From Bryobacterales bacterium (GTDB lineage: Bacteria > Acidobacteriota > Terriglobia > Bryobacterales > UBA6623), in NCBI GenBank assembly GCA_028819215.1, contig JAPPMG010000097.1, forward strand, positions 62,001 to 126,000: 64,000 nt of DNA, read 5' to 3'. Below are positions 1 to 64,000 of the stretch, piece by piece. The translations under genes and the position numbers were made by a program. The notes beneath the pieces were generated by a model. That model was not told the origin of the DNA, searched no databases, and was given only the letters and a program-made list of their open reading frames with translations. Positions within the stretch are counted from its first letter, which is position 1; the number at the start of each line of letters is the position of its first letter.

Positions 1-1536
1 CTGGTGGCAGCTTGCGCAGCTTGTGCTGCTGCTGTGAGCCGAGAGCTGTTCGCGGATCGATCTGACGGGTTTTCCCTCGCCGGGCTCTTCCAGCTCCGCG
101 ACATCGGGGGGCGGGGCAGGGGGCGGCGTGCCGAGGATGGAATCGAGTATCCATACGCCGCGCAGAACCGGGCTGGTGCGGTGCGGGTGCGATGCTAGGG
201 CCGAAATCGACGGCATGCCGAGCAGGCCCCCGCGTCCGGAACCCTCGGGCAGTTCCATCCAGTTCGGATTCTTCCGGTCTTGCTCCTTCTCCAGAGGCAG
301 CCCCAAGTGTGTGATCAGTGGCTGCGTCAGCACGGTGCCGTCCGAATCGAGGAACTCGAGCACGGACCGGTTCTCGCGAAAGACCTCTCGGAAGAAAAAC
401 ACGGGCTGCAGCAGAATGTCGCCACGCAGCTCGGCATCAGCGGCATATTCCGGGAACAGTTCGGGGTCGGGGCCGTGGGCGCCTTCCAGTTCCCGAATCC
501 GCAACCATTGCTCGGTGAAGCGCGAGAAGAACTCCAGAGCCCTGTCGTCACGCAGCATGCGCGGTACCAAGCGGTCGAGGACCGCCGGTTCGTCCATTCT
601 CCCGGCAGCAGCGATGTCAAGCAGGAGCTCGTCCGGCTGGCTGCCCCACAGGAAGTATGAGAGCCGCGAAGCCAGCGCATACTGCCGGGAGGCGGGAGCG
701 CTGGCATCGGCCCTGACGTGAAAGAGGAAGTCAGGGGAGACTAAGGCACTGCGCAGCGCGAAAAAGATAGCCGATTCGAAGTCCAATCCACGCCGTCGCG
801 CCCGGCGCACCAGACGGACGTAAGGCGCGATAGTTGCCGAGTCGACCGGTCGGCGAAATGCCATTGGAAGGAATTTCGCGAGGATTTCCCTGGCAGCTTC
901 GACCTCGGTCTTATTCGGGCCCGGTCGGCCTACGAAGATCTTGGTGCGGGACTTGAACTCCTTCGCCGCAACATCCAGTACGAACTTTGCAGTTGCGAGG
1001 TGCTTCTCAGCCAGCAGGGGCGAGAGAAACAAGGTCTCAGCAGCATTGTCAAAACCCTCCCCGCCAGCGCCGTCAACCGGGAACATCTCGCTGACGTCGA
1101 TCTGGATGTCAAATAGGTCGCGGACGGTGGCGCTGTATTCGTCGCGATTCAGCCGCCTGATAGGGCTGGGTGTCGGTGGCAGCTCGGCCGCGCATGCTTG
1201 GCTTCGCCAAGTTTGCTCGACCCATGCGACGAAGGCGGTTCGCTCGTCCAATGACGGCGATGGGGCGCCGGTCGGCGGCATTTCATGGTTCGAGACTCTG
1301 GCCGCGAGCGAGACCCAGGCATCGGGGTGTTCGACGAAAGACGCCTCGCTGCGCAACTTGTCGGCGTGGAAGCCTCCCGCCGGCGTGCTCCCGCTGTGGC
1401 AGGTTCTGCAGTGGGCGTCAAGAAACGAGTTGGCGGACGAAAGGTCATACGGATCCGGCGCACCAGCGGTCAGCGGACCGGCTGCCGCAAGCATGCAGAG
1501 CCCTGCGGCGGTGCAGGTCAGGCTGCTCGCAAACAA
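1..1536 (-). CDS. DUF1592/DUF1588-type cytochrome c-like secreted protein (3' end beyond the window)
   Basis: This reading frame runs off the left edge, so the C-terminus (normally DUF1585) is missing. An N-terminal export signal is followed by a CRTCH haem-type motif (codons for C..CH near 1390-1401), an NHEMPPTGAP loop, a DUF1592 core with RLSYFLWGSQPDELLL (about 610-660) and a second CASCH motif at the extreme left (about 3-15). That order matches the planctomycete/acidobacterial PSD1-like cytochrome family. The start is taken as TTG at 1536 because AGGAGG sits 8 bases upstream and the first residues form a signal peptide; ATG at 1494 is the alternative. Such proteins usually pair with DUF1552 proteins; here the DUF1552 gene lies about 48 kb away. 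The function is unproven; periplasmic electron transfer or polymer catabolism is the usual suggestion. Confidence 0.85.
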   Translation of the reverse strand, partial: MFASSLTCTAAGLCMLAAAGPLTAGAPDPYDLSSANSFLDAHCRTCHSGSTPAGGFHADKLRSEASFVEHPDAWVSLAARVSNHEMPPTGAPSPSLDERTAFVAWVEQTWRSQACAAELPPTPSPIRRLNRDEYSATVRDLFDIQIDVSEMFPVDGAGGEGFDNAAETLFLSPLLAEKHLATAKFVLDVAAKEFKSRTKIFVGRPGPNKTEVEAAREILAKFLPMAFRRPVDSATIAPYVRLVRRARRRGLDFESAIFFALRSALVSPDFLFHVRADASAPASRQYALASRLSYFLWGSQPDELLLDIAAAGRMDEPAVLDRLVPRMLRDDRALEFFSRFTEQWLRIRELEGAHGPDPELFPEYAADAELRGDILLQPVFFFREVFRENRSVLEFLDSDGTVLTQPLITHLGLPLEKEQDRKNPNWMELPEGSGRGGLLGMPSISALASHPHRTSPVLRGVWILDSILGTPPPAPPPDVAELEEPGEGKPVRSIREQLSAHSSSTSCASCHQ

Positions 1537-1662
1537 GGCTCAGGTCCTCCTTGCACGATTCAGGCTTGGCACCAACCCGCCCGCGACATGCGCCGACACA
1601 GCGGCTCCAATGGCCTGTGCTAGCTTAGGAATTGGAAGCGTCGCCACTGGGGCTCTTGTTGA

Positions 1663-1738
1663 GCCACGATAGCTCAGTTGGTAGAGCAGCGGTTTCGTAA
1701 ACCGCAGGTCGTCGGTTCGAGTCCGACTCGTGGCTCCA
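1663..1738 (+). tRNA. tRNA-Thr (anticodon CGT), CCA encoded
   Basis: The sequence folds into a complete cloverleaf. Acceptor GCCACGA pairs with TCGTGGC, the D stem is GCTC/GAGC, and the anticodon stem is GCGGT/ACCGC around the 7-base loop TTCGTAA. The T arm is GTCGG/CCGAC around TTCGAGT. Loop positions 34-36 read CGT, which decodes ACG threonine codons. The discriminator is T and the CCA end is encoded at 1736-1738. Confidence 0.97.
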
Positions 1739-1743
1739 TTGTA

Positions 1744-1757
1744 TCTGGGGGTCCAGA
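1744..1757 (+). terminator. Small hairpin just 3' of tRNA-Thr
   Basis: TCTGG-GGGT-CCAGA forms a perfect 5-bp stem with a 4-base loop, starting five bases after the tRNA CCA. No T-run follows, so it is a weak terminator candidate. It could equally be a processing structure or the edge of the adjoining repeat. Confidence 0.3.
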
Positions 1758-1807
1758 CCGGACACATAGGTAACAGAACGTTCCGGAGAAATAGGTTACA
1801 ACTTCGC
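1758..1807. repeat. Two diverged 25-bp direct repeats, resembling IS481-type end motifs
   Basis: Two adjacent units begin CCGGACACATAGGTAACA (1758) and CCGGAGAAATAGGTTACA (1783), a 25-bp period with a few mismatches. ACATAGGTAAC-like motifs remind me of termini of IS481-type insertion sequences. No transposase gene is present, so at most this is an element remnant beside the tRNA. Confidence 0.35.
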
Positions 1808-1890
1808 TCCGGCTTGGCTGCTGCTTTGCGCGGCGGTCCCCTGTGCGATGAGCATCCGCGTGTCGGTGGTTCGCTGTTGTCGGCGGGCGG

Positions 1891-2847
1891 TCAGTCGGCC
1901 AGCCACAAGCCTTCCAACAGAGGCCATTCTTCGTCCACCCAGGTCGCCAGCTGCCGGAATCCAGCCTCCTGCATCGCATTGCCGATCTCGGCGCGCTCAA
2001 ACTTGTAAGAGCTCTCGGTCCAAATCGTTTCGCCGCTTCGAATGTCGCAAGTGGCACCGGCCAAGGGGATCGGCACGCTTTGGTCGCGGGTGGCGAGGAG
2101 GTGCATTTCGACCCTCCGCTCGGCCTCGTCGTAGCGAACTAGGTGGCTGAACGAGTCTAGGTCGAAGCTGGCCCCCAGTTCGCGGTTGACGCGGCCCAAG
2201 ACGTTGCGATTGAACGCTGCGGTCACACCGGTGGGGTCGTCGTACGCCCGCAGCAGATCGGATTTGGGCTTTACAAGGTCGAACCCGATCAGGAAGTAGT
2301 CTCCAGGCCGCAGCGCGGACCGCAGTGATGCTAGGAAGGAACCGCGGTCGTCAGGGCCGAGATTTCCGATGCTGCTGCCTAGGAACAGCAGCATCAACGG
2401 GACATCCGCTGGGCGAGACTCGCGCATGGACCGCACGCCGTCCACGTAGGCGCCGTGGTACGGGAGCACGGGCACGAGGTCACCGAGTTCCTGCCGGCAG
2501 CGTTCTAGCGCTTCAGAAGAGATGTCAATCGGGCAGTAGGACCTCACCAGGTCGGGCACCAACGCTTCTAGCACCAAGCGGGTCTTCGTTCCGCTACCGC
2601 TGCCGAGTTCGGCAATCGTCAGCGCTTGCCCGCGGATGTACCCGCGAAGCGGTCCCGCGGCACGGCGCAAGACCCTGTGGTCGGCTCGCGTCAGACCATA
2701 CTCCGGCAAGTAGGTGATGGCTTCGAATAGCACGCTGCCCACCGCGTCGTACAAGTGCCTCGCAGGCAGCCACTTACGCTTGGATTCACACAGGCCTATG
2801 CGGGCGTCTCGAGCGAATTCCTCGCGGGGCGCGCCGTTACCGTTCAT
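1891..2847 (-). CDS. egtD: L-histidine N-alpha-methyltransferase (hercynine synthase)
   Basis: EgtD trimethylates the alpha-amino group of histidine with SAM to give hercynine, the first step of ergothioneine synthesis. The 318-residue product has a SAM-binding ELGSGSGTKT motif, then PIDIS, FLGSSIGNL and FDLVKP segments and a C-terminal WTESSYKF block, all typical of EgtD, at about the usual length (near 320). The frame is open upstream to 3033, but that part overlaps the divergent gene. The start is put at ATG 2847 because the protein then begins at the usual place. A TATAAC box lies seven bases upstream. It is divergent from egtB, so the two pathway genes share a 61-bp control region. Confidence 0.95.
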   Translation of the reverse strand: MNGNGAPREEFARDARIGLCESKRKWLPARHLYDAVGSVLFEAITYLPEYGLTRADHRVLRRAAGPLRGYIRGQALTIAELGSGSGTKTRLVLEALVPDLVRSYCPIDISSEALERCRQELGDLVPVLPYHGAYVDGVRSMRESRPADVPLMLLFLGSSIGNLGPDDRGSFLASLRSALRPGDYFLIGFDLVKPKSDLLRAYDDPTGVTAAFNRNVLGRVNRELGASFDLDSFSHLVRYDEAERRVEMHLLATRDQSVPIPLAGATCDIRSGETIWTESSYKFERAEIGNAMQEAGFRQLATWVDEEWPLLEGLWLAD

Positions 2848-2854
2848 TGAGCCG

Positions 2855-2860
2855 GTTATA
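2855..2860 (-). promoter_or_regulatory. -10 box of egtD
   Basis: TATAAC read on the minus strand ends eight bases before the egtD ATG, placing the transcription start at or beside the start codon. No convincing -35 was found. Confidence 0.4.
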
Positions 2861-2895
2861 TCACGGCGGCTGTCGGGCCCAATCATGTGAGCTTG

Positions 2896-2901
2896 GATAA
2901 T
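2896..2901 (+). promoter_or_regulatory. -10 box of egtB
   Basis: GATAAT lies seven bases before ATG 2909, predicting transcription to start on the start codon. It overlaps an earlier in-frame ATG at 2900, which argues for 2909 as the real start. Confidence 0.4.
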
Positions 2902-2908
2902 GGGAGTG

Positions 2909-4129
2909 ATGCCATCGACGATCGATCTGCGCCAGCGCTTTGCCGATGCGCGGCTGCGCACGGATGAGCTGTTCGCATTGGTCAGGCCTGATTCCCTGTT
3001 CGAGCGTCCCGTGCCAGAGCGGCATCGTCTCAATTTCTATGTCGGCCACGTGGAGGCGTTCGACTGGAACATGATTTCCACCTGCGAGCTCGGCCCGAAA
3101 CCGTTCCACGCCGAGTTCGACAGGCTGTTTGCCTTCGGCATCGATCCCGATTCGGACTCGTTGCCTTCGGACCGGCCGGCCGATTGGCCCAGCTTGCCGG
3201 AAACGGCGGCTTACTGTCGGCGCGTGCGAGAAACCGTGGATGCGGTCTTGGACGACGTACCTGACGACATTGCGCAGACCTGCATCGAACACCGCTTGAT
3301 GCACGCCGAAACGCTATGCTACCTACTGCACAATCTTGCCCCAGAACTCTTGTTGGGCGAGCCCGCCAGCAAGTCGGCTGTGGCTGCTGACCACGACGAA
3401 GTGCCCCAGCGATGGATCCACATCCCTGCAGGTGAGGCTCGGATGGGGAGGGAAAGGGGCAGTGGGTTCGGCTGGGACAACGAGTTCGGCGCCTGCACCG
3501 AGCGGTTGGACGAGTATTGGATCCGCAAGCACAAGGTGACCAACGCAGAGTACGTGAGGTTCGTTGACGAGGGCGGCCCCCAGCCCCACTATTGGCGCCA
3601 AGACGGGAGTTCGTGGTTGCTGCGCAGCATGTTCGGCGAGATCCCGCTGCCGCTGGACTGGCCGGTCTATGTCACGCACTCACAAGCGGTCGCATTCGCA
3701 GACCACGCAGGCGCCACGTTGCCCAGCGAAGCGCAATGGGATCGCGCCGCATACGGCTCTGGCGATCCTTCTAGGCGCTTCCCGTGGGGGGAAGGCCGTG
3801 CGTCGAATGGCGATGCCAACCTTGACTTTCGCGGTTGGGACCCGTGTTCGGTGCTTGCCACGCCCGTTTCCGACAGCGCTTTCGGCGTCTCGCAGTTGCT
3901 GGGCAACGGCTGGGAGTGGACCAGCAGCAAACTCAGGCCGTTTCCAGGCTTCGAGGAGTACGACTTCTACCCGGGGTACTCGTCGGCCTTCTTCGACGAC
4001 GAGCACTACGTTCTCAAGGGCGGCTCGCAGCGCACGGCCCTGCAACTGGCGCGTCGCAGCTTCCGAAACTGGTTCCGCCGGGACTACCCTTACGTGTATT
4101 CCACGTTCCGGCTCGTCCGGCCGGGCTGA
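2909..4129 (+). CDS. egtB: Ergothioneine biosynthesis protein EgtB (hercynine sulfoxide synthase)
   Basis: EgtB is a non-haem iron enzyme joining hercynine to a thiol (cysteine or gamma-glutamylcysteine) using O2. The 406-residue protein has an N-terminal DinB-like domain with the iron-binding HRLMHAE motif (His128, His132 from this start) and an upstream His47 in GHVEAFDW. A C-terminal FGE-sulfatase-type domain contains WDRAAYGSGD, GNGWEWTSS, LKGGSQRT and a terminal YSTFRLVRPG. The FGE-like part is the normal EgtB C-terminus and should not be called a sulfatase-activating enzyme despite the sulfatases nearby. No egtC is adjacent. The EgtE lyase that would finish the pathway is not in this window. 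Confidence 0.93.
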   Translation: MPSTIDLRQRFADARLRTDELFALVRPDSLFERPVPERHRLNFYVGHVEAFDWNMISTCELGPKPFHAEFDRLFAFGIDPDSDSLPSDRPADWPSLPETAAYCRRVRETVDAVLDDVPDDIAQTCIEHRLMHAETLCYLLHNLAPELLLGEPASKSAVAADHDEVPQRWIHIPAGEARMGRERGSGFGWDNEFGACTERLDEYWIRKHKVTNAEYVRFVDEGGPQPHYWRQDGSSWLLRSMFGEIPLPLDWPVYVTHSQAVAFADHAGATLPSEAQWDRAAYGSGDPSRRFPWGEGRASNGDANLDFRGWDPCSVLATPVSDSAFGVSQLLGNGWEWTSSKLRPFPGFEEYDFYPGYSSAFFDDEHYVLKGGSQRTALQLARRSFRNWFRRDYPYVYSTFRLVRPG

Positions 4130-4248
4130 GGCCTCGGTGTCGCTAGTGACTTGCCGTCAGGCCTGTTGCGGCTATGCTCAGAGTGCGCCGCTTCTGGTCG
4201 TTACCTGGATCTCCCTGAAGTAGGACGGGTCCGCGGAGTTTTCATGCG

Positions 4249-5367
4249 ATGAAGATCACTGATGTAGAAGCAATCTACGTTCGATCCGAAAAGGTCCGCG
4301 AGCTGTGCGACTCGGGTCAGGACGCGCTGATCGTGCGCGTGCACACCGATGCGGGAATCAGCGGAATCGGGGAGGTGGATTCCAATCCGCTGGCGGCCAA
4401 GGGGGCTATCGAAGGCCCGTACTCGCACACGATGACCTGCGGGTTGCGCGAGCTGGTCCTGGGAGCCGATCCGTTCGAGACCGAGAAGATCTGGCACAAG
4501 ATGTACCAAGGCAACCTCTACGGCGGCAGGCGCGGAGCGGGCTTCCACGCTATGAGCGGCATCGACCTGGCCTTGTGGGACATCAAAGGCAAGGCGCTAG
4601 AAATGCCGGTCTGGAAGCTGCTCGGAGGCGGTTTCCACCAGCGCCTACGCTGCTATGCCAGCTCACTGTGGGGTCCGACACCGGCCGCGACCAAGGACCT
4701 TGCGCGGCGCTACGCGGATCGCGGCTTCAGCGCTGTCAAATTCGGCTGGGAGCCGATGGGACAGGACGAGGCGACCGACATTGCGCTCGTGCGGGAAGCG
4801 CGCGCCGGCCTTGGGGAGGAGCCGGATCTGTTGGTCGATGCTGGCTTGGTCTGGGACGCCAAGACGGCGATTCAACGCGTGCGGGCCTTCGAAGAGCACC
4901 GCATCTTCTGGCTCGAAGAGCCACTTATGCCGGACAACTACGAGGGCTACCGCAGGCTCAGCGAGGCGGTAGACACGCGCATTGCGGCGGGTGAGGAAGA
5001 GAGCGGCCGAGCGTCGTTCATCGAACTGATGGATCGAGGCAAGGTGGATGTTGTGCAGGTGGACCTGACCCGCGTGGGCGGATTCACCGAGGCGGTCAAG
5101 ATCGCAGCCCTAGCCCAAGACCGGGGCGTCCGCGTGGCCAATCACGGCTTCACGACGTATATCAACGTGGCGGCAGCACTACACTTCCTCAATTCCATCC
5201 CCAACGCGCTGATCGCGGAGTACGTTGCGGAGGAAGAGACCACCTTGCGCGACCACCTGACCAGGCAGCGCATCACTGCTCAGGACGGCATGCTCGACAT
5301 ACCCCAAGAGCCGGGTCTGGGCGTGGAGCTCGACGAGGAGGCCGTCGAGCGGTTCCGCGTGGTGTGA
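4249..5367 (+). CDS. Mandelate racemase/muconate lactonizing enzyme family protein (probable sugar-acid dehydratase)
   Basis: This is a 372-residue member of the enolase superfamily. The N-terminal capping domain starts MKITDVEAI, the usual start of the family. The barrel has Lys164 in AVKFGW, metal ligands Asp197 (VDAGLVW), Glu223 (WLEEP) and Glu249 (GEEES), and the C-terminal His299 in VANHGF. This His/Lys arrangement is that of the mandelate racemase subgroup, which abstracts the proton alpha to a carboxylate, usually dehydrating aldonic acids. The canonical second Lys of a KxK motif is absent (Gly instead), so the exact substrate is not predictable. It stands alone, convergent with the LRR gene. 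Confidence 0.85.
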   Translation: MKITDVEAIYVRSEKVRELCDSGQDALIVRVHTDAGISGIGEVDSNPLAAKGAIEGPYSHTMTCGLRELVLGADPFETEKIWHKMYQGNLYGGRRGAGFHAMSGIDLALWDIKGKALEMPVWKLLGGGFHQRLRCYASSLWGPTPAATKDLARRYADRGFSAVKFGWEPMGQDEATDIALVREARAGLGEEPDLLVDAGLVWDAKTAIQRVRAFEEHRIFWLEEPLMPDNYEGYRRLSEAVDTRIAAGEEESGRASFIELMDRGKVDVVQVDLTRVGGFTEAVKIAALAQDRGVRVANHGFTTYINVAAALHFLNSIPNALIAEYVAEEETTLRDHLTRQRITAQDGMLDIPQEPGLGVELDEEAVERFRVV

Positions 5368-5370
5368 AGA

Positions 5371-5384
5371 CGAACGGCCGTTCG
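5371..5384. terminator. Perfect 14-bp palindrome between convergent genes
   Basis: CGAACGGCCGTTCG is exactly self-complementary and occupies most of the 20-base gap between two convergent stop codons. It may act as a bidirectional termination or 3'-end structure. No T-run follows on either strand. Confidence 0.35.
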
Positions 5385-5387
5385 GGG

Positions 5388-6212
5388 CTACTTGTCCTCC
5401 ACTTCGATGCGGAACGAGTACTCCTGCAGTGCCTTCACGTGGGCGTTCTTGGACTTCCTGCTGAGCGGGTTGCCTTGCAGCGAAACGGCCCAGTAACGGG
5501 CGAAGCGGCTGTCGCCGGCGACGTCCTTTTCGGCCATTTCCGCGAGCACGCCGATATCGCTTACCTTGTTGTTGCGCAGCGACAGGCGCTGCAGCGATGT
5601 CAACGGCGCTAGCGGCCCAAGGTCGGACACGCTGTTGTCGTCAAGGATGAGCGAGGACAGGCGAGTCAGCGAGCCCACAGGGCTTACGTCGCTGACCGCA
5701 TTCCCCGCAACGTCGAGAGTCCAAAGCTTCTGCAGGTCCTTGACGGGGGACAGATCGCTGATGTTGTTGCCCGCGAGATAGGCCGAGTTCAGCGCCTCGA
5801 GGCCCGCCAGCGGCGAGATGTCTTCAACCATGTTGTCCGACAGCTCGATGTACTGCAGGCGCTTCAGTTCTGCCAGCGCGGAAACGTCCTTGACCTGATT
5901 GCGGGTCAGGGTCAGGCTCTGCAGTAAATTCAATCCCGCGATCGGGGAAAGGTCGGAGACCTCGTTGTCGGGGAGCTCCAGCAGCATCAGCCGCTTGCAG
6001 TGCTCGAGCCCGGTCAGGTCGCGGATGCCCTCGTTGCGAGCCGTGATGGTCGAGATATTTGCGACGTCCTCGGCCGTGATCGGCTCTTCGTTGTGGCGCT
6101 TCTCGAAGACGTAGTGGCGCACAGCGGCTTCTAGATTCTCATCGGGAAAGATCTGTGCGGCGGCGGGAAGCGCGATCAGGAGGGCAACGAGAACAGCGGC
6201 TGCTCGGCACAT
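5388..6212 (-). CDS. Secreted leucine-rich repeat protein
   Basis: The 274-residue protein begins with a clear Sec signal peptide (MCRAAAVLVALLIALPAAAQ) and then about seven internalin-like 21-22-residue leucine-rich repeats of the form LxxLxxLxLxxNxVxDxSPLA, from about residue 60 to 245. A charged C-terminal tail follows. The start at ATG 6212 is preferred because GGAG lies 8 bases upstream; ATG 6218 is too close to it. LRR domains of this kind bind proteins or glycans outside the cell. No enzymatic domain is visible, so the role is probably recognition or adhesion. Confidence 0.8.
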   Translation of the reverse strand: MCRAAAVLVALLIALPAAAQIFPDENLEAAVRHYVFEKRHNEEPITAEDVANISTITARNEGIRDLTGLEHCKRLMLLELPDNEVSDLSPIAGLNLLQSLTLTRNQVKDVSALAELKRLQYIELSDNMVEDISPLAGLEALNSAYLAGNNISDLSPVKDLQKLWTLDVAGNAVSDVSPVGSLTRLSSLILDDNSVSDLGPLAPLTSLQRLSLRNNKVSDIGVLAEMAEKDVAGDSRFARYWAVSLQGNPLSRKSKNAHVKALQEYSFRIEVEDK

Positions 6213-6298
6213 GGGCATGGCTCCTAGTCTGGTTGGGCGGATGTTCACTGGCCCATGATACTATCCCCGGCGTTTGTCCTGCCCGCGACTTTCGGATC

Positions 6299-7651
6299 CT
6301 AATGGCCTTGCCGGGCGTCGGCTAGCCAGGTGCTGAACTCGTTCCAGAGCCGTTGTGCCAGCGCAGGCCGGTCGGCGGCAAGATCGCGCGATTCCGCGAA
6401 GTCAGTTTGCAGGTCGTAGAGCTCCAGCGGGGCCGCCGGGGACTGCCGGACCAGCTTCCAGCGGCCTTGGCGCATGCCGCTGATGTCTCGGTAGCGAAAG
6501 TAGATATTGCGGTGAGGAGAGCTGGCCCCGTCACGCAGGACCGGCAGCGGGTCACGACCGTCGATGATGCGGTCATCGGGCGCTTCGATGCCCGCCGCCC
6601 TCAGGGCCAGCATGAACAAGTCCATGTTGACCAGGGGTTCGCGCACGACTGCGTTCGCGGGCAGCAAGCCCGGCCAGCGGATGATGCACGGGGTGCGGAC
6701 TCCGCCCTCGTATACCGAAGTCCGCCCGCTGCGGAACGGGGCGTTGGAGGCTACCTCCAGCTCGGGCTTTCGCGATCCCACCCAGGCGCCGTTGTCGGAT
6801 GCCAGCATGACCAAGGTCCGCTCGGTCAGCCCGCTGGTGTCGAGTTGCTGCAAGACCCGGCCAACTCCGGCGTCTAAAGCGGTCATGACGGCGCGGTAGC
6901 CCTCCTCTGCCACGCTGGTGTCGGGCGAGTACCCATAGACCTCGAAGAACTCGGCGGGAGCCTGCCAGCGGAATAGCTGGCCCTCCGCTTTGTTCCTGCG
7001 GTTGGGGTAGTGCGCGGCGTTGAACGGCACCAACAAGAAGAAGGGCCGGTCAGAGCTGCGTCGGATAAAGTCGGCCGCAGCGTCGGCGAAGATGTCCGTC
7101 GAATAGCCCTCGATGCGCGTGGGTTCCGTGCCTACGTGCATGTCCAGCCGTCCGTTATAGACGTGGGTGTAATAGTCGCAATTGCCCGAGATGCAGCCGA
7201 TGAACTCGTCAAATCCCCGATCAGTCGGTCGGCTGCCCTCGGCGAAGCCGATGTTCCACTTGCCGAAGGCGGCCGTCGCGTAACCGTGCTCGCGCATGAT
7301 CTCGGGCAGCAGTCTCTCGGAGTGGGGCAATCCGATCCCGCTCCAGTTCTCCTGCACCGAGAGCTGATGCGTCAGCCCGTTTCGCTCCGGGTAGCGCCCA
7401 GTTAGCAGCGCTCCTCGCGATGGAGAGCATGACGATGAGGGGATGTAGAAGTCGGTCAGGCGCACCCCTTGGGTCGCCAGGCGGTCCATATTGGGGGTGC
7501 GAATAGCTGGATTGCCGTAGGATGCGAGATCGCCCCAGCCTACGTTGTCGATGTAGATCAGGACCACGTTCGCCCGCTGGCGCTCGGTGGACTGGGCCTG
7601 GACCGCGAGGCAGCAGGCCAGCAAGATCGTGCTGTGCGCAAGAAGTCGCAT
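6299..7651 (-). CDS. Secreted formylglycine-dependent sulfatase
   Basis: This 450-residue type I sulfatase has a signal peptide ending near VQAQ. Its active-site motif SCSPSRGALLTGRYP has Cys75 as the formylglycine site; the metal-binding IDNVGWGD is at about 34-41 and the second metal site is in MLASDNGAW. Such enzymes hydrolyse sulfate esters, here probably on polysaccharides outside the cytoplasm. It starts three bases after the stop of the upstream sulfatase gene, so the two are co-transcribed. A Cys-type sulfatase needs a formylglycine-generating or radical-SAM maturase, which is not in this window. Confidence 0.92.
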   Translation of the reverse strand: MRLLAHSTILLACCLAVQAQSTERQRANVVLIYIDNVGWGDLASYGNPAIRTPNMDRLATQGVRLTDFYIPSSSCSPSRGALLTGRYPERNGLTHQLSVQENWSGIGLPHSERLLPEIMREHGYATAAFGKWNIGFAEGSRPTDRGFDEFIGCISGNCDYYTHVYNGRLDMHVGTEPTRIEGYSTDIFADAAADFIRRSSDRPFFLLVPFNAAHYPNRRNKAEGQLFRWQAPAEFFEVYGYSPDTSVAEEGYRAVMTALDAGVGRVLQQLDTSGLTERTLVMLASDNGAWVGSRKPELEVASNAPFRSGRTSVYEGGVRTPCIIRWPGLLPANAVVREPLVNMDLFMLALRAAGIEAPDDRIIDGRDPLPVLRDGASSPHRNIYFRYRDISGMRQGRWKLVRQSPAAPLELYDLQTDFAESRDLAADRPALAQRLWNEFSTWLADARQGH

Positions 7652-7654
7652 GGG

Positions 7655-9040
7655 CTATTCGATGATGGTCGGCTCCTCGCCGTGCATGAGCGGGTTGCCG
7701 AACACTGTCAGAGGATCGTTGGTCTGCTCGAGCCATTCGTCCAGCAGGGCTCGCATTTCAGCCAGCTGGCCAGAGAACCGCGGGTCTGACGCCAGATTGT
7801 GCTGCTCGTGCTTGTCGTTGGCTACATAGTAGAGTTCTTCGGCAGCTCGCCTGCGATAGCGCTCCACGATGGCTATCGCCTCTTCGTCGTGCTTGGCGGC
7901 CTCGATCCAAGACGGCCAGTAGCGGCGGCCCGAGCGCAGCCCGCCGCGGTTGATGTGCGTCGCGAACTGGAATTCCGGGTGAAGGTTGCGGATGTACTTC
8001 CAATCGGCAGTCCTCACGGACCGCATCGGAAACACGTTAAAGTCACGGTCGCCGCTGTGGGTGGTGTAGACCTCGCTCCTGTGCGTGTCTGATTCGCCGC
8101 GCAGGACCGGAGCGAACGACCGCCCGTCAATGTCTCTCGCTGGATCACCGCCGGCCAGTTCGACGAGCGTCGGCAGAATGTCCATCCACTGCACCATCGC
8201 ATCCGTGCGGAGTCCGGGTTCGATGACGTCCGGCCAGACGGCGATCATCGGTGTTCGCACGCCCGCGTCATACAGATTCCACTTGCCGAAGGGCATTTGC
8301 AGGCCATGGTCGCTGGTGTGCAGGAAGAACAGGTCGTCCCCGAACCTTGACCGGGCCGCGTCGTAGACCCTCCCAAGCTCGTCGTCCATATTTTCCACGG
8401 CCGCAGAGTAGCGGGCGCGCGCAGCGAGCGTTTCGGGGGTGTTGACGAATGTCGGCGGCAACAGCACTGCGTCAGCCGCATACGCCGTTTGGCCCAGCGG
8501 CCATGGCACGTGCGGCCAGTTCGAGCCCACAAAGATGCAGAGCGGCTTTTCGCCGGTGTGCCGCGCTATGAACTCGATGGCTGCTGGGATAGCAGCGTGG
8601 TCGTGGAAAGTGTCATGGGCAAAGTGATCAAAGCCGTAGTCCTGCGTGTAGCGGTAGTGCGAGACCTTACCGAACGCCACGACCTCATAGCCCAGCTCCT
8701 GTAGGTATGAGGGCAGCTTGCGCAGTTCCGCGCGCGGCTTGGCGTGATTCGCCTCCGCGCCGTGATGGGCGGGATATAGGCCGGTCAGCAGGGTTGCCCG
8801 GCTCGGCGCGCAAGCCGGGGAGTTCACGAACGCCCGTTCGAACAGCAGGCCTGAGGAGGCCAAGCGCTTCAGGTTCGGGGTCCGCATCTCCTGTGCACCA
8901 TAGGGAGCGCTGTCGAGAGCCCCGTGATCGTCGGACAGGAAAATGACCAGATTCAGCTTCGCAGCAGCTAGCGTGGTGCCAATCGCAAGGGTCATAGCCG
9001 CGACTATGACCGTGCGAAGGACGGCGAAGCAGTGGAACAT
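7655..9040 (-). CDS. Secreted sulfatase, N-sulfoglucosamine sulfohydrolase-like
   Basis: The 461-residue protein has a signal peptide (about 1-26), the N-terminal metal site LSDDHGALDSAPYG and the active-site motif ACAPSRATLLTGLYP with Cys77. A metal site in LHTSDHGL and the pattern APYGAQEMRTPNL also fit the heparan N-sulfatase subgroup. It is the first gene of a two-sulfatase operon. The different subgroup of the downstream partner suggests they act on different sulfate positions of one polymer, which is inference. Confidence 0.9.
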   Translation of the reverse strand: MFHCFAVLRTVIVAAMTLAIGTTLAAAKLNLVIFLSDDHGALDSAPYGAQEMRTPNLKRLASSGLLFERAFVNSPACAPSRATLLTGLYPAHHGAEANHAKPRAELRKLPSYLQELGYEVVAFGKVSHYRYTQDYGFDHFAHDTFHDHAAIPAAIEFIARHTGEKPLCIFVGSNWPHVPWPLGQTAYAADAVLLPPTFVNTPETLAARARYSAAVENMDDELGRVYDAARSRFGDDLFFLHTSDHGLQMPFGKWNLYDAGVRTPMIAVWPDVIEPGLRTDAMVQWMDILPTLVELAGGDPARDIDGRSFAPVLRGESDTHRSEVYTTHSGDRDFNVFPMRSVRTADWKYIRNLHPEFQFATHINRGGLRSGRRYWPSWIEAAKHDEEAIAIVERYRRRAAEELYYVANDKHEQHNLASDPRFSGQLAEMRALLDEWLEQTNDPLTVFGNPLMHGEEPTIIE

Positions 9041-9117
9041 GTGGCTTCGATTCTCCCCGATCCGGGTATCAGTGCGTGTAGCATCGCTCCCCGCGCCACG
9101 GCCGGGGCGTTGCGGCG

Positions 9118-10026
9118 CTAGCGTTCGGTCCAGCGATAGGCGGCCTTGCTGTTGAGCCGGAAATACTGCTCTTGCTGTTGCCGGCTCTTGCCGGCGAAGT
9201 ACTCCTGGACGATGCCGATCACCTGGGCGTAGCTACCCAGCGGATCGCTGTTCGGCCAGTCGCTGCCGAACAGGACCCGATCGTCTCCGAAGGCGTCTGC
9301 GATCTGGTCGATGGTGGCGCGATAGTCCTCTAGGTCGTACGAGACGCGGCCGCCGCGATTCAGTAGGACCGCCGAAATCTTGACGTAGGTCTGCGGCCGG
9401 GCGGAGAAATCTGCAAGGATCCGCTCGTAGCGCGGCCGCTGTGAATCCTGCAGCTGAATCTTGGGCAGGTGGTCCACGACCATGCGGAGGTCGGATACGC
9501 GGTCGGAGAGGCGCAGCATGCCCTCGAGCAGTTCCAGGTTCGGGTTGGCCGTGTCGAGCGACAGATCGGCTGATGCCACGAGCCGCATGTCGTCGATGAA
9601 GCGAGAATTGCCGAGTTGTTCAGCAAGATTGCGACCCCAGAGGTTGCCGTAACGAATGCCGCGGAACAGCGGGTTCTTGGCGTACCGTTCCAGATCGGTG
9701 CCGAAGCCGGGCTTGCCAGCGTCTAGGAAGCCCACCAAACCGACAACCGACTTGTCCTCGGAAGCGATGTCCAAGACCCACTGGTTGTCTTCGATGCGTG
9801 GGCTGCATTCCACCACGATCGCTCCGGCGACGCCGTGGGCGCTCGACACGGACCGGAAACGGTCCGGATACGTGGGCTTGGACCGGATCGGGTCGTCGGC
9901 AGGAGGCCACGGAATCCCGCCAGGGCGCCTTGGATCGAACAGGTGGATGTGCGTGTCGATGACCGGGAAGGGAAGTGGTGCCGCCGTAGCCGCGGCGGCC
10001 GAAAGGAGGAAGGAACGGCGAGTCAC
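9118..10026 (-). CDS. Tat-exported amidohydrolase family 2 protein (lactonase-like)
   Basis: The 302-residue product starts at a GTG with MTRRSFLLSAAAATAA, a twin-arginine-like signal. It continues with the metal-binding VIDTHIHLFDP motif, an internal VVDHLPK and a C-terminal LFGSDWPN, the hallmarks of the COG3618 amidohydrolase family (L-fuconolactonase, 2-pyrone-4,6-dicarboxylate lactonase). These enzymes open lactones or hydrolyse related substrates. A sugar lactone is the likeliest substrate given the dehydratases and sulfatases around it. Its start lies 80 bp from the probable promoter of the divergent selA. Confidence 0.85.
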   Translation of the reverse strand: MTRRSFLLSAAAATAAPLPFPVIDTHIHLFDPRRPGGIPWPPADDPIRSKPTYPDRFRSVSSAHGVAGAIVVECSPRIEDNQWVLDIASEDKSVVGLVGFLDAGKPGFGTDLERYAKNPLFRGIRYGNLWGRNLAEQLGNSRFIDDMRLVASADLSLDTANPNLELLEGMLRLSDRVSDLRMVVDHLPKIQLQDSQRPRYERILADFSARPQTYVKISAVLLNRGGRVSYDLEDYRATIDQIADAFGDDRVLFGSDWPNSDPLGSYAQVIGIVQEYFAGKSRQQQEQYFRLNSKAAYRWTER

Positions 10027-10111
10027 AAAGCAAGTATAGGCAGTTCGCCGCCAGCGCTGAGTCCCGGCCTTGCTGCGGCACGGTCGCGCTTGGGCCGGCT
10101 GGGCAGCATGC

Positions 10112-10250
10112 TACAGTGAGTTCGCGGCCTGGGATTGCCGGAACCGTCCCGAGGCTGCTTGCTCCGACTCAGGTGGCGAGGGCGCCCGGAGTCGAAGAAC
10201 CCAGACGCTGATTCACCCTTCGCTACGCCATTACTGAAGTAGCGTGCCTT
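10112..10250 (+). promoter_or_regulatory. Structured 5' leader upstream of selA
   Basis: A weak promoter (TTGGGC, 16 bases, TACAGT ending about 10117) is followed by three consecutive hairpins before selA. Hairpin 1 (10131-10150) is GGGA/TCCC with inner CGG/CCG. Hairpin 2 (10165-10194) is CGACTC/GAGTCG with inner GGCG/CGCC. Hairpin 3 (10221-10244) is CGCTAC/GTAGCG with a 12-base loop. In E. coli the selAB leader carries a SECIS-like element bound by SelB. A comparable role here is inference. Confidence 0.4.
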
Positions 10251-10284
10251 GACGCTCCGCCCCGCGCAGCTTCGAATTGGACCC

Positions 10285-11703
10285 ATGAGCAAGAGAAAAG
10301 GGGAGTCTTCCGAACCGCTCCGCGCGTTGCCCGGAGTGGACCAGGTGCTGAATTCCCCGGCAGCTGCGCCGTGGCTGGATCGCTTGCCGCGCGAGCGCGT
10401 GGCGGATCTCGTGCGGGAGGCGATCGCGGAGCTTCGCGAATCGCTGCTCGCCGATGCGTCGCGGGCCCCCGAGGATCCGCTAGGGACGGTGGCAGCCAAG
10501 GTGGGCAGATTGGTACAGAGCTTGAGCGCCAGCAGCTTGCAGCCGGTCATCAACGCGTCGGGCGTGATCCTGCACACCAATCTCGGTCGAGCCCCGCTCG
10601 GCCAGCCCGCGGCGGAAGCTGTCCGCTCGATTGCGGCCGGATACTGCAACCTCGAATACGACGTCGAGCAAGGTCGGCGGGGCAGGCGCGATGTGCACTG
10701 CGGTTCGCTGCTGGAACGCTTGCTCGGCGCTCCGGCGTTGGTTGTCAATAACAACGCCGCCGCGATCTTCCTCGTGCTGCACGAACTGGCCCGCGACGGG
10801 GAAGTGATCGTCTCCCGCGGCGAGCTGGTCGAGATCGGCGACGGCTTCCGCATTCCGGACATCCTAGAGGCTTCGCAGGCGCGACTCCGGGAGGTAGGCT
10901 CCACCAACCGGACCAATCTCGACGACTATCGCGACGCGCTAGGCGAGCGAACCAGGGCTCTGCTGCGCATCCATCCGAGCAATTTCAAGCAAGTAGGCTT
11001 CACAGGGCGCCCGACAATCGAGCAGCTAGTCGGCCTTGCCAAGTCCGTTTCGCTGCCGCTGATCGAGGACTTGGGTAGCGGCTGCCTCACCGACCGTCTC
11101 GCGCCGGGCATCGAGGGGGAGCCGCCCGTGTCGCAGAGCATCAGGGCCGGAGTGAGCCTGGTGACGTTCTCCGGGGACAAGCTCCTCGGCGGACCCCAGG
11201 CCGGCATCATTGCCGGCGACCCCGACCTGGTGGCGCGGGTGAGGCGGAATCCGCTGTTCCGAGCGCTGCGCGTGGGCAAGCTGACGTTGGCCGCGCTCGA
11301 AGCGACGCTGCGCTCATACTTGGCGGGTCGGGAAGACGAGATTCCGGCCCTGAGGCTGATGCGGGTTCCTGCAGACGTGCTCAGCTCGCGGGCGCACAAG
11401 TTGGCGCAACGGCTCGTGGAGCATGGCGTTTCCGGGTGCAGCGTGGTCGCGGGAGAGTCCCTGCTGGGCGGCGGGTCCACGCCGATGCAAAGGGTGCCGT
11501 CGCCCTTGGTGGCGATCGAGGGGCGGCCTGGAGCAACGGCGGCGCAAGTAGAGAGCGGCTTGCGCTCCTATGACCCGCCCGTCGTGGCGCGCATCGAGAA
11601 GAATCGCGTCCTGTTGGACTTGCGAACGGTGCCCGAGTCCCAAGAGGACGACTTGGTCGCGGCAGTGATCCACTCGACGCGTCCGCGCAAGACGGGAGCA
11701 TGA
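10285..11703 (+). CDS. selA: L-seryl-tRNA(Sec) selenium transferase (selenocysteine synthase)
   Basis: SelA converts seryl-tRNA(Sec) to selenocysteinyl-tRNA(Sec) with selenophosphate, using PLP. The 472-residue product has the full SelA N-terminal domain beginning LPGVDQVL, needed for tRNA binding and absent from many SelA-like enzymes. It also has the INASGVILHTNLGRAPL core, the EVGSTNRT motif and the PLP lysine Lys299 in FSGDKLLGGPQAG. Length matches the family (about 460). An upstream TTG at 10249 is also open; ATG 10285 is chosen because SelA homology starts just after it. It is the first gene of an operon with yjbQ, a UGA-containing thioredoxin-like gene and a DsbD-like gene. selB, selC and selD are not in the window. 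Confidence 0.95.
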   Translation: MSKRKGESSEPLRALPGVDQVLNSPAAAPWLDRLPRERVADLVREAIAELRESLLADASRAPEDPLGTVAAKVGRLVQSLSASSLQPVINASGVILHTNLGRAPLGQPAAEAVRSIAAGYCNLEYDVEQGRRGRRDVHCGSLLERLLGAPALVVNNNAAAIFLVLHELARDGEVIVSRGELVEIGDGFRIPDILEASQARLREVGSTNRTNLDDYRDALGERTRALLRIHPSNFKQVGFTGRPTIEQLVGLAKSVSLPLIEDLGSGCLTDRLAPGIEGEPPVSQSIRAGVSLVTFSGDKLLGGPQAGIIAGDPDLVARVRRNPLFRALRVGKLTLAALEATLRSYLAGREDEIPALRLMRVPADVLSSRAHKLAQRLVEHGVSGCSVVAGESLLGGGSTPMQRVPSPLVAIEGRPGATAAQVESGLRSYDPPVVARIEKNRVLLDLRTVPESQEDDLVAAVIHSTRPRKTGA

Positions 11704-11704
11704 C

Positions 11705-12112
11705 GTGAAGTTCGTTGTCCACACGAAGGGATTTACCGATATCGTCGACATCTCGCAGCAGGTGCGCAGCGCCGTAGCAGCCAGCGGTGTCACGGAAGGG
11801 GTTGCGCACGTGTTCGTGCAGGGTTCGACGGTCGCGCTGTCCACGATCGAGTTCGAGCCGGGAGCCGTGCGAGACCTCAAGGAGGCCTTGGAGCGGATTG
11901 CTCCCATGGACGCGCGCTACCACCACAACGAGGCTTGGGGGGACGGCAACGGCTACGCACACCTGCGGGCGGCCCTGATGAAGCCTTCTCTGTCAGTACC
12001 GATCGCAGCCGGCCAGTTGCAACTCGGCACGTGGCAGCAGGTGATTTTGCTAGACTTCGACAATAGAAGCCGCAAGCGCTTCGTTCACCTGCAGGTGACT
12101 CCTAGTGTTTGA
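11705..12112 (+). CDS. yjbQ: YjbQ family protein (UPF0047)
   Basis: This 135-residue protein is a complete UPF0047 member. It has the conserved HVFVQGSTVALSTIEFEPG stretch, the YHHNEAWGDGNGYAHLRAAL signature with conserved histidines, and the terminal QVILLDFDNRSRKR block. E. coli YjbQ shows weak thiamine-phosphate synthase activity; the true role is uncertain. The GTG start is one base after the selA stop, and the gene's last eight bases overlap the GTG of the next gene, so translation is probably coupled. Its place between selA and a likely selenoprotein is unexplained. Confidence 0.9.
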   Translation: MKFVVHTKGFTDIVDISQQVRSAVAASGVTEGVAHVFVQGSTVALSTIEFEPGAVRDLKEALERIAPMDARYHHNEAWGDGNGYAHLRAALMKPSLSVPIAAGQLQLGTWQQVILLDFDNRSRKRFVHLQVTPSV

Positions 12113-13397
12113 TCGTCTCTCGCTGCTTCTCCGATCCGTGCGCATGCCTCGGGCAGGGCTGTGCTTCGGCCCGGCCTTGCTCGCTGCTGCAATCGGATTG
12201 CAACAAGAAGTCGCGTTCGCCAGGGATGCGGTGTCGTGGATCGAGAACTACGACGAAGCGATCGAGGTAGCGAGCAAGACCGGCAAGCCGATCTTTCTCG
12301 AGTTTCGGTGTGCCCCTTGAAGGGCCGGCAGAGCATTTGACGCACAGGTGGTGCTGACCGAGGAGAACACGAAGAGGGGAAAGCTGCTGCAGCAGTACGT
12401 GACTGCGCGCATCACGCGGATGGACCGGATCAATATCGGGCTATTCGATTACGACCGCTACAACACGTTGTACTTTTTCGTGTTGAACGCCGACGAGCAA
12501 ATCTACTTGCGTTACGGCGGGCGGGACGTGCGCTCGGCGACCAGCTATCTCGACTTGGAGAGCTTGGAACTCGCGCTCGAGCAGGGGTTGGAACTGCACG
12601 AGCAGTATCGCGCCGGCAAGCTCGCAAAGCGGCCTGTGCCGCTACCGAAGTATCCCCGTGACATCCCTGCGCTCGTCGAGCGAACGGTCGGTCGTGGCCG
12701 GTGCGTGGAGTGTCACCTGATCGGTGACCTCGAGAACGTTCAGCGCGAAAGGGAGGGCACACTCGACAAGCTCAGGGACCTCCACAGGGCACCGGACATC
12801 CGCAAGCTCGGAATCGAACTCGACGTGCCCAAGGCCCTGAGGATTGCTAGCGCCGCAGGGGCCGCCGCCGCCGCGGGCGTGCGCTCAGGTGACGTGATCC
12901 GCGAGCTCAGCGGTGTCGACGTGTGGACGTTTGGCGACTTCCAGTGGGAGTACGGCAAGGTGCCCCACACTGCAACTCGGCTTGCAATCGTGGTCGAGCG
13001 CGATGGCTCCTTGGTGGACCTGACCGTCCAACTTCCGCGATTCTGGTGGCACACAGACCTGACCTATCGAAATCTCTCGGTAGACCCGCGCGTCTACTTC
13101 CGGTCCGAGCCATTGACGCCTGCGGAGAAGCGCGGCCTGGGGCTGGAAGGCGAGGGCTTTGCCAGCCGCGTGGTCTCGATTGATTCCTTATCGGACATCT
13201 TGGGAAGTCACCAACTCCAAATCGGCGACGTCATCTATGGCGTGGATGGCGAGACCCGGGATGAGGTCGCTAACACGGCGGAACTCCACATCAAGTTGCG
13301 TCGGCAGGCTGGGTCGGAACTGTCGTTGCAGGTGCTGCGCAGCGGAGAGCGCATCGAGATGGCGCTCAAGACCACGAGGATGAGTTTCAGGAAGTGA
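12105..13397 (+). CDS. Predicted selenoprotein: exported thioredoxin-like CxxU domain with CxxCH haem site and two PDZ domains
   Basis: The frame is open from GTG 12105 to the TGA at 13395, interrupted only by an in-frame TGA at 12318-12320. Read as selenocysteine, it gives a 430-residue protein. An N-terminal hydrophobic segment (about 14-38, with ATG 12144 as alternative start) looks like a signal peptide. A thioredoxin-7-like domain follows with GKPIFLEFRCAPU, placing Cys69 and Sec72 as a C-x-x-U redox pair, then RAGRAFDAQVV. CVECH (Cys200, Cys203, His204) is a c-type haem site. Two PDZ domains follow, roughly 245-325 (AGVRSGDVI) and 345-425 (LQIGDVIYGVDG). selA lies two genes upstream. 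The next gene overlaps the stop by four bases. A plain nonsense mutation is unlikely because the UGA falls exactly at the second redox position. Confidence 0.85.
12318..12320 (+). other. In-frame UGA predicted to encode selenocysteine
   Basis: The codon follows TGT GCC CCT, so the peptide reads C-A-P-U. The frame stays open for 358 further codons with clear domain homology. Related thioredoxin-like proteins carry a cysteine at this site (FRCxPC), as I recall the family. Confidence 0.85.
12326..12360 (+). promoter_or_regulatory. Candidate bacterial SECIS hairpin after the UGA
   Basis: Stem CGG/CCG, then CAG/CTG with one bulged A at 12357, then an A.G mismatch and GC/GT pairs; the alternative pairing CATT/GGTG closes an apical loop of about nine bases. 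The loop begins TG, about 18 bases past the UGA. That fits the general bacterial rule of a short apical loop with a G among its first two bases, 16-37 bases after the UGA. Folding was done by eye. Confidence 0.5.
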
Positions 13398-13939
13398 CGT
13401 TCGGATTTCGCGTCGCCGTCGCGGCCATGTTCACCGCAAGCCTGTGGGCCGGGAGTTGGTCCGCCCCTGCGGAGGCCACGGATGCGGCCGGGAACGCCCT
13501 CGTGACGTGTCGCGCCAAGCTGAGCGGCGATCACTTGGTGGTGGAGATCCGGGCCACTCAAGGCTGGCACGTGTACGCCATGGACAATCAGCTGCGTGCC
13601 AAGGAAGCACTGGCGGGCAGGATGTCGCTGGGCGTCGAGCAAGACACCGAAGTGCTGGTGTCCGGGGGCTTGAAAGTTGTCGGCGACTGGTTTCAAACCA
13701 TGCCCGAGGACTTCTCCCAGCCCGAGCTGCGCTGGTACTCCTATGGGTTCGAAGGCACGTCCACTCTGGCGGCTGAGGTAGAGCGCACGGTGGGCGAATC
13801 GGCCAGCGTGACGGTGCGCGCGCAAGCCTGCGATAGCGAGAGCTGCGTGGCTGTCGAGGCGGACTTGAGCGTGCCGCTGGCCGACGCTGCTGGGGAGCCC
13901 TTCAGCACCGACGGCCTAGTGCCGGTTCGCTCTTCTTAG
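13394..13939 (+). CDS. Exported DsbD-alpha-like (nDsbD) domain protein
   Basis: The 181-residue protein has a signal peptide (about 1-28) and a single immunoglobulin-like DsbD N-terminal domain, recognised by GWHVYAMDN near the start and the redox pair QACDSESC. In DsbD this domain receives electrons from the membrane part and passes them to periplasmic thiol proteins. Here the transmembrane and C-terminal thioredoxin domains are absent, so it would act as a separate periplasmic shuttle. The GTG start overlaps the upstream TGA (GTGA), which implies translational coupling. Its natural partner by position is the CxxU protein upstream, which is inference. Confidence 0.75.
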   Translation: MTFGFRVAVAAMFTASLWAGSWSAPAEATDAAGNALVTCRAKLSGDHLVVEIRATQGWHVYAMDNQLRAKEALAGRMSLGVEQDTEVLVSGGLKVVGDWFQTMPEDFSQPELRWYSYGFEGTSTLAAEVERTVGESASVTVRAQACDSESCVAVEADLSVPLADAAGEPFSTDGLVPVRSS

Positions 13940-13941
13940 CC

Positions 13942-15063
13942 CTACCACTCCGGCGGCGGTTCGTGCGCCACGTCCTTGAGCGGTAGGTCGATCGACCTCC
14001 TCAGTCGGTACGAGCGGTACGCAGCCTGCACGATCTCGACCGCCTTGAATCCGTCGCCCCCAGTGGCGACCGGGGAACCGCCTGTCGAGACCGTGCGCAA
14101 GAAGCTGCGAAACTGCTCTTGAAACGTGTCGCGGCGGGGCGGCCAGAGGTCTAACCAGCCAGCCTCGAAGCCGCCCCACCACTTCGCAGGCCTGGCCCAA
14201 GCCAGCATCTCCGGCGGCAGGATCGATTCGGGCGCTTCGTCCAGATAGACGGAGACAGGCGCTGATTGGAACGGACCGGTGATAAATGACGAGCAGCCCA
14301 GCGTGGCCTTCGTGCCGTACAGCATGAGCGGGGAGGTAAAGGCCCGCGAGAACCGATGCCAGCCGAGCGATCCGATCGCGCCGGATTCCATTCTGAGGTT
14401 GATTGCGACGCTGTCGTCAATGCGGTGACTGTCCAGCACAGACGCCATTTCGCACGAGACGCTGCTGAAGTCGCCCAGCAGGTCCCGCATCTGGTCCAGG
14501 CGGTGTTGCCCAACATCGATCAAGGTGAAGCCGCCTCCTTGCTTGGAGTCGAAGCGATAGTTCCGAATGCCTCCGGGGACCACTTCGAGGGGTTCGGAGA
14601 CGCTGCCGCTGAAAGCGCGGACCTCGCCGAGGACGCCGTTCCGGAGCAATTGCTTGACGCAGAGCTGCTCAGCGCTGAAGCGATGATGGAAGCCCACTTG
14701 GAGCACGCACTCGGTCTGCTCGGCGGCCTTGCGAATCGCGCTGGAGTCTTCCAGCGTCAGAGCAAGAGGCTTCTCGCATAGAACGTGTCGGCCCCATGCG
14801 AACGCGAGCTCCGCTTGCTCGCGATGGAAGGAGTTGGGGGACGCAATCAGGACGGCGCCAACGCCGTCAGTGGCGATGGCCTCTTCGAACGTCTTCGCCA
14901 CGTGAGGGATTTCAAAGGAGTCTGCGGCGGCCCGGGCGGCGTCCATCGCCGGGTCGAACACGCTCAGTACCCTCCCTCCGATGGCCCGCAGGGCGGGGAG
15001 GTGGCGGGCCGTGACCACGGCTCCTGCGCCGAGCACTGCAAACGCGGGCGACTCTGCTTCCAT
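13942..15063 (-). CDS. Gfo/Idh/MocA family oxidoreductase
   Basis: This 373-residue NAD(P)-dependent oxidoreductase has a Rossmann start AVLGAGAVVTARHLPAL, the catalytic EKPLA motif at about residue 95, and a GFHHRF segment before the C-terminal GFO_IDH_MocA domain with GGGFTLIDVGQHRLD. The family acts on sugars, inositols and related polyols. ATG 15063 is chosen because GGAGG lies ten bases upstream and the Rossmann fold then begins at residue 7; an open extension to 15135 exists. It is convergent with the DsbD-like gene, two bases apart. Confidence 0.87.
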   Translation of the reverse strand: MEAESPAFAVLGAGAVVTARHLPALRAIGGRVLSVFDPAMDAARAAADSFEIPHVAKTFEEAIATDGVGAVLIASPNSFHREQAELAFAWGRHVLCEKPLALTLEDSSAIRKAAEQTECVLQVGFHHRFSAEQLCVKQLLRNGVLGEVRAFSGSVSEPLEVVPGGIRNYRFDSKQGGGFTLIDVGQHRLDQMRDLLGDFSSVSCEMASVLDSHRIDDSVAINLRMESGAIGSLGWHRFSRAFTSPLMLYGTKATLGCSSFITGPFQSAPVSVYLDEAPESILPPEMLAWARPAKWWGGFEAGWLDLWPPRRDTFQEQFRSFLRTVSTGGSPVATGGDGFKAVEIVQAAYRSYRLRRSIDLPLKDVAHEPPPEW

Positions 15064-15218
15064 CCAAGCGTATCCTCCAGGATTTCCGATTATCCCAACC
15101 GAGCCCCCGCTGGGCCCGCTGTCGTGTTGGGACACGCGACCGCACGGACGGGTAAGCGCCTTGCGGTAGACTCGAATCTTGCGCCGACTGGCCGCCGGCG
15201 CGGTTCCCTCGCATTACC

Positions 15219-15803
15219 GTGCATAAGTACATCGTTATCGGCCCGCAGGCGTCAGGGAAGTCCACGCAGAGCCGAATGCTGGCGACGCAGTTCGATTTCG
15301 CACACATCTCGATCGGCGAGATCGTTCGGTGGCACCTCGAGCACCGCACCAAGCTAGCGGCGACCATCCGCCAGATCTTGGATAGCGGCAACCTCATCCC
15401 GGACGAGATCGTCATGGACCTCGTCCGGCGCCGACTGCACCAGCACGACTGGAACTACGGCTTCGTGCTGGACAGCTTCCCGCGCAACAAGGCGCACGCC
15501 GAGTTCTTGCGGCAGAACTGGGATATCGACAGAGTGATCTACTTGGACGTCCCCGACGAGGCCGTGTTCAAGCGCGTTATGGCGCGCGGCAAGGAGGGCT
15601 GGGGGTCGGGCTATACCAAGCGGGCTGACACCAACCCGGAGGTGTTACGCCGGCGCATTGCCAACTACCATCGCCGCACGAAGCCTATCTTGCGGATTTA
15701 CAAGGACTTGGGAACGCTAGTTCAGGTGGACGCCACGAAGTCGATCTCGGGCGTGTTTTCCCGCATCACACGCTCGCTCGGCCTCGCCTCCGGCAGCGTC
15801 TGA
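15219..15803 (+). CDS. Adenylate kinase-like nucleoside monophosphate kinase
   Basis: The 194-residue product has a P-loop GPQASGKST at 8-16, the NMP-binding region HISIGEIVRWHL, the DSFPRNKAHAEF motif equivalent to the GFPR of adenylate kinases, and an arginine-rich KRADTNPEVLRRRI segment at the lid/RxD site. The lid is short and carries no zinc cysteines. It probably phosphorylates AMP or a similar nucleotide. It is monocistronic rather than beside secY, so it may be a paralogue of the main adk. Confidence 0.8.
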   Translation: MHKYIVIGPQASGKSTQSRMLATQFDFAHISIGEIVRWHLEHRTKLAATIRQILDSGNLIPDEIVMDLVRRRLHQHDWNYGFVLDSFPRNKAHAEFLRQNWDIDRVIYLDVPDEAVFKRVMARGKEGWGSGYTKRADTNPEVLRRRIANYHRRTKPILRIYKDLGTLVQVDATKSISGVFSRITRSLGLASGSV

Positions 15804-15836
15804 CTGCGTGGCTACGCTTCTGCCCGGCAACTCTTC

Positions 15837-17276
15837 CTAGAGTTCCTTGGACTTCGACCACTCGTATTCGATGCCCCCGTCCACGTTGTGCAGGCGGAAG
15901 GTGATGGTCGAGGCGTTTGTCGACTTGGTCGCAGACACGGAAACGAAGCCGCCCGCTACCCTGTGGAAGCGGTGATACACCCGGTCCTCGCCAGGCGAAC
16001 CTCCAGCGTGCTCATCGGTGGCCGGACCGCTAGAGAATTCCTGAACGCCCGTGCCGGGATGCACGGAATGGTACTGCCAGTGACGGTCTCCGCAGACGAC
16101 GAAGAAGTTTTCGGGTAGGTTCGCGGCGGCCCAGGCCCTGAACTCGTCGCCCTCGTGCTGGAAGGCCTCGTTGGCGTGGTTGTCGGCCTTGTTCGTCCGA
16201 TCCGGGCCGACGATCGGCGTCGGGCTAACCAGCACTTTCCAATCGGCGTCGCTAGCCAGCAGCGTCTCCATCAGCCAGCTCTTTTGCTCGCGGCCCCAAA
16301 TGCTCTTGTCCGGGCCGTCCGGCATCCTGTTGGGAGACCGGAAGTCACGACCTTCGACGATCCAAACTTGCAGCCCCTTGCCCCAGCGGAACGTTCGGTA
16401 CGGCAGCTCGCTCATTGGCACCTGTTCGGCGTAAACCCGCAGGCCTTGCTCCCAGCTGAAGGTCCCCATATATTCCCGCGACATGCCGGGCCAGTTGTCG
16501 TTGTGGTACGAGTCGTGGTCGTCCTTCTCCCAATAGCCAGGCACGCTGAGATGGAACTTGACCAAGGACGGGAAGCTGTACATGCGGTGCCAGTGGAACC
16601 GGGCAAGATCTATGGAAGTCACCAGCGGCGCGTCGCTGTCGTAGTAGACCGTGTCGCCCGTTGGGACGATAAAGTTGGGGGTCAGATCCAGCATCGACTT
16701 GTAGATCTTGAACCCGTCTTCGGCATCATGATCCCGGTTTGCCTGGCCGGTGACGGCGGTGAACGTCACCTCGGCATACAAGTCCGGAGGAGGTGCCGTC
16801 TCGAAGCGCCCATAGAGCGGCTTGTGCACGACGGTCCCGTTGATATCGCTGGTTTCAGATTCGAAGTAATAGATTGTAGAATGCTTTAGGCCGCTTAATT
16901 GAAAGTGATGAGTGAAGTCAGATTCCGCACCGACTTCAGACCAGGCTGTTTCAACGGGGTCGAAGAAGTTCACGTTGTCCGCGTAGCGCACACGCACCTT
17001 GCCCGGGGCGCCGGGAACCGAACCCTGCAGATCGCGGGGATCGAGCTGCACGATCTCCTCGCCGGGCTCGGTCTTCTCGGGGCGTCCGCGAATAGGTGTG
17101 CCATCGGCCCGCCGCTCGGCGGACTCGGTGATGCGGGTCCAGATGATTGCCGAGTCGTGGGTCACCTCGCCGACCTTGACCCCGGTGGCCTGGCGCGACT
17201 CGTCAAGGTAGCTAACGCTGGGGCCACAGGCACCGAGTATCAACACGCAAGCCGTCGAAAAGATTTTGCCGCCCAT
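15837..17276 (-). CDS. PhoD-like phosphatase/phosphodiesterase lipoprotein
   Basis: The 479-residue protein begins with a lipoprotein signal (lipobox LGAC, Cys17) and a fibronectin-like N-terminal domain containing VGEVTHDSAIIWTR, typical of PhoD. The catalytic metallophosphatase part has VPTGDTVYYDSD, the metal-site WEKDDHDSYHND and a late CGDRHWQYHS. PhoD enzymes hydrolyse phosphate esters and diesters outside the cell. A TAGAAT box on the same strand lies eight bases before the ATG. Confidence 0.88.
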   Translation of the reverse strand: MGGKIFSTACVLILGACGPSVSYLDESRQATGVKVGEVTHDSAIIWTRITESAERRADGTPIRGRPEKTEPGEEIVQLDPRDLQGSVPGAPGKVRVRYADNVNFFDPVETAWSEVGAESDFTHHFQLSGLKHSTIYYFESETSDINGTVVHKPLYGRFETAPPPDLYAEVTFTAVTGQANRDHDAEDGFKIYKSMLDLTPNFIVPTGDTVYYDSDAPLVTSIDLARFHWHRMYSFPSLVKFHLSVPGYWEKDDHDSYHNDNWPGMSREYMGTFSWEQGLRVYAEQVPMSELPYRTFRWGKGLQVWIVEGRDFRSPNRMPDGPDKSIWGREQKSWLMETLLASDADWKVLVSPTPIVGPDRTNKADNHANEAFQHEGDEFRAWAAANLPENFFVVCGDRHWQYHSVHPGTGVQEFSSGPATDEHAGGSPGEDRVYHRFHRVAGGFVSVSATKSTNASTITFRLHNVDGGIEYEWSKSKEL

Positions 17277-17287
17277 GGTCCTGTATT

Positions 17288-17653
17288 CTAGCGATTCCGC
17301 GTGGAGCGGAGGCGGGCTACCTGCCGCTCGAGCGACACGATGCGCTCGAGCAGAGCCCGGCTGCCGATGTCGCCGCAGTCGCAGTCCGTGGGCCTCGTCT
17401 CCAACCGAATCACCCTGACTTCCAAGCGGTCAAGCTTGGCTTCGGACTCCAACGTGAACCTGTCCTTTTCCTGCTCGCGGCTGTGACCCTCCTCGTGAGT
17501 CGCGAAGCGATCCTCGATAGCCGCGAGGCGGTCTTCTATAGCGGCTAGCCTGTCGTCAAGCGTTGCCCGGACCGGAGTCCGGCCCTGAGCGAGCAGCGGG
17601 CTCGCCAGAGTCAGGCTTGCAAGAATTGTCAGAGCGAGAGTCTTGAACGGCAT
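17288..17653 (-). CDS. Small exported coiled-coil protein
   Basis: The 121-residue product has a Sec signal peptide (to about 22, ending LLAQ), a charged coiled coil with two near-identical heptad units DRLAAIEDRLAAIEDRF, and a CDCGDIGSRA segment between two helices. The start is ATG 17653, with GGAG eight bases upstream. No known domain was recognised; it may be a periplasmic or surface-associated helical protein. It lies 11 bases upstream of the PhoD-like start on the same strand, so the two may be co-transcribed. Confidence 0.65.
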   Translation of the reverse strand: MPFKTLALTILASLTLASPLLAQGRTPVRATLDDRLAAIEDRLAAIEDRFATHEEGHSREQEKDRFTLESEAKLDRLEVRVIRLETRPTDCDCGDIGSRALLERIVSLERQVARLRSTRNR

Positions 17654-17751
17654 GCGAATGCTCCAAAGTGAGTGTCGCACAGCACGCTGGCAGGGGTGCA
17701 GTGTTCGGGCAGTGGCGGGAGGAGCCAAATGCGCTCGAGGCCCGTCCGGCG

Positions 17752-18807
17752 CTACTGGATGCTCAGCATGCGGTCGATCGCCAGCTGGGCTTTGCGGGCC
17801 GTCTCTGCTTCGACGGTGACCTCGATCTGGTCCCGCTCCAAGGAGTCAAGCAGCTTCTCCAGTGTGTTCATCTTCATGTATTCGCACATGGCATCGGCAC
17901 TGACAGGGTGGAATGTCTTGCCAGGAATCTGGCGCCGCAGGCGGTACACCATGCCCATTTCCGTGCCGACGATGAACTCATCGGCTTGAGACTGCTCGGC
18001 GTGGCGGATCATTCCTTCCGTGGAGAGGAAGAACGCCTTCTGATAGGGGGAGTTGCCTTGCATGACTTTTGACATGCAGTGCGACGCACAACCGCACTCG
18101 GGATGGATGAGCAGTTCCGCCTCGGGGTGGCGCTCGAACGCCTCTTCGAGTGCGCTCTCGCCGATCTTGGCATGCACGTGGCAGCAGCCGTCGTACAGAT
18201 CAACCAACGACGCGTCGACGACGCTGCTCTGGGCGATCGAGACAGAGCCGAGGAACTTGTCGGGCAAGAACAGGATCCGGCGGCCCGGGTTCTGGCCCGC
18301 GGCGTGATCCAGCACTTGGGCCGCGTTTCGCGAAGTGCAGATGTAGTCGCTAAGCGCCTTGGTCGCAGCGTCGGTGTTGACGTAAGAGATCACGATGCCA
18401 TCCGCGAACTTCTGCTTCCAAGCCCGCACGCGAGCATGGTCGATCGACTCCACCAGTGAGCAGCCTGGCTTGTCGGGCATGTAGACCTTCGATCGCTCGC
18501 CGACGATCGTCTTGGCGGTCTCGCCCATGAACCAGACACCGCAGAAATCCACGCGCGGCGAGGTTTGTGCGGCCACGTAGCGACTCAGTCCCAGCGAATC
18601 GCCGACCTCGGCCGCGACCTCCTGCAGCTCGGGGAACTGGTAGTTGTGGGCGACGATCAGGGATTGCTTGCTCTCGGCCAACTCACTGATCTGTTGTGCC
18701 GCGGACACCAAGCTCGCGGTGTATTCCCGCGTATAGCGCCCCGGGTAGAGATCGCCCGCAAAGCGGTTAAACGCGTCGTACCACTGGCTGTAGGGCAGGC
18801 GTTCCAT
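17752..18807 (-). CDS. nadA: Quinolinate synthase
   Basis: NadA condenses iminoaspartate with dihydroxyacetone phosphate to quinolinate in NAD synthesis, using a [4Fe-4S] cluster. The 351-residue protein has IVAHNYQFPELQEVAAEVGDS, DFCGVWFMGETAKTI (first cluster Cys), ISYVNTDAATKA, HPECGCA (second) and FIVGTEMGM, all characteristic. It begins 15 bases after the stop of an A-type Fe-S carrier gene, a fitting partner for a cluster enzyme. nadB and nadC are not in the window. Confidence 0.93.
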   Translation of the reverse strand: MERLPYSQWYDAFNRFAGDLYPGRYTREYTASLVSAAQQISELAESKQSLIVAHNYQFPELQEVAAEVGDSLGLSRYVAAQTSPRVDFCGVWFMGETAKTIVGERSKVYMPDKPGCSLVESIDHARVRAWKQKFADGIVISYVNTDAATKALSDYICTSRNAAQVLDHAAGQNPGRRILFLPDKFLGSVSIAQSSVVDASLVDLYDGCCHVHAKIGESALEEAFERHPEAELLIHPECGCASHCMSKVMQGNSPYQKAFFLSTEGMIRHAEQSQADEFIVGTEMGMVYRLRRQIPGKTFHPVSADAMCEYMKMNTLEKLLDSLERDQIEVTVEAETARKAQLAIDRMLSIQ

Positions 18808-18822
18808 GGGCGAGTCTCTGCT

Positions 18823-19143
18823 TCAGACCTGGAAGGACTTTCCGCAGCCACAACTCTTGTCGGCGTTCGGGTTCTTGAACAGGAAGCGTTGTTCCAGCAC
18901 TGTCTCGACGTAGTCGAGCGTCATTCCGTCGAGGTATTGGAAGCTCTTTGGGTCTACGCATAGCCTGACGTCATCCACAGCAAACACTGTGTCGGTCGGC
19001 CGCGCCGAGCGCTCGAACTTGAACTTGTACTGCAAGCCCGAGCAGCCGCCACCGATGACTCCGAGACGTAGCAGCCCGCCGGGATTGTCCGAATCCAGCA
19101 TCCCGCGGATCTTCCGCGTTGCGTTGGGCGTGACTTCGATCAT
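18823..19143 (-). CDS. A-type iron-sulfur cluster carrier (IscA/ErpA family)
   Basis: The 106-residue protein has the HesB fold signature with the three conserved cysteines: one in GGGCSGLQY and two in the C-terminal CGCGKSF. A-type carriers pass assembled Fe-S clusters to apoproteins. It is directly upstream of nadA on the same strand. A purine-rich AAAGGG sits upstream of the ATG. Whether it is closer to ErpA or IscA cannot be decided by eye. Confidence 0.92.
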   Translation of the reverse strand: MIEVTPNATRKIRGMLDSDNPGGLLRLGVIGGGCSGLQYKFKFERSARPTDTVFAVDDVRLCVDPKSFQYLDGMTLDYVETVLEQRFLFKNPNADKSCGCGKSFQV

Positions 19144-19353
19144 CGCGCCCTTTCATGATACCCGCCTCGCCGAGTGCCGCAAGAATCGTGACCGAGCCCG
19201 CACTGCGCCAGAGCACCGGTCAGAGGACGCGCGAGCGCAGTTCGGAGTCGCGCCAGGGGGCGGATAATGGCACTCCTGCTAGCCGGGTCTCGCCGGCCGG
19301 GCCGAGCCTCGCGCTCGAGGCTCCCGGTACAATGGCAATACCGAATCCCACGC

Positions 19354-20367
19354 ATGTTGGTCGACAAGCATGGACGCGCCTTGGAAGATCTGCGGATTTC
19401 TGTGACGGACCGCTGTAACTTCCGATGCACCTATTGCATGCCGCTGGACCAGTACGACTGGATCTCCCGCGATCAGATCCTTAGCTACGAAGAGATCGGA
19501 CGCTTAGCGGGAGTCTTCGCCCGTTTGGGCGTGCGGAAGCTGCGCATCACCGGCGGAGAGCCGCTGCTGCGAGCGGACCTCGAAGACTTGGTGGAGATGC
19601 TGGCGCGCGTTGATGGCATTGAAGACATCTGCCTGACTACCAACGGATCGCTGCTCGCGGACAAGGCCGAGCGGCTCAAGCGGGCCGGCTTGAATCGGCT
19701 TACGCTGAGCCTCGACTCGCTCGATCCCGCGACCTTCGCACGCATGGCACAGCGGGGCGACCTGGCGGCCGTGCTGGCGGGTCTCTCCGCTGCCATCGAG
19801 ACAGGCCTGACCCCGGTCAAGCTCAACGCGGTCATCGAGCGCGGAGTGAATGATCACGAAGTCTTGGACTTGGTCGATTACGCCCGATCGCGCGGCCTCG
19901 ACTTGCGCTTCATCGAGTACATGGACGTCGGCAACGTCAATCAATGGACTTCCGAAAAGCTCGTCAGCAAGGCCGAGATCTTGGAGTGCGTCGGAAAGAG
20001 GTACCCGTTCGAGCCCCTAAGCGGCCCGCGCGGCAGCGCCCCTTCGGAGCGCTATCGCTTCTTGGATGGCGGAGGAGTCTTCGGCGTGATCGCGTCTGTC
20101 ACCGAGCCGTTCTGCGGCGCGTGCACGCGGGCGCGCCTGACGGCTGACGGGCGCTTGGTGACCTGCCTGTTCTCAGCCGGCGGGCACGACTTGAAGTCGC
20201 TCTTGCGGTCTGGCTGCAGCGACGAGGAACTTAGCGCGGCCGTCCAGGCGATTTGGAATCGCCGCACGGACCGCTATTCCGAAGAGCGGCTGGCAGCGAT
20301 CTCCTCAGACCAGGGATACCGGCCTGAGGCTGTGCGCAAGCTGGAAATGATCAGCCTCGGCGGGTAG
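19354..20367 (+). CDS. moaA: GTP 3',8-cyclase (molybdenum cofactor biosynthesis)
   Basis: MoaA is a radical SAM enzyme converting GTP to 3',8-cyclo-7,8-dihydro-GTP. The 337-residue product starts MLVDKHGRALEDLRISVTD and has the SAM-cluster motif CNFRCTYC (Cys21, 25, 28) and the ITGGEPLLR motif. The second cluster comprises CGAC plus a cysteine 14 residues later (VTCLFS), and the protein ends in the conserved Gly-Gly tail. The frame is open to 19267, but the homology begins at ATG 19354. It is divergent from the nadA operon. Confidence 0.95.
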   Translation: MLVDKHGRALEDLRISVTDRCNFRCTYCMPLDQYDWISRDQILSYEEIGRLAGVFARLGVRKLRITGGEPLLRADLEDLVEMLARVDGIEDICLTTNGSLLADKAERLKRAGLNRLTLSLDSLDPATFARMAQRGDLAAVLAGLSAAIETGLTPVKLNAVIERGVNDHEVLDLVDYARSRGLDLRFIEYMDVGNVNQWTSEKLVSKAEILECVGKRYPFEPLSGPRGSAPSERYRFLDGGGVFGVIASVTEPFCGACTRARLTADGRLVTCLFSAGGHDLKSLLRSGCSDEELSAAVQAIWNRRTDRYSEERLAAISSDQGYRPEAVRKLEMISLGG

Positions 20368-20415
20368 CGCTCCCTACAAGCCAAGCGCGCGAATCGGCAC
20401 CGAGCCGTAAGACGC

Positions 20416-21390
20416 CTACGCGTCCACGTGGCAATGGAAGCGGTGGTCCATGGCCTGCTTGTTCGCGCCGGCCAGCTCCTGGGAGAAGCGGTCCATATCC
20501 GCCGGCGCCATGGGTTGGAAACTCGCGGCGTAGCCGACATCCTCTCGCAGGTATTCCAGCGTGGGCATGCCCACGACTGCTGATGTGACCGGCAGGGAAA
20601 GGGCGTATTGCAGCAGGCGCCCAACGCCGGACTTGCCATGGCCGTTGCCTACCAATGCTTCTTGGCCGGTGACTTTCATGGCTAGCACGCCCATCCGCTT
20701 GCGCAACGCGACCGGCAGCGCCACTGCCTCGAAACTGTCTGCGGGCAGATGATCCACAGGATTCCGGGCGTTCTCGCTGCGCCCCTGCTTCGCGGCATTG
20801 AGCGCCATCTGAGTGCAGTCAAAATCATGCCGTTCCAGCGCCGTGGCCAGCACGTCGGGATAGCTGTGGCTGGTGATGCCGGCGAAGCGGCAGACCTTTT
20901 GGTCTCGCAGCTCCATCAATGCCCTCAGCGATCCGGCCTCGATCGCGGCCAGATCCTCTTGGCCGCGCAGGCTGTGAATGTGGATCAGGTCGATCTGATC
21001 GGTTTGCAAGCGCTTCAGGCTTTCCTCGGTTCGGCGCATCGCCTCGTCGTAGTCGCGGAGACCGATCTTCGTCGCTAGGAACACCTCTTTGCGACGCTGG
21101 GCCATCACCTTGCCCACCCAGATCTCGCTATCGCCGCCGCCATACGATTGCGCCGTGTCCAGGTATGTCACACCCAAGTCGAGCGCGAGATTGAGTGCCT
21201 CGATGGCCTTGTCTTCCTGTTCGTACATCGAGAGTCGGCTGCCGCAGCCCATGGCTAGGATCGAGGGCGTAGCACCCGTGCGCCCAAGCGGCCTCGAGGG
21301 CAGCGTGCCCTTGCTTGGCGCGGCTTGGCCGACAGCGGCTGCGGCGGCGGCACCGCCCAGAAAATGGCGTCGAGTCAAGTCGAGTGGCAT
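20416..21390 (-). CDS. Tat-exported aldo/keto reductase
   Basis: The 324-residue protein has a twin-arginine signal (TRRHFLGGAAAA) followed by a complete AKR barrel. It starts LPSRPLGRTG, with active-site YLDTAQSYGGGDSE, LATKIG (Lys), DLIHIHSL and FAGITSH. AGGAG nine bases before ATG 21390 supports the start, and a TATAGT box lies further upstream. AKRs reduce aldehydes or ketones with NADPH; export by Tat would fit cofactor loading in the cytoplasm. The CxH-rich C-terminus (HRFHCHVDA) is unusual. Confidence 0.87.
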   Translation of the reverse strand: MPLDLTRRHFLGGAAAAAAVGQAAPSKGTLPSRPLGRTGATPSILAMGCGSRLSMYEQEDKAIEALNLALDLGVTYLDTAQSYGGGDSEIWVGKVMAQRRKEVFLATKIGLRDYDEAMRRTEESLKRLQTDQIDLIHIHSLRGQEDLAAIEAGSLRALMELRDQKVCRFAGITSHSYPDVLATALERHDFDCTQMALNAAKQGRSENARNPVDHLPADSFEAVALPVALRKRMGVLAMKVTGQEALVGNGHGKSGVGRLLQYALSLPVTSAVVGMPTLEYLREDVGYAASFQPMAPADMDRFSQELAGANKQAMDHRFHCHVDA

Positions 21391-21499
21391 TGCGTGGTAC
21401 TCCTGTCCGCAACCACTATAGTTCGCATCCCGGCGTTTCGCAATCGCAGTCCGGCGGACCGCGGCACATGGACCATCGGAAGCCGAATCAACGCGGGCC

Positions 21500-21505
21500 T
21501 ATAAT
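21500..21505 (+). promoter_or_regulatory. -10 box of the IlvD/Edd dehydratase gene
   Basis: A perfect TATAAT ends nine bases before ATG 21515, so the predicted leader is only about three bases. Confidence 0.45.
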
Positions 21506-21514
21506 GTCTCGCAC

Positions 21515-23242
21515 ATGTCCGACGAATCTTCGAAGCTGCGCTCGCAGGAGTGGTTTGGCCGCAAGGACAAGCTGGGGTTCCTGCACCGTTCCTGGCTGCG
21601 CTCGGAAGGCTTTCCCGGAAGCGTGTTCTCGGGCAAGCCCGTGATCGGGATCTGCAACTCTTGGTCCGAGCTGACCAACTGCAACGCCCACCTGCGCCAG
21701 GTCGCCGAAGCCGTCAAGCGGGGGGTGTGGTCGGCGGGTGGGTTTCCGCTCGAGTTCCCGACGATCTCGCTCGGAGAGCCATTCATGCGCCCGTCCAGCA
21801 TGATGTTCCGCAACCTGATGGCGATGGACGTGGAGGAGTCGATCCGTGCCAACCCCATGGACGGGGTCGTGCTGCTCTGCGGCTGCGACAAGACCACGCC
21901 CGCGCAATTGATGGGCGCGGCGAGCGCCAATCTGCCTTCGATTTTTGTGACCGGCGGCCCGATGCTCAAGGGCATCTGGCGCGACAAGGAGATCGGTTCC
22001 GGAACAGATGTCTGGCACTACTGGGACGAGCTGCGCGCCGGGCGCATCAGCGAAGAGGATTGGTGCGAAATCGAGTGCGCCATGTCCCGTTCGTCGGGGC
22101 ACTGCATGGTCATGGGCACGGCCTCGACCATGACCAGCCTGACTGAAGCCCTGGGGATGACACTGACGGGCTGCGCCAACATCCCTGCCGCGGATTCGCG
22201 CCGCTTCGAGATCGCTCACCGCAGCGGGGAGCGCATCGTCGAAATGGTGCGCGAGGATCTCCGTCCGGCGAAGATCATCACCCGCGAGGCGCTGGAGAAC
22301 GCTGTGCGCGTGGACATGGCGATCGGAGGCTCCACGAACGCGATCATTCACCTCAAGGCGCTGGCAGGCCGCTTGGGGATCGATTTCCCATTGGAGCGCT
22401 TCGACGAGCTGTCTCGGGAGACGGCGGTAGTCGCCAACGTGCAGCCCTCCGGCAAGCACCTCATGGAGGACATGTTCTATGCCGGGGGGATCCCGGTCGT
22501 GATGAATGACCTGCTCGATCAGCTGCACGGCCATTGCCTGACCGTGACGGGCCAGACCGTGGCCGAGAACGTCCGCGGCACCGCGTGCCACAACCGCAAG
22601 GTGATCCTGCCAAGGGAGCACGCGCTGCAGCCCGAGGGAGGCACCATCATCCTCAAAGGCAACCTTTGCCCGCGCGGCGCAGTGCTCAAGACGAGCGCGG
22701 CATCGCCGAAGCTGTTGCAGCACACGGGCAGGGCGCTGGTCTTCGAGGACCACGCGGACTTCATGGAGCGGATCGACTCGCCGGATCTCGACGTGGATGC
22801 CAATTCCGTCCTCGTGCTCAAGAACGCCGGCCCGATCGGCGGCCCAGGCATGCCCGAATACGGCAACCTGTCGATTCCTGCGAAGTTGCTCAAGCAAGGG
22901 GTCAGCGACATGGTCCGCATCTCGGACGCGCGCATGAGCGGTACGAGTTACGGCACGGTCGTGCTCCACATCGCCCCCGAGTCAGCTGTCGGAGGCCCCT
23001 TGTCTCTTGTCCGCACCGGCGACGAAATACGCTTGGACGCGGCCGGTCGTCGACTTGACCTGCTGATCGACGACGATGAGATGCAGCGACGCAAGAGTGC
23101 CTGGGTAGCCCGCGAGCAGCATTACGACCGAGGCTACGGAAAACTCTTCCTCGAATCCGTATTGCAGGCAGACGAGGGCTGCGACTTCTCGTTCTTGCGC
23201 GGGACCGGCCGGGCCGAACGCAAGCTCCCGCTCGCCTTCTGA
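21515..23242 (+). CDS. IlvD/Edd family dehydratase (probable sugar-acid dehydratase)
   Basis: The 575-residue enzyme belongs to the Fe-S dehydratases that remove water from dihydroxy- or sugar acids. Visible cluster cysteines are in GICNSWSELTNC, LLCGCDKTTPA and SSGHCMVMGTAS; a PSGKHLMEDMF block, GPIGGPGMPE and SDARMSG follow. The early WFGRKDKLGFLHRSWLRSEGF and the length fit the pentonate/hexonate dehydratase branch better than IlvD itself. It is monocistronic. A decayed copy of its last 22 codons lies at 24153-24220. Confidence 0.88.
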   Translation: MSDESSKLRSQEWFGRKDKLGFLHRSWLRSEGFPGSVFSGKPVIGICNSWSELTNCNAHLRQVAEAVKRGVWSAGGFPLEFPTISLGEPFMRPSSMMFRNLMAMDVEESIRANPMDGVVLLCGCDKTTPAQLMGAASANLPSIFVTGGPMLKGIWRDKEIGSGTDVWHYWDELRAGRISEEDWCEIECAMSRSSGHCMVMGTASTMTSLTEALGMTLTGCANIPAADSRRFEIAHRSGERIVEMVREDLRPAKIITREALENAVRVDMAIGGSTNAIIHLKALAGRLGIDFPLERFDELSRETAVVANVQPSGKHLMEDMFYAGGIPVVMNDLLDQLHGHCLTVTGQTVAENVRGTACHNRKVILPREHALQPEGGTIILKGNLCPRGAVLKTSAASPKLLQHTGRALVFEDHADFMERIDSPDLDVDANSVLVLKNAGPIGGPGMPEYGNLSIPAKLLKQGVSDMVRISDARMSGTSYGTVVLHIAPESAVGGPLSLVRTGDEIRLDAAGRRLDLLIDDDEMQRRKSAWVAREQHYDRGYGKLFLESVLQADEGCDFSFLRGTGRAERKLPLAF

Positions 23243-23384
23243 GGCTGTCGGCCAACGTCGGCAGATGCGCTCAGGTCCGCTTGAGCCTTCGAAGCGGTCG
23301 CCGCTGGAAGCCAGACGCGGAAAGCCTCGACTCCGGCGGAAGCCTCATGGATCAGGTGTGCTGTCAAATTGCATTCTCTGCTGT

Positions 23385-23390
23385 TATAAT
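23385..23390 (+). promoter_or_regulatory. Extended -10 promoter of the first toxin-antitoxin module
   Basis: TGT-TATAAT is an extended -10 element, six bases before ATG 23397. The transcript would start at the antitoxin start codon. Confidence 0.55.
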
Positions 23391-23396
23391 GCATGC

Positions 23397-23633
23397 ATGG
23401 TGGTTCAGATCACGGTCAGAAACGTTCCCACAGACGTCCGGGATGCGCTCAAGTCGAAAGCCGCGGCAGGGGGCCGGTCGATGCAAGCATACCTTCTGCG
23501 CGAGTTGAAACGAATGGCGGAGATGCCCACCAACGCGGAACTGATGCGCGAAGTCGAAGAGCGCCTGAAGGCATCCGGCACGAACGTGCCAATTGGCGAG
23601 ATTCTGCGCGCCCGCGACAAGGATCGGATGTGA
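23397..23633 (+). CDS. VapB/FitA-like ribbon-helix-helix antitoxin
   Basis: The 78-residue protein begins VVQITVRNVPTDVRDALK and continues AAAGGRSMQAYLLREL, the compact strand-helix-helix DNA-binding domain of FitA/VapB antitoxins. A charged C-terminal tail would wrap the toxin. The stop overlaps the toxin's GTG (ATGTGA), the usual coupling of such modules. Autoregulation at the adjacent TATAAT promoter is expected from the family but not shown here. Confidence 0.82.
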   Translation: MVVQITVRNVPTDVRDALKSKAAAGGRSMQAYLLRELKRMAEMPTNAELMREVEERLKASGTNVPIGEILRARDKDRM

Positions 23634-24079
23634 GAGCCGTCGTCGATTCCTCGGTCTTGGTCGCTAGCCTCGTGGCCGTAGAGCGAGAAGCACAGTGGGC
23701 AAGGTCCATTGTCGCTGGACACCAGATGGCGGCACCAGAACATGCGTTGGTCGAGGCCTCCAACGTCCTCCGCCGGATGGAACTAGTGGGTACGATCTCA
23801 CGCCTTGAAGCAACCTCTGATTTCAACACACTGTCGCGCATGAAACTGGAGCTCTTTCCATTCGCGCCGTTCGCAAACCGAATTTGGGAGTTGCGAGGAA
23901 ATCTGACGTGTTACGACGCTTGGTTCGTGGCTCTCGCTGAAGGCCTCGGTTGCCCTCTTTTCACCCTCGATGCGAGGCTGGCGCGCGCTCGCGGGCCGTC
24001 GTGCGAAATCATCACTCCGCCGTCGGCTGCACCCGAGCTTCCGGTGCATCAATTCACGACTGAATCGAACGCGAAGTAG
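23630..24079 (+). CDS. PIN-domain toxin (VapC-like ribonuclease)
   Basis: The 149-residue protein has the PIN acidic residues in order: Asp in AVVDSSVLVA (about residue 5), Glu in LVEASNVLR, Asp in CYDAWFVALAE and Asp in TLDARLA. VapC toxins cleave specific tRNAs or rRNA. It is translated from a GTG overlapping the antitoxin stop. The C-terminal tail of about 20 residues after IITPP is longer than usual and may be a read-on into flanking DNA. Confidence 0.83.
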   Translation: MRAVVDSSVLVASLVAVEREAQWARSIVAGHQMAAPEHALVEASNVLRRMELVGTISRLEATSDFNTLSRMKLELFPFAPFANRIWELRGNLTCYDAWFVALAEGLGCPLFTLDARLARARGPSCEIITPPSAAPELPVHQFTTESNAK

Positions 24080-24152
24080 TTGACTCCAGCGAGCATTGCA
24101 GCACGAGCGTTCGTTTTCCTTCGGATTGGGTGTTCGTTTTCGCTGGAATTCG

Positions 24153-24220
24153 CAGGCTGCGACTGCTCGTTCTTCTGCGGGACCGGTCGGGCCGAGCGCA
24201 TGCTCCCGTCGGCGTTCTGA
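24153..24220 (+). pseudogene. Decayed duplicate of the dehydratase 3' end
   Basis: Codons here read AGCDCSFFCGTGRAERMLPS AF-stop, against EGCDFSFLRGTGRAERKLPL AF-stop at the end of the intact dehydratase (23177-23242). About 16 of 22 residues are identical and the frame and stop agree. The intervening 0.9 kb contains the first toxin-antitoxin module. It is either the tail of a second dehydratase gene or a duplication made by an insertion event. Confidence 0.7.
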
Positions 24221-24260
24221 CGCCGCCGTTAGGCGACCGGTGCCGAACAGAGGCACTCCT

Positions 24261-24692
24261 TCATCGCGGCCGAACCGCCCGCAGTCCGTTTGAGAACCGG
24301 GAAAAGTGCCGAACGTTCCAAGTCAGCAAGGTTGATGCAGCGGCTTTCTCCGCGCAGCTTGCTATGACAGCGTCGTAACACTGGCCTCCTGCCACGCCGA
24401 GCCTACTGGCCTCCCTGAGAGCGCGCCACGTCTCTTCCGCAGTCAGGTGAATCACGTCTGCCGACCGCCAATTCGCCTCGAGGAGCGTCATCGCGGTTGC
24501 AGGTGTAAGCCGATGCGGAGAAGGCAAGCGGGTCAGAACGGCGTAGGTTTCGACTAACGAGTGGCTCGCGATGACTAGCTCGTCGCCGTTGCGGGCCCGC
24601 CCTTCAAGTTCGGCGACTGTTCGCGTGTGGTGCTCGTGCCATCCGCACACAGCGGCGACCAAGCAGCTGGTGTCGCAAAGAAAGCGGCTCAT
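24261..24692 (-). CDS. PIN-domain toxin (VapC-like), second module
   Basis: The 143-residue protein has LCDTSCLVAAV (Asp), SLVETYAVLTRL (Glu), CYDAVIASCAEK (Asp) and TWNVRHFSRF, where Asn occupies the last acidic position as in many PIN toxins. Its ATG overlaps the antitoxin stop by four bases. It is on the opposite strand to the first module and only distantly similar, so the pair is not a recent duplication. Confidence 0.85.
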   Translation of the reverse strand: MSRFLCDTSCLVAAVCGWHEHHTRTVAELEGRARNGDELVIASHSLVETYAVLTRLPSPHRLTPATAMTLLEANWRSADVIHLTAEETWRALREASRLGVAGGQCYDAVIASCAEKAAASTLLTWNVRHFSRFSNGLRAVRPR

Positions 24693-24955
24693 CGACGATT
24701 CGCGGTATCCGCGCGAAGCTCCGCAAGCGTGCTATCCACTTGAGCCTGTTTCAACATGGGCAGGCTTCCTCTCGGCTGTGCCACGGTAAGTCGCCCCTTT
24801 TTTTGGATTTCGACCTCAAGCAGCTCGGGCTCGATCTCCAATACTCCGGCGGAGGTCACTCGGAACTGGAGCCTCGTGCCTGGCTCAAGACGCGCAGCGG
24901 CGCGAATCGCCTTCGGGATTACAACCCTTCCCGCTGCATCGATGGTAGATTTCAT
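24689..24955 (-). CDS. AbrB/MazE-type antitoxin, second module
   Basis: The 88-residue protein starts MKSTIDAAGRVVIPKAIRAA, the swapped-hairpin SpoVT-AbrB DNA-binding fold. A C-terminal toxin-binding tail contains QPRGSLPMLKQAQ. The frame is open upstream to 25087, but the AbrB domain begins at ATG 24955 and the promoter lies between 24975 and 25003. It pairs with the PIN toxin whose start overlaps its stop. Confidence 0.85.
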   Translation of the reverse strand: MKSTIDAAGRVVIPKAIRAAARLEPGTRLQFRVTSAGVLEIEPELLEVEIQKKGRLTVAQPRGSLPMLKQAQVDSTLAELRADTANRR

Positions 24956-25003
24956 GGTAGTAACACCACCATCATTGATACCATTTCTTGACCCATTTGG
25001 CAA
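24954..25003 (-). promoter_or_regulatory. Promoter and putative operator of the second toxin-antitoxin module
   Basis: On the minus strand, TTGCCA (24998-25003) and TATCAA (24975-24980) are exactly 17 bases apart. An inverted repeat, ATGGTA at 24954-24959 and TACCAT at 24979-24984, spans from the -10 to the antitoxin start codon. It is a likely autoregulatory operator. Confidence 0.5.
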
Positions 25004-25300
25004 CTCCAAGTTAGAGGCAAGATATTGGAGCGTTCGTTGAGCGAAGGGCCGCAGATGGATCGCCCAGCGCCCCCGGCCCGGCGGCACAATCCGCTGGAAT
25101 GGAAATTGAAGCTGCGGCCATGCGACGAGTCCGTCTCGTATACTCCTCGTGACCAGCTCGCACGAGTGAATTGTGCCCTGTGGGATCGTCGAGTTCCTAG
25201 TCGTCGGCTACGCTGTGCTGGAAGCAACGGCGACTTTGGCAAATCACGACGCAGAGGCTGTGCTGGTGCTCTTGCAATTGGGTGCGGTATTCGCGTGTCC
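24956..25300. other. Intergenic stretch without a recognisable gene
   Basis: Apart from the promoter of the second toxin-antitoxin module at its left end, nothing is recognised. The open frames that cross it have no signal peptide, motif or plausible composition. Confidence 0.5.
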
Positions 25301-25786
25301 TCACGACCCCGCTCGGGATTCCAACAGCAGCCAGAGTCGGCGCCCGAGCACTGGAATGCCTACGAATATCATGTACGGAACCGAGGCGTAGAGCACGACG
25401 AGAGGGGGGCCGAGCAGACCACCAACTAAGCTGGCGAGCAGGGCGATTGGTGTGGCCACCACGGTCAGAACGATAAGGCAGACCCTCCAGCTGCCCTGCG
25501 CCCCGCGCAGCAGCCTGCGCACAAGCAGTGCGGCTAGCAGGCCCGCCAGAAAAAACAGGCTCAGACCGGGCAGCATTCCAGCGATCCAACCCCCCGGGGG
25601 ACGTCCGGGGTTGAGATTGTCGCTGAATCCGAACCGAACGACCAGCAGCCCGCCTTGCAGTGCGCAAAACCCGAAGCCGGCCAGAACCGGCATCTTCCAG
25701 AAGTGCCAGCTCCTGATGGAATTCGGCGCTTGGGGCGGGGGAGTCGCCGCATCGGGCTCCGGCGCGACAGGCATGCCAACAATCAC
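25301..25786 (-). CDS. Small integral membrane protein
   Basis: The 161-residue product has a proline-rich, hydrophilic N-terminus (PEPDAATPPPQAP) and about four hydrophobic helices: VLAGFGFCALQGGLLVV, GLSLFFLAGLLAALLV, VCLIVLTVVATPIALLASLV and LVVLYASVPYMIFVGI. It starts at a GTG overlapping the acyl-CoA dehydrogenase stop, with ATG 25774 as alternative. No family was recognised. By position it belongs to the acyl-CoA dehydrogenase transcription unit. Confidence 0.65.
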   Translation of the reverse strand: MIVGMPVAPEPDAATPPPQAPNSIRSWHFWKMPVLAGFGFCALQGGLLVVRFGFSDNLNPGRPPGGWIAGMLPGLSLFFLAGLLAALLVRRLLRGAQGSWRVCLIVLTVVATPIALLASLVGGLLGPPLVVLYASVPYMIFVGIPVLGRRLWLLLESRAGS

Positions 25787-26925
25787 ACGTCAAGCAGTTG
25801 CTTCGCGATCGTCTGCAACTGCATGTTCGACGTGCCTTCGTAGATGGTGCCGATCTTGGCGTCGCGATAGAGTTTCGCCACGGGATAGTCGGAGGTGAAA
25901 CCCACGCCTCCGAAGAGATCCACGCACTTGGCCGTTACGCGCACTGCCATCTCGGAGGAGTAGTATTTGGCCATCGCGGCAGAGGGCAGGAATTCCTTGC
26001 GCTCGTCCTTCAGGCGTGCCGCGTTCCACACCAGCAGCCGAGCCGCCTCAATCTGGGTCGCGATGTCCGCTACCTCGAACTGCACCCCTTGGAACGACGC
26101 CAAGCGCTGACCGAATTGCTCGCGCTGCTGGACGTATCCCAGAGCGTGCCCGAACGCGCCTTCGGCTACGCCTAGCATTTGCGCGCCGATTGCGATGCGG
26201 CCTTCGTTGAGTGTTTCTATAGCGATCTTGTATCCCTTGCCGACCTCCCCCAATATGTTTTCCGAAGGCACGAAGCAATCGTCGAAGAGGAGCTCACAGG
26301 TGGACGAAGCGCGGATGCCGAGCTTGTCTTCCTTCTTGCCAACCGTGAATCCCTGAGTGTCCTTTTCGACAAGAAACGCGGTGATGCCCCGGTGCCCTTG
26401 GGACGGGTCGGCATTGGCGAACACCAAGAACAGGCCAGCCTCCCGCGCGTTCGTGATCCAGAGCTTGCGGCCGTTGATGGCGAATCCGCCGTCGACGCGG
26501 CCAGCCCGCGTCTTCATCGCGAAGGCATCGCTGCCAGACCCAGCTTCGGACAGCGCGTAGCTGCAGACCGTGTCGCGGCTCAGGCGCGGCAGATAGCGTT
26601 GCTTCTGTTCCTCGCTGGCCCAGCGCAGCAAGGCGTTGGCGACCAGCGTGTTCTGAACGTCCACCACGACCGAAACCGAGGGGTCCACCCGGGACAGGGC
26701 CTGGATGGCGAGAACCGCGTCGAAGAACGTTCCGCCTTGGCCGCCGTAAGCCTCGGGGACCTCGATGCCCATCAACCCGAACCCGAACAGTTGTTCGATC
26801 ACGTCGGGCCGCAACTCACCCGCATCGTCCATGGCTCGGACGTAAGGGCCGATTTCCTGCTGGGCGAACTCGTAGACAGAATCGAAGAACAGGGACTCTT
26901 CTTCGCTGAGAATCGAGAGGGCCAT
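25783..26925 (-). CDS. Acyl-CoA dehydrogenase
   Basis: This 380-residue FAD enzyme oxidises acyl-CoA to the trans-2-enoyl form. The FAD-binding CSYALSEAGSGSDAFAMKT, the WITNAREAGLFLVFAN segment, an EDKLGIRASSTCELLF block and the C-terminal catalytic region IGTIYEGTSNMQ are clear. Length is typical (about 380). It lies in a minus-strand run with a lipid kinase and an epimerase. The electron transfer flavoprotein genes are not nearby. Confidence 0.93.
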   Translation of the reverse strand: MALSILSEEESLFFDSVYEFAQQEIGPYVRAMDDAGELRPDVIEQLFGFGLMGIEVPEAYGGQGGTFFDAVLAIQALSRVDPSVSVVVDVQNTLVANALLRWASEEQKQRYLPRLSRDTVCSYALSEAGSGSDAFAMKTRAGRVDGGFAINGRKLWITNAREAGLFLVFANADPSQGHRGITAFLVEKDTQGFTVGKKEDKLGIRASSTCELLFDDCFVPSENILGEVGKGYKIAIETLNEGRIAIGAQMLGVAEGAFGHALGYVQQREQFGQRLASFQGVQFEVADIATQIEAARLLVWNAARLKDERKEFLPSAAMAKYYSSEMAVRVTAKCVDLFGGVGFTSDYPVAKLYRDAKIGTIYEGTSNMQLQTIAKQLLDV

Positions 26926-26971
26926 GCTGGGGTGGATCAGGAATCCGGTTGGGCAGCAGACGACCGGCCAA

Positions 26972-27724
26972 TCAGGTGTCAGAGCCCTCTTCGGGTCGGT
27001 AGATGATTAGCCCACAGCTCTCGCACGTGAGGATGCCCTGTGTGAGCAGGCCCAGATCTTGGAGGAGCTTTGGTCTAAGCCGGACATGACACGAGCCGCA
27101 GTTTTCTCCGTCGACCGCAGTTATGGCTACACCGCGTGTCTTGCGGATTCGCTCGTAGACGCGAAGAGTTGTCGGGCTGATCTTCGCGCTCACCTCGCGT
27201 CGGCTGGCCAGCCCTTGCTCGCGCTCCTTGCGGTCGGCCTCGATCCGGGCCTTGGCCCGGCGCACGTCGTCGGCAACCTTGGCGCTCTCCGACTTCAGGC
27301 TGGCTTCCGCGGACGAAACGTCCGCTTCGAGCTTTTCGGCCTCCTCCATCTTTCCGAGGATGGCCTCCTCGTGCGCGTCGATGGCGTCCTTGCAGAACTG
27401 GATTTCGTGCTGGAACGCCCGGAACTGCTCGTTCGTCCGCGCCCCGTTCATCTGATCCTGCAGTCTGGAGATCTTCTGCTTCTCGTCGTCGATCTGGCGC
27501 TCGAGCTGTCGATGGTCCTTTTTGTTCTGCTCGAGTGTGGCCTTGGTGTCAGCCAATGCCTGCTTGTGCGAGGCCAGGCGCGCTTCTACTGCTGCGATGC
27601 GTCTAGGCAGGCCGTCAATCTCACGGGTGAGAGCCTGGATGCGCAGATCCATTCCCTGAATCTGCAGCGCTAGGGAAAGATCTGTGTGCAATGCCGCAAG
27701 GCCCCTCTGGGCCGATTCTATCAC
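26972..27724 (-). CDS. Coiled-coil C4 zinc-ribbon protein (DUF164 family)
   Basis: The 250-residue protein is a long antiparallel coiled coil (about 20-190) followed by a zinc ribbon with CGSC and CESC about 24 residues apart, then LIIYRPEE. This is the arrangement of the DUF164/CsgA-type zinc-ribbon proteins thought to bind nucleic acid. The biochemical function is unknown. It lies between the lipid kinase and acyl-CoA dehydrogenase genes on the same strand. Confidence 0.85.
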   Translation of the reverse strand: MIESAQRGLAALHTDLSLALQIQGMDLRIQALTREIDGLPRRIAAVEARLASHKQALADTKATLEQNKKDHRQLERQIDDEKQKISRLQDQMNGARTNEQFRAFQHEIQFCKDAIDAHEEAILGKMEEAEKLEADVSSAEASLKSESAKVADDVRRAKARIEADRKEREQGLASRREVSAKISPTTLRVYERIRKTRGVAITAVDGENCGSCHVRLRPKLLQDLGLLTQGILTCESCGLIIYRPEEGSDT

Positions 27725-27797
27725 GCTCGCCGCTGCCTCCGGCTGTTACTAGCGGAAGCGTCCGTGACGGGCCGCAACTAGGCCGAACCACAACCTG

Positions 27798-28748
27798 CTA
27801 GTCTGCGCCGACACCGGCGAACTGTATCGCTCCCGGTACGGTCTCGACTTCGAGCGGCAGGGTGCCGACGGCCTCGCCGTCGACTTGGATGGACACTTCT
27901 TCGTCCGATTCCGCGAGAATCCGGCGCGCCCTGAAGAAATCGCATTTGGGATGCGAGTAGATCCTGCCGGAATACAGGTACGGCAAAGCCGCGAGGAACT
28001 CGAAGAACCCGGCCTTCCTGACGACCGAGACGTCCACCGAGCCCGAATCGAGCCTGGCTCGCGGGCACACTCTCATGCCACCGCCTTGAGACTGTCCATT
28101 TCCTAGGGCGACCTCCATGATTGACGTCTCTAGCTCCGTCTCCCCGTCGAAGGCTAGTCGCACCGTCCTAGCGCGATAAGTGAGGAACGAAATGGCCGTT
28201 GCCCAGAAAAAGGCGCCCGTGCCGGAGTATCGGGTCAGGAAGTTGTCCTTGGCCGAGATGGCGACCTCGCCGCCCAGGCCGAAACCCGCGCCATTGACGA
28301 AGTAGCGCTCGAGCGGCTTACCGTCGTAGGAATGGAAGCGGGCCCGGCACGCATCGACGCGGCGGAGTTCCTGCTCTGCGATTGCCCTGATCACTTCGTC
28401 CGGAGTCTCAGGGAGAGCAGCGGATCTTCTGAAATCACCGCCAGTTCCGAGCGGCAGCAAGGCTACAGCGGCCTGCTCTGACACTGCCTTTCCATTGGCC
28501 AAGAAGCCGTTCACGACCTCGTTTAGCGTGCCGTCGCCGCCGATGGCGACGACTAGGTCCGCGCCGCTCTCGATCGCGCCGCGAGCCAGCTGAGTGGCGT
28601 GGCCGGGCGCCTCGGTGAACAGCGCCTCGACAGGGCCGAGACGCCCTTCGAGGAGCGGCTGGAGGCGCGGCCACGTTCGCAGCGATCTTCCGCTGCCCGC
28701 CTTGGGGTTGAGGATGACGCAGGGCTTGCGGAACCGTGCAGTGCCCAT
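27798..28748 (-). CDS. Diacylglycerol/lipid kinase family protein (DagK/YegS-like)
   Basis: The 316-residue protein has the kinase signatures ILNPKAGSGR near the start, VVAIGGDGTLNEVVNGF at about 65-81 and LPLGTGGDF, followed by the C-terminal beta-sandwich with QVDGEAVG. These enzymes phosphorylate diacylglycerol or related lipids. The start is ATG 28748; the frame is open to 28862 but overlaps the upstream small gene. A gap of eight bases separates it from that gene, so the two are probably co-transcribed. Confidence 0.88.
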   Translation of the reverse strand: MGTARFRKPCVILNPKAGSGRSLRTWPRLQPLLEGRLGPVEALFTEAPGHATQLARGAIESGADLVVAIGGDGTLNEVVNGFLANGKAVSEQAAVALLPLGTGGDFRRSAALPETPDEVIRAIAEQELRRVDACRARFHSYDGKPLERYFVNGAGFGLGGEVAISAKDNFLTRYSGTGAFFWATAISFLTYRARTVRLAFDGETELETSIMEVALGNGQSQGGGMRVCPRARLDSGSVDVSVVRKAGFFEFLAALPYLYSGRIYSHPKCDFFRARRILAESDEEVSIQVDGEAVGTLPLEVETVPGAIQFAGVGAD

Positions 28749-28756
28749 GGGCCCGC

Positions 28757-28972
28757 TCAGCTCTCGGCGGTCCAGCCCGGCCGGCCCCCGCAGCGGTGGC
28801 AGCGGACCTTGCCGAAGATCTCGTCCCAGTTCCCGTCCGCGGCCACGTAGTCCAAGACGCATCGCAGCGCCTTGTCGCGGCCGGACAGGTTGTACTGGCT
28901 TGCAGCTTGGTCCAGCATCGCGACCAAGTCCTGCTGTACCTCGAATGTCGTGGCGTTCTTTATGCCTGCCAT
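28757..28972 (-). CDS. Small conserved-looking protein with a CHRCG motif
   Basis: The 71-residue protein has a helical N-terminal half (VQQDLVAMLDQAASQYNLSG) resembling small regulators and a C-terminal CHRCGG motif that could bind metal. No family is recognised. Its spacing of eight bases to the lipid kinase and 21 bases to the epimerase gene supports it as a real operon member. Confidence 0.6.
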   Translation of the reverse strand: MAGIKNATTFEVQQDLVAMLDQAASQYNLSGRDKALRCVLDYVAADGNWDEIFGKVRCHRCGGRPGWTAES

Positions 28973-28993
28973 GTCGGTTCTTTCAATCCTCCT

Positions 28994-29983
28994 CTACGCC
29001 GCGCCGCTTGACCGCAGATAGGCGATGGTGTCCCGCAGCGTCGCCTCGGTCGGCCGCGTCTCAAGTCCCAGCTCTCGCCGCGCCTTGGCAGTATCGCAGT
29101 ACCAGAACAGCGATGACATGCGGATCGAGGCGTCGTCAAGTTCAAAGCTCTTTCCTACCAGTGGGTAGAGGCGCCGCAAGGCGGCGGCACCGAATCTGGC
29201 CACGGCCTCGCGCGGCTGCAAGCGCGGTCCGGACACACCCGCCACGTGAGCGGTCTGGGCGATCCATTCCTTAAACGTCAGGTTCTCGCCGCCCAGCAGA
29301 TAGCGTTCGCCGACCGTGCCCGACTGCATCGCGCTTGCCACCGCCACAGCTGCGTCGCGGGCATCGATCAGGTTCAGTCCCCCGGTAGGGACGGCCTTGA
29401 TCTGGCCCATCAGGAACAGGCGCACGTCGTTAGTCGATGAGCGCCGATCGTCGCCCGGGCCCAGCAGCAGGCTGGGATTGACGATCACGAGCGGCAGCTC
29501 GCGGTGCCGGCAGTACCACAGGGCCTGCTTCTCTTGGTAGATCTTGCTCAGGTAGTACGGCCATTGATGCACAACGGCCTGCTTGTAGCCAGATTCCTCG
29601 GTATGCACGACGGGCTCGTGGCTGACCGCCACCGTACCTGAGGTGGTGGCGATGACACAACGGCGCGGGCCGTGCTTGATCAGCGCCTCGCAAACGTTGC
29701 GAGTGCCGTCGACATGGGTGCGGTACAGGCTCCAGTTGTCGGTCGGCGACCGGTTGACGACGCCGGCCAGATGAAAGATCTCGTCGCAGCCCGCGACAGC
29801 TGACTCCACGTCGCGAGGTTCGGTGATGTCGCCCAGCACGCTGTCGACCCGGCCATCGCCATCCCCGGGAAAGGGAGTTCGGCTGAAGGCGCGGACCTGT
29901 ACGGCGGGATCCGTGTCCAGCAGGTGCTGGACCAAGTGCTTGCCAAGGAATCCGCTGGCCCCGGTGACTAGGACTGTGTGCAT
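28994..29983 (-). CDS. NAD-dependent epimerase/dehydratase (extended SDR)
   Basis: The 329-residue protein starts MHTVLVTGASGFLGKHL, giving the GxxGxxG dinucleotide motif, and has FHLAGVVNRSP, the catalytic YYLSK (Tyr-x3-Lys) and GERYLLGGENLTFKEW. The last motif recalls dihydroflavonol-4-reductase/hopanoid-associated epimerases (HpnA-like). ATG 29983 is chosen because the Rossmann motif then lies at its usual place. The substrate cannot be predicted. Confidence 0.85.
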   Translation of the reverse strand: MHTVLVTGASGFLGKHLVQHLLDTDPAVQVRAFSRTPFPGDGDGRVDSVLGDITEPRDVESAVAGCDEIFHLAGVVNRSPTDNWSLYRTHVDGTRNVCEALIKHGPRRCVIATTSGTVAVSHEPVVHTEESGYKQAVVHQWPYYLSKIYQEKQALWYCRHRELPLVIVNPSLLLGPGDDRRSSTNDVRLFLMGQIKAVPTGGLNLIDARDAAVAVASAMQSGTVGERYLLGGENLTFKEWIAQTAHVAGVSGPRLQPREAVARFGAAALRRLYPLVGKSFELDDASIRMSSLFWYCDTAKARRELGLETRPTEATLRDTIAYLRSSGAA

Positions 29984-30125
29984 GAATCCACGCTTGGGTT
30001 GCCGGCGAGGGCAGCTACAAGGCCGTTCGCAGGAAGCCGCGAGAGCCGATTCAAGATCGCCGGGACCTTGGCAGGCCACTCATGATACACCGGCGGGAAT
30101 GCCGGAGGTGGGCAGAGAGTCGCGC

Positions 30126-30968
30126 TTAGCCGCGGCTCCTGCGGATCGGGTTCTTCAGCACGCCGATACCCGAAACCTCAACCTCGCAAATGTCGCCGTG
30201 CTTCATCGCGCTAGTCGAGCCAGGCGTTCCAGTGAAGATCGAGTCTCCGGGCTGTAGGGTCACGTACTGGCTGATGAAGCTCACGACCTTTTCCGGCCCG
30301 AACAGCAGGTCGCTAATCTTCTGCTGTTGCTTGACTTCGCCGTTGAGGCGCAAGGTGATCTCGGACTCCATGTAGTCCAGCCCGCTCACAATCCACGGTC
30401 CCATCGGTCCGAAGGTATCGCAGCCCTTGCCGCGCCACCACTGCAGGTCGCCGCCCTGCCAGTCGCGTTCCGACACGTCGTTGCCGCAGGTGTAGCCGAG
30501 GATATGGTCTGCCGCCTCGCTCTCTGAGACCCGCCTCGTCCGCTTACCCATCACGATCACGAACTCCGCTTCGTAGTGCGTGTTCTGCGAACCGGGCGGG
30601 ATCACGATCGGATCGCCGGGATTCTGCAGCGAGGTGGTCGGCTTGTAGAAGATCTCCGGGTTGGTCGGAGCTGGCCGGCCCGCAAGGTGACTCTTGTAGT
30701 TCAGGCCCACGGCGAACACCTTGGGCGAGCGCACCGGATAGAGCAGCTTCACATCGGAGAGGGCGACCTTGTCGCCCTTGCGCTTCCTAGTCTTGAGCAC
30801 CGTGTCCTCGAGCGGATAGATCGTGTCATCCTCGAGTTCGCCATAGGCTTGTTTATTCCCATGGCGGTAGCGCACATACTTGGCGCTGTGGTTGTCGGCT
30901 CTGAGTCCGGGAATTGCGATCGAGGCAACGGCCGCACCGGCCATCAGGTCGCGTCTGGTGATGGACAT
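30126..30968 (-). CDS. Tat-exported fumarylacetoacetate hydrolase family protein
   Basis: The 280-residue protein has a Tat-like signal (TRRDLMAGAAVASIA) and then the FAH domain: FAVGLNYKSHLA, PEIFYKPTTSLQNPGD, the metal-ligand segment HYEAEFVIVMGKRTR, GYTCGNDVSERDWQ and IFTGTPGSTS. FAH enzymes cleave C-C bonds or hydrate beta-diketo acids. One branch completes L-fucose or L-rhamnose breakdown via 2,4-diketo-3-deoxy acids, but export to the periplasm is unusual for that job. It heads the minus-strand run. Confidence 0.88.
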   Translation of the reverse strand: MSITRRDLMAGAAVASIAIPGLRADNHSAKYVRYRHGNKQAYGELEDDTIYPLEDTVLKTRKRKGDKVALSDVKLLYPVRSPKVFAVGLNYKSHLAGRPAPTNPEIFYKPTTSLQNPGDPIVIPPGSQNTHYEAEFVIVMGKRTRRVSESEAADHILGYTCGNDVSERDWQGGDLQWWRGKGCDTFGPMGPWIVSGLDYMESEITLRLNGEVKQQQKISDLLFGPEKVVSFISQYVTLQPGDSIFTGTPGSTSAMKHGDICEVEVSGIGVLKNPIRRSRG

Positions 30969-31110
30969 TCGATTGCCCTCCTCAACGGAAATGGTAACAC
31001 CGTGGGGGAAGGCTCACTCGGCCTGGCTCGCGAACTGACGGTGCCGTTGCGTTTGTTCGCGACGTGGCAGGAAACGGGGCACGATTCCGGTGACGATAAG
31101 ATGGTCCGCG

Positions 31111-33483
31111 ATGCGCCCGTGCCCGCTGGCGCTCCTCGGAGCGTGCATCGTCGCCACGCCTGGCGGGCTTGACGCTGCGCCGGGACTCATTTCCGATAGC
31201 GCCGGAATCACGCTGGAGCGTCCGACGCCACACCTATATTTGGCATCCGACGAGGGATTCACGCCGTTTTCTTCGAGCGCGGCCATCGAGTTCCGAGGGC
31301 AGCTCTTGATTCCCCGTGCGGGCCAGCACCGCTTCTTCCATGCGCCCGGGACACTGCGGATCGATGGCCGGGAAATCAGTTCGGGGAATGTACATCTCGA
31401 AGCTGGACGACATGCGTTCGAGTTCGGCTTGCGGCGGCAGCCCGGGACCCTGCGTGTCTGGCTGGAGTGGGAAGGGCCGGGATTCGCCCGCGAGCCGATC
31501 CCTCCCAGGTTCTTCTCGCACGAGCCTGAAGGCGCGGGCCACCTCGATGGCCGGGCGTTGTTTGAGGAGCTCGGCTGCTCGAACTGCCACCTGTCCGAGT
31601 CTCGCTCGATTGCGCGCTGGCCAGGGCCGGTCCTCACCGGCCTGGGTGGGCGGGTCAAGCCAGCTTGGATCCGGCATTGGCTGGATGCGCCGGAGAGCTT
31701 CCGCCCTTGGGCCACGATGCCGCAGATGCTCTCGGCGACCGAGCGCGGCGATGTCGCTGCATTCCTAGCGTCGCTCGGAAGCGATCCGATTCCCGAGCCC
31801 AGCTTCGGCGAGCACCACTCGCGGCGCGGGCGAACCACCTTCCAATCGTTCGGCTGCACGGCCTGCCATACGGGGGAGCTCGCCCTCTCCGGCCTCGGCT
31901 CCAAGATGGCCGTCGGGCGGCTGCAGCAGTTCCTGCTCGCGCCCTTGCGGTATGCCCCCGCTGGACGCATGCCGTCGTTTCATCTCAGTTCCGAGGAGGC
32001 CCTCGATCTCGCCGCATACCTCGCGCTGTCGACGAGCGCAGCGTTCGAACGCCCCGTTGTCGGCGGCGACGTCGCCCGCGGGCAGAGACTCGTGCAAACT
32101 GCCGGCTGCTTGGCCTGCCATGCCCTCGAAGGCATGCAGGCCGAGCACGTTGCCCCCGAGCTAGCTGCATTGAACTCCAGTCAAGGCTGCATGTCCGAGA
32201 CCGGCTCGACCCGAGTTCCGCGCTACCGGTTGGCGATGGAGCAGCGGGATGCGCTGCGGAATTTCATTGACAGCTACAGGCGCGCGCCCGACAGGGTGCC
32301 AGCGCCGACTTTCGACCTGCAGCGGCGCATGCGGCAGCTGCGCTGTCACGGCTGTCACGAAATCGACGGACGGGCACCGACCGGTGTGATTGCCGAGGAC
32401 GCGCCGCCGCTGACTGGCATAGGGCGGAAACTGAACGCGCCTTGGATGACGCGCGTGATCAGTTCAAAGGAGGTCTCGTTGGACTGGCTACAACTGCGCA
32501 TGCCGAACTACGGCTTGACCCACGCAGCGTGGCTCGCTTCGGCCCTTGCTAAATCGGCGGGCGTGGACCCGCGAGAAGGGCCGACCGCTCCGCCGGCCGG
32601 CGACGTACAAAGCGGCCACAACATGCTTGGTGTGAGCGCGGAAGAGTCCGGCATGGGCTGTATCGGCTGCCATGGATGGCAGCAGTACCCGTCATTGGGC
32701 GAGAACGGCCCGAACCTGTTCGAGGTCGGGCGGCGCTTGCGTTATCCGTGGTTCGAGCGGTGGATGCGCCAGCCAGCCCGAGTCCTCGAGGGCACCTCCA
32801 TGCCCAGCTATTTCGCGGACACAGCGGATCCGGCCAGTGCAATTGCCATCGCGAACCTCTGGGCGACCTTCCGATCCGCCGCCGACCTCCCCCCGCCATT
32901 CGGGTTTCGGCTCGCTGACGCGTCGCGTGGCGGGGAAACCAGGCCAGTCCCCGTCGACCGGGCGGTCGTGATCCGGTGGGACATGCCCGAGGCGAGCCCG
33001 GCTGCGATCGCCGTGGGGCTGCCAGGCGGAGTTTCGTATTGCTTCGATGCAGGCGAGTCGAGGCTGCGCTACGCGTGGCGCGGTGGGTTCGTGGACATGA
33101 CGCGGACGCTCCTCAGCAAGAAGAACCGTCAAACCAACCTGACGGAAACTGCCGAGATCGTCGGAGAGATCTTCTTTCGCGAAGGACCGGCTCCGATCCG
33201 CGTCGGAGACCGGGACCGGATCCCGCAGAGGCGATTCCGGGGGTATCGGTTGGTGGATTCGCTCCCGGAGTTTCACTACCTCCTCGATGGCGTGGACGTC
33301 TACGAGTTGATCGCTCCCATCGAGCGCGGCATCGTGCGGAGGTTCCGCATCGGGGATGTCTCGCAGCCAATGTGGTTCGTGGCCGGCGAGGCGGAGGGTG
33401 TGCAGATCGAATCCAGCCTGCCTGGCGCCCAGATTCCGCGGGGAGCGGATGTGCGATTCGAGGTCAGCGTTGTCGCTCGCTAG
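31111..33483 (+). CDS. Secreted pentahaem c-type cytochrome with N-terminal PA14-like domain
   Basis: The 790-residue protein has a signal peptide (about 1-24) and a PA14-like carbohydrate-binding module at about 40-140 (LLIPRAGQHRFF, LEAGRHAFEF, PRFFSHEP). Five CxxCH haem motifs follow at about Cys156 (CSNCH), 249 (CTACH), 333 (CLACH), 412 (CHGCH) and 517 (CIGCH). The C-terminal part has a haem-protein module with RLRYAWRGGFVDMT. An earlier GTG at 31090 is possible. The following beta-propeller gene overlaps its last 35 bases. Together they look like a sugar-oxidising, electron-transferring pair, which is inference. Confidence 0.87.
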   Translation: MRPCPLALLGACIVATPGGLDAAPGLISDSAGITLERPTPHLYLASDEGFTPFSSSAAIEFRGQLLIPRAGQHRFFHAPGTLRIDGREISSGNVHLEAGRHAFEFGLRRQPGTLRVWLEWEGPGFAREPIPPRFFSHEPEGAGHLDGRALFEELGCSNCHLSESRSIARWPGPVLTGLGGRVKPAWIRHWLDAPESFRPWATMPQMLSATERGDVAAFLASLGSDPIPEPSFGEHHSRRGRTTFQSFGCTACHTGELALSGLGSKMAVGRLQQFLLAPLRYAPAGRMPSFHLSSEEALDLAAYLALSTSAAFERPVVGGDVARGQRLVQTAGCLACHALEGMQAEHVAPELAALNSSQGCMSETGSTRVPRYRLAMEQRDALRNFIDSYRRAPDRVPAPTFDLQRRMRQLRCHGCHEIDGRAPTGVIAEDAPPLTGIGRKLNAPWMTRVISSKEVSLDWLQLRMPNYGLTHAAWLASALAKSAGVDPREGPTAPPAGDVQSGHNMLGVSAEESGMGCIGCHGWQQYPSLGENGPNLFEVGRRLRYPWFERWMRQPARVLEGTSMPSYFADTADPASAIAIANLWATFRSAADLPPPFGFRLADASRGGETRPVPVDRAVVIRWDMPEASPAAIAVGLPGGVSYCFDAGESRLRYAWRGGFVDMTRTLLSKKNRQTNLTETAEIVGEIFFREGPAPIRVGDRDRIPQRRFRGYRLVDSLPEFHYLLDGVDVYELIAPIERGIVRRFRIGDVSQPMWFVAGEAEGVQIESSLPGAQIPRGADVRFEVSVVAR

Positions 33484-34993
33484 GCAGCGCCGGATCGGGG
33501 CGGCGCTGGCGCTTGGCGCGCTGGCATGCGCTGCAGCGGGACGTGCACAAGTGCCGAGCAGCGCATACAAGGTCGAGACCATTGCGGGCCCCCGCGATGT
33601 CGTTCCGGAGGTCACAGCCGTCGAGTTCGGACACGATGGCAAGCTCTATGCCGCGTTTCGCCGAGGCTATATCTACTCCTTCGACCCTGGCTCCAACCGG
33701 TGGCGTCGATTCGCTGAGGGGCTGCATACGCCTCTGGGCATCGCCAAGGGTGACAGGCCGGGCGAATTCTTGGTCGCGCAGGTTCCGGAACTGACGCGCG
33801 TTGCTGACACCGACGGTGATGGGACGGCAGACTTGTTCGAGACCGTTTCCGACGGCTGGGGACTGTCGGGGAACTACCACGAGTTCATTGCCGGCCCGGT
33901 TCGAGACACGGCGGGGAACCTATACGTGTCTCTTGGCTTGGCCTCCGGCAACGCCGATCCGCGCCCGCCAGTCCGCGGGGAACTGACGCGCAGGCCGCGC
34001 AGGGCTGCCGATCCAGTGCAGGGCAAGGTGAACAGGGTCGGGCACTATTCACCCGTGCCGTATCGCGGCTGCGCCCTGCAGATCTCTGCCGCCGGCTCGG
34101 TGCGCGCTTTTGCGTGCGGCTTCCGCCAGCCCAATGGGATCGTCGCCAGCCCAGCGGGCGACGTCTTCGTGGCCGACAACCAAGGTGGCTGGGTCGGCAC
34201 TTCTCCTCTGCACCACGTCACCGACGGCGACTTCCATGGCCACCCGGCGTCCCTCCACTGGCATCCGGAGTTCCTGGGTGTCAACCCGGTCGAGGCTGAT
34301 GTGGCTGAACTAGACCGCCGACGCAAGAAGCCCGCAATCCTTTTCCCGCAGGGGGAGATGGGAGGTTCCACGGCCGGGCCCGCGTTCGACCTCACGGGGG
34401 GTGCCTTCGGGCCCTATGCGGGCCAGTTGTTCGTGGCGGAGTGGACATATCCGCGCGTCTTGCGCGTCGACCTGCAGAGGGTGCGGGGCGAGTACCAAGG
34501 GGCCGCGTTCCTGTTCGTCGAAGGCAACGGCTTGCGGATGGCCAACAACCGCCTCGCATTCTCGCCCGACGGGAGCAGCCTGTACGTGGCCCAGACCGCG
34601 CGGATCTGGGGCTCGACCGAGGGATTGCAGCGCATCGTCTGGCAGGGCAGCGTGCCGCTGGACATCTTGACGATGAGGCTGACCCAGCGCGGCTTCGACC
34701 TGACCTTTACGAAGCCCTTGGACGAGCAATCGGCGCGACAGGCGGCCAACTATTCTCTGACGCGGTACTACTACCGCTATCACGCGGCCTACGGCTCGCC
34801 CAAGACCGAACTCACTCCCGTGAAGGTTTCGGACGTCTCGGTGTCGGACGACGGATTGCGCGTGTCCCTGGGGGTCTCCGACCTGCGAGAGGGCTGGCTC
34901 TACGACCTGCGGCCGTCCGGCATCTACGGCCGTGACGGGGACTCGCTCGCGACAACGATCGCAGCGTATACCTTGAATCGCCTAGTGGACTGA
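33449..34993 (+). CDS. Secreted beta-propeller protein of the glucose/sorbosone dehydrogenase type
   Basis: The 514-residue protein has a signal peptide (AALALGALACAAAGRAQ) and a propeller with blade segments ITVEFGHDGKLYAAF-like, LTRVADTDGDGTADLFE, GNYHEFIAGPVRD, AFACGFRQPNGIV, FVADNQGGWVGTSPLHH and LFVAEWTYPRVLRVDL. This is the pattern of the large planctomycete/acidobacterial propellers near PQQ-dependent sugar dehydrogenases. The start is uncertain: ATG 33449 (used here), an ATG-free TTG at 33470 preceded by GAGG, or an open extension to 33356. It overlaps the cytochrome gene, so the two are coupled. Confidence 0.8.
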   Translation: MCDSRSALSLARQRRIGAALALGALACAAAGRAQVPSSAYKVETIAGPRDVVPEVTAVEFGHDGKLYAAFRRGYIYSFDPGSNRWRRFAEGLHTPLGIAKGDRPGEFLVAQVPELTRVADTDGDGTADLFETVSDGWGLSGNYHEFIAGPVRDTAGNLYVSLGLASGNADPRPPVRGELTRRPRRAADPVQGKVNRVGHYSPVPYRGCALQISAAGSVRAFACGFRQPNGIVASPAGDVFVADNQGGWVGTSPLHHVTDGDFHGHPASLHWHPEFLGVNPVEADVAELDRRRKKPAILFPQGEMGGSTAGPAFDLTGGAFGPYAGQLFVAEWTYPRVLRVDLQRVRGEYQGAAFLFVEGNGLRMANNRLAFSPDGSSLYVAQTARIWGSTEGLQRIVWQGSVPLDILTMRLTQRGFDLTFTKPLDEQSARQAANYSLTRYYYRYHAAYGSPKTELTPVKVSDVSVSDDGLRVSLGVSDLREGWLYDLRPSGIYGRDGDSLATTIAAYTLNRLVD

Positions 34994-35680
34994 ATCCTGC
35001 GCCCTAGGAGTTGACCCGGCGCCGAGCGTGCGGATGCGAATGTTGCGAAACTCCACGCGCATCGGTTCGCCGCGATGCAGCTGCATTGCCAGCACGCCAG
35101 CCAGCGCTCCCGGATCGAGCACGTCGTTGGTGACCGTGCCGTTGACGCTAATGCGGATACGATAGCCTTCGCAGCGGATCTCGATCCGGTTCCAGCCTGT
35201 CCCCACGACATGTTCGGCCCGGTCTTGCCAGCCGTCCAGAATGAGCCCGCGGGGCAGGCCCTCCCCGTGCAGGTTGCCCCAGCCCTTGCCGGAGGCAAAG
35301 TCCGCTTGGTAGCCGCGAACCGTCCAGCCTCTAGTTCGCTCGCTGCGAAACTGCATCCCGCTGTTGCCGTTGCGCAGCTTGACCTCGAAGCGGAGCACGA
35401 AGTCGCCGAACTCCCGTTCGGACACCAAGAACGAGTTCGCGCTCAGCGGACGTCCGTCGGTGCTTCCGACGATCGAGCCGCCTGCTACGCTCCACAGGCG
35501 TGGGTCTCCGTCCCAGCCGCTGAGGTCCGAACCGTTGAAGAGCGGAACGAAGCCGTCTGCGAGCTCTCGGCTGGTTAGCTCGCCGGCAATGCTTGGGCAG
35601 GCCAGCGCGAGCGACGCCAGTGCCGCAAGCAGCGGAGAAGCAATCCTTGGCGTGCGCTGATTGCCCGGGCGAAGACTCAT
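34982..35680 (-). CDS. DUF1080 (3-keto-disaccharide hydrolase) protein
   Basis: The 232-residue secreted protein has a signal peptide (to about 32) and the concanavalin-like DUF1080 signature: FVPLFNGSDLSGW near the start, the FGDFVLRFEVKLR and GNSGMQFR strands, GYQADFA and WNRIEIRCEGYRI. The family includes 3-keto-glucoside hydrolases. It starts four bases downstream of the prfA stop and so is co-transcribed with it. Its 3' end overlaps the convergent propeller gene by 12 bases. Confidence 0.9.
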   Translation of the reverse strand: MSLRPGNQRTPRIASPLLAALASLALACPSIAGELTSRELADGFVPLFNGSDLSGWDGDPRLWSVAGGSIVGSTDGRPLSANSFLVSEREFGDFVLRFEVKLRNGNSGMQFRSERTRGWTVRGYQADFASGKGWGNLHGEGLPRGLILDGWQDRAEHVVGTGWNRIEIRCEGYRIRISVNGTVTNDVLDPGALAGVLAMQLHRGEPMRVEFRNIRIRTLGAGSTPRAQDSVH

Positions 35681-35684
35681 CGGA

Positions 35685-36761
35685 TCAAGCCGCCTGCGCC
35701 GCCAATTCGTCGGCCTGCTGGGCAGTCGTGAGCGGCTCGATCAGAACATCGAGATCGCCGTCCAAGACTTGGGTGAGCTGGTGGACCTTCAGGCCGATCC
35801 GATGGTCGGTGATACGCATCTCCGGGAAGTTGTAGGTTCGGATCTTCTCGGACCGATCGCCGCTGCGGACCATGGCGCGGCGCTGCTGGGCCTGCTCGGA
35901 GTGCTGTTTCTGGCGCTCGATCTCGTACAGCCGGGAGCGCAGCACCTGCAGCGCCTTCTTGCGGTTCTTGATCTGGGACTTCTCGTCCTGGCACGTCACC
36001 ACCAGACCGGTGGGCAGGTGCGTGATGCGGACTGCCGAGTAGGTGGTGTTCACGGACTGCCCGCCGGGGCCGGACGAACAGTATGTGTCGATCCGTAGCT
36101 CGGTCTCGTCCACTTGCACGTCGACCTCGTCGGCTTCTGGCAGCACGGCCACGGTCACCGCAGAGGTATGCACCCGGCCCTGAGACTCTGTCTTTGGCAC
36201 GCGCTGCACGCGGTGCACTCCGCTCTCGTACTTCAGACGCGAGTACACCTTCTTGCCCTTGACCAAAGCGATCAGTTCCTTGATCCCGCCAGCTTCCGAA
36301 TCATTGCGTGCGGTGACCTCGATGTTCCAAGCATGACCCTCGGCATACTTGCAGTACATGCGGAAGATCTCGGCCGCGAACAGCGTGGCCTCGTCGCCTC
36401 CCGTGCCGGCCCGGATCTCCAGCACCGCCCCTTTCTCGTCGGCCGGGTCGACCGGTAGCAGGAGAATGCGAATCTCCTCCGCGAGCCTGTCCCGATCCGC
36501 TGTCAGGCTCTTGATCTCCTCGGTCGCCATCTCGACCATTTCCGGATCGGACTCGTCGAGCAAGTCCCGAGCCTCGTCGATCTGGGAGACGACGCGCTTC
36601 CACGAGCGATACTTTTCCACCACCTCGGCGATCGAGGAGTGTTGCTTGGCTAGCTGCTGGTAGGCCTTCTGGTCTGCCAGCAGGGCGGGATCGGCAAGCC
36701 TCGAGGACAGTTCCTCGAAGCGCGCTTCGACCTCTCCAATACTCTGTTCCCAGTTCATCAC
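35685..36761 (-). CDS. prfA: Peptide chain release factor 1
   Basis: The 358-residue RF1 recognises UAA and UAG. The P-x-T codon-recognition motif appears as VPKTESQGRVHTS and the catalytic GGQ as GPGGQSVN, with the preceding DTYCSSG. Length and order match RF1 and not RF2 (no SPF motif). GGAG seven bases before the ATG supports the start. RF1 does not read UGA, so it is compatible with the nearby Sec decoding; RF2 is not in this window. Confidence 0.97.
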   Translation of the reverse strand: MMNWEQSIGEVEARFEELSSRLADPALLADQKAYQQLAKQHSSIAEVVEKYRSWKRVVSQIDEARDLLDESDPEMVEMATEEIKSLTADRDRLAEEIRILLLPVDPADEKGAVLEIRAGTGGDEATLFAAEIFRMYCKYAEGHAWNIEVTARNDSEAGGIKELIALVKGKKVYSRLKYESGVHRVQRVPKTESQGRVHTSAVTVAVLPEADEVDVQVDETELRIDTYCSSGPGGQSVNTTYSAVRITHLPTGLVVTCQDEKSQIKNRKKALQVLRSRLYEIERQKQHSEQAQQRRAMVRSGDRSEKIRTYNFPEMRITDHRIGLKVHQLTQVLDGDLDVLIEPLTTAQQADELAAQAA

Positions 36762-36842
36762 CGATCTCCGCCAGCCATTCGTCCATCAACCTCTTGGTAA
36801 CCGCCGCGCCTCCGGCGTCGGCGGCACAACGCCCTCGAACCG

Positions 36843-37829
36843 CTAAGCAACGACGGGAGTGCCGCCTACGCGGCGCTCGAACGCGAAAGCGGTATTCAGG
36901 GCGTGGATGGCGACCTCGACTTGGCTGTTGTCTGGCTGCTTGGTCGTGATGCGTTGCAGCCACAGACCCGGGCGGGCCATCAGCATGAACACTCCACGCT
37001 GGTGCTTGGCGGTATAGCGGATGATCTCGAAGCTGATGCCCGCGATCAACGGCAGCAGTGCGACACGGGCCGCGAACGGTCCGACGAAGCCCTCGAACGG
37101 CACCAACGCGTAGATCGCGATTGCGACCAGCATGACGACCATGAGGAAGCTGGTACCGCAGCGCGGATGCAGGGTCGTGAACCGCTGGGCGTTCTCGATC
37201 GTGAGATCTTGGCCGGATTCATAGTTGTAGACCACCTTGTGCTCGGCACCGTGGTACTCGAATACCCTGCGGATATCCTTCATCTGCGAAATCGCGAGCA
37301 GAAAGCTGAGGAAGATAGCGATGCGAATGCCGCCTTCGACGAAACTAAAGCCCACTTGGTTGTCGAGGACCGGTAGCCACCCCTGCAATTGATTGGTGGC
37401 CAGCAGCGGCACCAGCTTGTACATCACGATGAAGAAGCCGACCGAGAAGGCGATGTTGAGCCCCAGCACCCAGCCGGGCAGTTCGTCGCTCTGTCCGCTG
37501 TCGTCGGAGTCCTCGTCTTCAGCCGCTTGGCGCGCAGAGAAGTTCAAGGCCTTCATGCCCAACGTCATCGACTGGCCCAGGATGCCGCAACCCCTCACCA
37601 GGGGCAGGGCCCAGAAGCGGCTGCGCTGCGACAGGCGCGTGGCGGTCTCTTCCTTGCTCGTGATCTCGCCGCTCGACTTGCGCACAGCCACGCAATAGGA
37701 CTGGGGCGTGCGCATCATCACGCCCTCCATCACCGCCTGCCCGCCGATCAGCGGGTCTCCGTCGCTGTTGAAGGCCGGCCAGACGGTGCCGCCCGCGAAC
37801 AGTCTTGCGAATCCATTGAGTCCTCGCAT
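36843..37829 (-). CDS. DUF1385 family membrane protein (YqhQ-like)
   Basis: The 328-residue protein begins with DPLIGGQAVMEGVMMRTP, the defining DUF1385 motif, and has hydrophobic segments around VLGLNIAFSVGFFIVMYKLVP, IRIAIFLSFLLAIS and MVVMLVAIAIYALVPF. FEYHGAEHKVVYNYESG and FTTLHPRCGTSFLMVV are other conserved blocks. It is upstream of prfA, as in many genomes where this membrane protein accompanies the release factor. The function is unknown. Confidence 0.88.
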   Translation of the reverse strand: MRGLNGFARLFAGGTVWPAFNSDGDPLIGGQAVMEGVMMRTPQSYCVAVRKSSGEITSKEETATRLSQRSRFWALPLVRGCGILGQSMTLGMKALNFSARQAAEDEDSDDSGQSDELPGWVLGLNIAFSVGFFIVMYKLVPLLATNQLQGWLPVLDNQVGFSFVEGGIRIAIFLSFLLAISQMKDIRRVFEYHGAEHKVVYNYESGQDLTIENAQRFTTLHPRCGTSFLMVVMLVAIAIYALVPFEGFVGPFAARVALLPLIAGISFEIIRYTAKHQRGVFMLMARPGLWLQRITTKQPDNSQVEVAIHALNTAFAFERRVGGTPVVA

Positions 37830-37891
37830 GGTCTTGTCCTCTGGCAGCGGGGCTGACGCCTCGATCCTCTCGTTTAGGATACACTCGAACT

Positions 37892-38263
37892 ATGCTGGGC
37901 AGGATTTGGTCACGCTTGCGTCCGGCTGTGTTCTGGGAATTCCGCCGGGGCTCGTGGCAGTACGACATCATCGTGGCCCTGATCCTGGCGTTTATATTCC
38001 TCACCCCACCCGCGCTGTTCAATGATCGGGCCAGCGGGCCCGTCGTTCACGAGGTCGAGCACGCCGCGACCGACGCCCGGGTGTTCTGGATCGATCCGGG
38101 GGCGTTGGACCGCGCCGATCCCGAAGGTGCCAGCGAGCGCTTGCAGTACCTTTTGGCCGACTATAGCGGGGAATCCCTGCGCATCGTTTCGACCGAACCG
38201 GCCACGGACGCTGCTGGGAACGTCCAAGCGTACTTGGTCTTCGCGCAGCCCGCGGGCGAGTAG
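37892..38263 (+). CDS. Small single-pass membrane protein
   Basis: The 123-residue product has a cationic N-terminus, one transmembrane helix (YDIIVALILAFIFLTPPALF, about 24-43) and a periplasmic region of about 80 residues. A TACACT box ends six bases before its ATG, divergent from the DUF1385 gene. No family is recognised. Its start lies 24 bases upstream of the LolA-like gene's stop-to-start gap, so the two are probably co-transcribed. Confidence 0.65.
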   Translation: MLGRIWSRLRPAVFWEFRRGSWQYDIIVALILAFIFLTPPALFNDRASGPVVHEVEHAATDARVFWIDPGALDRADPEGASERLQYLLADYSGESLRIVSTEPATDAAGNVQAYLVFAQPAGE

Positions 38264-38287
38264 CGGCCGCTCTAGGGGCTGACAGTC

Positions 38288-39016
38288 ATGCCGCGCTCGG
38301 GCCTGTTGTCTCCGACCTATCGCCGCGGCAGGCTTGCCGCGGCGGTCTCGGCCATAGTATTGGGCTGTATCGCGCCCGTGTCTGGGGCCGCGCCCGATCT
38401 GGCAACGGTGCTCGCCAAGATGGACGCGGCGGCTTCCGGCTGGCAGGGCATGCGGGCCAGCCTCGAATGGGTGCGCTACATGGCGCTGGTGGATGACAGG
38501 AGCGTCGAACGCGGCAAGATCGTCGTCCGCCGCACTGCGGATGGCAGCGCCTCGATGCTGATCTCGTTCGAGGAACCGAACGTTTATTTCCTTTCCGTCA
38601 AGGGCGCTAGGGTCGAAATCTACAAGCCAAAGATCAAGACCGTCGAAGAGTACGACGTGAGCGATTCCAAGGCCAAGGTGGAGAACGCGCTCTTGCTGGG
38701 TTTCGGCACTAAGGGCAGCTACCTCGGACAGCACTACGACATCAAGCTCCTCGGGCCGGCGACGGTTAAGGGACAATCCGCCGTGCATCTCGATCTGCAG
38801 CCGAAAGACCCACAGGCAGAGTTGAACAGCCAGCGGATCGAAATGTGGGTTTCCACTGACATGTGGCAGCCGGTCCAGCAGAAGATCTATGATCGGAGTC
38901 CGGGAGACTACCGGCTGTATTCGTATTCGGAAGTAGTGTTGAATCCTTCACTTACAGCAGAAGACTTCAAGCTGCGCCTCGCTCGCGGCACAAAGCGCGT
39001 ACACCCGCAGCGATAG
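38288..39016 (+). CDS. LolA-like outer membrane lipoprotein-sorting protein
   Basis: The 242-residue protein has a signal peptide (to about 34) and a LolA/LolB-type single domain: LATVLAKMDAAASGWQGM, FEEPNVYFLSVKG, KIKTVEEYDVSD and the closing WVSTDMWQPVQQKIYDRS. It probably binds lipid or carries lipoproteins through the periplasm. It follows the single-pass membrane protein by 24 bases on the same strand. Confidence 0.78.
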   Translation: MPRSGLLSPTYRRGRLAAAVSAIVLGCIAPVSGAAPDLATVLAKMDAAASGWQGMRASLEWVRYMALVDDRSVERGKIVVRRTADGSASMLISFEEPNVYFLSVKGARVEIYKPKIKTVEEYDVSDSKAKVENALLLGFGTKGSYLGQHYDIKLLGPATVKGQSAVHLDLQPKDPQAELNSQRIEMWVSTDMWQPVQQKIYDRSPGDYRLYSYSEVVLNPSLTAEDFKLRLARGTKRVHPQR

Positions 39017-39072
39017 CGCGATTCGACGCAAGCGGCCGTTCAGGCCATTCCGGGCGACGGTGCCCGCTACGC

Positions 39073-41451
39073 TCAGCGGCGAATCGTCACGCGGGCATTG
39101 ACCGGCTCGACGATGTAAGGTGTCGTGCCTTCGTCCGAGAGCACCGATTCGGCCCGGATCTCGACCTCGTGGTCGCCTTCCGGGGCTGAGGCGGAAGCCT
39201 TGCACTGCAGGGCGAAGGCAGTTTGGGCTTCGCGCAGTTCGGCAGGCTGGCATTCGACGCCAGCGGGCAAGCCGATGGCGCTGACAGTGACGGGCCGCCG
39301 GAACGCCTCGTCGCGCCAGATCGATCCCTGCCAGATCGACTCGCTCGCGGGCTGCATCAAGAGCCCCTCGCCCGGCGGTGTAAGCATGTAGCCATCGACG
39401 ATATCGACCTCCAACGGTTTGGAGACCAGCGTCTGTTGGCGTCCTTGGAACTCGACCACGGCCGACAGATTGAAGTTAACCATGCCCAGAGACGTCCGCT
39501 CGTGAGTGAACATCCGAAATTCGCCTGCGCGCATGTCCTCGTCCTCGTCGTTCTTGCGCAGGCGCAGACCGCCCGAGTTTCTCGGAATTTCCACCTTCTT
39601 GGTCACCCTCACGCCCGGTCGGCGAGGGTTGTAGTGCCACTTTGCCATCAGTCCGCCGCTACCGCGCACGAGCCGAATCTTCCGCTCGATAGCGAATTCC
39701 AGCTCCGCCACCTGTTCGGGCGTAACCCGCGTCGGAAGGTCCAGCCCAAGCCACTCGGCCGTGACGGCCTCCTGTTTCGAACCCTTGACGCCGACGCGTA
39801 TGCCCGGACCGGCCGCACGACGGTCAAGATGCCGCTTGCCCTCCGCTGTCGCGCGGCCGCGCACCACGAGATTCAGCATCCGCAGCTCGGCGTCCGGCTT
39901 GGCTGTCAAGGTGAGAATGCCGGTTGCGAAACGAGCCAGAGTGTTGTTGAGCGTGGACCTGGGCGCGATGTGTCCGCCCGAGACCTCTAGGTCGTCAGGC
40001 AGGTTGTCCACGTAGAGTTCAAGCGGCCCGAAGTAGCCGCGCCGTTCCGCCTGCACCGTCACGATGGCGGAGCCGTTGCGCGGGATGTTGATGTACGGAT
40101 CGTTGAGCGTCAGCAAGAAGTCCGGGCCCTGCTTGCGAGCCACCAGCCGGTAGCTCGCGTCTTGTCCGCCCCGACCGAGCAGGTCTTCGACGGCGACCGC
40201 AATCTTCTCGGTCCCAGGGGGAACCGTGAGATTGACAAACGGGTACGTGGCCGTTTGCCCGGTCGTGCTGATGACGTATGGGTTGGGATCCCCGGCATGC
40301 TTGCCCGCGACCGCCAGGATTTCATCCCCGTGCGATATCGTCAGCACGCCGTACAGCGACGATCCGGGCAGCTCTCCGGAGCGCAGCTCGAACGACCACT
40401 CCTCGCCGCTCTGCACGGCCAGGCTGTAGCGGTCAATCTCGCCTTGCGCCGAGATCCGCCCGTTCACCACGACACCCTCGCTCAGCGTCCTAGCGCCGTC
40501 GGACTCGAACACCTCCTCTCCGTCGCCCACAAGGAAGGGCACCGAGGACGGGGTGCCCGGCACGCGGACCCATGTCTCGCTCGCGTTTTTCGGCACGTTG
40601 GTCAGATCGATCTCGGCTCGCAGAGGCTGGCCTAGATTGCCTCCAAAGAATTCCGCCTGCACCATGGAGTTCCGGCTCCAGCCGAGCGGGAACACGCTGT
40701 CGGCATATTCGTAGTCGGCGATCGTGAGCCTGTAGAAGTCATGCTCCTGTTCGCTGAAGCGCTCGTCCCGGATCACCACGAAATAGTCCCCGTCCTGCGG
40801 GACATCGAAGGCGAGGCGGGCGTCGAGGCCGAGTCCGGGCGAGTCGCTGGTTCTCGCCCACACAAGCCCGGCGCTGTCGCGCAGTTCAAGGTTGGGGTCG
40901 ATCGCCGATCCGACCCGGCGGGCCGAGGCTTCGGCCACGATCCGCTGCCCCTTGGTGGCGCGAACGCGGTAGATGTCTCGTTCCGCGCCCTGCAGCCGTC
41001 CCTCGACGGTGACGGGCATCGTGACCTCTTGTGCGATCTCGGGGAAGTCGTTCGACGCTTCGCTGCCATCGGAGGCCTCGTCAGACTCCTCTTCGGCCGT
41101 TTGCGGGAAGCCCCCGATCATGAACAGCACGGCGTTGGAAATGCCGTCGGAAGTTTCGATCCTGAGAGGGACGACTCCCTGCCGGGCGTTATTGTCAACC
41201 TCGAGTAGGTAAACGAGGGACTCCGGCGACTCCGCGCTAGCTTCTCCCGGGACCGCCAGTGGGGTCGCGGTCATGGCAGCACCGCTGTGCAGCCGGGGTG
41301 TCGGGGCGAGTCGTTTGCCGCGGAGCTCGAGGCGCACCGCGCTACCGGCCTGCGCACCGTGGGGATAGATCGATTCGAGCACCGGTTGCGCGCATAGCGG
41401 CATCGCCATCGCAAGAGCTAGAGTCATTCCGTAGCTGCCTGTCGTTCGCAT
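39073..41451 (-). CDS. Secreted PPC-domain protein
   Basis: The 792-residue protein has a signal peptide (to about 22) and an IPT-like N-terminal domain (YPHGAQAGSAVRLELRG). PPC (bacterial pre-peptidase C-terminal) domains follow, seen as GERDIYRVRATKGQRIV-like and DYFVVIRDERFSEQEHDFYRL at about 230-245. Extended strands follow to the C-terminus. Such giants are common in planctomycetes and acidobacteria and lack an obvious catalytic domain here; extracellular binding is the likely role. Confidence 0.8.
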   Translation of the reverse strand: MRTTGSYGMTLALAMAMPLCAQPVLESIYPHGAQAGSAVRLELRGKRLAPTPRLHSGAAMTATPLAVPGEASAESPESLVYLLEVDNNARQGVVPLRIETSDGISNAVLFMIGGFPQTAEEESDEASDGSEASNDFPEIAQEVTMPVTVEGRLQGAERDIYRVRATKGQRIVAEASARRVGSAIDPNLELRDSAGLVWARTSDSPGLGLDARLAFDVPQDGDYFVVIRDERFSEQEHDFYRLTIADYEYADSVFPLGWSRNSMVQAEFFGGNLGQPLRAEIDLTNVPKNASETWVRVPGTPSSVPFLVGDGEEVFESDGARTLSEGVVVNGRISAQGEIDRYSLAVQSGEEWSFELRSGELPGSSLYGVLTISHGDEILAVAGKHAGDPNPYVISTTGQTATYPFVNLTVPPGTEKIAVAVEDLLGRGGQDASYRLVARKQGPDFLLTLNDPYINIPRNGSAIVTVQAERRGYFGPLELYVDNLPDDLEVSGGHIAPRSTLNNTLARFATGILTLTAKPDAELRMLNLVVRGRATAEGKRHLDRRAAGPGIRVGVKGSKQEAVTAEWLGLDLPTRVTPEQVAELEFAIERKIRLVRGSGGLMAKWHYNPRRPGVRVTKKVEIPRNSGGLRLRKNDEDEDMRAGEFRMFTHERTSLGMVNFNLSAVVEFQGRQQTLVSKPLEVDIVDGYMLTPPGEGLLMQPASESIWQGSIWRDEAFRRPVTVSAIGLPAGVECQPAELREAQTAFALQCKASASAPEGDHEVEIRAESVLSDEGTTPYIVEPVNARVTIRR

Positions 41452-41541
41452 TGTTGGCTCGGGGCGGCTGCGACCCTAGCCGACGCCCGCCCCAAGAATA
41501 CCAGTGATGAGGCGCCCGGCACGACTATTGCGGCGCACCAC

Positions 41542-41820
41542 ATGGCGACGGCGCTGAGCGTCGCGCCCGATCGCGGACAGGGAGCGCGCTTGCACATGCT
41601 CAACGGCAAGCCACATGTCGAGCAGGAGAACGTGGAGCAGGCTGCGGGGAAATTCCGGAAGTCCATAGAAGCCGGCCCGTCCAGCGGCGAAGCCCACGTC
41701 GCGCTCGGCCTGACGCCGAAGCGCTTGGACGAGGGAATTGAAGAACTCGAGGCAATCCTACGGGATGATTCCGACGACGCGGAGACAGCACGGGAGCGTA
41801 CGATCGTCTGGGACCAGTGA
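41542..41820 (+). pseudogene. Possible remnant of a TPR-containing gene
   Basis: The 92-residue frame has AAGKFRKSIEAGPSSGEAHVALG and a second helix pair EGIEELEAILRDDSDDAET, resembling two degenerate tetratricopeptide repeats. It has no signal, no good ribosome site and ends abruptly. It is treated as a fragment; a small real gene is possible. Confidence 0.35.
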
Positions 41821-41993
41821 CGGCACGTGTCGAAGCGATGATCTTCATAGCGAGACCGCGAATCCTGCCCGCACAGGACGAGACTTCAACGGCTACTCGG
41901 TATGCGCGGAACTGGTGCGGCATGTCGGCGTGCCCGGCCTGGAAAGCCGACCCGGCGGCGATATGATCGATCATTGATTCCCAGTCTCTGCTT

Positions 41994-42767
41994 ATGGACC
42001 AAGAAACTCACGCGGCACTGATACCACAGGAAACCGATCCCACTTCGGAACTGCCGATCGGTCCAAGGGTTGTCAACCCACAGCCTGCCAGTATGCCTGA
42101 ACGCGTCGTGCTCCAAGGGCGGTATGCACGCCTCGAACCTCTTGACCCCAGCACACATCGGGACAAGCTGTTCGCAGCCTCGAGCCCACCGGATCGGGCC
42201 GCTCGCTTTCGCTACTTGCCCGAGCCAGCACCAGATTCGCTCGAGGAATTCGATGCTTGGCTCGCCCGTGCCGTTGCGTCTGTGGATCCCCTCTTCTTCG
42301 CGGTGATCGATCGCTCCACCGACCGAGTTGAAGGCCGGCAATCGCTGATGCGGATCAATCCCGCTCATCAGTCCATCGAGATCGGCCACATCTACTGGGG
42401 CCCGCGGATCGCAAGCACGCGAGTCGCGACCGATGCGATGTACCTGTTTGTCGTCTACGCCATGCAGACTCTTGGCTACCGACGCTTGGAGTGGAAGTGC
42501 GATGCGCTGAACGCCCGGTCGCGCAGGGCCGCGCGGCGATTCGGCCTAACCTACGAGGGCACATTTCGCCGAGCCGCAATCGTTCGCAACCGAAGTCGCG
42601 ACACCGCATGGTTCGCAATGATCGCCGAGGAATGGCCCTCGTTGAAGGAAGCCTATGAACGATGGCTCGCGCCAGACAACTTCGACGAGCTAGGTCAGCA
42701 GAAGGTCAGGCTGAGCGAGCTGACCTCGGCCGCGATAGAGCACCTGCATCTCCCAAGACGAGGCTAA
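41994..42767 (+). CDS. GNAT-family N-acetyltransferase (RimJ/RimL-like)
   Basis: The 257-residue protein has the GNAT fold with RYARLEPLDPSTHRDKLF at about 42-60, SIEIGHIYWGPRIASTRVATDAMYL (acetyl-CoA region) and GYRRLEWKCDALNARSRRAARRFGLTYEGTFRRA, as in RimJ/RimL acetyltransferases. The first 35 residues are an extension without homology; ATG 42093 (PERVVLQG) is a possible alternative start. A TATGAT box lies well upstream at about 41958. Confidence 0.8.
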   Translation: MDQETHAALIPQETDPTSELPIGPRVVNPQPASMPERVVLQGRYARLEPLDPSTHRDKLFAASSPPDRAARFRYLPEPAPDSLEEFDAWLARAVASVDPLFFAVIDRSTDRVEGRQSLMRINPAHQSIEIGHIYWGPRIASTRVATDAMYLFVVYAMQTLGYRRLEWKCDALNARSRRAARRFGLTYEGTFRRAAIVRNRSRDTAWFAMIAEEWPSLKEAYERWLAPDNFDELGQQKVRLSELTSAAIEHLHLPRRG

Positions 42768-43031
42768 GCCGAAAAATCGAGCCCCAGACGCCACTGGGAT
42801 CTGCCTCACGCTACCACCAGTTCCGCGGATGGATCGGCCGAAGGGAGCAGCTCGGCCCCACGCTCTTGGCGGGCGGATCATCACGAGCGCATCGGCAGTC
42901 CCGCGAAGGGTCGTCCCGAATCGTCGTAGGTCCGGCAAACCCCGGAATCGCGCGAAAAGGATGGATTGCAGAGCCCGGAGATGGGGTGGGTGCCGGCCGC
43001 TGCTCGGCGCCATAGGCATTGCCGCTAGTAC

Positions 43032-43379
43032 TTGGTTCGCGAGGCAGGCAAACTGCCCACCGTCACCGGGGCAGAGACGGCTGTCGACGGCTTCATCTTG
43101 CAAGCGGTGAGCGACAAGGCACGCGAGTATATCCGCGCCAACTGGGATCGACCGTTCTTCCTCAACTACTGGACGTCGCCGCCGCACATACCCATCGGCC
43201 CGGACAAGGTGGCAATACGCTACGACGGCATGTGCCGCCGCGACGAAGCGCTGCTGCGGGACAACGCATACGACCAAGACGGCAACTCGTCGCGAGACGA
43301 CTGGCGGTTCAAAGCCCACACCACCTGCGACCATTCGTGGCGCTCCTCGAACCGGAACGGACGGGTCGATTCGGGCTGA
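43032..43379 (+). pseudogene. Sulfatase gene fragment
   Basis: Codons here read DGFILQAVSDKAREYIRANW, then PFFLNYWTSPPHIPIG, which is the middle region of type I sulfatases (after the active site). There is no active-site CxPSR, no signal peptide and no C-terminal half. The 260 bases upstream hold no other recognisable piece. It looks like a decayed sulfatase or a recombination leftover. Confidence 0.7.
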
Positions 43380-43445
43380 TCGATCACCAGACGAAAGCAG
43401 CTGCCTATTGAACTGCCAAGGAGGAATGCGTCTAACCTGAAAGGG

Positions 43446-44837
43446 ATGTCACATCGGACCCTGCTCGCGCCATTCTTGCTGGCTGCCATGTTGCCCGCTG
43501 CCGAACCCGATTGGCCGGCCGTCAAGAGCGAAGCCCTCGAAACGCTGGTCTACCTGGTCAGGATCGACACAGCACAGCCGGAGGGCAACGAGATCCGAGC
43601 GGCGCGCTATCTCAAGGAGAAACTCGATCGAGAGGGCCTCTCCTCGGAGATCTTCGAGGCTGCCCCCGGCCGGGCGAGTCTAGTGGCGCGGGTCAAGGGC
43701 AACGGTCGCAAGCGCCCGCTGCTGTTGCTCGGCCACCTCGACGTGGTGGCGGTGGAGCGCGACGAGTGGTCCTTCGATCCATTCGGGGGCGAGGTCAAAG
43801 GCGGAATTCTGTACGCCCGGGGCGCGTCCGACGACAAGGGGGTCGTGGCTGGATCGTTCCATGTCCTGCTGGAGCTTTGGCGCCAGAAGACGCCATTGGA
43901 TCGGGACGTGATCTTCCTCGGCGTGGCCGACGAGGAGGCCGGCGGGGACTTGGGCATCACCTACATGCTCGCCGAGCATCGCGACGAGATTGACGCTGAA
44001 TTCGCGATCAACGAGGGAGGGAAGGGGGTGTTCGGCCGCGACCTGAGCTACACCCGGTTCGAGATCCAGACTGCCGAAAAGACCCCCCGGCGGATCGACC
44101 TCAAGGCCGCGGGCACTTCCGGCCATGGCTCGATTCCGCTCCGGGACAACCCGATCGGGGCGCTGGCGCGGGCCGTTGGGCGCCTCTCCGAACATGAGAT
44201 GCCGGCCCGATTGAACGAGACCACCCGCGAGTACTTCACCCGTTTGGCGGAAATCTCCGAGCCCGACAAAGCCGCTGTGTTTCGGGCGATCTTGGCCGAC
44301 AAGCCCACCGCTGACGACTACGAGAAGCTCCGCGATCTGTCCCCGGTCTACAACTCGATGGTCCGCACGTCGATCTCGCCGACGATCCTGCAGGGCGGCT
44401 ACCTGAAGAACGTCATTCCATCCGAGGCGAACGCCACGGTGGATATCAGGGCCCTCCCGGACGAAGACCCCGAGCGGCTGTTCAGCCTGCTGAAGAGGGT
44501 CATGGACGAACCTGCGGTGGATCTCATGCCGCATCGGCAGACCCGCCCGTCGCATTCCCCGTCGGCGTTGAGCAGCGATGCGTTCCTGGCCTTTGAGAGC
44601 GTGCTTGGTCGCATGTACCCCGGCGTGCCGATACTGCCCGCCATGTCCACCGGTGCTACAGACTCCGCACAACTGCGGCACGCCGGGATCGCGAGTTACG
44701 GCTTCGGGCCGGCGCGGCCGGAGTGGGATCTAGCCAGTGGCATCCATGGTCGCAATGAGTATCTGTACGTCCAGCCCTACCAAGACTACGTCGAGATCCT
44801 GTGGAACATCGTGGTAGAGATCGCCGGGGCGAAGTAG
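43446..44837 (+). CDS. Secreted M20 family metallopeptidase
   Basis: The 463-residue protein has a signal peptide (to about 19) and the M20 metal-binding motifs LLLLGHLDVV, YARGASDDKG and GVADEEAGGDLG in the catalytic domain. A dimerisation insert (about 215-340) and the C-terminal SGIHGRNEYLYV complete the fold. Such enzymes remove acyl or amino-acid groups from peptides; the exact substrate is unknown. It stands alone after the sulfatase remnant. Confidence 0.9.
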   Translation: MSHRTLLAPFLLAAMLPAAEPDWPAVKSEALETLVYLVRIDTAQPEGNEIRAARYLKEKLDREGLSSEIFEAAPGRASLVARVKGNGRKRPLLLLGHLDVVAVERDEWSFDPFGGEVKGGILYARGASDDKGVVAGSFHVLLELWRQKTPLDRDVIFLGVADEEAGGDLGITYMLAEHRDEIDAEFAINEGGKGVFGRDLSYTRFEIQTAEKTPRRIDLKAAGTSGHGSIPLRDNPIGALARAVGRLSEHEMPARLNETTREYFTRLAEISEPDKAAVFRAILADKPTADDYEKLRDLSPVYNSMVRTSISPTILQGGYLKNVIPSEANATVDIRALPDEDPERLFSLLKRVMDEPAVDLMPHRQTRPSHSPSALSSDAFLAFESVLGRMYPGVPILPAMSTGATDSAQLRHAGIASYGFGPARPEWDLASGIHGRNEYLYVQPYQDYVEILWNIVVEIAGAK

Positions 44838-45029
44838 GCCGGTTTCTCAGCCTGGCCCGAGTCTTCCGTCGGGCTGCAAGACCGGCGCAACGACATCCCT
44901 AGATCGCGTTTGTCCGATCTAGCACTGCCTCCTACTCAGAACCTGTCGCGAGGACACCGCCGGTGAAGACGATTTAGTCTGGGCTGCCAGGCGCTCGGCG
45001 GTAGCATATTTCACGAGGCACAACTGCCG

Positions 45030-46490
45030 ATGACAAGACTCGAACTAGCGTTTGTGGCCGTCCTTGCGGGATGGATCACGCTGGCCGCCGCTTCGTGCAC
45101 CGCGGATACTCGCCCTCCGCTGCGAGCCGGTGCAGCGGCGGTAGACATCACGCCCGAGGATTGGCCGCTCCCCATGATTGGCTCGTTCCGGTACAGACCC
45201 GCCACCGGAGCCCACGATCCGTTGCAATCGCGAGCGCTGGTACTGGACGACGGCACCGAGACCGTTGCGATTGCGATCGTAGACAGCTGCTATATCCCGA
45301 GGGAGACTGTCGACGAGGCCAAGCGTCTCGCCCAGGCGAACACTGGAATACCTGCTGATCGCGTGCTGATCGCAGCCACGCATACCCATACAGCGCCCCC
45401 GCCTGCGCCCGGAGTGGGCCTGCGCGGGCCGGAGCCGGAGCAGGACGCGGCAAACGAGGAACGCTATTCCCGCCGGCTGATTGATGGCATTGCCGATTCA
45501 ATTGCCGGTGCCTTCGAAAGGCTCGAGGCTGCCGAGATCGGATGGACGCGCACCGAGCTTCCGGACGAGGTCTTCAATCGGCGTTGGTTCATGAAGGATG
45601 GAACGATCCCACCCGATCCGTTCGGAGGGACAACTGACCGAGTGCGGATGAATCCTCCCGCTGGCAGTTCCGATCTGGTACGTCCTTCAGGTCCGGTCGA
45701 CCCCGAAGCCGTGGTGCTATCGATCAGGACGGCGGCGAAGCAACCGCTCGCTGTCCTCGCCAACTATTCCTTGCACTATGTGGGGAACATTCCGGCAGGG
45801 CTAGTGTCGGCAGACTACTTCGGGGAATTCTCGCTTGCAATAGCCAGTCGCCTAGACGCCGGCGACCGTTTCGTTGGCATGCTCTCCAACGGCACCAGCG
45901 GAAACATCAACAACATCGATTTCTCCAAGCCGCGCTCGCGGCAGGAGCCGTTCGAGCAGGTTCGCAAGGTCGCGGGCAAGCTAGCGGACTCCGTGGCGAA
46001 GGCCTATGCAGAGATTGAGTACAGACCGGACGCGAGTCTCGCGATGGAGCAGGTCGAGCTGGAGCTGGCTCGGCGCAAGCCCACGGATCCAATCGTCGAA
46101 CAGTCAAGGGCCATCCTCCAAGGCGTGCGGTCCGCCGAACTTACAAGGCGCCACATTTACGCGCAGCGCGCGATCGATCTGCACAACGGCCCGGACAGCG
46201 TCGCTGTCGTGCTGCAGGCGATTCGAATCGGCGATCTGGGCATCGCGGCCTTGCCTTTCGAGACCTTCGTCGAGACCGGGCTCGCGATCAAGCGTGACAG
46301 TCCCCTCCAAGCCACGTTCGTGATCAGCCTCGCGAACGGTGCAGAGGGGTACTTGCCGACTCCGGAACATCACGCGCTCGGAGGCTACGAGACATGGCTC
46401 GGCACTAGCCGGGTCGAGGAGCAGGCCTCGGAAAGAATCCGGGAGCAACTCCTGGCTTCTCTCCGCAAGGTAGCGGGGAGCGGAAACTGA
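45030..46490 (+). CDS. Neutral/alkaline ceramidase-like lipoprotein
   Basis: The 486-residue protein has a lipobox-like AAASC at about residue 22, then AGAAAVDITPEDWPLPMIG and LIAATHTHTAP, the metal-site histidines typical of the neutral ceramidase N-terminal domain. SNGTSGNINNIDFSKP and ALPFETFVETGLAIK also fit. Family members hydrolyse ceramide or act as related lipid/glycoside hydrolases, and many bacterial ones have unknown substrates. The C-terminus ends earlier than in true ceramidases (about 650). Confidence 0.8.
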   Translation: MTRLELAFVAVLAGWITLAAASCTADTRPPLRAGAAAVDITPEDWPLPMIGSFRYRPATGAHDPLQSRALVLDDGTETVAIAIVDSCYIPRETVDEAKRLAQANTGIPADRVLIAATHTHTAPPPAPGVGLRGPEPEQDAANEERYSRRLIDGIADSIAGAFERLEAAEIGWTRTELPDEVFNRRWFMKDGTIPPDPFGGTTDRVRMNPPAGSSDLVRPSGPVDPEAVVLSIRTAAKQPLAVLANYSLHYVGNIPAGLVSADYFGEFSLAIASRLDAGDRFVGMLSNGTSGNINNIDFSKPRSRQEPFEQVRKVAGKLADSVAKAYAEIEYRPDASLAMEQVELELARRKPTDPIVEQSRAILQGVRSAELTRRHIYAQRAIDLHNGPDSVAVVLQAIRIGDLGIAALPFETFVETGLAIKRDSPLQATFVISLANGAEGYLPTPEHHALGGYETWLGTSRVEEQASERIREQLLASLRKVAGSGN

Positions 46491-46643
46491 GCTTGGAACG
46501 GCGCTAGACTTGCCGGGATCGGGGCTGGTCTAGTTCTCCGGCTAGGACTATCGCGCCCGCTGGCGGCCGGCCTGTTGTCAGATCTGAGGGGCTTCTGCGA
46601 GTGCAGTCCCTCCGTTTCTGTGCCTAGCCAATGTCGTTAGGCG

Positions 46644-47630
46644 CTATTGGACCGGCTCGAACTTCTGCACTACACCGCTCAATTGAGCGATGAACACGCT
46701 TCCGTCCGGTGCGACGGTAGTACCGTGACCCCCGACGTTGCCAGGAAGCCTAACGGCAACAGTGCCGTCGAGGTTACGGAGCACCCCCCCGGCCCATATC
46801 TGCTGCTCGGCTGTTATGTACAAGGTGGAGATGCCTCCCACACCCACCCACTCTTCGAGAAACTCGCCATTCGAATCGAACACCTGAATCCGCTGATTGT
46901 CGCGATCGGTGACATAAACTCGCCCCTCGCCATCGACCACTAGGTTGTGAGGCAGCCCGAACTCTCCCGGCCCTGTGCCGCGGCTTCCCCAGTCCAGCAG
47001 GAATTGACCTACGTTCGAGAACTTGACGATCCGCGCGCTGGCATATCCGTCGCTGACGTAGACCGTGCCGTCCGGGCCGAACGCCACATCCGTGGGTAGG
47101 TTGAAGTGGCTCTCGTCCGTGCCAGAGACACCCACTTCTCCGAGTTGCATGAGTACGTTGCCGTCGGAATCGGTCTTGTAGACCACGTGCGCCGTGGCAT
47201 CCACGATCCAGATGTGGCCGGCTTGGTCGACGCGGATCGAATGAGCGGCGCACGAATAGCAGCCCGCCGGTCCGTACACTGCCGTGTACCCAGAACCGCC
47301 GGGCGCCCGATTCTCGGGCGCGATTCCCGTCACCTTGCCCCCGCTGACCGAAACGCCGCCAAGGGAACGAACGAAATTGCCGGAGACGTCGAACTCCATA
47401 ATCGGGAGGGCTCCCCGATGGAATACCAGAATGCTCCCCTGCGCCGTCGTTGCCACGGCTGCGACCTCGCCGAAGTGCCAAGGGGACGGGGTTCCGGCGT
47501 CAGTGGTCGCTGGCTGTGGCCATTGGACCTCCCGGTAGGTCTCTTGCACGGGTTCCGTGCAGGCGGATGTCATTCCTACGTAGCACGCAAGCATGGCCTG
47601 CGCCAGGTGCTGGATCCTGAGTTTGAACAC
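46644..47630 (-). CDS. NHL-repeat lipoprotein
   Basis: The 328-residue protein begins at GTG 47630, preceded by GGAGGG, and has a lipobox MTSAC. Six NHL-type beta-propeller repeats follow, for example IRVDQAGHIWIVDATAH, VAFGPDGTVYVSDGYASARI and NLVVDGEGRVYVTDRDNQRI. The pattern recalls peptidylglycine alpha-amidating lyase-like propellers, but its zinc site is not obvious. It probably binds a ligand at the surface. The frame is open to 47858, but that part has no homology. Confidence 0.8.
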   Translation of the reverse strand: MFKLRIQHLAQAMLACYVGMTSACTEPVQETYREVQWPQPATTDAGTPSPWHFGEVAAVATTAQGSILVFHRGALPIMEFDVSGNFVRSLGGVSVSGGKVTGIAPENRAPGGSGYTAVYGPAGCYSCAAHSIRVDQAGHIWIVDATAHVVYKTDSDGNVLMQLGEVGVSGTDESHFNLPTDVAFGPDGTVYVSDGYASARIVKFSNVGQFLLDWGSRGTGPGEFGLPHNLVVDGEGRVYVTDRDNQRIQVFDSNGEFLEEWVGVGGISTLYITAEQQIWAGGVLRNLDGTVAVRLPGNVGGHGTTVAPDGSVFIAQLSGVVQKFEPVQ

Positions 47631-48067
47631 GACATTCCCTCCTTGGGGCAAGGCAATCGGGCCTGCGGTGTGACCCGACGGCCCCTCCCCGCGACTTCTC
47701 GGCCGGATGCTGCACATCATGCGGCGTCGCAGCCCGAACGCGGAATGCCGGACCGCGTGACCGGCCTTAGGGTATCGGAATGCCTTGGTGCTTGTCCGAG
47801 AATCTTCGGGCCGCCCCGCCGCAATGGCGCATATCGGGGCCTTGCCAACTCCTGGCACTAGGTTCTGTCCGCGATTCCATCGTTCAGCTGCAATCGCACG
47901 CCGCTGGAAGCTGCGTTCCCCGGGGGCTTCAATTGCAGCAAGAACCGTGCCGGAACCTCCTCGCCCGGGAGATCAGAGCGCTTGGCAGGATTCCCGCGAT
48001 CGCCTGCTAGCCGTCGACGGCGGGCGGTCGTGGCGCTGGGAGAACAGGATCAAGTTCCCGACTCGTA
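47631..48067. other. Intergenic stretch without a recognisable gene
   Basis: The bases hold the NHL gene's control region. No motif, tRNA, terminator or credible short gene is seen. The open frames here have no supporting composition. Confidence 0.5.
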
Positions 48068-49066
48068 TCAGGAACCATCCGCGGTCGCGAGCACAAGTTC
48101 GGCGAGCGCCTGGATGAACGCGGGACTGTCATTCAGGCCGGTCGCTGTCTCGAAATGGCGGATGCCTAAGGACATCGCTTGCTCGCGGGCCTCGACGTTG
48201 ATCTCCGACAGCGTCTCGAGATGGTCGGACACAAATGAGATCGGTACCACTAGCACCGCCTGGCAGCCGCTTCGGCCAAGCCGGCGCAGTGTCTCGGTCA
48301 AGCTGGGCTTGAGCCATCGCTGTGGCCCAATGCGGCTCTGGTAACACAGCGTGTAGGGAGCTTGCAGAGCGCACTCGCGGGCCACTTCTTGCACAGTCTC
48401 CTCGATTTGGCTCTGGTAGGGGTCGCCCTGGCGGACGAGTTTTTGCGGCAAGCCGTGTGCGCTGAATAGGACATGCGGGTCGGATTTCGCCGGAAGCCTT
48501 GCCAGCGCTGCGGACACACGCTCCGAGACTGCGGAAATGTACGCGGGGTGCGATGGGTAGGAATCAATCGTTGCAGTAGGCAGGTCGAGCTCCTTCCGCG
48601 CGGCACAACGCTGCCATTCGCGCACAGAGCTCCCAGTCGTGGCGGTCGAGTACTGCGGGTACAGGGGAAGCAGTGTGACGCTCCGGCAGTTTGCCGCCAA
48701 CACCTTTTCGACGGCCGCTTCCGTAGAGGGCTTGCCGTAGCGCATGGCCACGAACACCCGGCTGCGCATGGAGTCGTTCAGTTCCCGCTCCAACAGGTGG
48801 GCTTGCCGGGCAGTGATATCGCCGATGGGCGATCGTCCTCCGATCGAGGCATATAGCGGACGGGCCCGCTTAGCCCGCCACTTTGCCGCGTGCTCGGCGA
48901 GCCAGTCTTGTGCACGGGCAGGGATCGGCAGGTTGAAGAGTTCCGGATCCCGGAACATGTTCTCGAGGAACGGTTGAACCTCGTCGAGCGAGGACGGCCC
49001 GCCCAGTTGTAACAGCACTACCGCGACGGGCGCAGACGATCCTTCCGGTGGGCTGGGCGCGGGCAT
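48068..49066 (-). CDS. hemH: Ferrochelatase
   Basis: HemH inserts Fe2+ into the porphyrin ring as the last or near-last step of haem synthesis. The 332-residue product has VLLQLGGPSSLDEVQPFL at the start, RYGKPS, LPLYPQYS, the catalytic FSAHGLP and the QSRIGPQRWLKPSL motif, and VPISFVSDHLETL. Length is normal. It is a single gene. The many CxxCH proteins here give a clear need for haem. Confidence 0.96.
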   Translation of the reverse strand: MPAPSPPEGSSAPVAVVLLQLGGPSSLDEVQPFLENMFRDPELFNLPIPARAQDWLAEHAAKWRAKRARPLYASIGGRSPIGDITARQAHLLERELNDSMRSRVFVAMRYGKPSTEAAVEKVLAANCRSVTLLPLYPQYSTATTGSSVREWQRCAARKELDLPTATIDSYPSHPAYISAVSERVSAALARLPAKSDPHVLFSAHGLPQKLVRQGDPYQSQIEETVQEVARECALQAPYTLCYQSRIGPQRWLKPSLTETLRRLGRSGCQAVLVVPISFVSDHLETLSEINVEAREQAMSLGIRHFETATGLNDSPAFIQALAELVLATADGS

Positions 49067-49136
49067 GTGGGTGCAACCCTTGCGAAGCTCCGCGGCCGGG
49101 GTGCCACGCGCGGCATCGGCTTGCCGATTGCTGGGA

Positions 49137-50498
49137 TCAGATATCGCTCAGTCGATCCAGCTTGCCGGTGCCGTCGCCCAAAGTCTCGGGCCGCACGCCG
49201 ACCCGATCCAACAGGGACAGGTAGAGGTTGTTCATCGGCGTCTCGCCCGCGTAGCGGACGTGGCGGCCAGGCGTCAGCGTACCGCCGCCCGCGCCAGCCA
49301 GCAAGACTGGTAGATCGTGATGCGTGTGGCGGTTGCCGTCGCCAATGCCCGAGCCGTAGACAACCATCATGTTGTCCAGCAAGCGGCCGTCGCCATCCTT
49401 GACTAAGGCTAGCTTGTCTATAAAGTGCCCGAATTGCTCCACGTGGTAGGTGTTGACCTTGGTGATGTCTTCAATCTTGCCCGGATCGCCCCTGTGGTGG
49501 GTCATGCCGTGGTGAGCGCGGCTCACGCCGATGTCCGGATAGGTGAGGTTGCTGCCCTCGCGTCCCATCATGAAGGTTCCGACGCGAGTGAGGTCGGTCT
49601 GGAAGGCCAGCACCATGAGGTCAAACATGAGCCGGGAATGGTCCGCATAGTTGGCGGGAATGCCCTGCGGGCGCGCCATTTCGGGCTCCGGCGCTCCGCC
49701 CTCGCGGCTTGCGGCGATCCGCTTCTCTACCTCGCGCACGCTTGAGAAGTACTCGTCCAGCTTCTGGCGGTCTGCTGGTCCCACCGAGCTGCGCAGCCGG
49801 TTGGCGTCCGCAAGAATGTGATCCAACACGCTCTGTTGGCGCTCTCCCTGCCGGGCTCGATCCGCCGGGCTCAACGGTGCCTCAAGATTCCCGAACAAGC
49901 GGTCAAAGACGAGTCTCGGATCGATTTCGGGCGGATTCGGCGTTCGCTCGCCACGCCACGAAATGCTGTTCGAATAGGCGCAGCTATAGCCGGAATCGCA
50001 GTTTCCGGCCAGCCTGCCCGGCTCGATCCCGAGTTCCAAGGAGGCGTACCGCGTCTGATCGCCAATCGCGTTGGCGGCGACCTGGTCGACTGAGATTCCG
50101 AGCTTGATGTCTGCCCCGGACGTCTTCTTGGGGTGAATCCCGGTCAAAAAGCTAGAGGCGGCTCTGGCGTGGTCGCCGGGTCCGTCGCCCAAGGCCCTGC
50201 CGTTGTTGTGGGTCAGGCCGGACAGTACCAGCAGGTCGTTTCGGTGGCGCTCCAGCGGCTTGAGAACCCGCGTGAACTCGAAGTCGGAGCCCGTGGCGAG
50301 GGGAGTCCAGGCTTCTTGGATCACGCCATTGGGGATGTAGACGAAGGCCAGTCTGCGCGGCGTTCCGGATTCCGATCGGCGCGCGGCGGCCAACGCCGGC
50401 ACCATGGCATCCAAGAACGGCAGTGCGACGGCAGCGCCCGTTCCCCGCAGAAACAGCCGACGGTCAAGATGCTTTCGAAACAGCATGCTGTAGCCCAT
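49137..50498 (-). CDS. DUF1552 protein, Tat-exported
   Basis: The 453-residue protein has a Tat signal (LDRRLFLRGTGAAVALPFLDAM) followed by DUF1552 blocks: FVYIPNGVIQEAW, LVLSGLTHNNG, HARAASSFLTGIHP, EIDPRLVFDRLFG and MGREGSNLTYPDIGVSRAHHG. DUF1552 genes are usually next to DUF1592/DUF1588 genes; the candidate partner here is at the left edge of the window. The function is unknown. An internal ATG at 50486 is possible. Confidence 0.9.
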   Translation of the reverse strand: MGYSMLFRKHLDRRLFLRGTGAAVALPFLDAMVPALAAARRSESGTPRRLAFVYIPNGVIQEAWTPLATGSDFEFTRVLKPLERHRNDLLVLSGLTHNNGRALGDGPGDHARAASSFLTGIHPKKTSGADIKLGISVDQVAANAIGDQTRYASLELGIEPGRLAGNCDSGYSCAYSNSISWRGERTPNPPEIDPRLVFDRLFGNLEAPLSPADRARQGERQQSVLDHILADANRLRSSVGPADRQKLDEYFSSVREVEKRIAASREGGAPEPEMARPQGIPANYADHSRLMFDLMVLAFQTDLTRVGTFMMGREGSNLTYPDIGVSRAHHGMTHHRGDPGKIEDITKVNTYHVEQFGHFIDKLALVKDGDGRLLDNMMVVYGSGIGDGNRHTHHDLPVLLAGAGGGTLTPGRHVRYAGETPMNNLYLSLLDRVGVRPETLGDGTGKLDRLSDI

Positions 50499-50943
50499 AG
50501 AGAGAATAGCACGGGCGTGCGCGGAAATCGTCAGGTTCGGGGTGAATGTCGGAGTACTGAGATGCGCGGAAATGCCCTGTTCTTGAGCCGGAAGATCGTC
50601 TCGCTGTAGGTCTTGCGCCCTTCATCCGCGCGCCGCATGGCGTATCCCCGCAGCCGAGCCCCTCGGTATCGGAACGCGCAGGGGACTTTGAACTGCTCGG
50701 GTAGTGCAAGCCTTGGCTCACGTCTCTACGGAGTTGATGCTGGCAGGTTCCGCTTCGAGGGCGGCCATTCATTGGACGCGGCTGTCAGAGAACGGGTAAT
50801 CGGAGCGTGTAGCGTCCAGCAGCGTATGTTCTAACGGTGCGCTCGAGCCGTCCGGCAGATCCTAGCCTGCATCCTTGACGAGAGCGTCGGCCTTGATACG
50901 AGTGGACCCGCTCGAAGCTCATCGTCCTAACCCTCTGGCTACC
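50499..50943. other. Intergenic stretch with no clear gene
   Basis: Divergent upstream region of the DUF1552 gene and the amidase. No promoter box stands out and no frame has recognisable homology. Confidence 0.45.
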
Positions 50944-52398
50944 ATGGTTGGAATGAAGCTCAACATCGCGGAACTCGCGCCAGACGCGACTGGCTTGAGC
51001 CAGCTGGTCAAGAACGGCGAAATCCAGCCGCTGGAGTTGGTCGACTCGGTGATCGACGCCATCGAGCGCACCAACGGTGATCTCAACGCGGTCATTACGC
51101 CGATGTTCGAGTTGGCTCGCGACAGTGCCCGGAGCGCAGCCATCGATCCGCACGCGCCGTTCGCGGGCGTGCCGTTCCTGCTGAAGGACATTCGCGCCTC
51201 TTACACAGGCGTGCCTACTTCTGACGGCTGCGCTCTCTTGCGGGACGTGCAGAAGACATACGACAGCGAAATCGTTAAGCGGCACCGACGGGCCGGCCTG
51301 ATCTGCGTCGGCAAGACGAACACCCCAGAATTCGGACTTACGGCTACTACCGAGCCGCATGCCTTCGGTCCAACCAGGAACCCGTGGAACTTGGACCGCA
51401 CGCCGGGCGGCTCCAGCGGTGGAGCCGCCGCAGCCGTAGCCGCCCGGATTCTGCCTATGGCTCATGCCAGCGACGGAGGCGGGTCGATTCGGATCCCCGC
51501 GGCATGCTGCGGGCTGTTCGGCCTGAAGCCTACGCGCGGGCGCAACCCGCTGGGGCCGGATGCTGGCGATGTCATGAGCGGATTGGTGGCCGAGCATGCC
51601 CTGACCCTTTCGGTTAGGGACAGCGCAGCGTTGCTGGATGCCACTGCGGGGCCAGACATCGGCGATCCGTATTTCGCCCCGCCTCCCGAGACGGCTTTTT
51701 TGGATGCGGCCAGTCAGGACCCCGGCAGGCTGCGCGTCGCTTTGTCCACCGAATCGCATTTCGGAACGCCCGTCCATCCCGAGTGCGTCGAAGCGGTCGA
51801 GGCGGCTGGAAGATTGCTGCAAGACCTGGGGCACATCGTAGAGTCGGCAGCGCCCGAGTACGACGAGCGCGCGTTCCAAGCCGCCTTTACTACGATCTGG
51901 TTCTCGAACCTAGCGGCGAGCTTAGCTCAGCTCTCCGGCGAAGTGGGCCGGGAACTGACCGCTGCGGATGTGGAGCCGTCCACTCTGGTGTTCGGCGAGC
52001 GCGGAGGCCAAGCTAGCGGGGCAGACTATGTCGCTGCGGTCGCTGCAATGCAGATGGTGGGACGCCAGGTGGCTCGGTTCTTTCAGCAGTTCGACATCTG
52101 GGTCACGCCCGTCTTTGCCGCCCCGCCCCCGCCGTTAGGTTTCTTGCATCCGGGTCCGGGCGAAATGGATCCGCGTCCCTACGCAAAGCGCGTGCGGGAA
52201 TGGGTGCCATACACGCAGCTAGCCAATGGCACGGGTCAGCCAGCCGCCTCGATCCCCCTGCATTGGACGGCGGACGGCCTGCCAGTCGGAGTGCAGTTTA
52301 TGGTGCGGTTCGGGGAAGAGTGCACGCTGTTTCGCTTGGCCGCTCAGCTCGAGGCCGCGCGTCCTTGGCGAGACCGGCTGCCGCCACTGCACGCTTGA
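50944..52398 (+). CDS. Amidase signature family enzyme
   Basis: The 484-residue product is a serine amidase with the Ser-cisSer-Lys triad: Lys in [10 protein letters not shown], and the serines in [15 protein letters not shown] and [14 protein letters not shown]. It hydrolyses carboxamides; GatA is closely related in sequence, but the C-terminal half ([28 protein letters not shown]) is that of stand-alone amidases. ATG 50944 or 50953 are both possible; the open frame reaches 50875. A long minus-strand frame on the other strand is its shadow. Confidence 0.92.
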
Positions 52399-52450
52399 TG
52401 GCTGCGGCTTTCTTCCGGAGTCCCGAATGCCCGGGATCCCACAACAGCCG

Positions 52451-53797
52451 TTAGCTGGCTTCCTTGCAGGCGTAGCCGTCCAGCCGCTCGGCTAGTGTGC
52501 GCTCCAACTCTGCCACGACTTCGATTCCTGCCTCGCCGTCGCGACGTTCAAGGATGCGTCCGTGCTCGTAGACCTGCGACAGGGCGCCGCCCTTGTCGTA
52601 CGGTACGAGAAGCCTTCTTCGCACGAACGCCCCCTTGGACAGAATGCTGTCAACGGCACTGGCCAAACGGTCAAGCCCTTGTCCGGTGCGAGCTGAAATG
52701 TCCACAACAGCTTCGCAGGATGCTGCTGTCTTCTCGCGCTGAACCCGCAGGGCAGCCTGTTGAGGCTCCAGCAGGTCGCACTTGTTCAGGGCAAGGATCT
52801 GGGGTGTCTTCGAGGCCCCGAGTTCCTTGAGGACTCCGTCGACCTCCTCCATGTGCAGCCTCATTTCCTCGCTAGTCGCATCCGCTACGTGAATGATCAG
52901 AGATGCCTCCGTGACTTCTTCGAGCGTTGCGCGAAAGGCCTGGATGAGCGTTGGCGGCAACTTGCGTATGAATCCGACCGTGTCCGAGAGTAGGGCAGGG
53001 TAGCCGGAGGGTAGAGCAAGCCTGCGCAGCGTGGGGTCCAGGGTCGCGAACATGCGTTGGTCCGCGACCACGTTTGCGCTGGTCAAGGCATTGAAGAGGG
53101 TCGATTTGCCCGCATTCGTGTAGCCGCACAAAGCGACCGTCGGGATCGGCACGGAGCTGCGCTTGGAGCGTTGCAGGCGTCTGGTGACGCGGACCTTTTC
53201 CAGGTCAGCGCGCAATTTTGTGATGCGGCGGCGGATCTTGCGCCGGTCGTGCTCGAGCTGGGTCTCGCCGGGGCCGCGTGTTCCAATGCCGCCTCCGAGC
53301 CGCGACATGGCCGTGCCTCTTCCTGTGAGGCGGGGCAGGATGTAGTCCAGCTGCGCAAGTTCGACCTGGAGCCGACCCTCGCGAGATCGTGCGTGCCGGG
53401 CGAATATGTCGAGGATAAGCTGCGTGCGATCCAGCACCGATGCCTTCAGCTCGCGCTCGAGATTGCGGTGCTGTGATGGAGTGAGGTCGTGGTCGAACAG
53501 CAGAAAGTCGCACTCCTCCGCTTCTGCCCAGGCTCGGATCTCACCGATCTTGCCGGAACCAAGCAGCGTCGCCGGGTCTGCTCGCTCCCGCACCTGCAGG
53601 GCCTGCCCCACCACGTCAGCCCCGGCGCCGCTGGCGAGTGCGGCGAGTTCGGCCAACGACTGCTCGGCGCTGGGCTGGAGAGCCCCGTTCGCCGACGGCG
53701 CACGGAGGGTCTTGAGGTCGAGGCCGACCAGGATGCAGCGTTCGGGCTGGTTAGCGCCGTTCGCGGCAGCTTGCGTGTTGAGCGCCAATGTCCGCAT
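52451..53797 (-). CDS. hflX: GTPase HflX
   Basis: The 448-residue protein is a ribosome-associated GTPase that rescues stalled or heat-damaged ribosomes. The N-terminal domain (GSGKIGEIRA, LTPSQHRNLE, LDRTQLILDIFARHA) is followed by the glycine-rich GGGIGTRGPGETQLE. The G domain has G1 GYTNAGKST, G3 DTVGFI and G4 NKCD. A C-terminal extension of about 80 residues follows. It is divergent from the DUF697 gene. Confidence 0.96.
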   Translation of the reverse strand: MRTLALNTQAAANGANQPERCILVGLDLKTLRAPSANGALQPSAEQSLAELAALASGAGADVVGQALQVRERADPATLLGSGKIGEIRAWAEAEECDFLLFDHDLTPSQHRNLERELKASVLDRTQLILDIFARHARSREGRLQVELAQLDYILPRLTGRGTAMSRLGGGIGTRGPGETQLEHDRRKIRRRITKLRADLEKVRVTRRLQRSKRSSVPIPTVALCGYTNAGKSTLFNALTSANVVADQRMFATLDPTLRRLALPSGYPALLSDTVGFIRKLPPTLIQAFRATLEEVTEASLIIHVADATSEEMRLHMEEVDGVLKELGASKTPQILALNKCDLLEPQQAALRVQREKTAASCEAVVDISARTGQGLDRLASAVDSILSKGAFVRRRLLVPYDKGGALSQVYEHGRILERRDGEAGIEVVAELERTLAERLDGYACKEAS

Positions 53798-53933
53798 GGT
53801 AGAGCATCCGGGCGGGCGGCGGACGCTGGTGGCACGGAATCGCCATACCAGAGTCTCGTTTCACAAAGGCCTGTCGTAGCTTGCGGACGGCGGCGGGGCC
53901 GGCACATGCATCGTCCGATTCCACGCCCTCTCT

Positions 53934-53939
53934 TATAAT
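53934..53939 (+). promoter_or_regulatory. -10 box of the DUF697 gene
   Basis: A perfect TATAAT lies 12 bases before ATG 53952, so the predicted leader is about five bases. No good -35 is seen. Confidence 0.45.
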
Positions 53940-53951
53940 GAGCTTCCGGCG

Positions 53952-54827
53952 ATGAAGCTGTTCCTGCGCCAAGTCACGTCTGCGTTGCGGCGACTCGATC
54001 CGGGCGAAGTGCGGGCTCAGGCGCAACAACCCGTCACCTTCGGCATTCTTGCCGCGGATGAGTCCTTCGTGGACGAAGTCCAAGAGCTCCTGTTCCCGCA
54101 TCCGCATCCGCCCAACAGCGCCCGATTGCTGCTGGTGACGCAGGAGGCCGACTTTGCGCGGGCGGATGTGGGCTTCTCGGAGTCCGGAGTGCCCCATCCC
54201 GCGCACTTTCACGTGCTGGACCCATGGGATCCGGGAAAGTCGATCGGGGCGCTGCTCGACGATGATCGCAACGAGGACTTGCTGCTTGCGCTTGCCGCGA
54301 ACTTTCCAGGCTTGCGCCGGTCCGTGAGCGAGCGGCTGATCTGGAGAGTCTGTAAGGAGAACACGCTGTTCGCCGCTGCGACGTCGCTGCCAAACATCGT
54401 TCCTTCGGTGCTCAGCCTGCCTTGGACGATCGGCGAGTTCGCCTCAGACACTGCATTCCTGACCATGAACCAGGTCCGACTCGCGCTCCTGTTGGCGGCT
54501 GCCCACGGCAAGCCCGTCGGCTACGACCGCCAGGCGATGCCGATCGCATCAATCCTCGCGTCGGCCATGGGCTGGAGGGCGTTGGCGCGCACCGCGGTTT
54601 CCAAGCTGCCCGCTGGCGGAGGGTTGGTCTCGAAGGGGCTGGTTGCGTTCGCTGGAACGTTCGCGCTGGGACGCGCATTGGAATACTGGTTCCAGCATGG
54701 CAGGCCGCTCGCGAAGGCTTCGGAGGCGGAGTACTACGCAGACGCTCTGCAGCGCGGGCGAAGCACGGTCGAGCGCATCGTGAAGAACGCCGTGTCGCTC
54801 TCGCGTCCCGCAGCGGGTTCGGCCTAG
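53952..54827 (+). CDS. DUF697 domain protein
   Basis: The 291-residue protein has a hydrophilic N-terminal part and a DUF697/YcjF-like core with TLFAAATSLPNIVPSVLSLP, IGEFASDTAFLTMNQVRLAL and GWRALARTAVSKLPAGGGLVSKG. It is probably membrane-associated through the glycine-rich stretches. DUF697 proteins often act with GTPases; the divergent hflX lies 154 bases away, though a functional link is only suggested. The following rsmD starts 31 bases after its stop. Confidence 0.78.
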   Translation: MKLFLRQVTSALRRLDPGEVRAQAQQPVTFGILAADESFVDEVQELLFPHPHPPNSARLLLVTQEADFARADVGFSESGVPHPAHFHVLDPWDPGKSIGALLDDDRNEDLLLALAANFPGLRRSVSERLIWRVCKENTLFAAATSLPNIVPSVLSLPWTIGEFASDTAFLTMNQVRLALLLAAAHGKPVGYDRQAMPIASILASAMGWRALARTAVSKLPAGGGLVSKGLVAFAGTFALGRALEYWFQHGRPLAKASEAEYYADALQRGRSTVERIVKNAVSLSRPAAGSA

Positions 54828-54858
54828 CTTGGGCTGCCCGGCCTGATCGCGTGACCTG

Positions 54859-55410
54859 ATGCGAGTGATTGCCGGCAGGTTCCGCGGTCGCAGGTTGCTC
54901 TCCATGGAGGGCATGCAGACGCGCCCGATACTCGGACGAATGCGTCAGCGACTGTTCGACATCCTGCAGGGCCAAGTCGAGGGCAGGGTATTCGCTGATC
55001 TGTATGCGGGAACGGGCTCGGTCGGCATCGAAGCGCTCAGCCGGGGAGCCAAAGCGGCCATGTTCGTCGAGTCAAGCACTCGAGCCGCGGGCCTAATACG
55101 GCGCAACCTCGAACTGGTCGGCGCAGCAGATCAGGCGCACGTTCGGCAGGCCCCGGTCAGCGAGGCGATCGACAAGCTTGACGCCGACATCTACTTCCTT
55201 GGTCCGCCCTACGAGGCTATCCGAGAGTACGCATCAACACTGGCTGCGCTTGCAAGGCGGCCGGCACAGTGGGTGATCGCGCAGCACCCGAAACAGCTAG
55301 TACTCGCCGAGCAGTATGGATCTCTGAGGAGGGTGCGGGTCGTCAGGGTGGGATCGAACTGCCTGTCGATGTTCCGGCACGAACTGCCGGAGTCGGATCC
55401 GACCGAGTGA
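54859..55410 (+). CDS. rsmD: RsmD-like 16S rRNA guanine-N2 methyltransferase
   Basis: The 183-residue protein begins MRVIAGRFRGRRL and has TRPILGRMRQRLFDIL, the SAM-binding DLYAGTGSVGIEALSRGA and VESSTRAAGLIRRNL, all typical of RsmD (m2G966). The catalytic motif IV, normally DPPY, reads LGPPYEAI here, with Gly replacing the acidic or Asn residue. Either the activity is lost or this lineage uses a variant. Start and length (about 180) are otherwise normal. Confidence 0.88.
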   Translation: MRVIAGRFRGRRLLSMEGMQTRPILGRMRQRLFDILQGQVEGRVFADLYAGTGSVGIEALSRGAKAAMFVESSTRAAGLIRRNLELVGAADQAHVRQAPVSEAIDKLDADIYFLGPPYEAIREYASTLAALARRPAQWVIAQHPKQLVLAEQYGSLRRVRVVRVGSNCLSMFRHELPESDPTE

Positions 55411-55429
55411 GCGCCGCGGGCGCCAGGAG

Positions 55430-56773
55430 TTAGCCGGGAGCCTGTGTAGCTGCGTCCACGACCTCCTCAATCTGGTCGAAGACCCAGTCGATCTCGTCGT
55501 CGGTCACCACGTACGGCGGCATGAAGTAGACGATGCCCCCGTTCGGTCGCAAGAGCAAGTTGCGCTCTAGAAACAACGCTGCCATGCGCGGTCCGATATC
55601 GGCGAGGTAGCCTTCGCCGCCTGTTTCGAGTTCTAGGATTGCCACGCCCCCGATCTGGCGAGCGTCCTTGGTGTACTCGCGGCCAACCAGCGCTTGGAGC
55701 CTGCTGCGCATCTTGGATGAGATGCGGCTCACCCGTTCCAGCACGCCGTCGTTGTCGAAGATGTCCAGGCCAGCGAGCGCAACCGCGCAGCCCAAGGGAT
55801 TGGCCGTGAAGGAATGGCCGTGGAAGAAGGTCTTGCTGCGGTCATCGCTCAGGAACGCCTCGTAGACCGCATCGGAGGCTACGGTGACGGACAGCGGTAG
55901 ATATCCGGCAGTGAGCCCTTTGGACAGGCACATCAGGTCGGGCTCGATCGGGCCGTGCTCGCACGCGAACATCTTTCCTGTGCGCCCGAATCCCGTCATC
56001 ACTTCGTCGGCGATTAACAAGAGCCCGTAGCGGTCGCACAGCTCCCGCAACATGCGCAGCATCTGGGGCTTCCAGACCAGCATTCCTCCTGCGGCCTGCA
56101 ACATTGGCTCGACGATCACTGCCGCGATCTCGTCGTAGCGGGATCGCAGCAGGTCTTCGAATTCGGTTAGCGCAGCGGTGGCGCTTCCGCCATTGGCCGG
56201 ATCCAGGGAAGCGAGATAGTCCTGCGGCACGGCGACCCGCTCGACGTGGAACAAGAGCGGTGCGTAGCTGGCCGTAAACAGGGAATCGTGGCTGGCGGAC
56301 ATGGCGCCGACCGTGTCCCCGTGGTAGGCGTGCTTGAGGGCCAGGAAGGTACGGCGCTGGTGCTCGCCGCGATTGGTCCAGTACTGGTAGGCCATCTTCA
56401 GAGCGATCTCGACGGAGGTCGAGCCGTTGTCGGAGAAGAAGACCTTGTTCAGGTTTCGCGGCAGCTTGGCCAGCAGCCTCTCGGCGAGTTCGACAGCCGG
56501 CGGGTGCGTGCAGCCCGCGAACATGACGTGCTCGAGGCGCTGTGCCTGCTCGGCCAATGCCTGGCTGACCTTGGGGTTGCAGTGCCCGTGGACGTTGACC
56601 CACCACGATGAGATCCCGTCCAATACGCGCCGCCCGTCTTCGGTGATCAGGTAGGCACCGTCTCCGCCAACAATCGGCAGCGGGTCCGGTGCGGTCTTCA
56701 TTTGCGTGAACGGGTGCCAGATGCAAGCCCGGTCCCTTGCCACGAGCGAGGCCATCGTGCTAGCGTAACCCAT
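55430..56773 (-). CDS. bioA: Adenosylmethionine-8-amino-7-oxononanoate aminotransferase (biotin synthesis)
   Basis: BioA transfers the amino group of SAM to KAPA to make DAPA. The 447-residue PLP enzyme has HPFTQMKTAPDPLPIVGGDGA-type N-terminal blocks, GISSWWVNVHGHCNP, FFSDNGSTSVEIALKMAYQYW, EPMLQAAGGMLVW and the PLP-lysine segment LSKGLTAGYLPLSV. WVNVHGH and the opening CIWHPFTQ set it apart from other class III aminotransferases. No other bio genes are nearby. Confidence 0.95.
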   Translation of the reverse strand: MGYASTMASLVARDRACIWHPFTQMKTAPDPLPIVGGDGAYLITEDGRRVLDGISSWWVNVHGHCNPKVSQALAEQAQRLEHVMFAGCTHPPAVELAERLLAKLPRNLNKVFFSDNGSTSVEIALKMAYQYWTNRGEHQRRTFLALKHAYHGDTVGAMSASHDSLFTASYAPLLFHVERVAVPQDYLASLDPANGGSATAALTEFEDLLRSRYDEIAAVIVEPMLQAAGGMLVWKPQMLRMLRELCDRYGLLLIADEVMTGFGRTGKMFACEHGPIEPDLMCLSKGLTAGYLPLSVTVASDAVYEAFLSDDRSKTFFHGHSFTANPLGCAVALAGLDIFDNDGVLERVSRISSKMRSRLQALVGREYTKDARQIGGVAILELETGGEGYLADIGPRMAALFLERNLLLRPNGGIVYFMPPYVVTDDEIDWVFDQIEEVVDAATQAPG

Positions 56774-56790
56774 CCTCCCGGCTAGGCCTC

Positions 56791-58107
56791 ATGCTCGGAA
56801 AATCGATGCTCCGTAACGCCCGCTCAGCAGGCAAGTCCCATTTCAGGCTGACATTGCCAGCCCTTTTCCTTGCGCTGCCGCTCGGCGCTGCCGGCGGTGG
56901 CACTGCGGTCAGCGCAGACGTGCTCCGCGAGCGCGTGGAAAGGCTGCTCCCGAGCGCCATGGAGACCCACGACATCGACCTGTGGCTAGTCTTTACCCGG
57001 GAAGAGGCTGCCGACCCGCTGGCCGCAGACCTCGGCGGCGGTGATGCGGTCGCCCGCATGGCGCTGCTCTTCGACCGCTCCAAGGAAGGGCTGCGCAAGA
57101 CGGCCATCGCTGCCAGCTACGATGTCGTGCCGCTGGAGGAGACAGGCATCTACGACGAGGTGCTCAGTTACAAGAGCGAGGGCATCAAGCCTCACCTCAA
57201 GAAGTTCGTCACTGCACTTGACCCCCAACGGATCGCCGTGAACGTCTCGCGCGACATGCCTATCGCTGACGGGTTGACCGCCGGGATGCGCAACTATCTG
57301 GAGGAGGTCTTGGGCCAAGCCATCGTGGCCCGGTTCGTGTCCTCAGAACCGTTGGTCGCTTCATTCCGCGGGAGACGGTTGCCCTCCGAAGTGGAGATCT
57401 TGCGCGAGGCGGCACGGCACACCGACAGGTTCATCCGGAACGCGCTATCGCGAGCAGTGATCACGCCGGGCGTGACCTCGGAAATCGATGTCGGCGCATA
57501 TCTGCGATCACAAACGGCCGAACTCGGGGCCACCGTGCCCTTCATCAGCGTGGTTGCCGGGCCGGCCCGGGGGCACTCCGACCCGAGCGACCGGGTCATC
57601 CAGCCCGGGGACTTGGTGCGAATCGACTTTGGCATCACGCTGAACGGGTATTCGACCGACCTGCAGCGCACCGCCTATGTCCTGCGAGAGGGAGAGAGCG
57701 AGGCTCCGCCTCAGATCTTGAAGATGTGGGAAACCGCCCGCAAGGCAGCCGATCTGCAGATTGCCGCGATGAAGCCCGGCGTGTCCGGCAACGAGATCGA
57801 CGCGATCGCTCGCCGGACGTTCGAACAGGCCGGCTTCGAGGGGCCGCCACACGGCACCGGCCATGCGATTGGATTCGCCGTGCATGACGTGGGGCCGTTG
57901 CTCGGGCCCGACTGGCCCGAGCGCTATGGCACCACCGTCTTCTTGAAGATGGAGGAGGACCAGACGTTCGCGGTCGAGCCGATTCTGTACGCACCTTACG
58001 AGGGCATGGGAGAGATCAACATCGGCCTTGAGGAAGACGTAGTGATCACCAGCAGCGGTGCCGAGATGCTGCACGAACCGCTGGCCGATCTGATCCTGAT
58101 TCGGTAA
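56791..58107 (+). CDS. Secreted M24 family (Xaa-Pro type) peptidase
   Basis: The 438-residue protein has a signal peptide (to about 40) and the pita-bread M24 domain with metal ligands in VRIDFGITLNGYSTDLQRT (two Asp), HGTGHAIGFAVHDVG (His), FAVEPILY (Glu) and a last Glu in IGLEEDVVIT. The N-terminal creatinase-like domain spans about 45-190. It probably cleaves N-terminal X-Pro bonds. It is divergent from bioA with a 17-base gap between starts. Confidence 0.88.
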   Translation: MLGKSMLRNARSAGKSHFRLTLPALFLALPLGAAGGGTAVSADVLRERVERLLPSAMETHDIDLWLVFTREEAADPLAADLGGGDAVARMALLFDRSKEGLRKTAIAASYDVVPLEETGIYDEVLSYKSEGIKPHLKKFVTALDPQRIAVNVSRDMPIADGLTAGMRNYLEEVLGQAIVARFVSSEPLVASFRGRRLPSEVEILREAARHTDRFIRNALSRAVITPGVTSEIDVGAYLRSQTAELGATVPFISVVAGPARGHSDPSDRVIQPGDLVRIDFGITLNGYSTDLQRTAYVLREGESEAPPQILKMWETARKAADLQIAAMKPGVSGNEIDAIARRTFEQAGFEGPPHGTGHAIGFAVHDVGPLLGPDWPERYGTTVFLKMEEDQTFAVEPILYAPYEGMGEINIGLEEDVVITSSGAEMLHEPLADLILIR

Positions 58108-58257
58108 CAGAGGCGAGTCCGGGCTTTGCCTCACGCTATCTGGCACTGCCCCGTGCCGGAACTGACCTCACAAGCGGAATCGTTCTCCGCTTTGACGCGG
58201 GCTAGCTGGCCCGCCGCAGTCCGATTACCTACGGTCCTGACGGTAGGACTTTCGGCC

Positions 58258-58728
58258 CTAGCCCTTCACGATCTCCGGAACATGCTCGACCGGAAAGTTC
58301 ACGGATCGGGCGATAAAGCACATGGCATTGGCCCGTTCGTGCAAGCGCATGGCGGTTTCGGCGCAGCTGTCGCCGGCAATGGTCACCTCCGGCCGCAGCG
58401 TCACTTTCTCGAATTCGGCGGAGCCGTCTGGATTGACCCGCATCACGCCCTCGGCAACATCCCGGTACGCCGTGACTGCAACTTTGCCGACCGCGCATAG
58501 GTGAAGGTACCAGAGCATGTGACAGGCCGACAGCGAGGCCACTAGCAGGTCCTCAGGATTGTGCTGCTTCGAATCGCCGACATATGCGGGATCGGCAGAG
58601 CCCCGCACGATTTGCTTTCCGGGGCACGCGATGTCATAGTGACGCGCATATCCCTTGTAGGAGCGGGTGCCCTCGCCCAAGTTGCCTGTCCACGTCAAGG
58701 TCGCCGTGTATCTGTGTTCGCGTGCCAT
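58258..58728 (-). CDS. OsmC family peroxiredoxin-like protein
   Basis: The 156-residue protein has the OsmC fold with the two redox cysteines in SLSACHMLWYL (about Cys76) and AMCFIARSVNFPVEHV (about Cys139), plus QHNPEDLLVASL. OsmC proteins reduce organic hydroperoxides. An extra Cys in DSCAETAM (about 124) is worth noting. It is a single gene on the minus strand. Confidence 0.88.
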   Translation of the reverse strand: MAREHRYTATLTWTGNLGEGTRSYKGYARHYDIACPGKQIVRGSADPAYVGDSKQHNPEDLLVASLSACHMLWYLHLCAVGKVAVTAYRDVAEGVMRVNPDGSAEFEKVTLRPEVTIAGDSCAETAMRLHERANAMCFIARSVNFPVEHVPEIVKG

Positions 58729-58962
58729 TCTTCGCTCACATGTGATTCATCGGCAAGCCAGGCGCTTCCCGGATTGCTCCGAAGTTCCGGCACCCGATCA
58801 GCCATTATCGTCCCGCCTCGGAGGGGGCCAGCCATGCGGGATGCAACGAAGCTGGCTTGCTCAGACATTCGCAGCACTTCCGAACCACACGATTCGGACC
58901 ACTACGGCCGGAGACGCTAGCTGCTGGGGAGCCGTGCCATCCGTGTGCCGCGTCCAAGGTGC

Positions 58963-60489
58963 CTAGTTCACAGCAGTAGGCTGTTGGAGCACCCTCGCGG
59001 CGGCATTGAGGCGCGTTTGATAGTAGCTGTCCACGCGCTGGCGCATCTCTTCGGAGAAGGCCGGATCGAGCGACGGGTCGGCCGTCTCGCGGCGCCACTC
59101 CTCCAAGGCGGCTTGCATCCGTTGCAGTGCCTCTGCATGCTCCGGGTCGCCGGCGACATTCCTGAATTCCCAAGGATCTGCTTCCAAGTCGTACAACTCG
59201 AACTCGGGAGGTTTGGCGAAGGTGTCGAAGGCTTGCCGGACCGGCGTTCCCGCATAGCGCTCATCGCGAGAGGCCAAGTAGCCCAAGTCGCCGTCGATCC
59301 GAATGCTCGGGCTTTCCGCCGGCGCCAGCAGGTTGTGGATCAGCTTGTAGCGGCCGTCACGAATCGCCCGTCGCGGAAACCAAGGCGCGCCGTGCATGTG
59401 GAACTCCCCGACGAGGTACTCGCGCCAAGGGGCTTCCGCATCTTCTAGGACGGGTCGCAGCGACATCCCTTGCATTTCGACCGCAGCGGGGACGCCGGTC
59501 GCGTCCAGGATCGTGGGCAGGATGTCGACCGTCGAGACCATTGCTTGGCTTCGCGCGGGTTTCGAGACGCCGGGCCACCGGACGAGGAATGGCACCCGCA
59601 GGCCCGCTTCGTAGACCGTCGTCTTGCCGCGGTCGAATGGCGGGCCGTGATCGCCGGTCAGGATGACCAAGGTGTCGTCGGAGTGACCCAGCCGCTCGAG
59701 GGACTCGAGCAGCAGCCCGACGCCGACATCGACGCGCAGCACTTCGTTGTAGTAGCCGGCGACTCGCTTGCGCTGCTCCGGAGTGTCGATTCCTTGGAAT
59801 GGAAAGACCGTCTTCTCGCTCGGCTCGACCAAGGTGGCGGGAATGCCCTCGTGCTGGTCCAAGAACGTCCAGTCCGACGTTATTTCACCTGTCTGGGGGT
59901 CGCGCTCGCGATAGGCGTGCGGGTCGGTGTAGTTCACCATCAGAAAGAAGGGATCCTCGGCTCCGCCACTCATGAATACTTCGGCCTCCGCGGCCATTCC
60001 GGCCACGTCGCGAGCGTTCACCTGCGAACGGAGGTCCCACAGGAAGCGGTCGGTGGGGTCGACATGCAGCTTGCCGATGATGCCGGTCCGGTAGCCGGCT
60101 CGCTTGAGTATGTTCGGCATCGTGGCGTCGTGCAGGTGCGGGTGCAGGCTGAAATCGGAGGCGTTGGTAAGCCCGAACTGCCCGTTGCTGTGCACGTAGA
60201 GGCCGGTGAACATGGCGCTCCGTGAGGGGCTGCACGACGCTTGCGCCACGTAGGCGACTTCAAACAGCGCCCCGCTCGCGCCGAGAGCGTCGAGGTTGGG
60301 GGTTTCGATGACCTGGTCGCCGTAGCTGCTCAGCTGTAGCCCGAGGTCATCCGCAGTGATCAGCAGTACGTTGAGACGCGAGGGCTGATCGACCGTCGCC
60401 GGAGAGCATCCGAGGGCTCCGGCCAGAAGGCATGCCAAGGCACTCCACTGCCCGAAACGCGAAAATCTGGAGAGGGGTAAGCGCTGCAC
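58963..60489 (-). CDS. Sulfatase lipoprotein
   Basis: The 508-residue type I sulfatase begins at GTG 60489 and has a lipobox LAGALGC (Cys28). The first metal site is in LITADDLGLQLSSYG, the active site SCSPSRSAMFTGLY has Cys86 for formylglycine, and LTGDHGPPFDRGKTT provides the second metal site. An internal VNYTDPHAYRERDP is also typical. The open frame to 60735 lacks homology. It is divergent from another sulfatase gene, 204 bases apart. Confidence 0.9.
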   Translation of the reverse strand: MQRLPLSRFSRFGQWSALACLLAGALGCSPATVDQPSRLNVLLITADDLGLQLSSYGDQVIETPNLDALGASGALFEVAYVAQASCSPSRSAMFTGLYVHSNGQFGLTNASDFSLHPHLHDATMPNILKRAGYRTGIIGKLHVDPTDRFLWDLRSQVNARDVAGMAAEAEVFMSGGAEDPFFLMVNYTDPHAYRERDPQTGEITSDWTFLDQHEGIPATLVEPSEKTVFPFQGIDTPEQRKRVAGYYNEVLRVDVGVGLLLESLERLGHSDDTLVILTGDHGPPFDRGKTTVYEAGLRVPFLVRWPGVSKPARSQAMVSTVDILPTILDATGVPAAVEMQGMSLRPVLEDAEAPWREYLVGEFHMHGAPWFPRRAIRDGRYKLIHNLLAPAESPSIRIDGDLGYLASRDERYAGTPVRQAFDTFAKPPEFELYDLEADPWEFRNVAGDPEHAEALQRMQAALEEWRRETADPSLDPAFSEEMRQRVDSYYQTRLNAAARVLQQPTAVN

Positions 60490-60680
60490 GGTAGTCACCT
60501 GTTGGAACGGCGATCTCAGAACGGGAGTCCCTTCCCTCGGCTGCGTAAGCGTGCCTGGAGCCCCTCGCCTGTGCGCCAGTCTCGTAGCTAGGATAGGCGA
60601 TCCTGCCCCTGAAAGTTCTGCGTTCCGCCGGTGGCCTGCCGGACAGGTGCCAGCCGCCCGGCTGCCACAATCTCCGTGAC

Positions 60681-60686
60681 TATAAT
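60681..60686 (+). promoter_or_regulatory. -10 box of the fourth sulfatase gene
   Basis: A perfect TATAAT ends seven bases before ATG 60694, so the predicted transcript begins at the start codon. No convincing -35 is seen. Confidence 0.5.
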
Positions 60687-60693
60687 CCAGAGA

Positions 60694-62100
60694 ATGTTCT
60701 TCGGCTTGCTCGTCTTGGTGGCGGTGCTGGCGCACGATGCCCTAGCCCAGCCCACCAACATTTTGATCTTCATCGCCGACGACCAAGGGGAGGGGGACCT
60801 GTCCGTGTACGGCCATCCCACCCTGCACACTCCGAATATTGACCGGCTTGCTCGTGAGGGCATGCGCTTCGACAACGCCCTCCTGACGATCTCCTCCTGT
60901 AGCCCGTCGCGATCGAGCATATTGACCGGCCGCTACCCGCACTCGACCGGGGCCGAGGACCTGCATATGCCGTTGCCGGCCGACCAGACGACCATGGCTC
61001 GCCGCCTCCGCCGCGAGAACTACTACAACATGTCTGTCGGCAAGTGGCATCTCGGGGACGCCGAGCAGAGGCACTGGGACGTTGTCGTCGACTGCGCCGG
61101 CAGGGAGACCGCCGTCGAAGCGATCAAGGCACTCTCAGGACGGCCCATGGACCGGCCGTTCTTCTTCTGGGTCGCCTCCAAGGATCCGCACCGTCCGTTC
61201 GATGAGAACGCCATTCCCAATCCGCACAGACCTGCCGACGTGGTCGTTCCTCCCTACCTGCCGGACCACCCGCTCATTCGGCAGGATCTCGCGCTTTACT
61301 ACGACGAGGTGACGCGGTTCGACTCGCACGTCGGGGAAATCGTGGCGGAACTGAGCCGGCAGGGCGTCCTCGACTCGACCCTGATTGCTTACGTTTCCGA
61401 CAACGGCATGCCCTTTCCCCGTGCCAAGACGACGCTCTACGACTCCGGCATCCGGACCCCCATGATCGTCCGGCTTCCGGGAACGGTCCCTGCGGGAAGC
61501 GTGCAGAAGGGCTTGTTCAGCGTTGTAGACCTCGCTTCCACCCTGCTTGACGTGGCTGGGTACGGGCTCGACTCAGCGCAGGGCGCCAGCGCAGCCGCCA
61601 TGCTGCGGAATCCGGAAGCTCCGGGTCGCGAGGCGATCTACGCCGAGGCCAACTGGCACGACTTTGAGCAGTTCACCCGGGCTGTCCGAACCGAGCGTTT
61701 CCTGCTGGTCCGGAACTACTACTGGGAGAAGCCGCTGTGGAACAGCGTCGATTCCATCAACTCCATCACTTGGTCCGGCTACATCCAAGCGCAGCGCGCC
61801 GGACGGCTGACTGAGGCTCAGGAGTTTCTCTTTCGGGAGCCCCGTCCGTACGAGGAGTTGTACGACCTCCAGGTCGACCCGATGTCGCTGCGCAATCTCT
61901 CGGGCGAGCCGGCCTATGCGGCCGAGCTGAACCGCCTTCGGACACTTCTGGACAATTGGCGCGTTGACACCGAAGACGCCATGCCCCCGGAGCCCCGTCG
62001 GGACGGTTGGACGCGTGACGGAGCGCCGCTGCCGCACAACCACCCTTGGTACGAGCGATATATCGAGGCCGGCGGGCGGAGCAGCTTCGAAAGGTTCTAG
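60694..62100 (+). CDS. Secreted sulfatase
   Basis: The 468-residue protein has a signal peptide (MFFGLLVLVAVLAHDALAQ), the first metal site FIADDQGEGDLSVYG, the active-site SCSPSRSSILTGRYP with Cys69, YVSDNGMPFPRAKTT with a second metal site and the PHRPF block. It is similar to heparan- or fucoidan-type exosulfatases, but substrate specificity cannot be read by eye. It may form a regulated pair with the divergent sulfatase gene. Confidence 0.92.
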   Translation: MFFGLLVLVAVLAHDALAQPTNILIFIADDQGEGDLSVYGHPTLHTPNIDRLAREGMRFDNALLTISSCSPSRSSILTGRYPHSTGAEDLHMPLPADQTTMARRLRRENYYNMSVGKWHLGDAEQRHWDVVVDCAGRETAVEAIKALSGRPMDRPFFFWVASKDPHRPFDENAIPNPHRPADVVVPPYLPDHPLIRQDLALYYDEVTRFDSHVGEIVAELSRQGVLDSTLIAYVSDNGMPFPRAKTTLYDSGIRTPMIVRLPGTVPAGSVQKGLFSVVDLASTLLDVAGYGLDSAQGASAAAMLRNPEAPGREAIYAEANWHDFEQFTRAVRTERFLLVRNYYWEKPLWNSVDSINSITWSGYIQAQRAGRLTEAQEFLFREPRPYEELYDLQVDPMSLRNLSGEPAYAAELNRLRTLLDNWRVDTEDAMPPEPRRDGWTRDGAPLPHNHPWYERYIEAGGRSSFERF

Positions 62101-62421
62101 GCTGGATTTCTCCGTGCAATGTGGAGCGGCGCGTTCTCCTAGCGGGCGCGAAGCCCACTCAACGAAGTTCGGAAGCGGTCATCATCCCGTTTGCCTCGAT
62201 ATCGGAGATGGGTCCTCTGGACTGCTGGTAGGGTTTCGGAATGAGCGGGATCGCCGAGGGATCGGATTCAATCCTCTCCCGACCCGTCGTATACTCTCCG
62301 GCAGCAATTCTCAAATCGGACTGTTGGGGTGGCAGGCACATTTTTTCACTGCGAACCGAATTCCTACGCAGAGTGGAAGCGAAGTTCGCACTCTCCGAGG
62401 CGGCGCGCGAAGAATGCCAGT
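62101..62421. other. Leader region of the TonB-dependent receptor gene
   Basis: A possible promoter is TTCAAT, 17 bases, TATACT (62290-62295). A hairpin lies at 62350-62390: TGCGAAC pairs with GTTCGCA, with an inner TTCC/GGAA stem and a 10-base loop. The leader of about 120 bases is otherwise featureless. No known riboswitch was recognised. Confidence 0.4.
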
Positions 62422-64000
62422 GTGGGCCTGTTGAGTAAGCGCTGGTTGCTGGTCTGGACCGCGGGACTCCTTTCATGTGTCGCCCTCGCAGCAAGTAGCG
62501 CTCCGCTCCAACGCGACTCAGTGGCGGCCGAGAGCGACGCGCCGTCAGCCCCCGCTGCAGAGAACCCGGGTTCAGACGCCGTTCAAGCGGGCAACTCCGG
62601 GCCGGACCGTACGGAGCTCAATCTCCTGGGACAGACGGATTCCTCGGCGGGTGAGAGCCGCCGCAACGAGAACGTCAGGATCACGCTGGTTGACAACGCG
62701 GTGCAACGGGAGCTCAACGAGCGGCTCGGTGCCTCGGCAACAATCGTCAAGGAGTTCAAGGCCGAGACCAGCTACTTCGGCGCCGAGATCGGCAGCGCGC
62801 CGTCCGCGCCTCTTCATCAAGCGCACGCGGCAGCGTCAGGGGTGCACGGCAGAATCTACGAAACGCACAACAACAGCGTCTTCAGCGCGCGCTCGTTCTT
62901 CCAGGTTGGAGGCGTCCAGCCGGCTCGCTCGAACGACTATGGCTTCCAAGTCCTGACGCCCCTAGGACGAAAGGTGAATTTCAGTCTCGACGGGAGCCAG
63001 AAGAGAGTTCGAGGCCAAGTCAATGGAAACGTGCTGGTACCAAGGGCAGACGAACGAACGCCGCTGGATCGCGACCCGGTTACAGGCGAGCCGGTGGATC
63101 AAGAGACGTGGCACTTCGTGAGCCGAATGCTTGGGGCGTATCCGGACGAACCACCGAACCGTCCCGATATCGACCCGCGCGCACTCAATACGAACTCGCC
63201 GCAGTCCATCGACAACGATTCGCTGGCGCCTCGCTTGGATGTCAGTGCCGGAGATCGCGACCGCTTTGTGCTCGGCTACCAGTTCACGGCACAGCAGGTG
63301 GAAGCGTTTCAACTCGTTGGCGGGCAGAACCCGAACACCACCACCAAGAACCACAGGGCACGCGCCACTTGGAGCCGGACCTGGTCCCCGGTCACCACGA
63401 TGGATGCATCTGCGGGCTTCGACCGGGTGGGGTCGCTGCTGGTCCCGGATGATTCGGCGGTCGGGCCGCTCATCTGGATGTCTGCGGCTCTGCAATTTCT
63501 CGGACCGGGCCCGATCATCCCAATTGACCGCTCGCGGAATACGTTCCGGTACGCGACCCAATTGCGTCATCGCCGCGGGAAGCATGACCTCACCATGGGC
63601 GCTATGGCGGTGCGCAGGCAGATCAACGGTTTCGAAAGCTCCAATCATCGAGGTGAGTACGTCTTCAACGACAATTTCGGGAACGACACCATCAGCAACG
63701 TCCGTCTCGGCCGGCCCAGTCAGTACCAGCAGGCGGTCGGAGACATCAGTCGCGGCTTCCGGAGTTGGGATGCGGCGTTCTATGTAGGCGACGCATGGCG
63801 GGTCTGGTCCGATCTAACGCTCACGCTCGGGCTGCGCTACCAGGCGGCCTTCGCCCCTTCGGAGGTCAACCAACGGAATCGGATTCCGTACGATTGCGAC
63901 TGCAATAACCTGGCACCTCGCCTCGGGTTCGCATACCGCCTAGGCGGAAACCGGGGCGTGCTGCGAGGAGCCTACGGGCTCCACTACGGCGAGATCTTTC
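62422..64000 (+). CDS. Oar-like TonB-dependent outer-membrane receptor (3' end beyond the window)
   Basis: The frame is open from GTG 62422 to the right edge (over 526 residues). A signal peptide (LLVWTAGLLSCVALAASSA) is followed by about 50 low-complexity residues and then the receptor pattern: LVDNAVQRELNERLGASATI, FSARSFFQVGGVQPARSNDY, GNVLVPRADERTPLD and YVGDAWRVWSDLTLTLGLRY near the right edge. This is the acidobacterial Oar-like family. The usual N-terminal carboxypeptidase-regulatory domain is absent. TTG 62431 is an alternative start. Confidence 0.85.
   Translation, partial: MGLLSKRWLLVWTAGLLSCVALAASSAPLQRDSVAAESDAPSAPAAENPGSDAVQAGNSGPDRTELNLLGQTDSSAGESRRNENVRITLVDNAVQRELNERLGASATIVKEFKAETSYFGAEIGSAPSAPLHQAHAAASGVHGRIYETHNNSVFSARSFFQVGGVQPARSNDYGFQVLTPLGRKVNFSLDGSQKRVRGQVNGNVLVPRADERTPLDRDPVTGEPVDQETWHFVSRMLGAYPDEPPNRPDIDPRALNTNSPQSIDNDSLAPRLDVSAGDRDRFVLGYQFTAQQVEAFQLVGGQNPNTTTKNHRARATWSRTWSPVTTMDASAGFDRVGSLLVPDDSAVGPLIWMSAALQFLGPGPIIPIDRSRNTFRYATQLRHRRGKHDLTMGAMAVRRQINGFESSNHRGEYVFNDNFGNDTISNVRLGRPSQYQQAVGDISRGFRSWDAAFYVGDAWRVWSDLTLTLGLRYQAAFAPSEVNQRNRIPYDCDCNNLAPRLGFAYRLGGNRGVLRGAYGLHYGEIF

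Follow-up and report, generated by a model that had tools for sequence, protein, structure and literature searches.

A Trx7/PDZ selenoprotein encoded with a DsbD-alpha-like partner in a Bryobacterales bacterium: a putative periplasmic selenol relay

Does the UGA codon at position 12318 of a 64,000-nucleotide stretch of a Bryobacterales genome (hereafter the window) end a short gene or encode selenocysteine (Sec), and what would the resulting protein do? The original prediction, made from the sequence alone, took positions 12105-13397 for one selenoprotein gene with an in-frame UGA, coding for an exported thioredoxin-like domain followed by a PDZ part. With this TGA read as Sec, 12105-13397 is translated into 430 residues with one internal UGA, codon 72, in the context FLEFRCAP-U-RAGRAFDAQVV. 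The gene starts with a GTG that overlaps the stop of yjbQ (an ATG at 12144 is an alternative start) and ends with a TGA stop at 13395. Under table 11 and without read-through it splits into 71 aa and 349 aa, the short peptide and the truncated PDZ protein that annotation pipelines had been expected to give. The features of the locus are collected in Table 1.

Table 1. Features of the locus (positions of the window)
Feature	Positions	Strand	Basis
selA, L-seryl-tRNA(Sec) selenium transferase	10285..11703	+	TIGR00474, 516 bits
YjbQ/UPF0047 protein, between selA and the selenoprotein gene	11705..12112	+	TIGR00149, 99 bits
Trx7/PDZ selenoprotein gene (NF041199)	12105..13397	+	translation, profile score, 48 homologues
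Thioredoxin-like (Thioredoxin_7) domain, residues ~38-170, after the predicted signal peptide	12216..12614	+	PF13899
Cys69, three residues before Sec72, invariant	12309..12311	+	alignments
UGA codon of predicted Sec72	12318..12320	+	TGA in 48/48 homologues
Putative bSECIS-like hairpin, core GACGCACAGGTGGTGCTG, apical GGU	12338..12359	+	invariant synonymous sites
CxxCH motif (CVECH), residues 200-204, in the linker from the Trx to the PDZ part	12702..12716	+	48/48
Two PDZ domains, limits approximate	12807..13379	+	PF13180, PF17820, PF00595; fold matches
Partner, predicted exported DsbD-alpha-like (nDsbD) protein	13394..13939	+	fold; PF11412 (weak)
Cys pair of the partner, C-x4-C (C-DSES-C), invariant	13829..13846	+	alignments

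The protein belongs to a family known since 2008, which selenoproteome reviews of 2022 and 2026 also list. It matches the NCBIfam profile NF041199, "Trx7/PDZ domain-containing (seleno)protein", with 398.9 bits (cut-off 300) over profile positions 2-389 of 390, and the CxxU motif of the family is present as C69-A-P-U72. NF041199 is listed with the motif CxxU in Table 1 of PMC13188914, which cites the 2008 ocean survey, and was entered as a PDZ domain-containing protein with Thioredoxin_7 in PMC9312934. In PMC9402790 it appears as 'MucD' fused to PDZ, with additional conserved Cys of unclear function, and the survey itself (PMC2398784) reported 2 Sec and 12 Cys sequences with CxxU under the name 'putative secreted serine protease MucD'. 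Because these four papers already contain the family, the description of the gene as previously unrecognised was wrong. No experiments on the NF041199 family were found in the literature searched. What looks undescribed is the faithful partner gene, the invariant CxxCH and the exact place of Sec in the active site, which are presented below.

Homologues were collected from genome contigs and from relatives, and then from further genomes, which raised the set from 24 to 48 distinct copies. They are at least 52% identical within the order, and one copy from another class is 44% identical. The original prediction had named three findings that would speak against it: a read error at 12318, homologues with unrelated residues at position 72, and the lack of selB, selC or selD. 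A read error, and likewise chance, is ruled out by the same UGA in independent assemblies, since codon 72, read in frame, is TGA in all 24 distinct homologues of the first set and in each of the 48 distinct full or near-full homologues of the enlarged one; this also leaves no copy with an unrelated residue there. Cys69 was expected to be conserved, and it is invariant among the homologues. A Cys at residue 72, looked for as further support, was found in none of the Acidobacteriota genomes searched (257 from the order, 396 from the phylum, 149 from another class). Three genome searches gave NF041199 matches in 66 genomes, namely 63 of 257 in the order, 2 of 149 in another class and one more (G265) in the phylum sample. 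Every match contains TGA, and all 63 genes of the order-level search have one TGA inside. Viral contigs and plasmids gave no relative. The homologues L031 and L056 have an in-frame TAG besides the TGA, for which sequencing error, a pseudogene or another cause may account.

The nucleotides that follow the UGA are constrained beyond the amino acids they encode. The UGA-proximal stretch GACGCACAGGUnGUG, whose synonymous sites are invariant in 48 of 48 copies, would form a bSECIS-like hairpin, and GACGCACAGGTnGTG is invariant across the 48. D79, A80, Q81, V83 and L84 (GAC GCA CAG, GTG and CTG) are each encoded by one codon in 24/24 copies; elsewhere, single-codon columns are limited to one (N120) of 40 invariant degenerate codon columns. 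This clustering after the UGA has a hypergeometric p of ~2.6e-5, uncorrected for kinship. Elsewhere in the gene all four Ala codons are used and GCA is rare. The hairpin reads GAC-GCACA-GGU-UGUGC-u-GUC, with GGU in the loop at ~26 nt after the UGA; its pairs are kept in 91% of the alignment cells, and in 2 of 14 distinct rows C-G replaces U-A as the outer pair. Published limits for bSECIS elements are a loop of 3-9 nt, an upper stem of 4-16 bp, a G in the first two loop positions, a distance of 16-37 nt from the UGA and an MFE of -7.5 kcal/mol or lower (PMC13188914). The geometry of the hairpin lies within these limits. The conserved core alone has -4.8 kcal/mol in the window and -9.4 in distant relatives; a 42-nt fold of the window copy reaches -13.1 kcal/mol, but with a different pairing. 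Since the window copy is no more stable than its shuffled versions (z -0.87), support for a putative SECIS element comes mainly from sequence conservation. An Rfam scan of the window gave no SECIS family match at the gathering score.

The machinery for Sec is complete. selA lies two genes upstream, as predicted, and selB, selD and selC (tRNA-Sec, anticodon UCA), whose absence would have spoken against a selenoprotein, are present in the genome outside the window, so that the gene set required of a bacterial selenoprotein (selA, selB, selC, selD) is there. Among 61 relatives, all 20 genomes with the selenoprotein gene have selB above the cut-off. selA is a neighbour of the selenoprotein gene in nearer relatives only, and yjbQ stands between them only in the nearest; a functional operon with selA and yjbQ was rejected on this account, and the linkage was treated as local. 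The selD of this genome (L061 on contig C92, 1387-3645, minus strand) encodes 752 aa with an N-terminal FAD/NAD-dependent oxidoreductase-like fusion, judged by eye; this seems to be the Ndh-SelD fusion of PMC2398784. On the minus strand of the window, 6299-7651 and 7655-9040 look, from their translations alone, like a pair of neighbouring sulfatase genes.

Conservation of the UGA, constraint on synonymous sites and complete Sec machinery make the Sec reading well supported, with no contribution from Cys homologues here, and at the level of sequence we regard it as confirmed that the UGA at 12318 encodes Sec and that 12105-13397 is one gene. That the UGA is a true stop, with a 71-aa peptide and a 349-aa PDZ protein made by re-initiation at GTG 12348, is hardly credible: both open frames exist, but frame, UGA and the amino acids on either side are kept in 48/48 homologues, the split would sever the thioredoxin domain, the synonymous sites downstream are constrained and the genome has the full Sec system.

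The thioredoxin-like nature of the N-terminal part was borne out by the match to PF13899 and by a fold like that of 3f9u; its export is predicted from the N-terminus by eye. The domain was modelled with a pLDDT of 86, and 3f9u is its nearest solved fold (Z 13.3, rmsd 2.5 over 115 residues, VIA-align). The active site was placed differently from the original prediction, which had put the UGA at the second redox position. Sec72 is matched to the first Cys of the CxxC, and Gly75 to the second, both in hmmsearch alignments to 3f9u and AGR2/3, which are weak matches (E 0.04 and above), and in hhalign and MAFFT alignments to the genome's own DsbD. The spacing from the strand to the Cys (F+5) is consistent with this assignment. 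Since Sec72 thus aligns with the first Cys and Cys69 lies upstream of it, the CxxU motif here is not a CxxC with Sec in second place. Instead of the CxxC or UxxC of classical thioredoxins and DsbD-gamma, the site would be Sec-x-x-Gly, with Sec72 at the first, nucleophilic position of the thioredoxin frame. At the cis-Pro site before the fourth strand the alignment, which is gapped there, has N-T-L/I/V-Y opposite I-P-F/T-Y.

A second gene accompanies that of the selenoprotein. Its start overlaps the selenoprotein stop (GTGA), and it adjoins the selenoprotein gene on the same strand in 44 of 48 loci; the other four have no match to it, and one of them ends too early. It is kept in other genera and in another class, where neither selA nor yjbQ lies beside the selenoprotein gene, and no other conserved neighbours were found in the distant loci. 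The pairing of the two genes is well supported. The AF2 model of the partner has a pLDDT of 90.5, and its best 19 PDB matches are all of the nDsbD type (18 DsbD and one ScsB). Against Pfam DsbD_N (PF11412) it scores 23.6 bits, just under the cut-off of 25, for which reason we call it DsbD-alpha-like and not a member of DsbD_N. Its CxxxxC pair is invariant in 22 alignment rows and is aligned by MAFFT with CDDRQC, the alpha-domain pair of the genome's only DsbD_TM protein; in hhalign of the partner against this DsbD the alpha domain was not found. Predicted fold and Cys pair thus suggest the link to DsbD, and sequence similarity is weak.

The surroundings of the partner vary. In some loci of one genus a PhyH dioxygenase-like gene lies between the two genes. 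The distance between selenoprotein and partner is ~700 nt in L069, L087 and L089 (also in L088, L090 and L091); the PhyH-like gene is seen in L089, similar frames occur in L069, L088, L090 and L091, and L087 differs. In L056, from the other class, the partner extends into an EF-hand-like C-terminal part, and a comparable EF-hand-like frame follows downstream in L057, both judged by eye.

We consider it probable that the two proteins form a periplasmic selenol relay, a split pair resembling DsbD-gamma and DsbD-alpha, with PDZ domains that bind clients. SelB and Sec-tRNA would read the UGA, aided by the conserved hairpin downstream, and both products would be exported, as their signal-peptide-like N-termini suggest to the eye. 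Sec72 would take the place of the attacking Cys of thioredoxin, with Cys69 as its likely resolving partner in a C69-U72 selenenylsulphide. The selenoprotein would then be a selenol oxidoreductase of the periplasm that exchanges with its DsbD-alpha-like partner as the gamma domain of DsbD does with the alpha domain; the tandem PDZ domains may bind a client or a partner. The direction of electron flow, the client and the donor, which may be the single DsbD of the genome, belong to the proposal.

The linker between the thioredoxin and PDZ parts brings in a further possibility, since its CxxCH is invariant (CVECH in 47 copies, CIECH in one). A c-type haem bound to this motif might pass electrons to or from the selenol on the same chain. 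The features that mark a c-type cytochrome, CxxCH in a predicted exported protein and maturation genes in the genome, are found here, the latter as three cytochrome c assembly (PF01578) loci, and two other invariant His residues, mature H128 and H332, add to this. On the other hand, CxxCH can also serve as a simple redox CxxC or bind a metal, a distal ligand was not found, and the linker has neither a Pfam match nor a significant match among PDB sequences (best E 0.31; the weak rows include SoxX, E 0.79, and cytochrome c3, E 2.8). A c-type haem on CxxCH is possible, and a haem-bearing redox pair is in our view an unlikely account of the protein, if one to keep in mind. More doubtful is the fuller scheme of a split DsbD-like system in which Sec thioredoxin, covalent c-type haem and PDZ domains on one exported chain exchange electrons with the DsbD-alpha-like partner. 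If true, such a selenol/haem relay would be undescribed for any selenoprotein family in the literature searched.

The PDZ domains, which lie in the read-through frame as predicted, offer another reading. They are most like those of DegP, DegQ, RseP and MamP; a likeness to MamP/MamE as such was set aside, as it arises through the PDZ domain. The PDZ part might serve as chaperone or adaptor for DegP/RseP-like envelope proteases, the seleno-thioredoxin reducing or isomerising their misfolded clients, and the name 'putative secreted serine protease MucD' in the original literature points the same way. The selenoprotein, however, has no protease domain, and no protease gene is conserved beside it, which makes this role quite unlikely.

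The selenol relay, our preferred reading, gives the family, catalogued since 2008 without a function, its first testable partner in the conserved DsbD-alpha-like neighbour. Sec at the putative attacking position without a second Cys, together with the invariant CxxCH, marks residues worth testing.

Compared with the other members of NF041199 (the 'MucD' of the GOS data; review example MCX6587993.1), the protein has the same domain order, length and CxxU Sec, and there is no difference in kind. The VPGUxxT thioredoxin-like (seleno)proteins NF041382/NF041383 likewise carry Sec in the active-site loop of a thioredoxin-like domain, but their profiles match only weakly (residues 42-83, 26.6 bits, far under the cut-off of 350) and they have no PDZ match, which places them in a different family. 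With DsbD the system shares a Thioredoxin_7 domain and a DsbD-alpha fold that bears a Cys pair; the two are encoded together, and export is predicted for each. It differs from DsbD in that these are two separate proteins without the transmembrane beta domain, in having Sec-x-x-Gly in place of Cys-x-x-Cys, and in the added PDZ domains.
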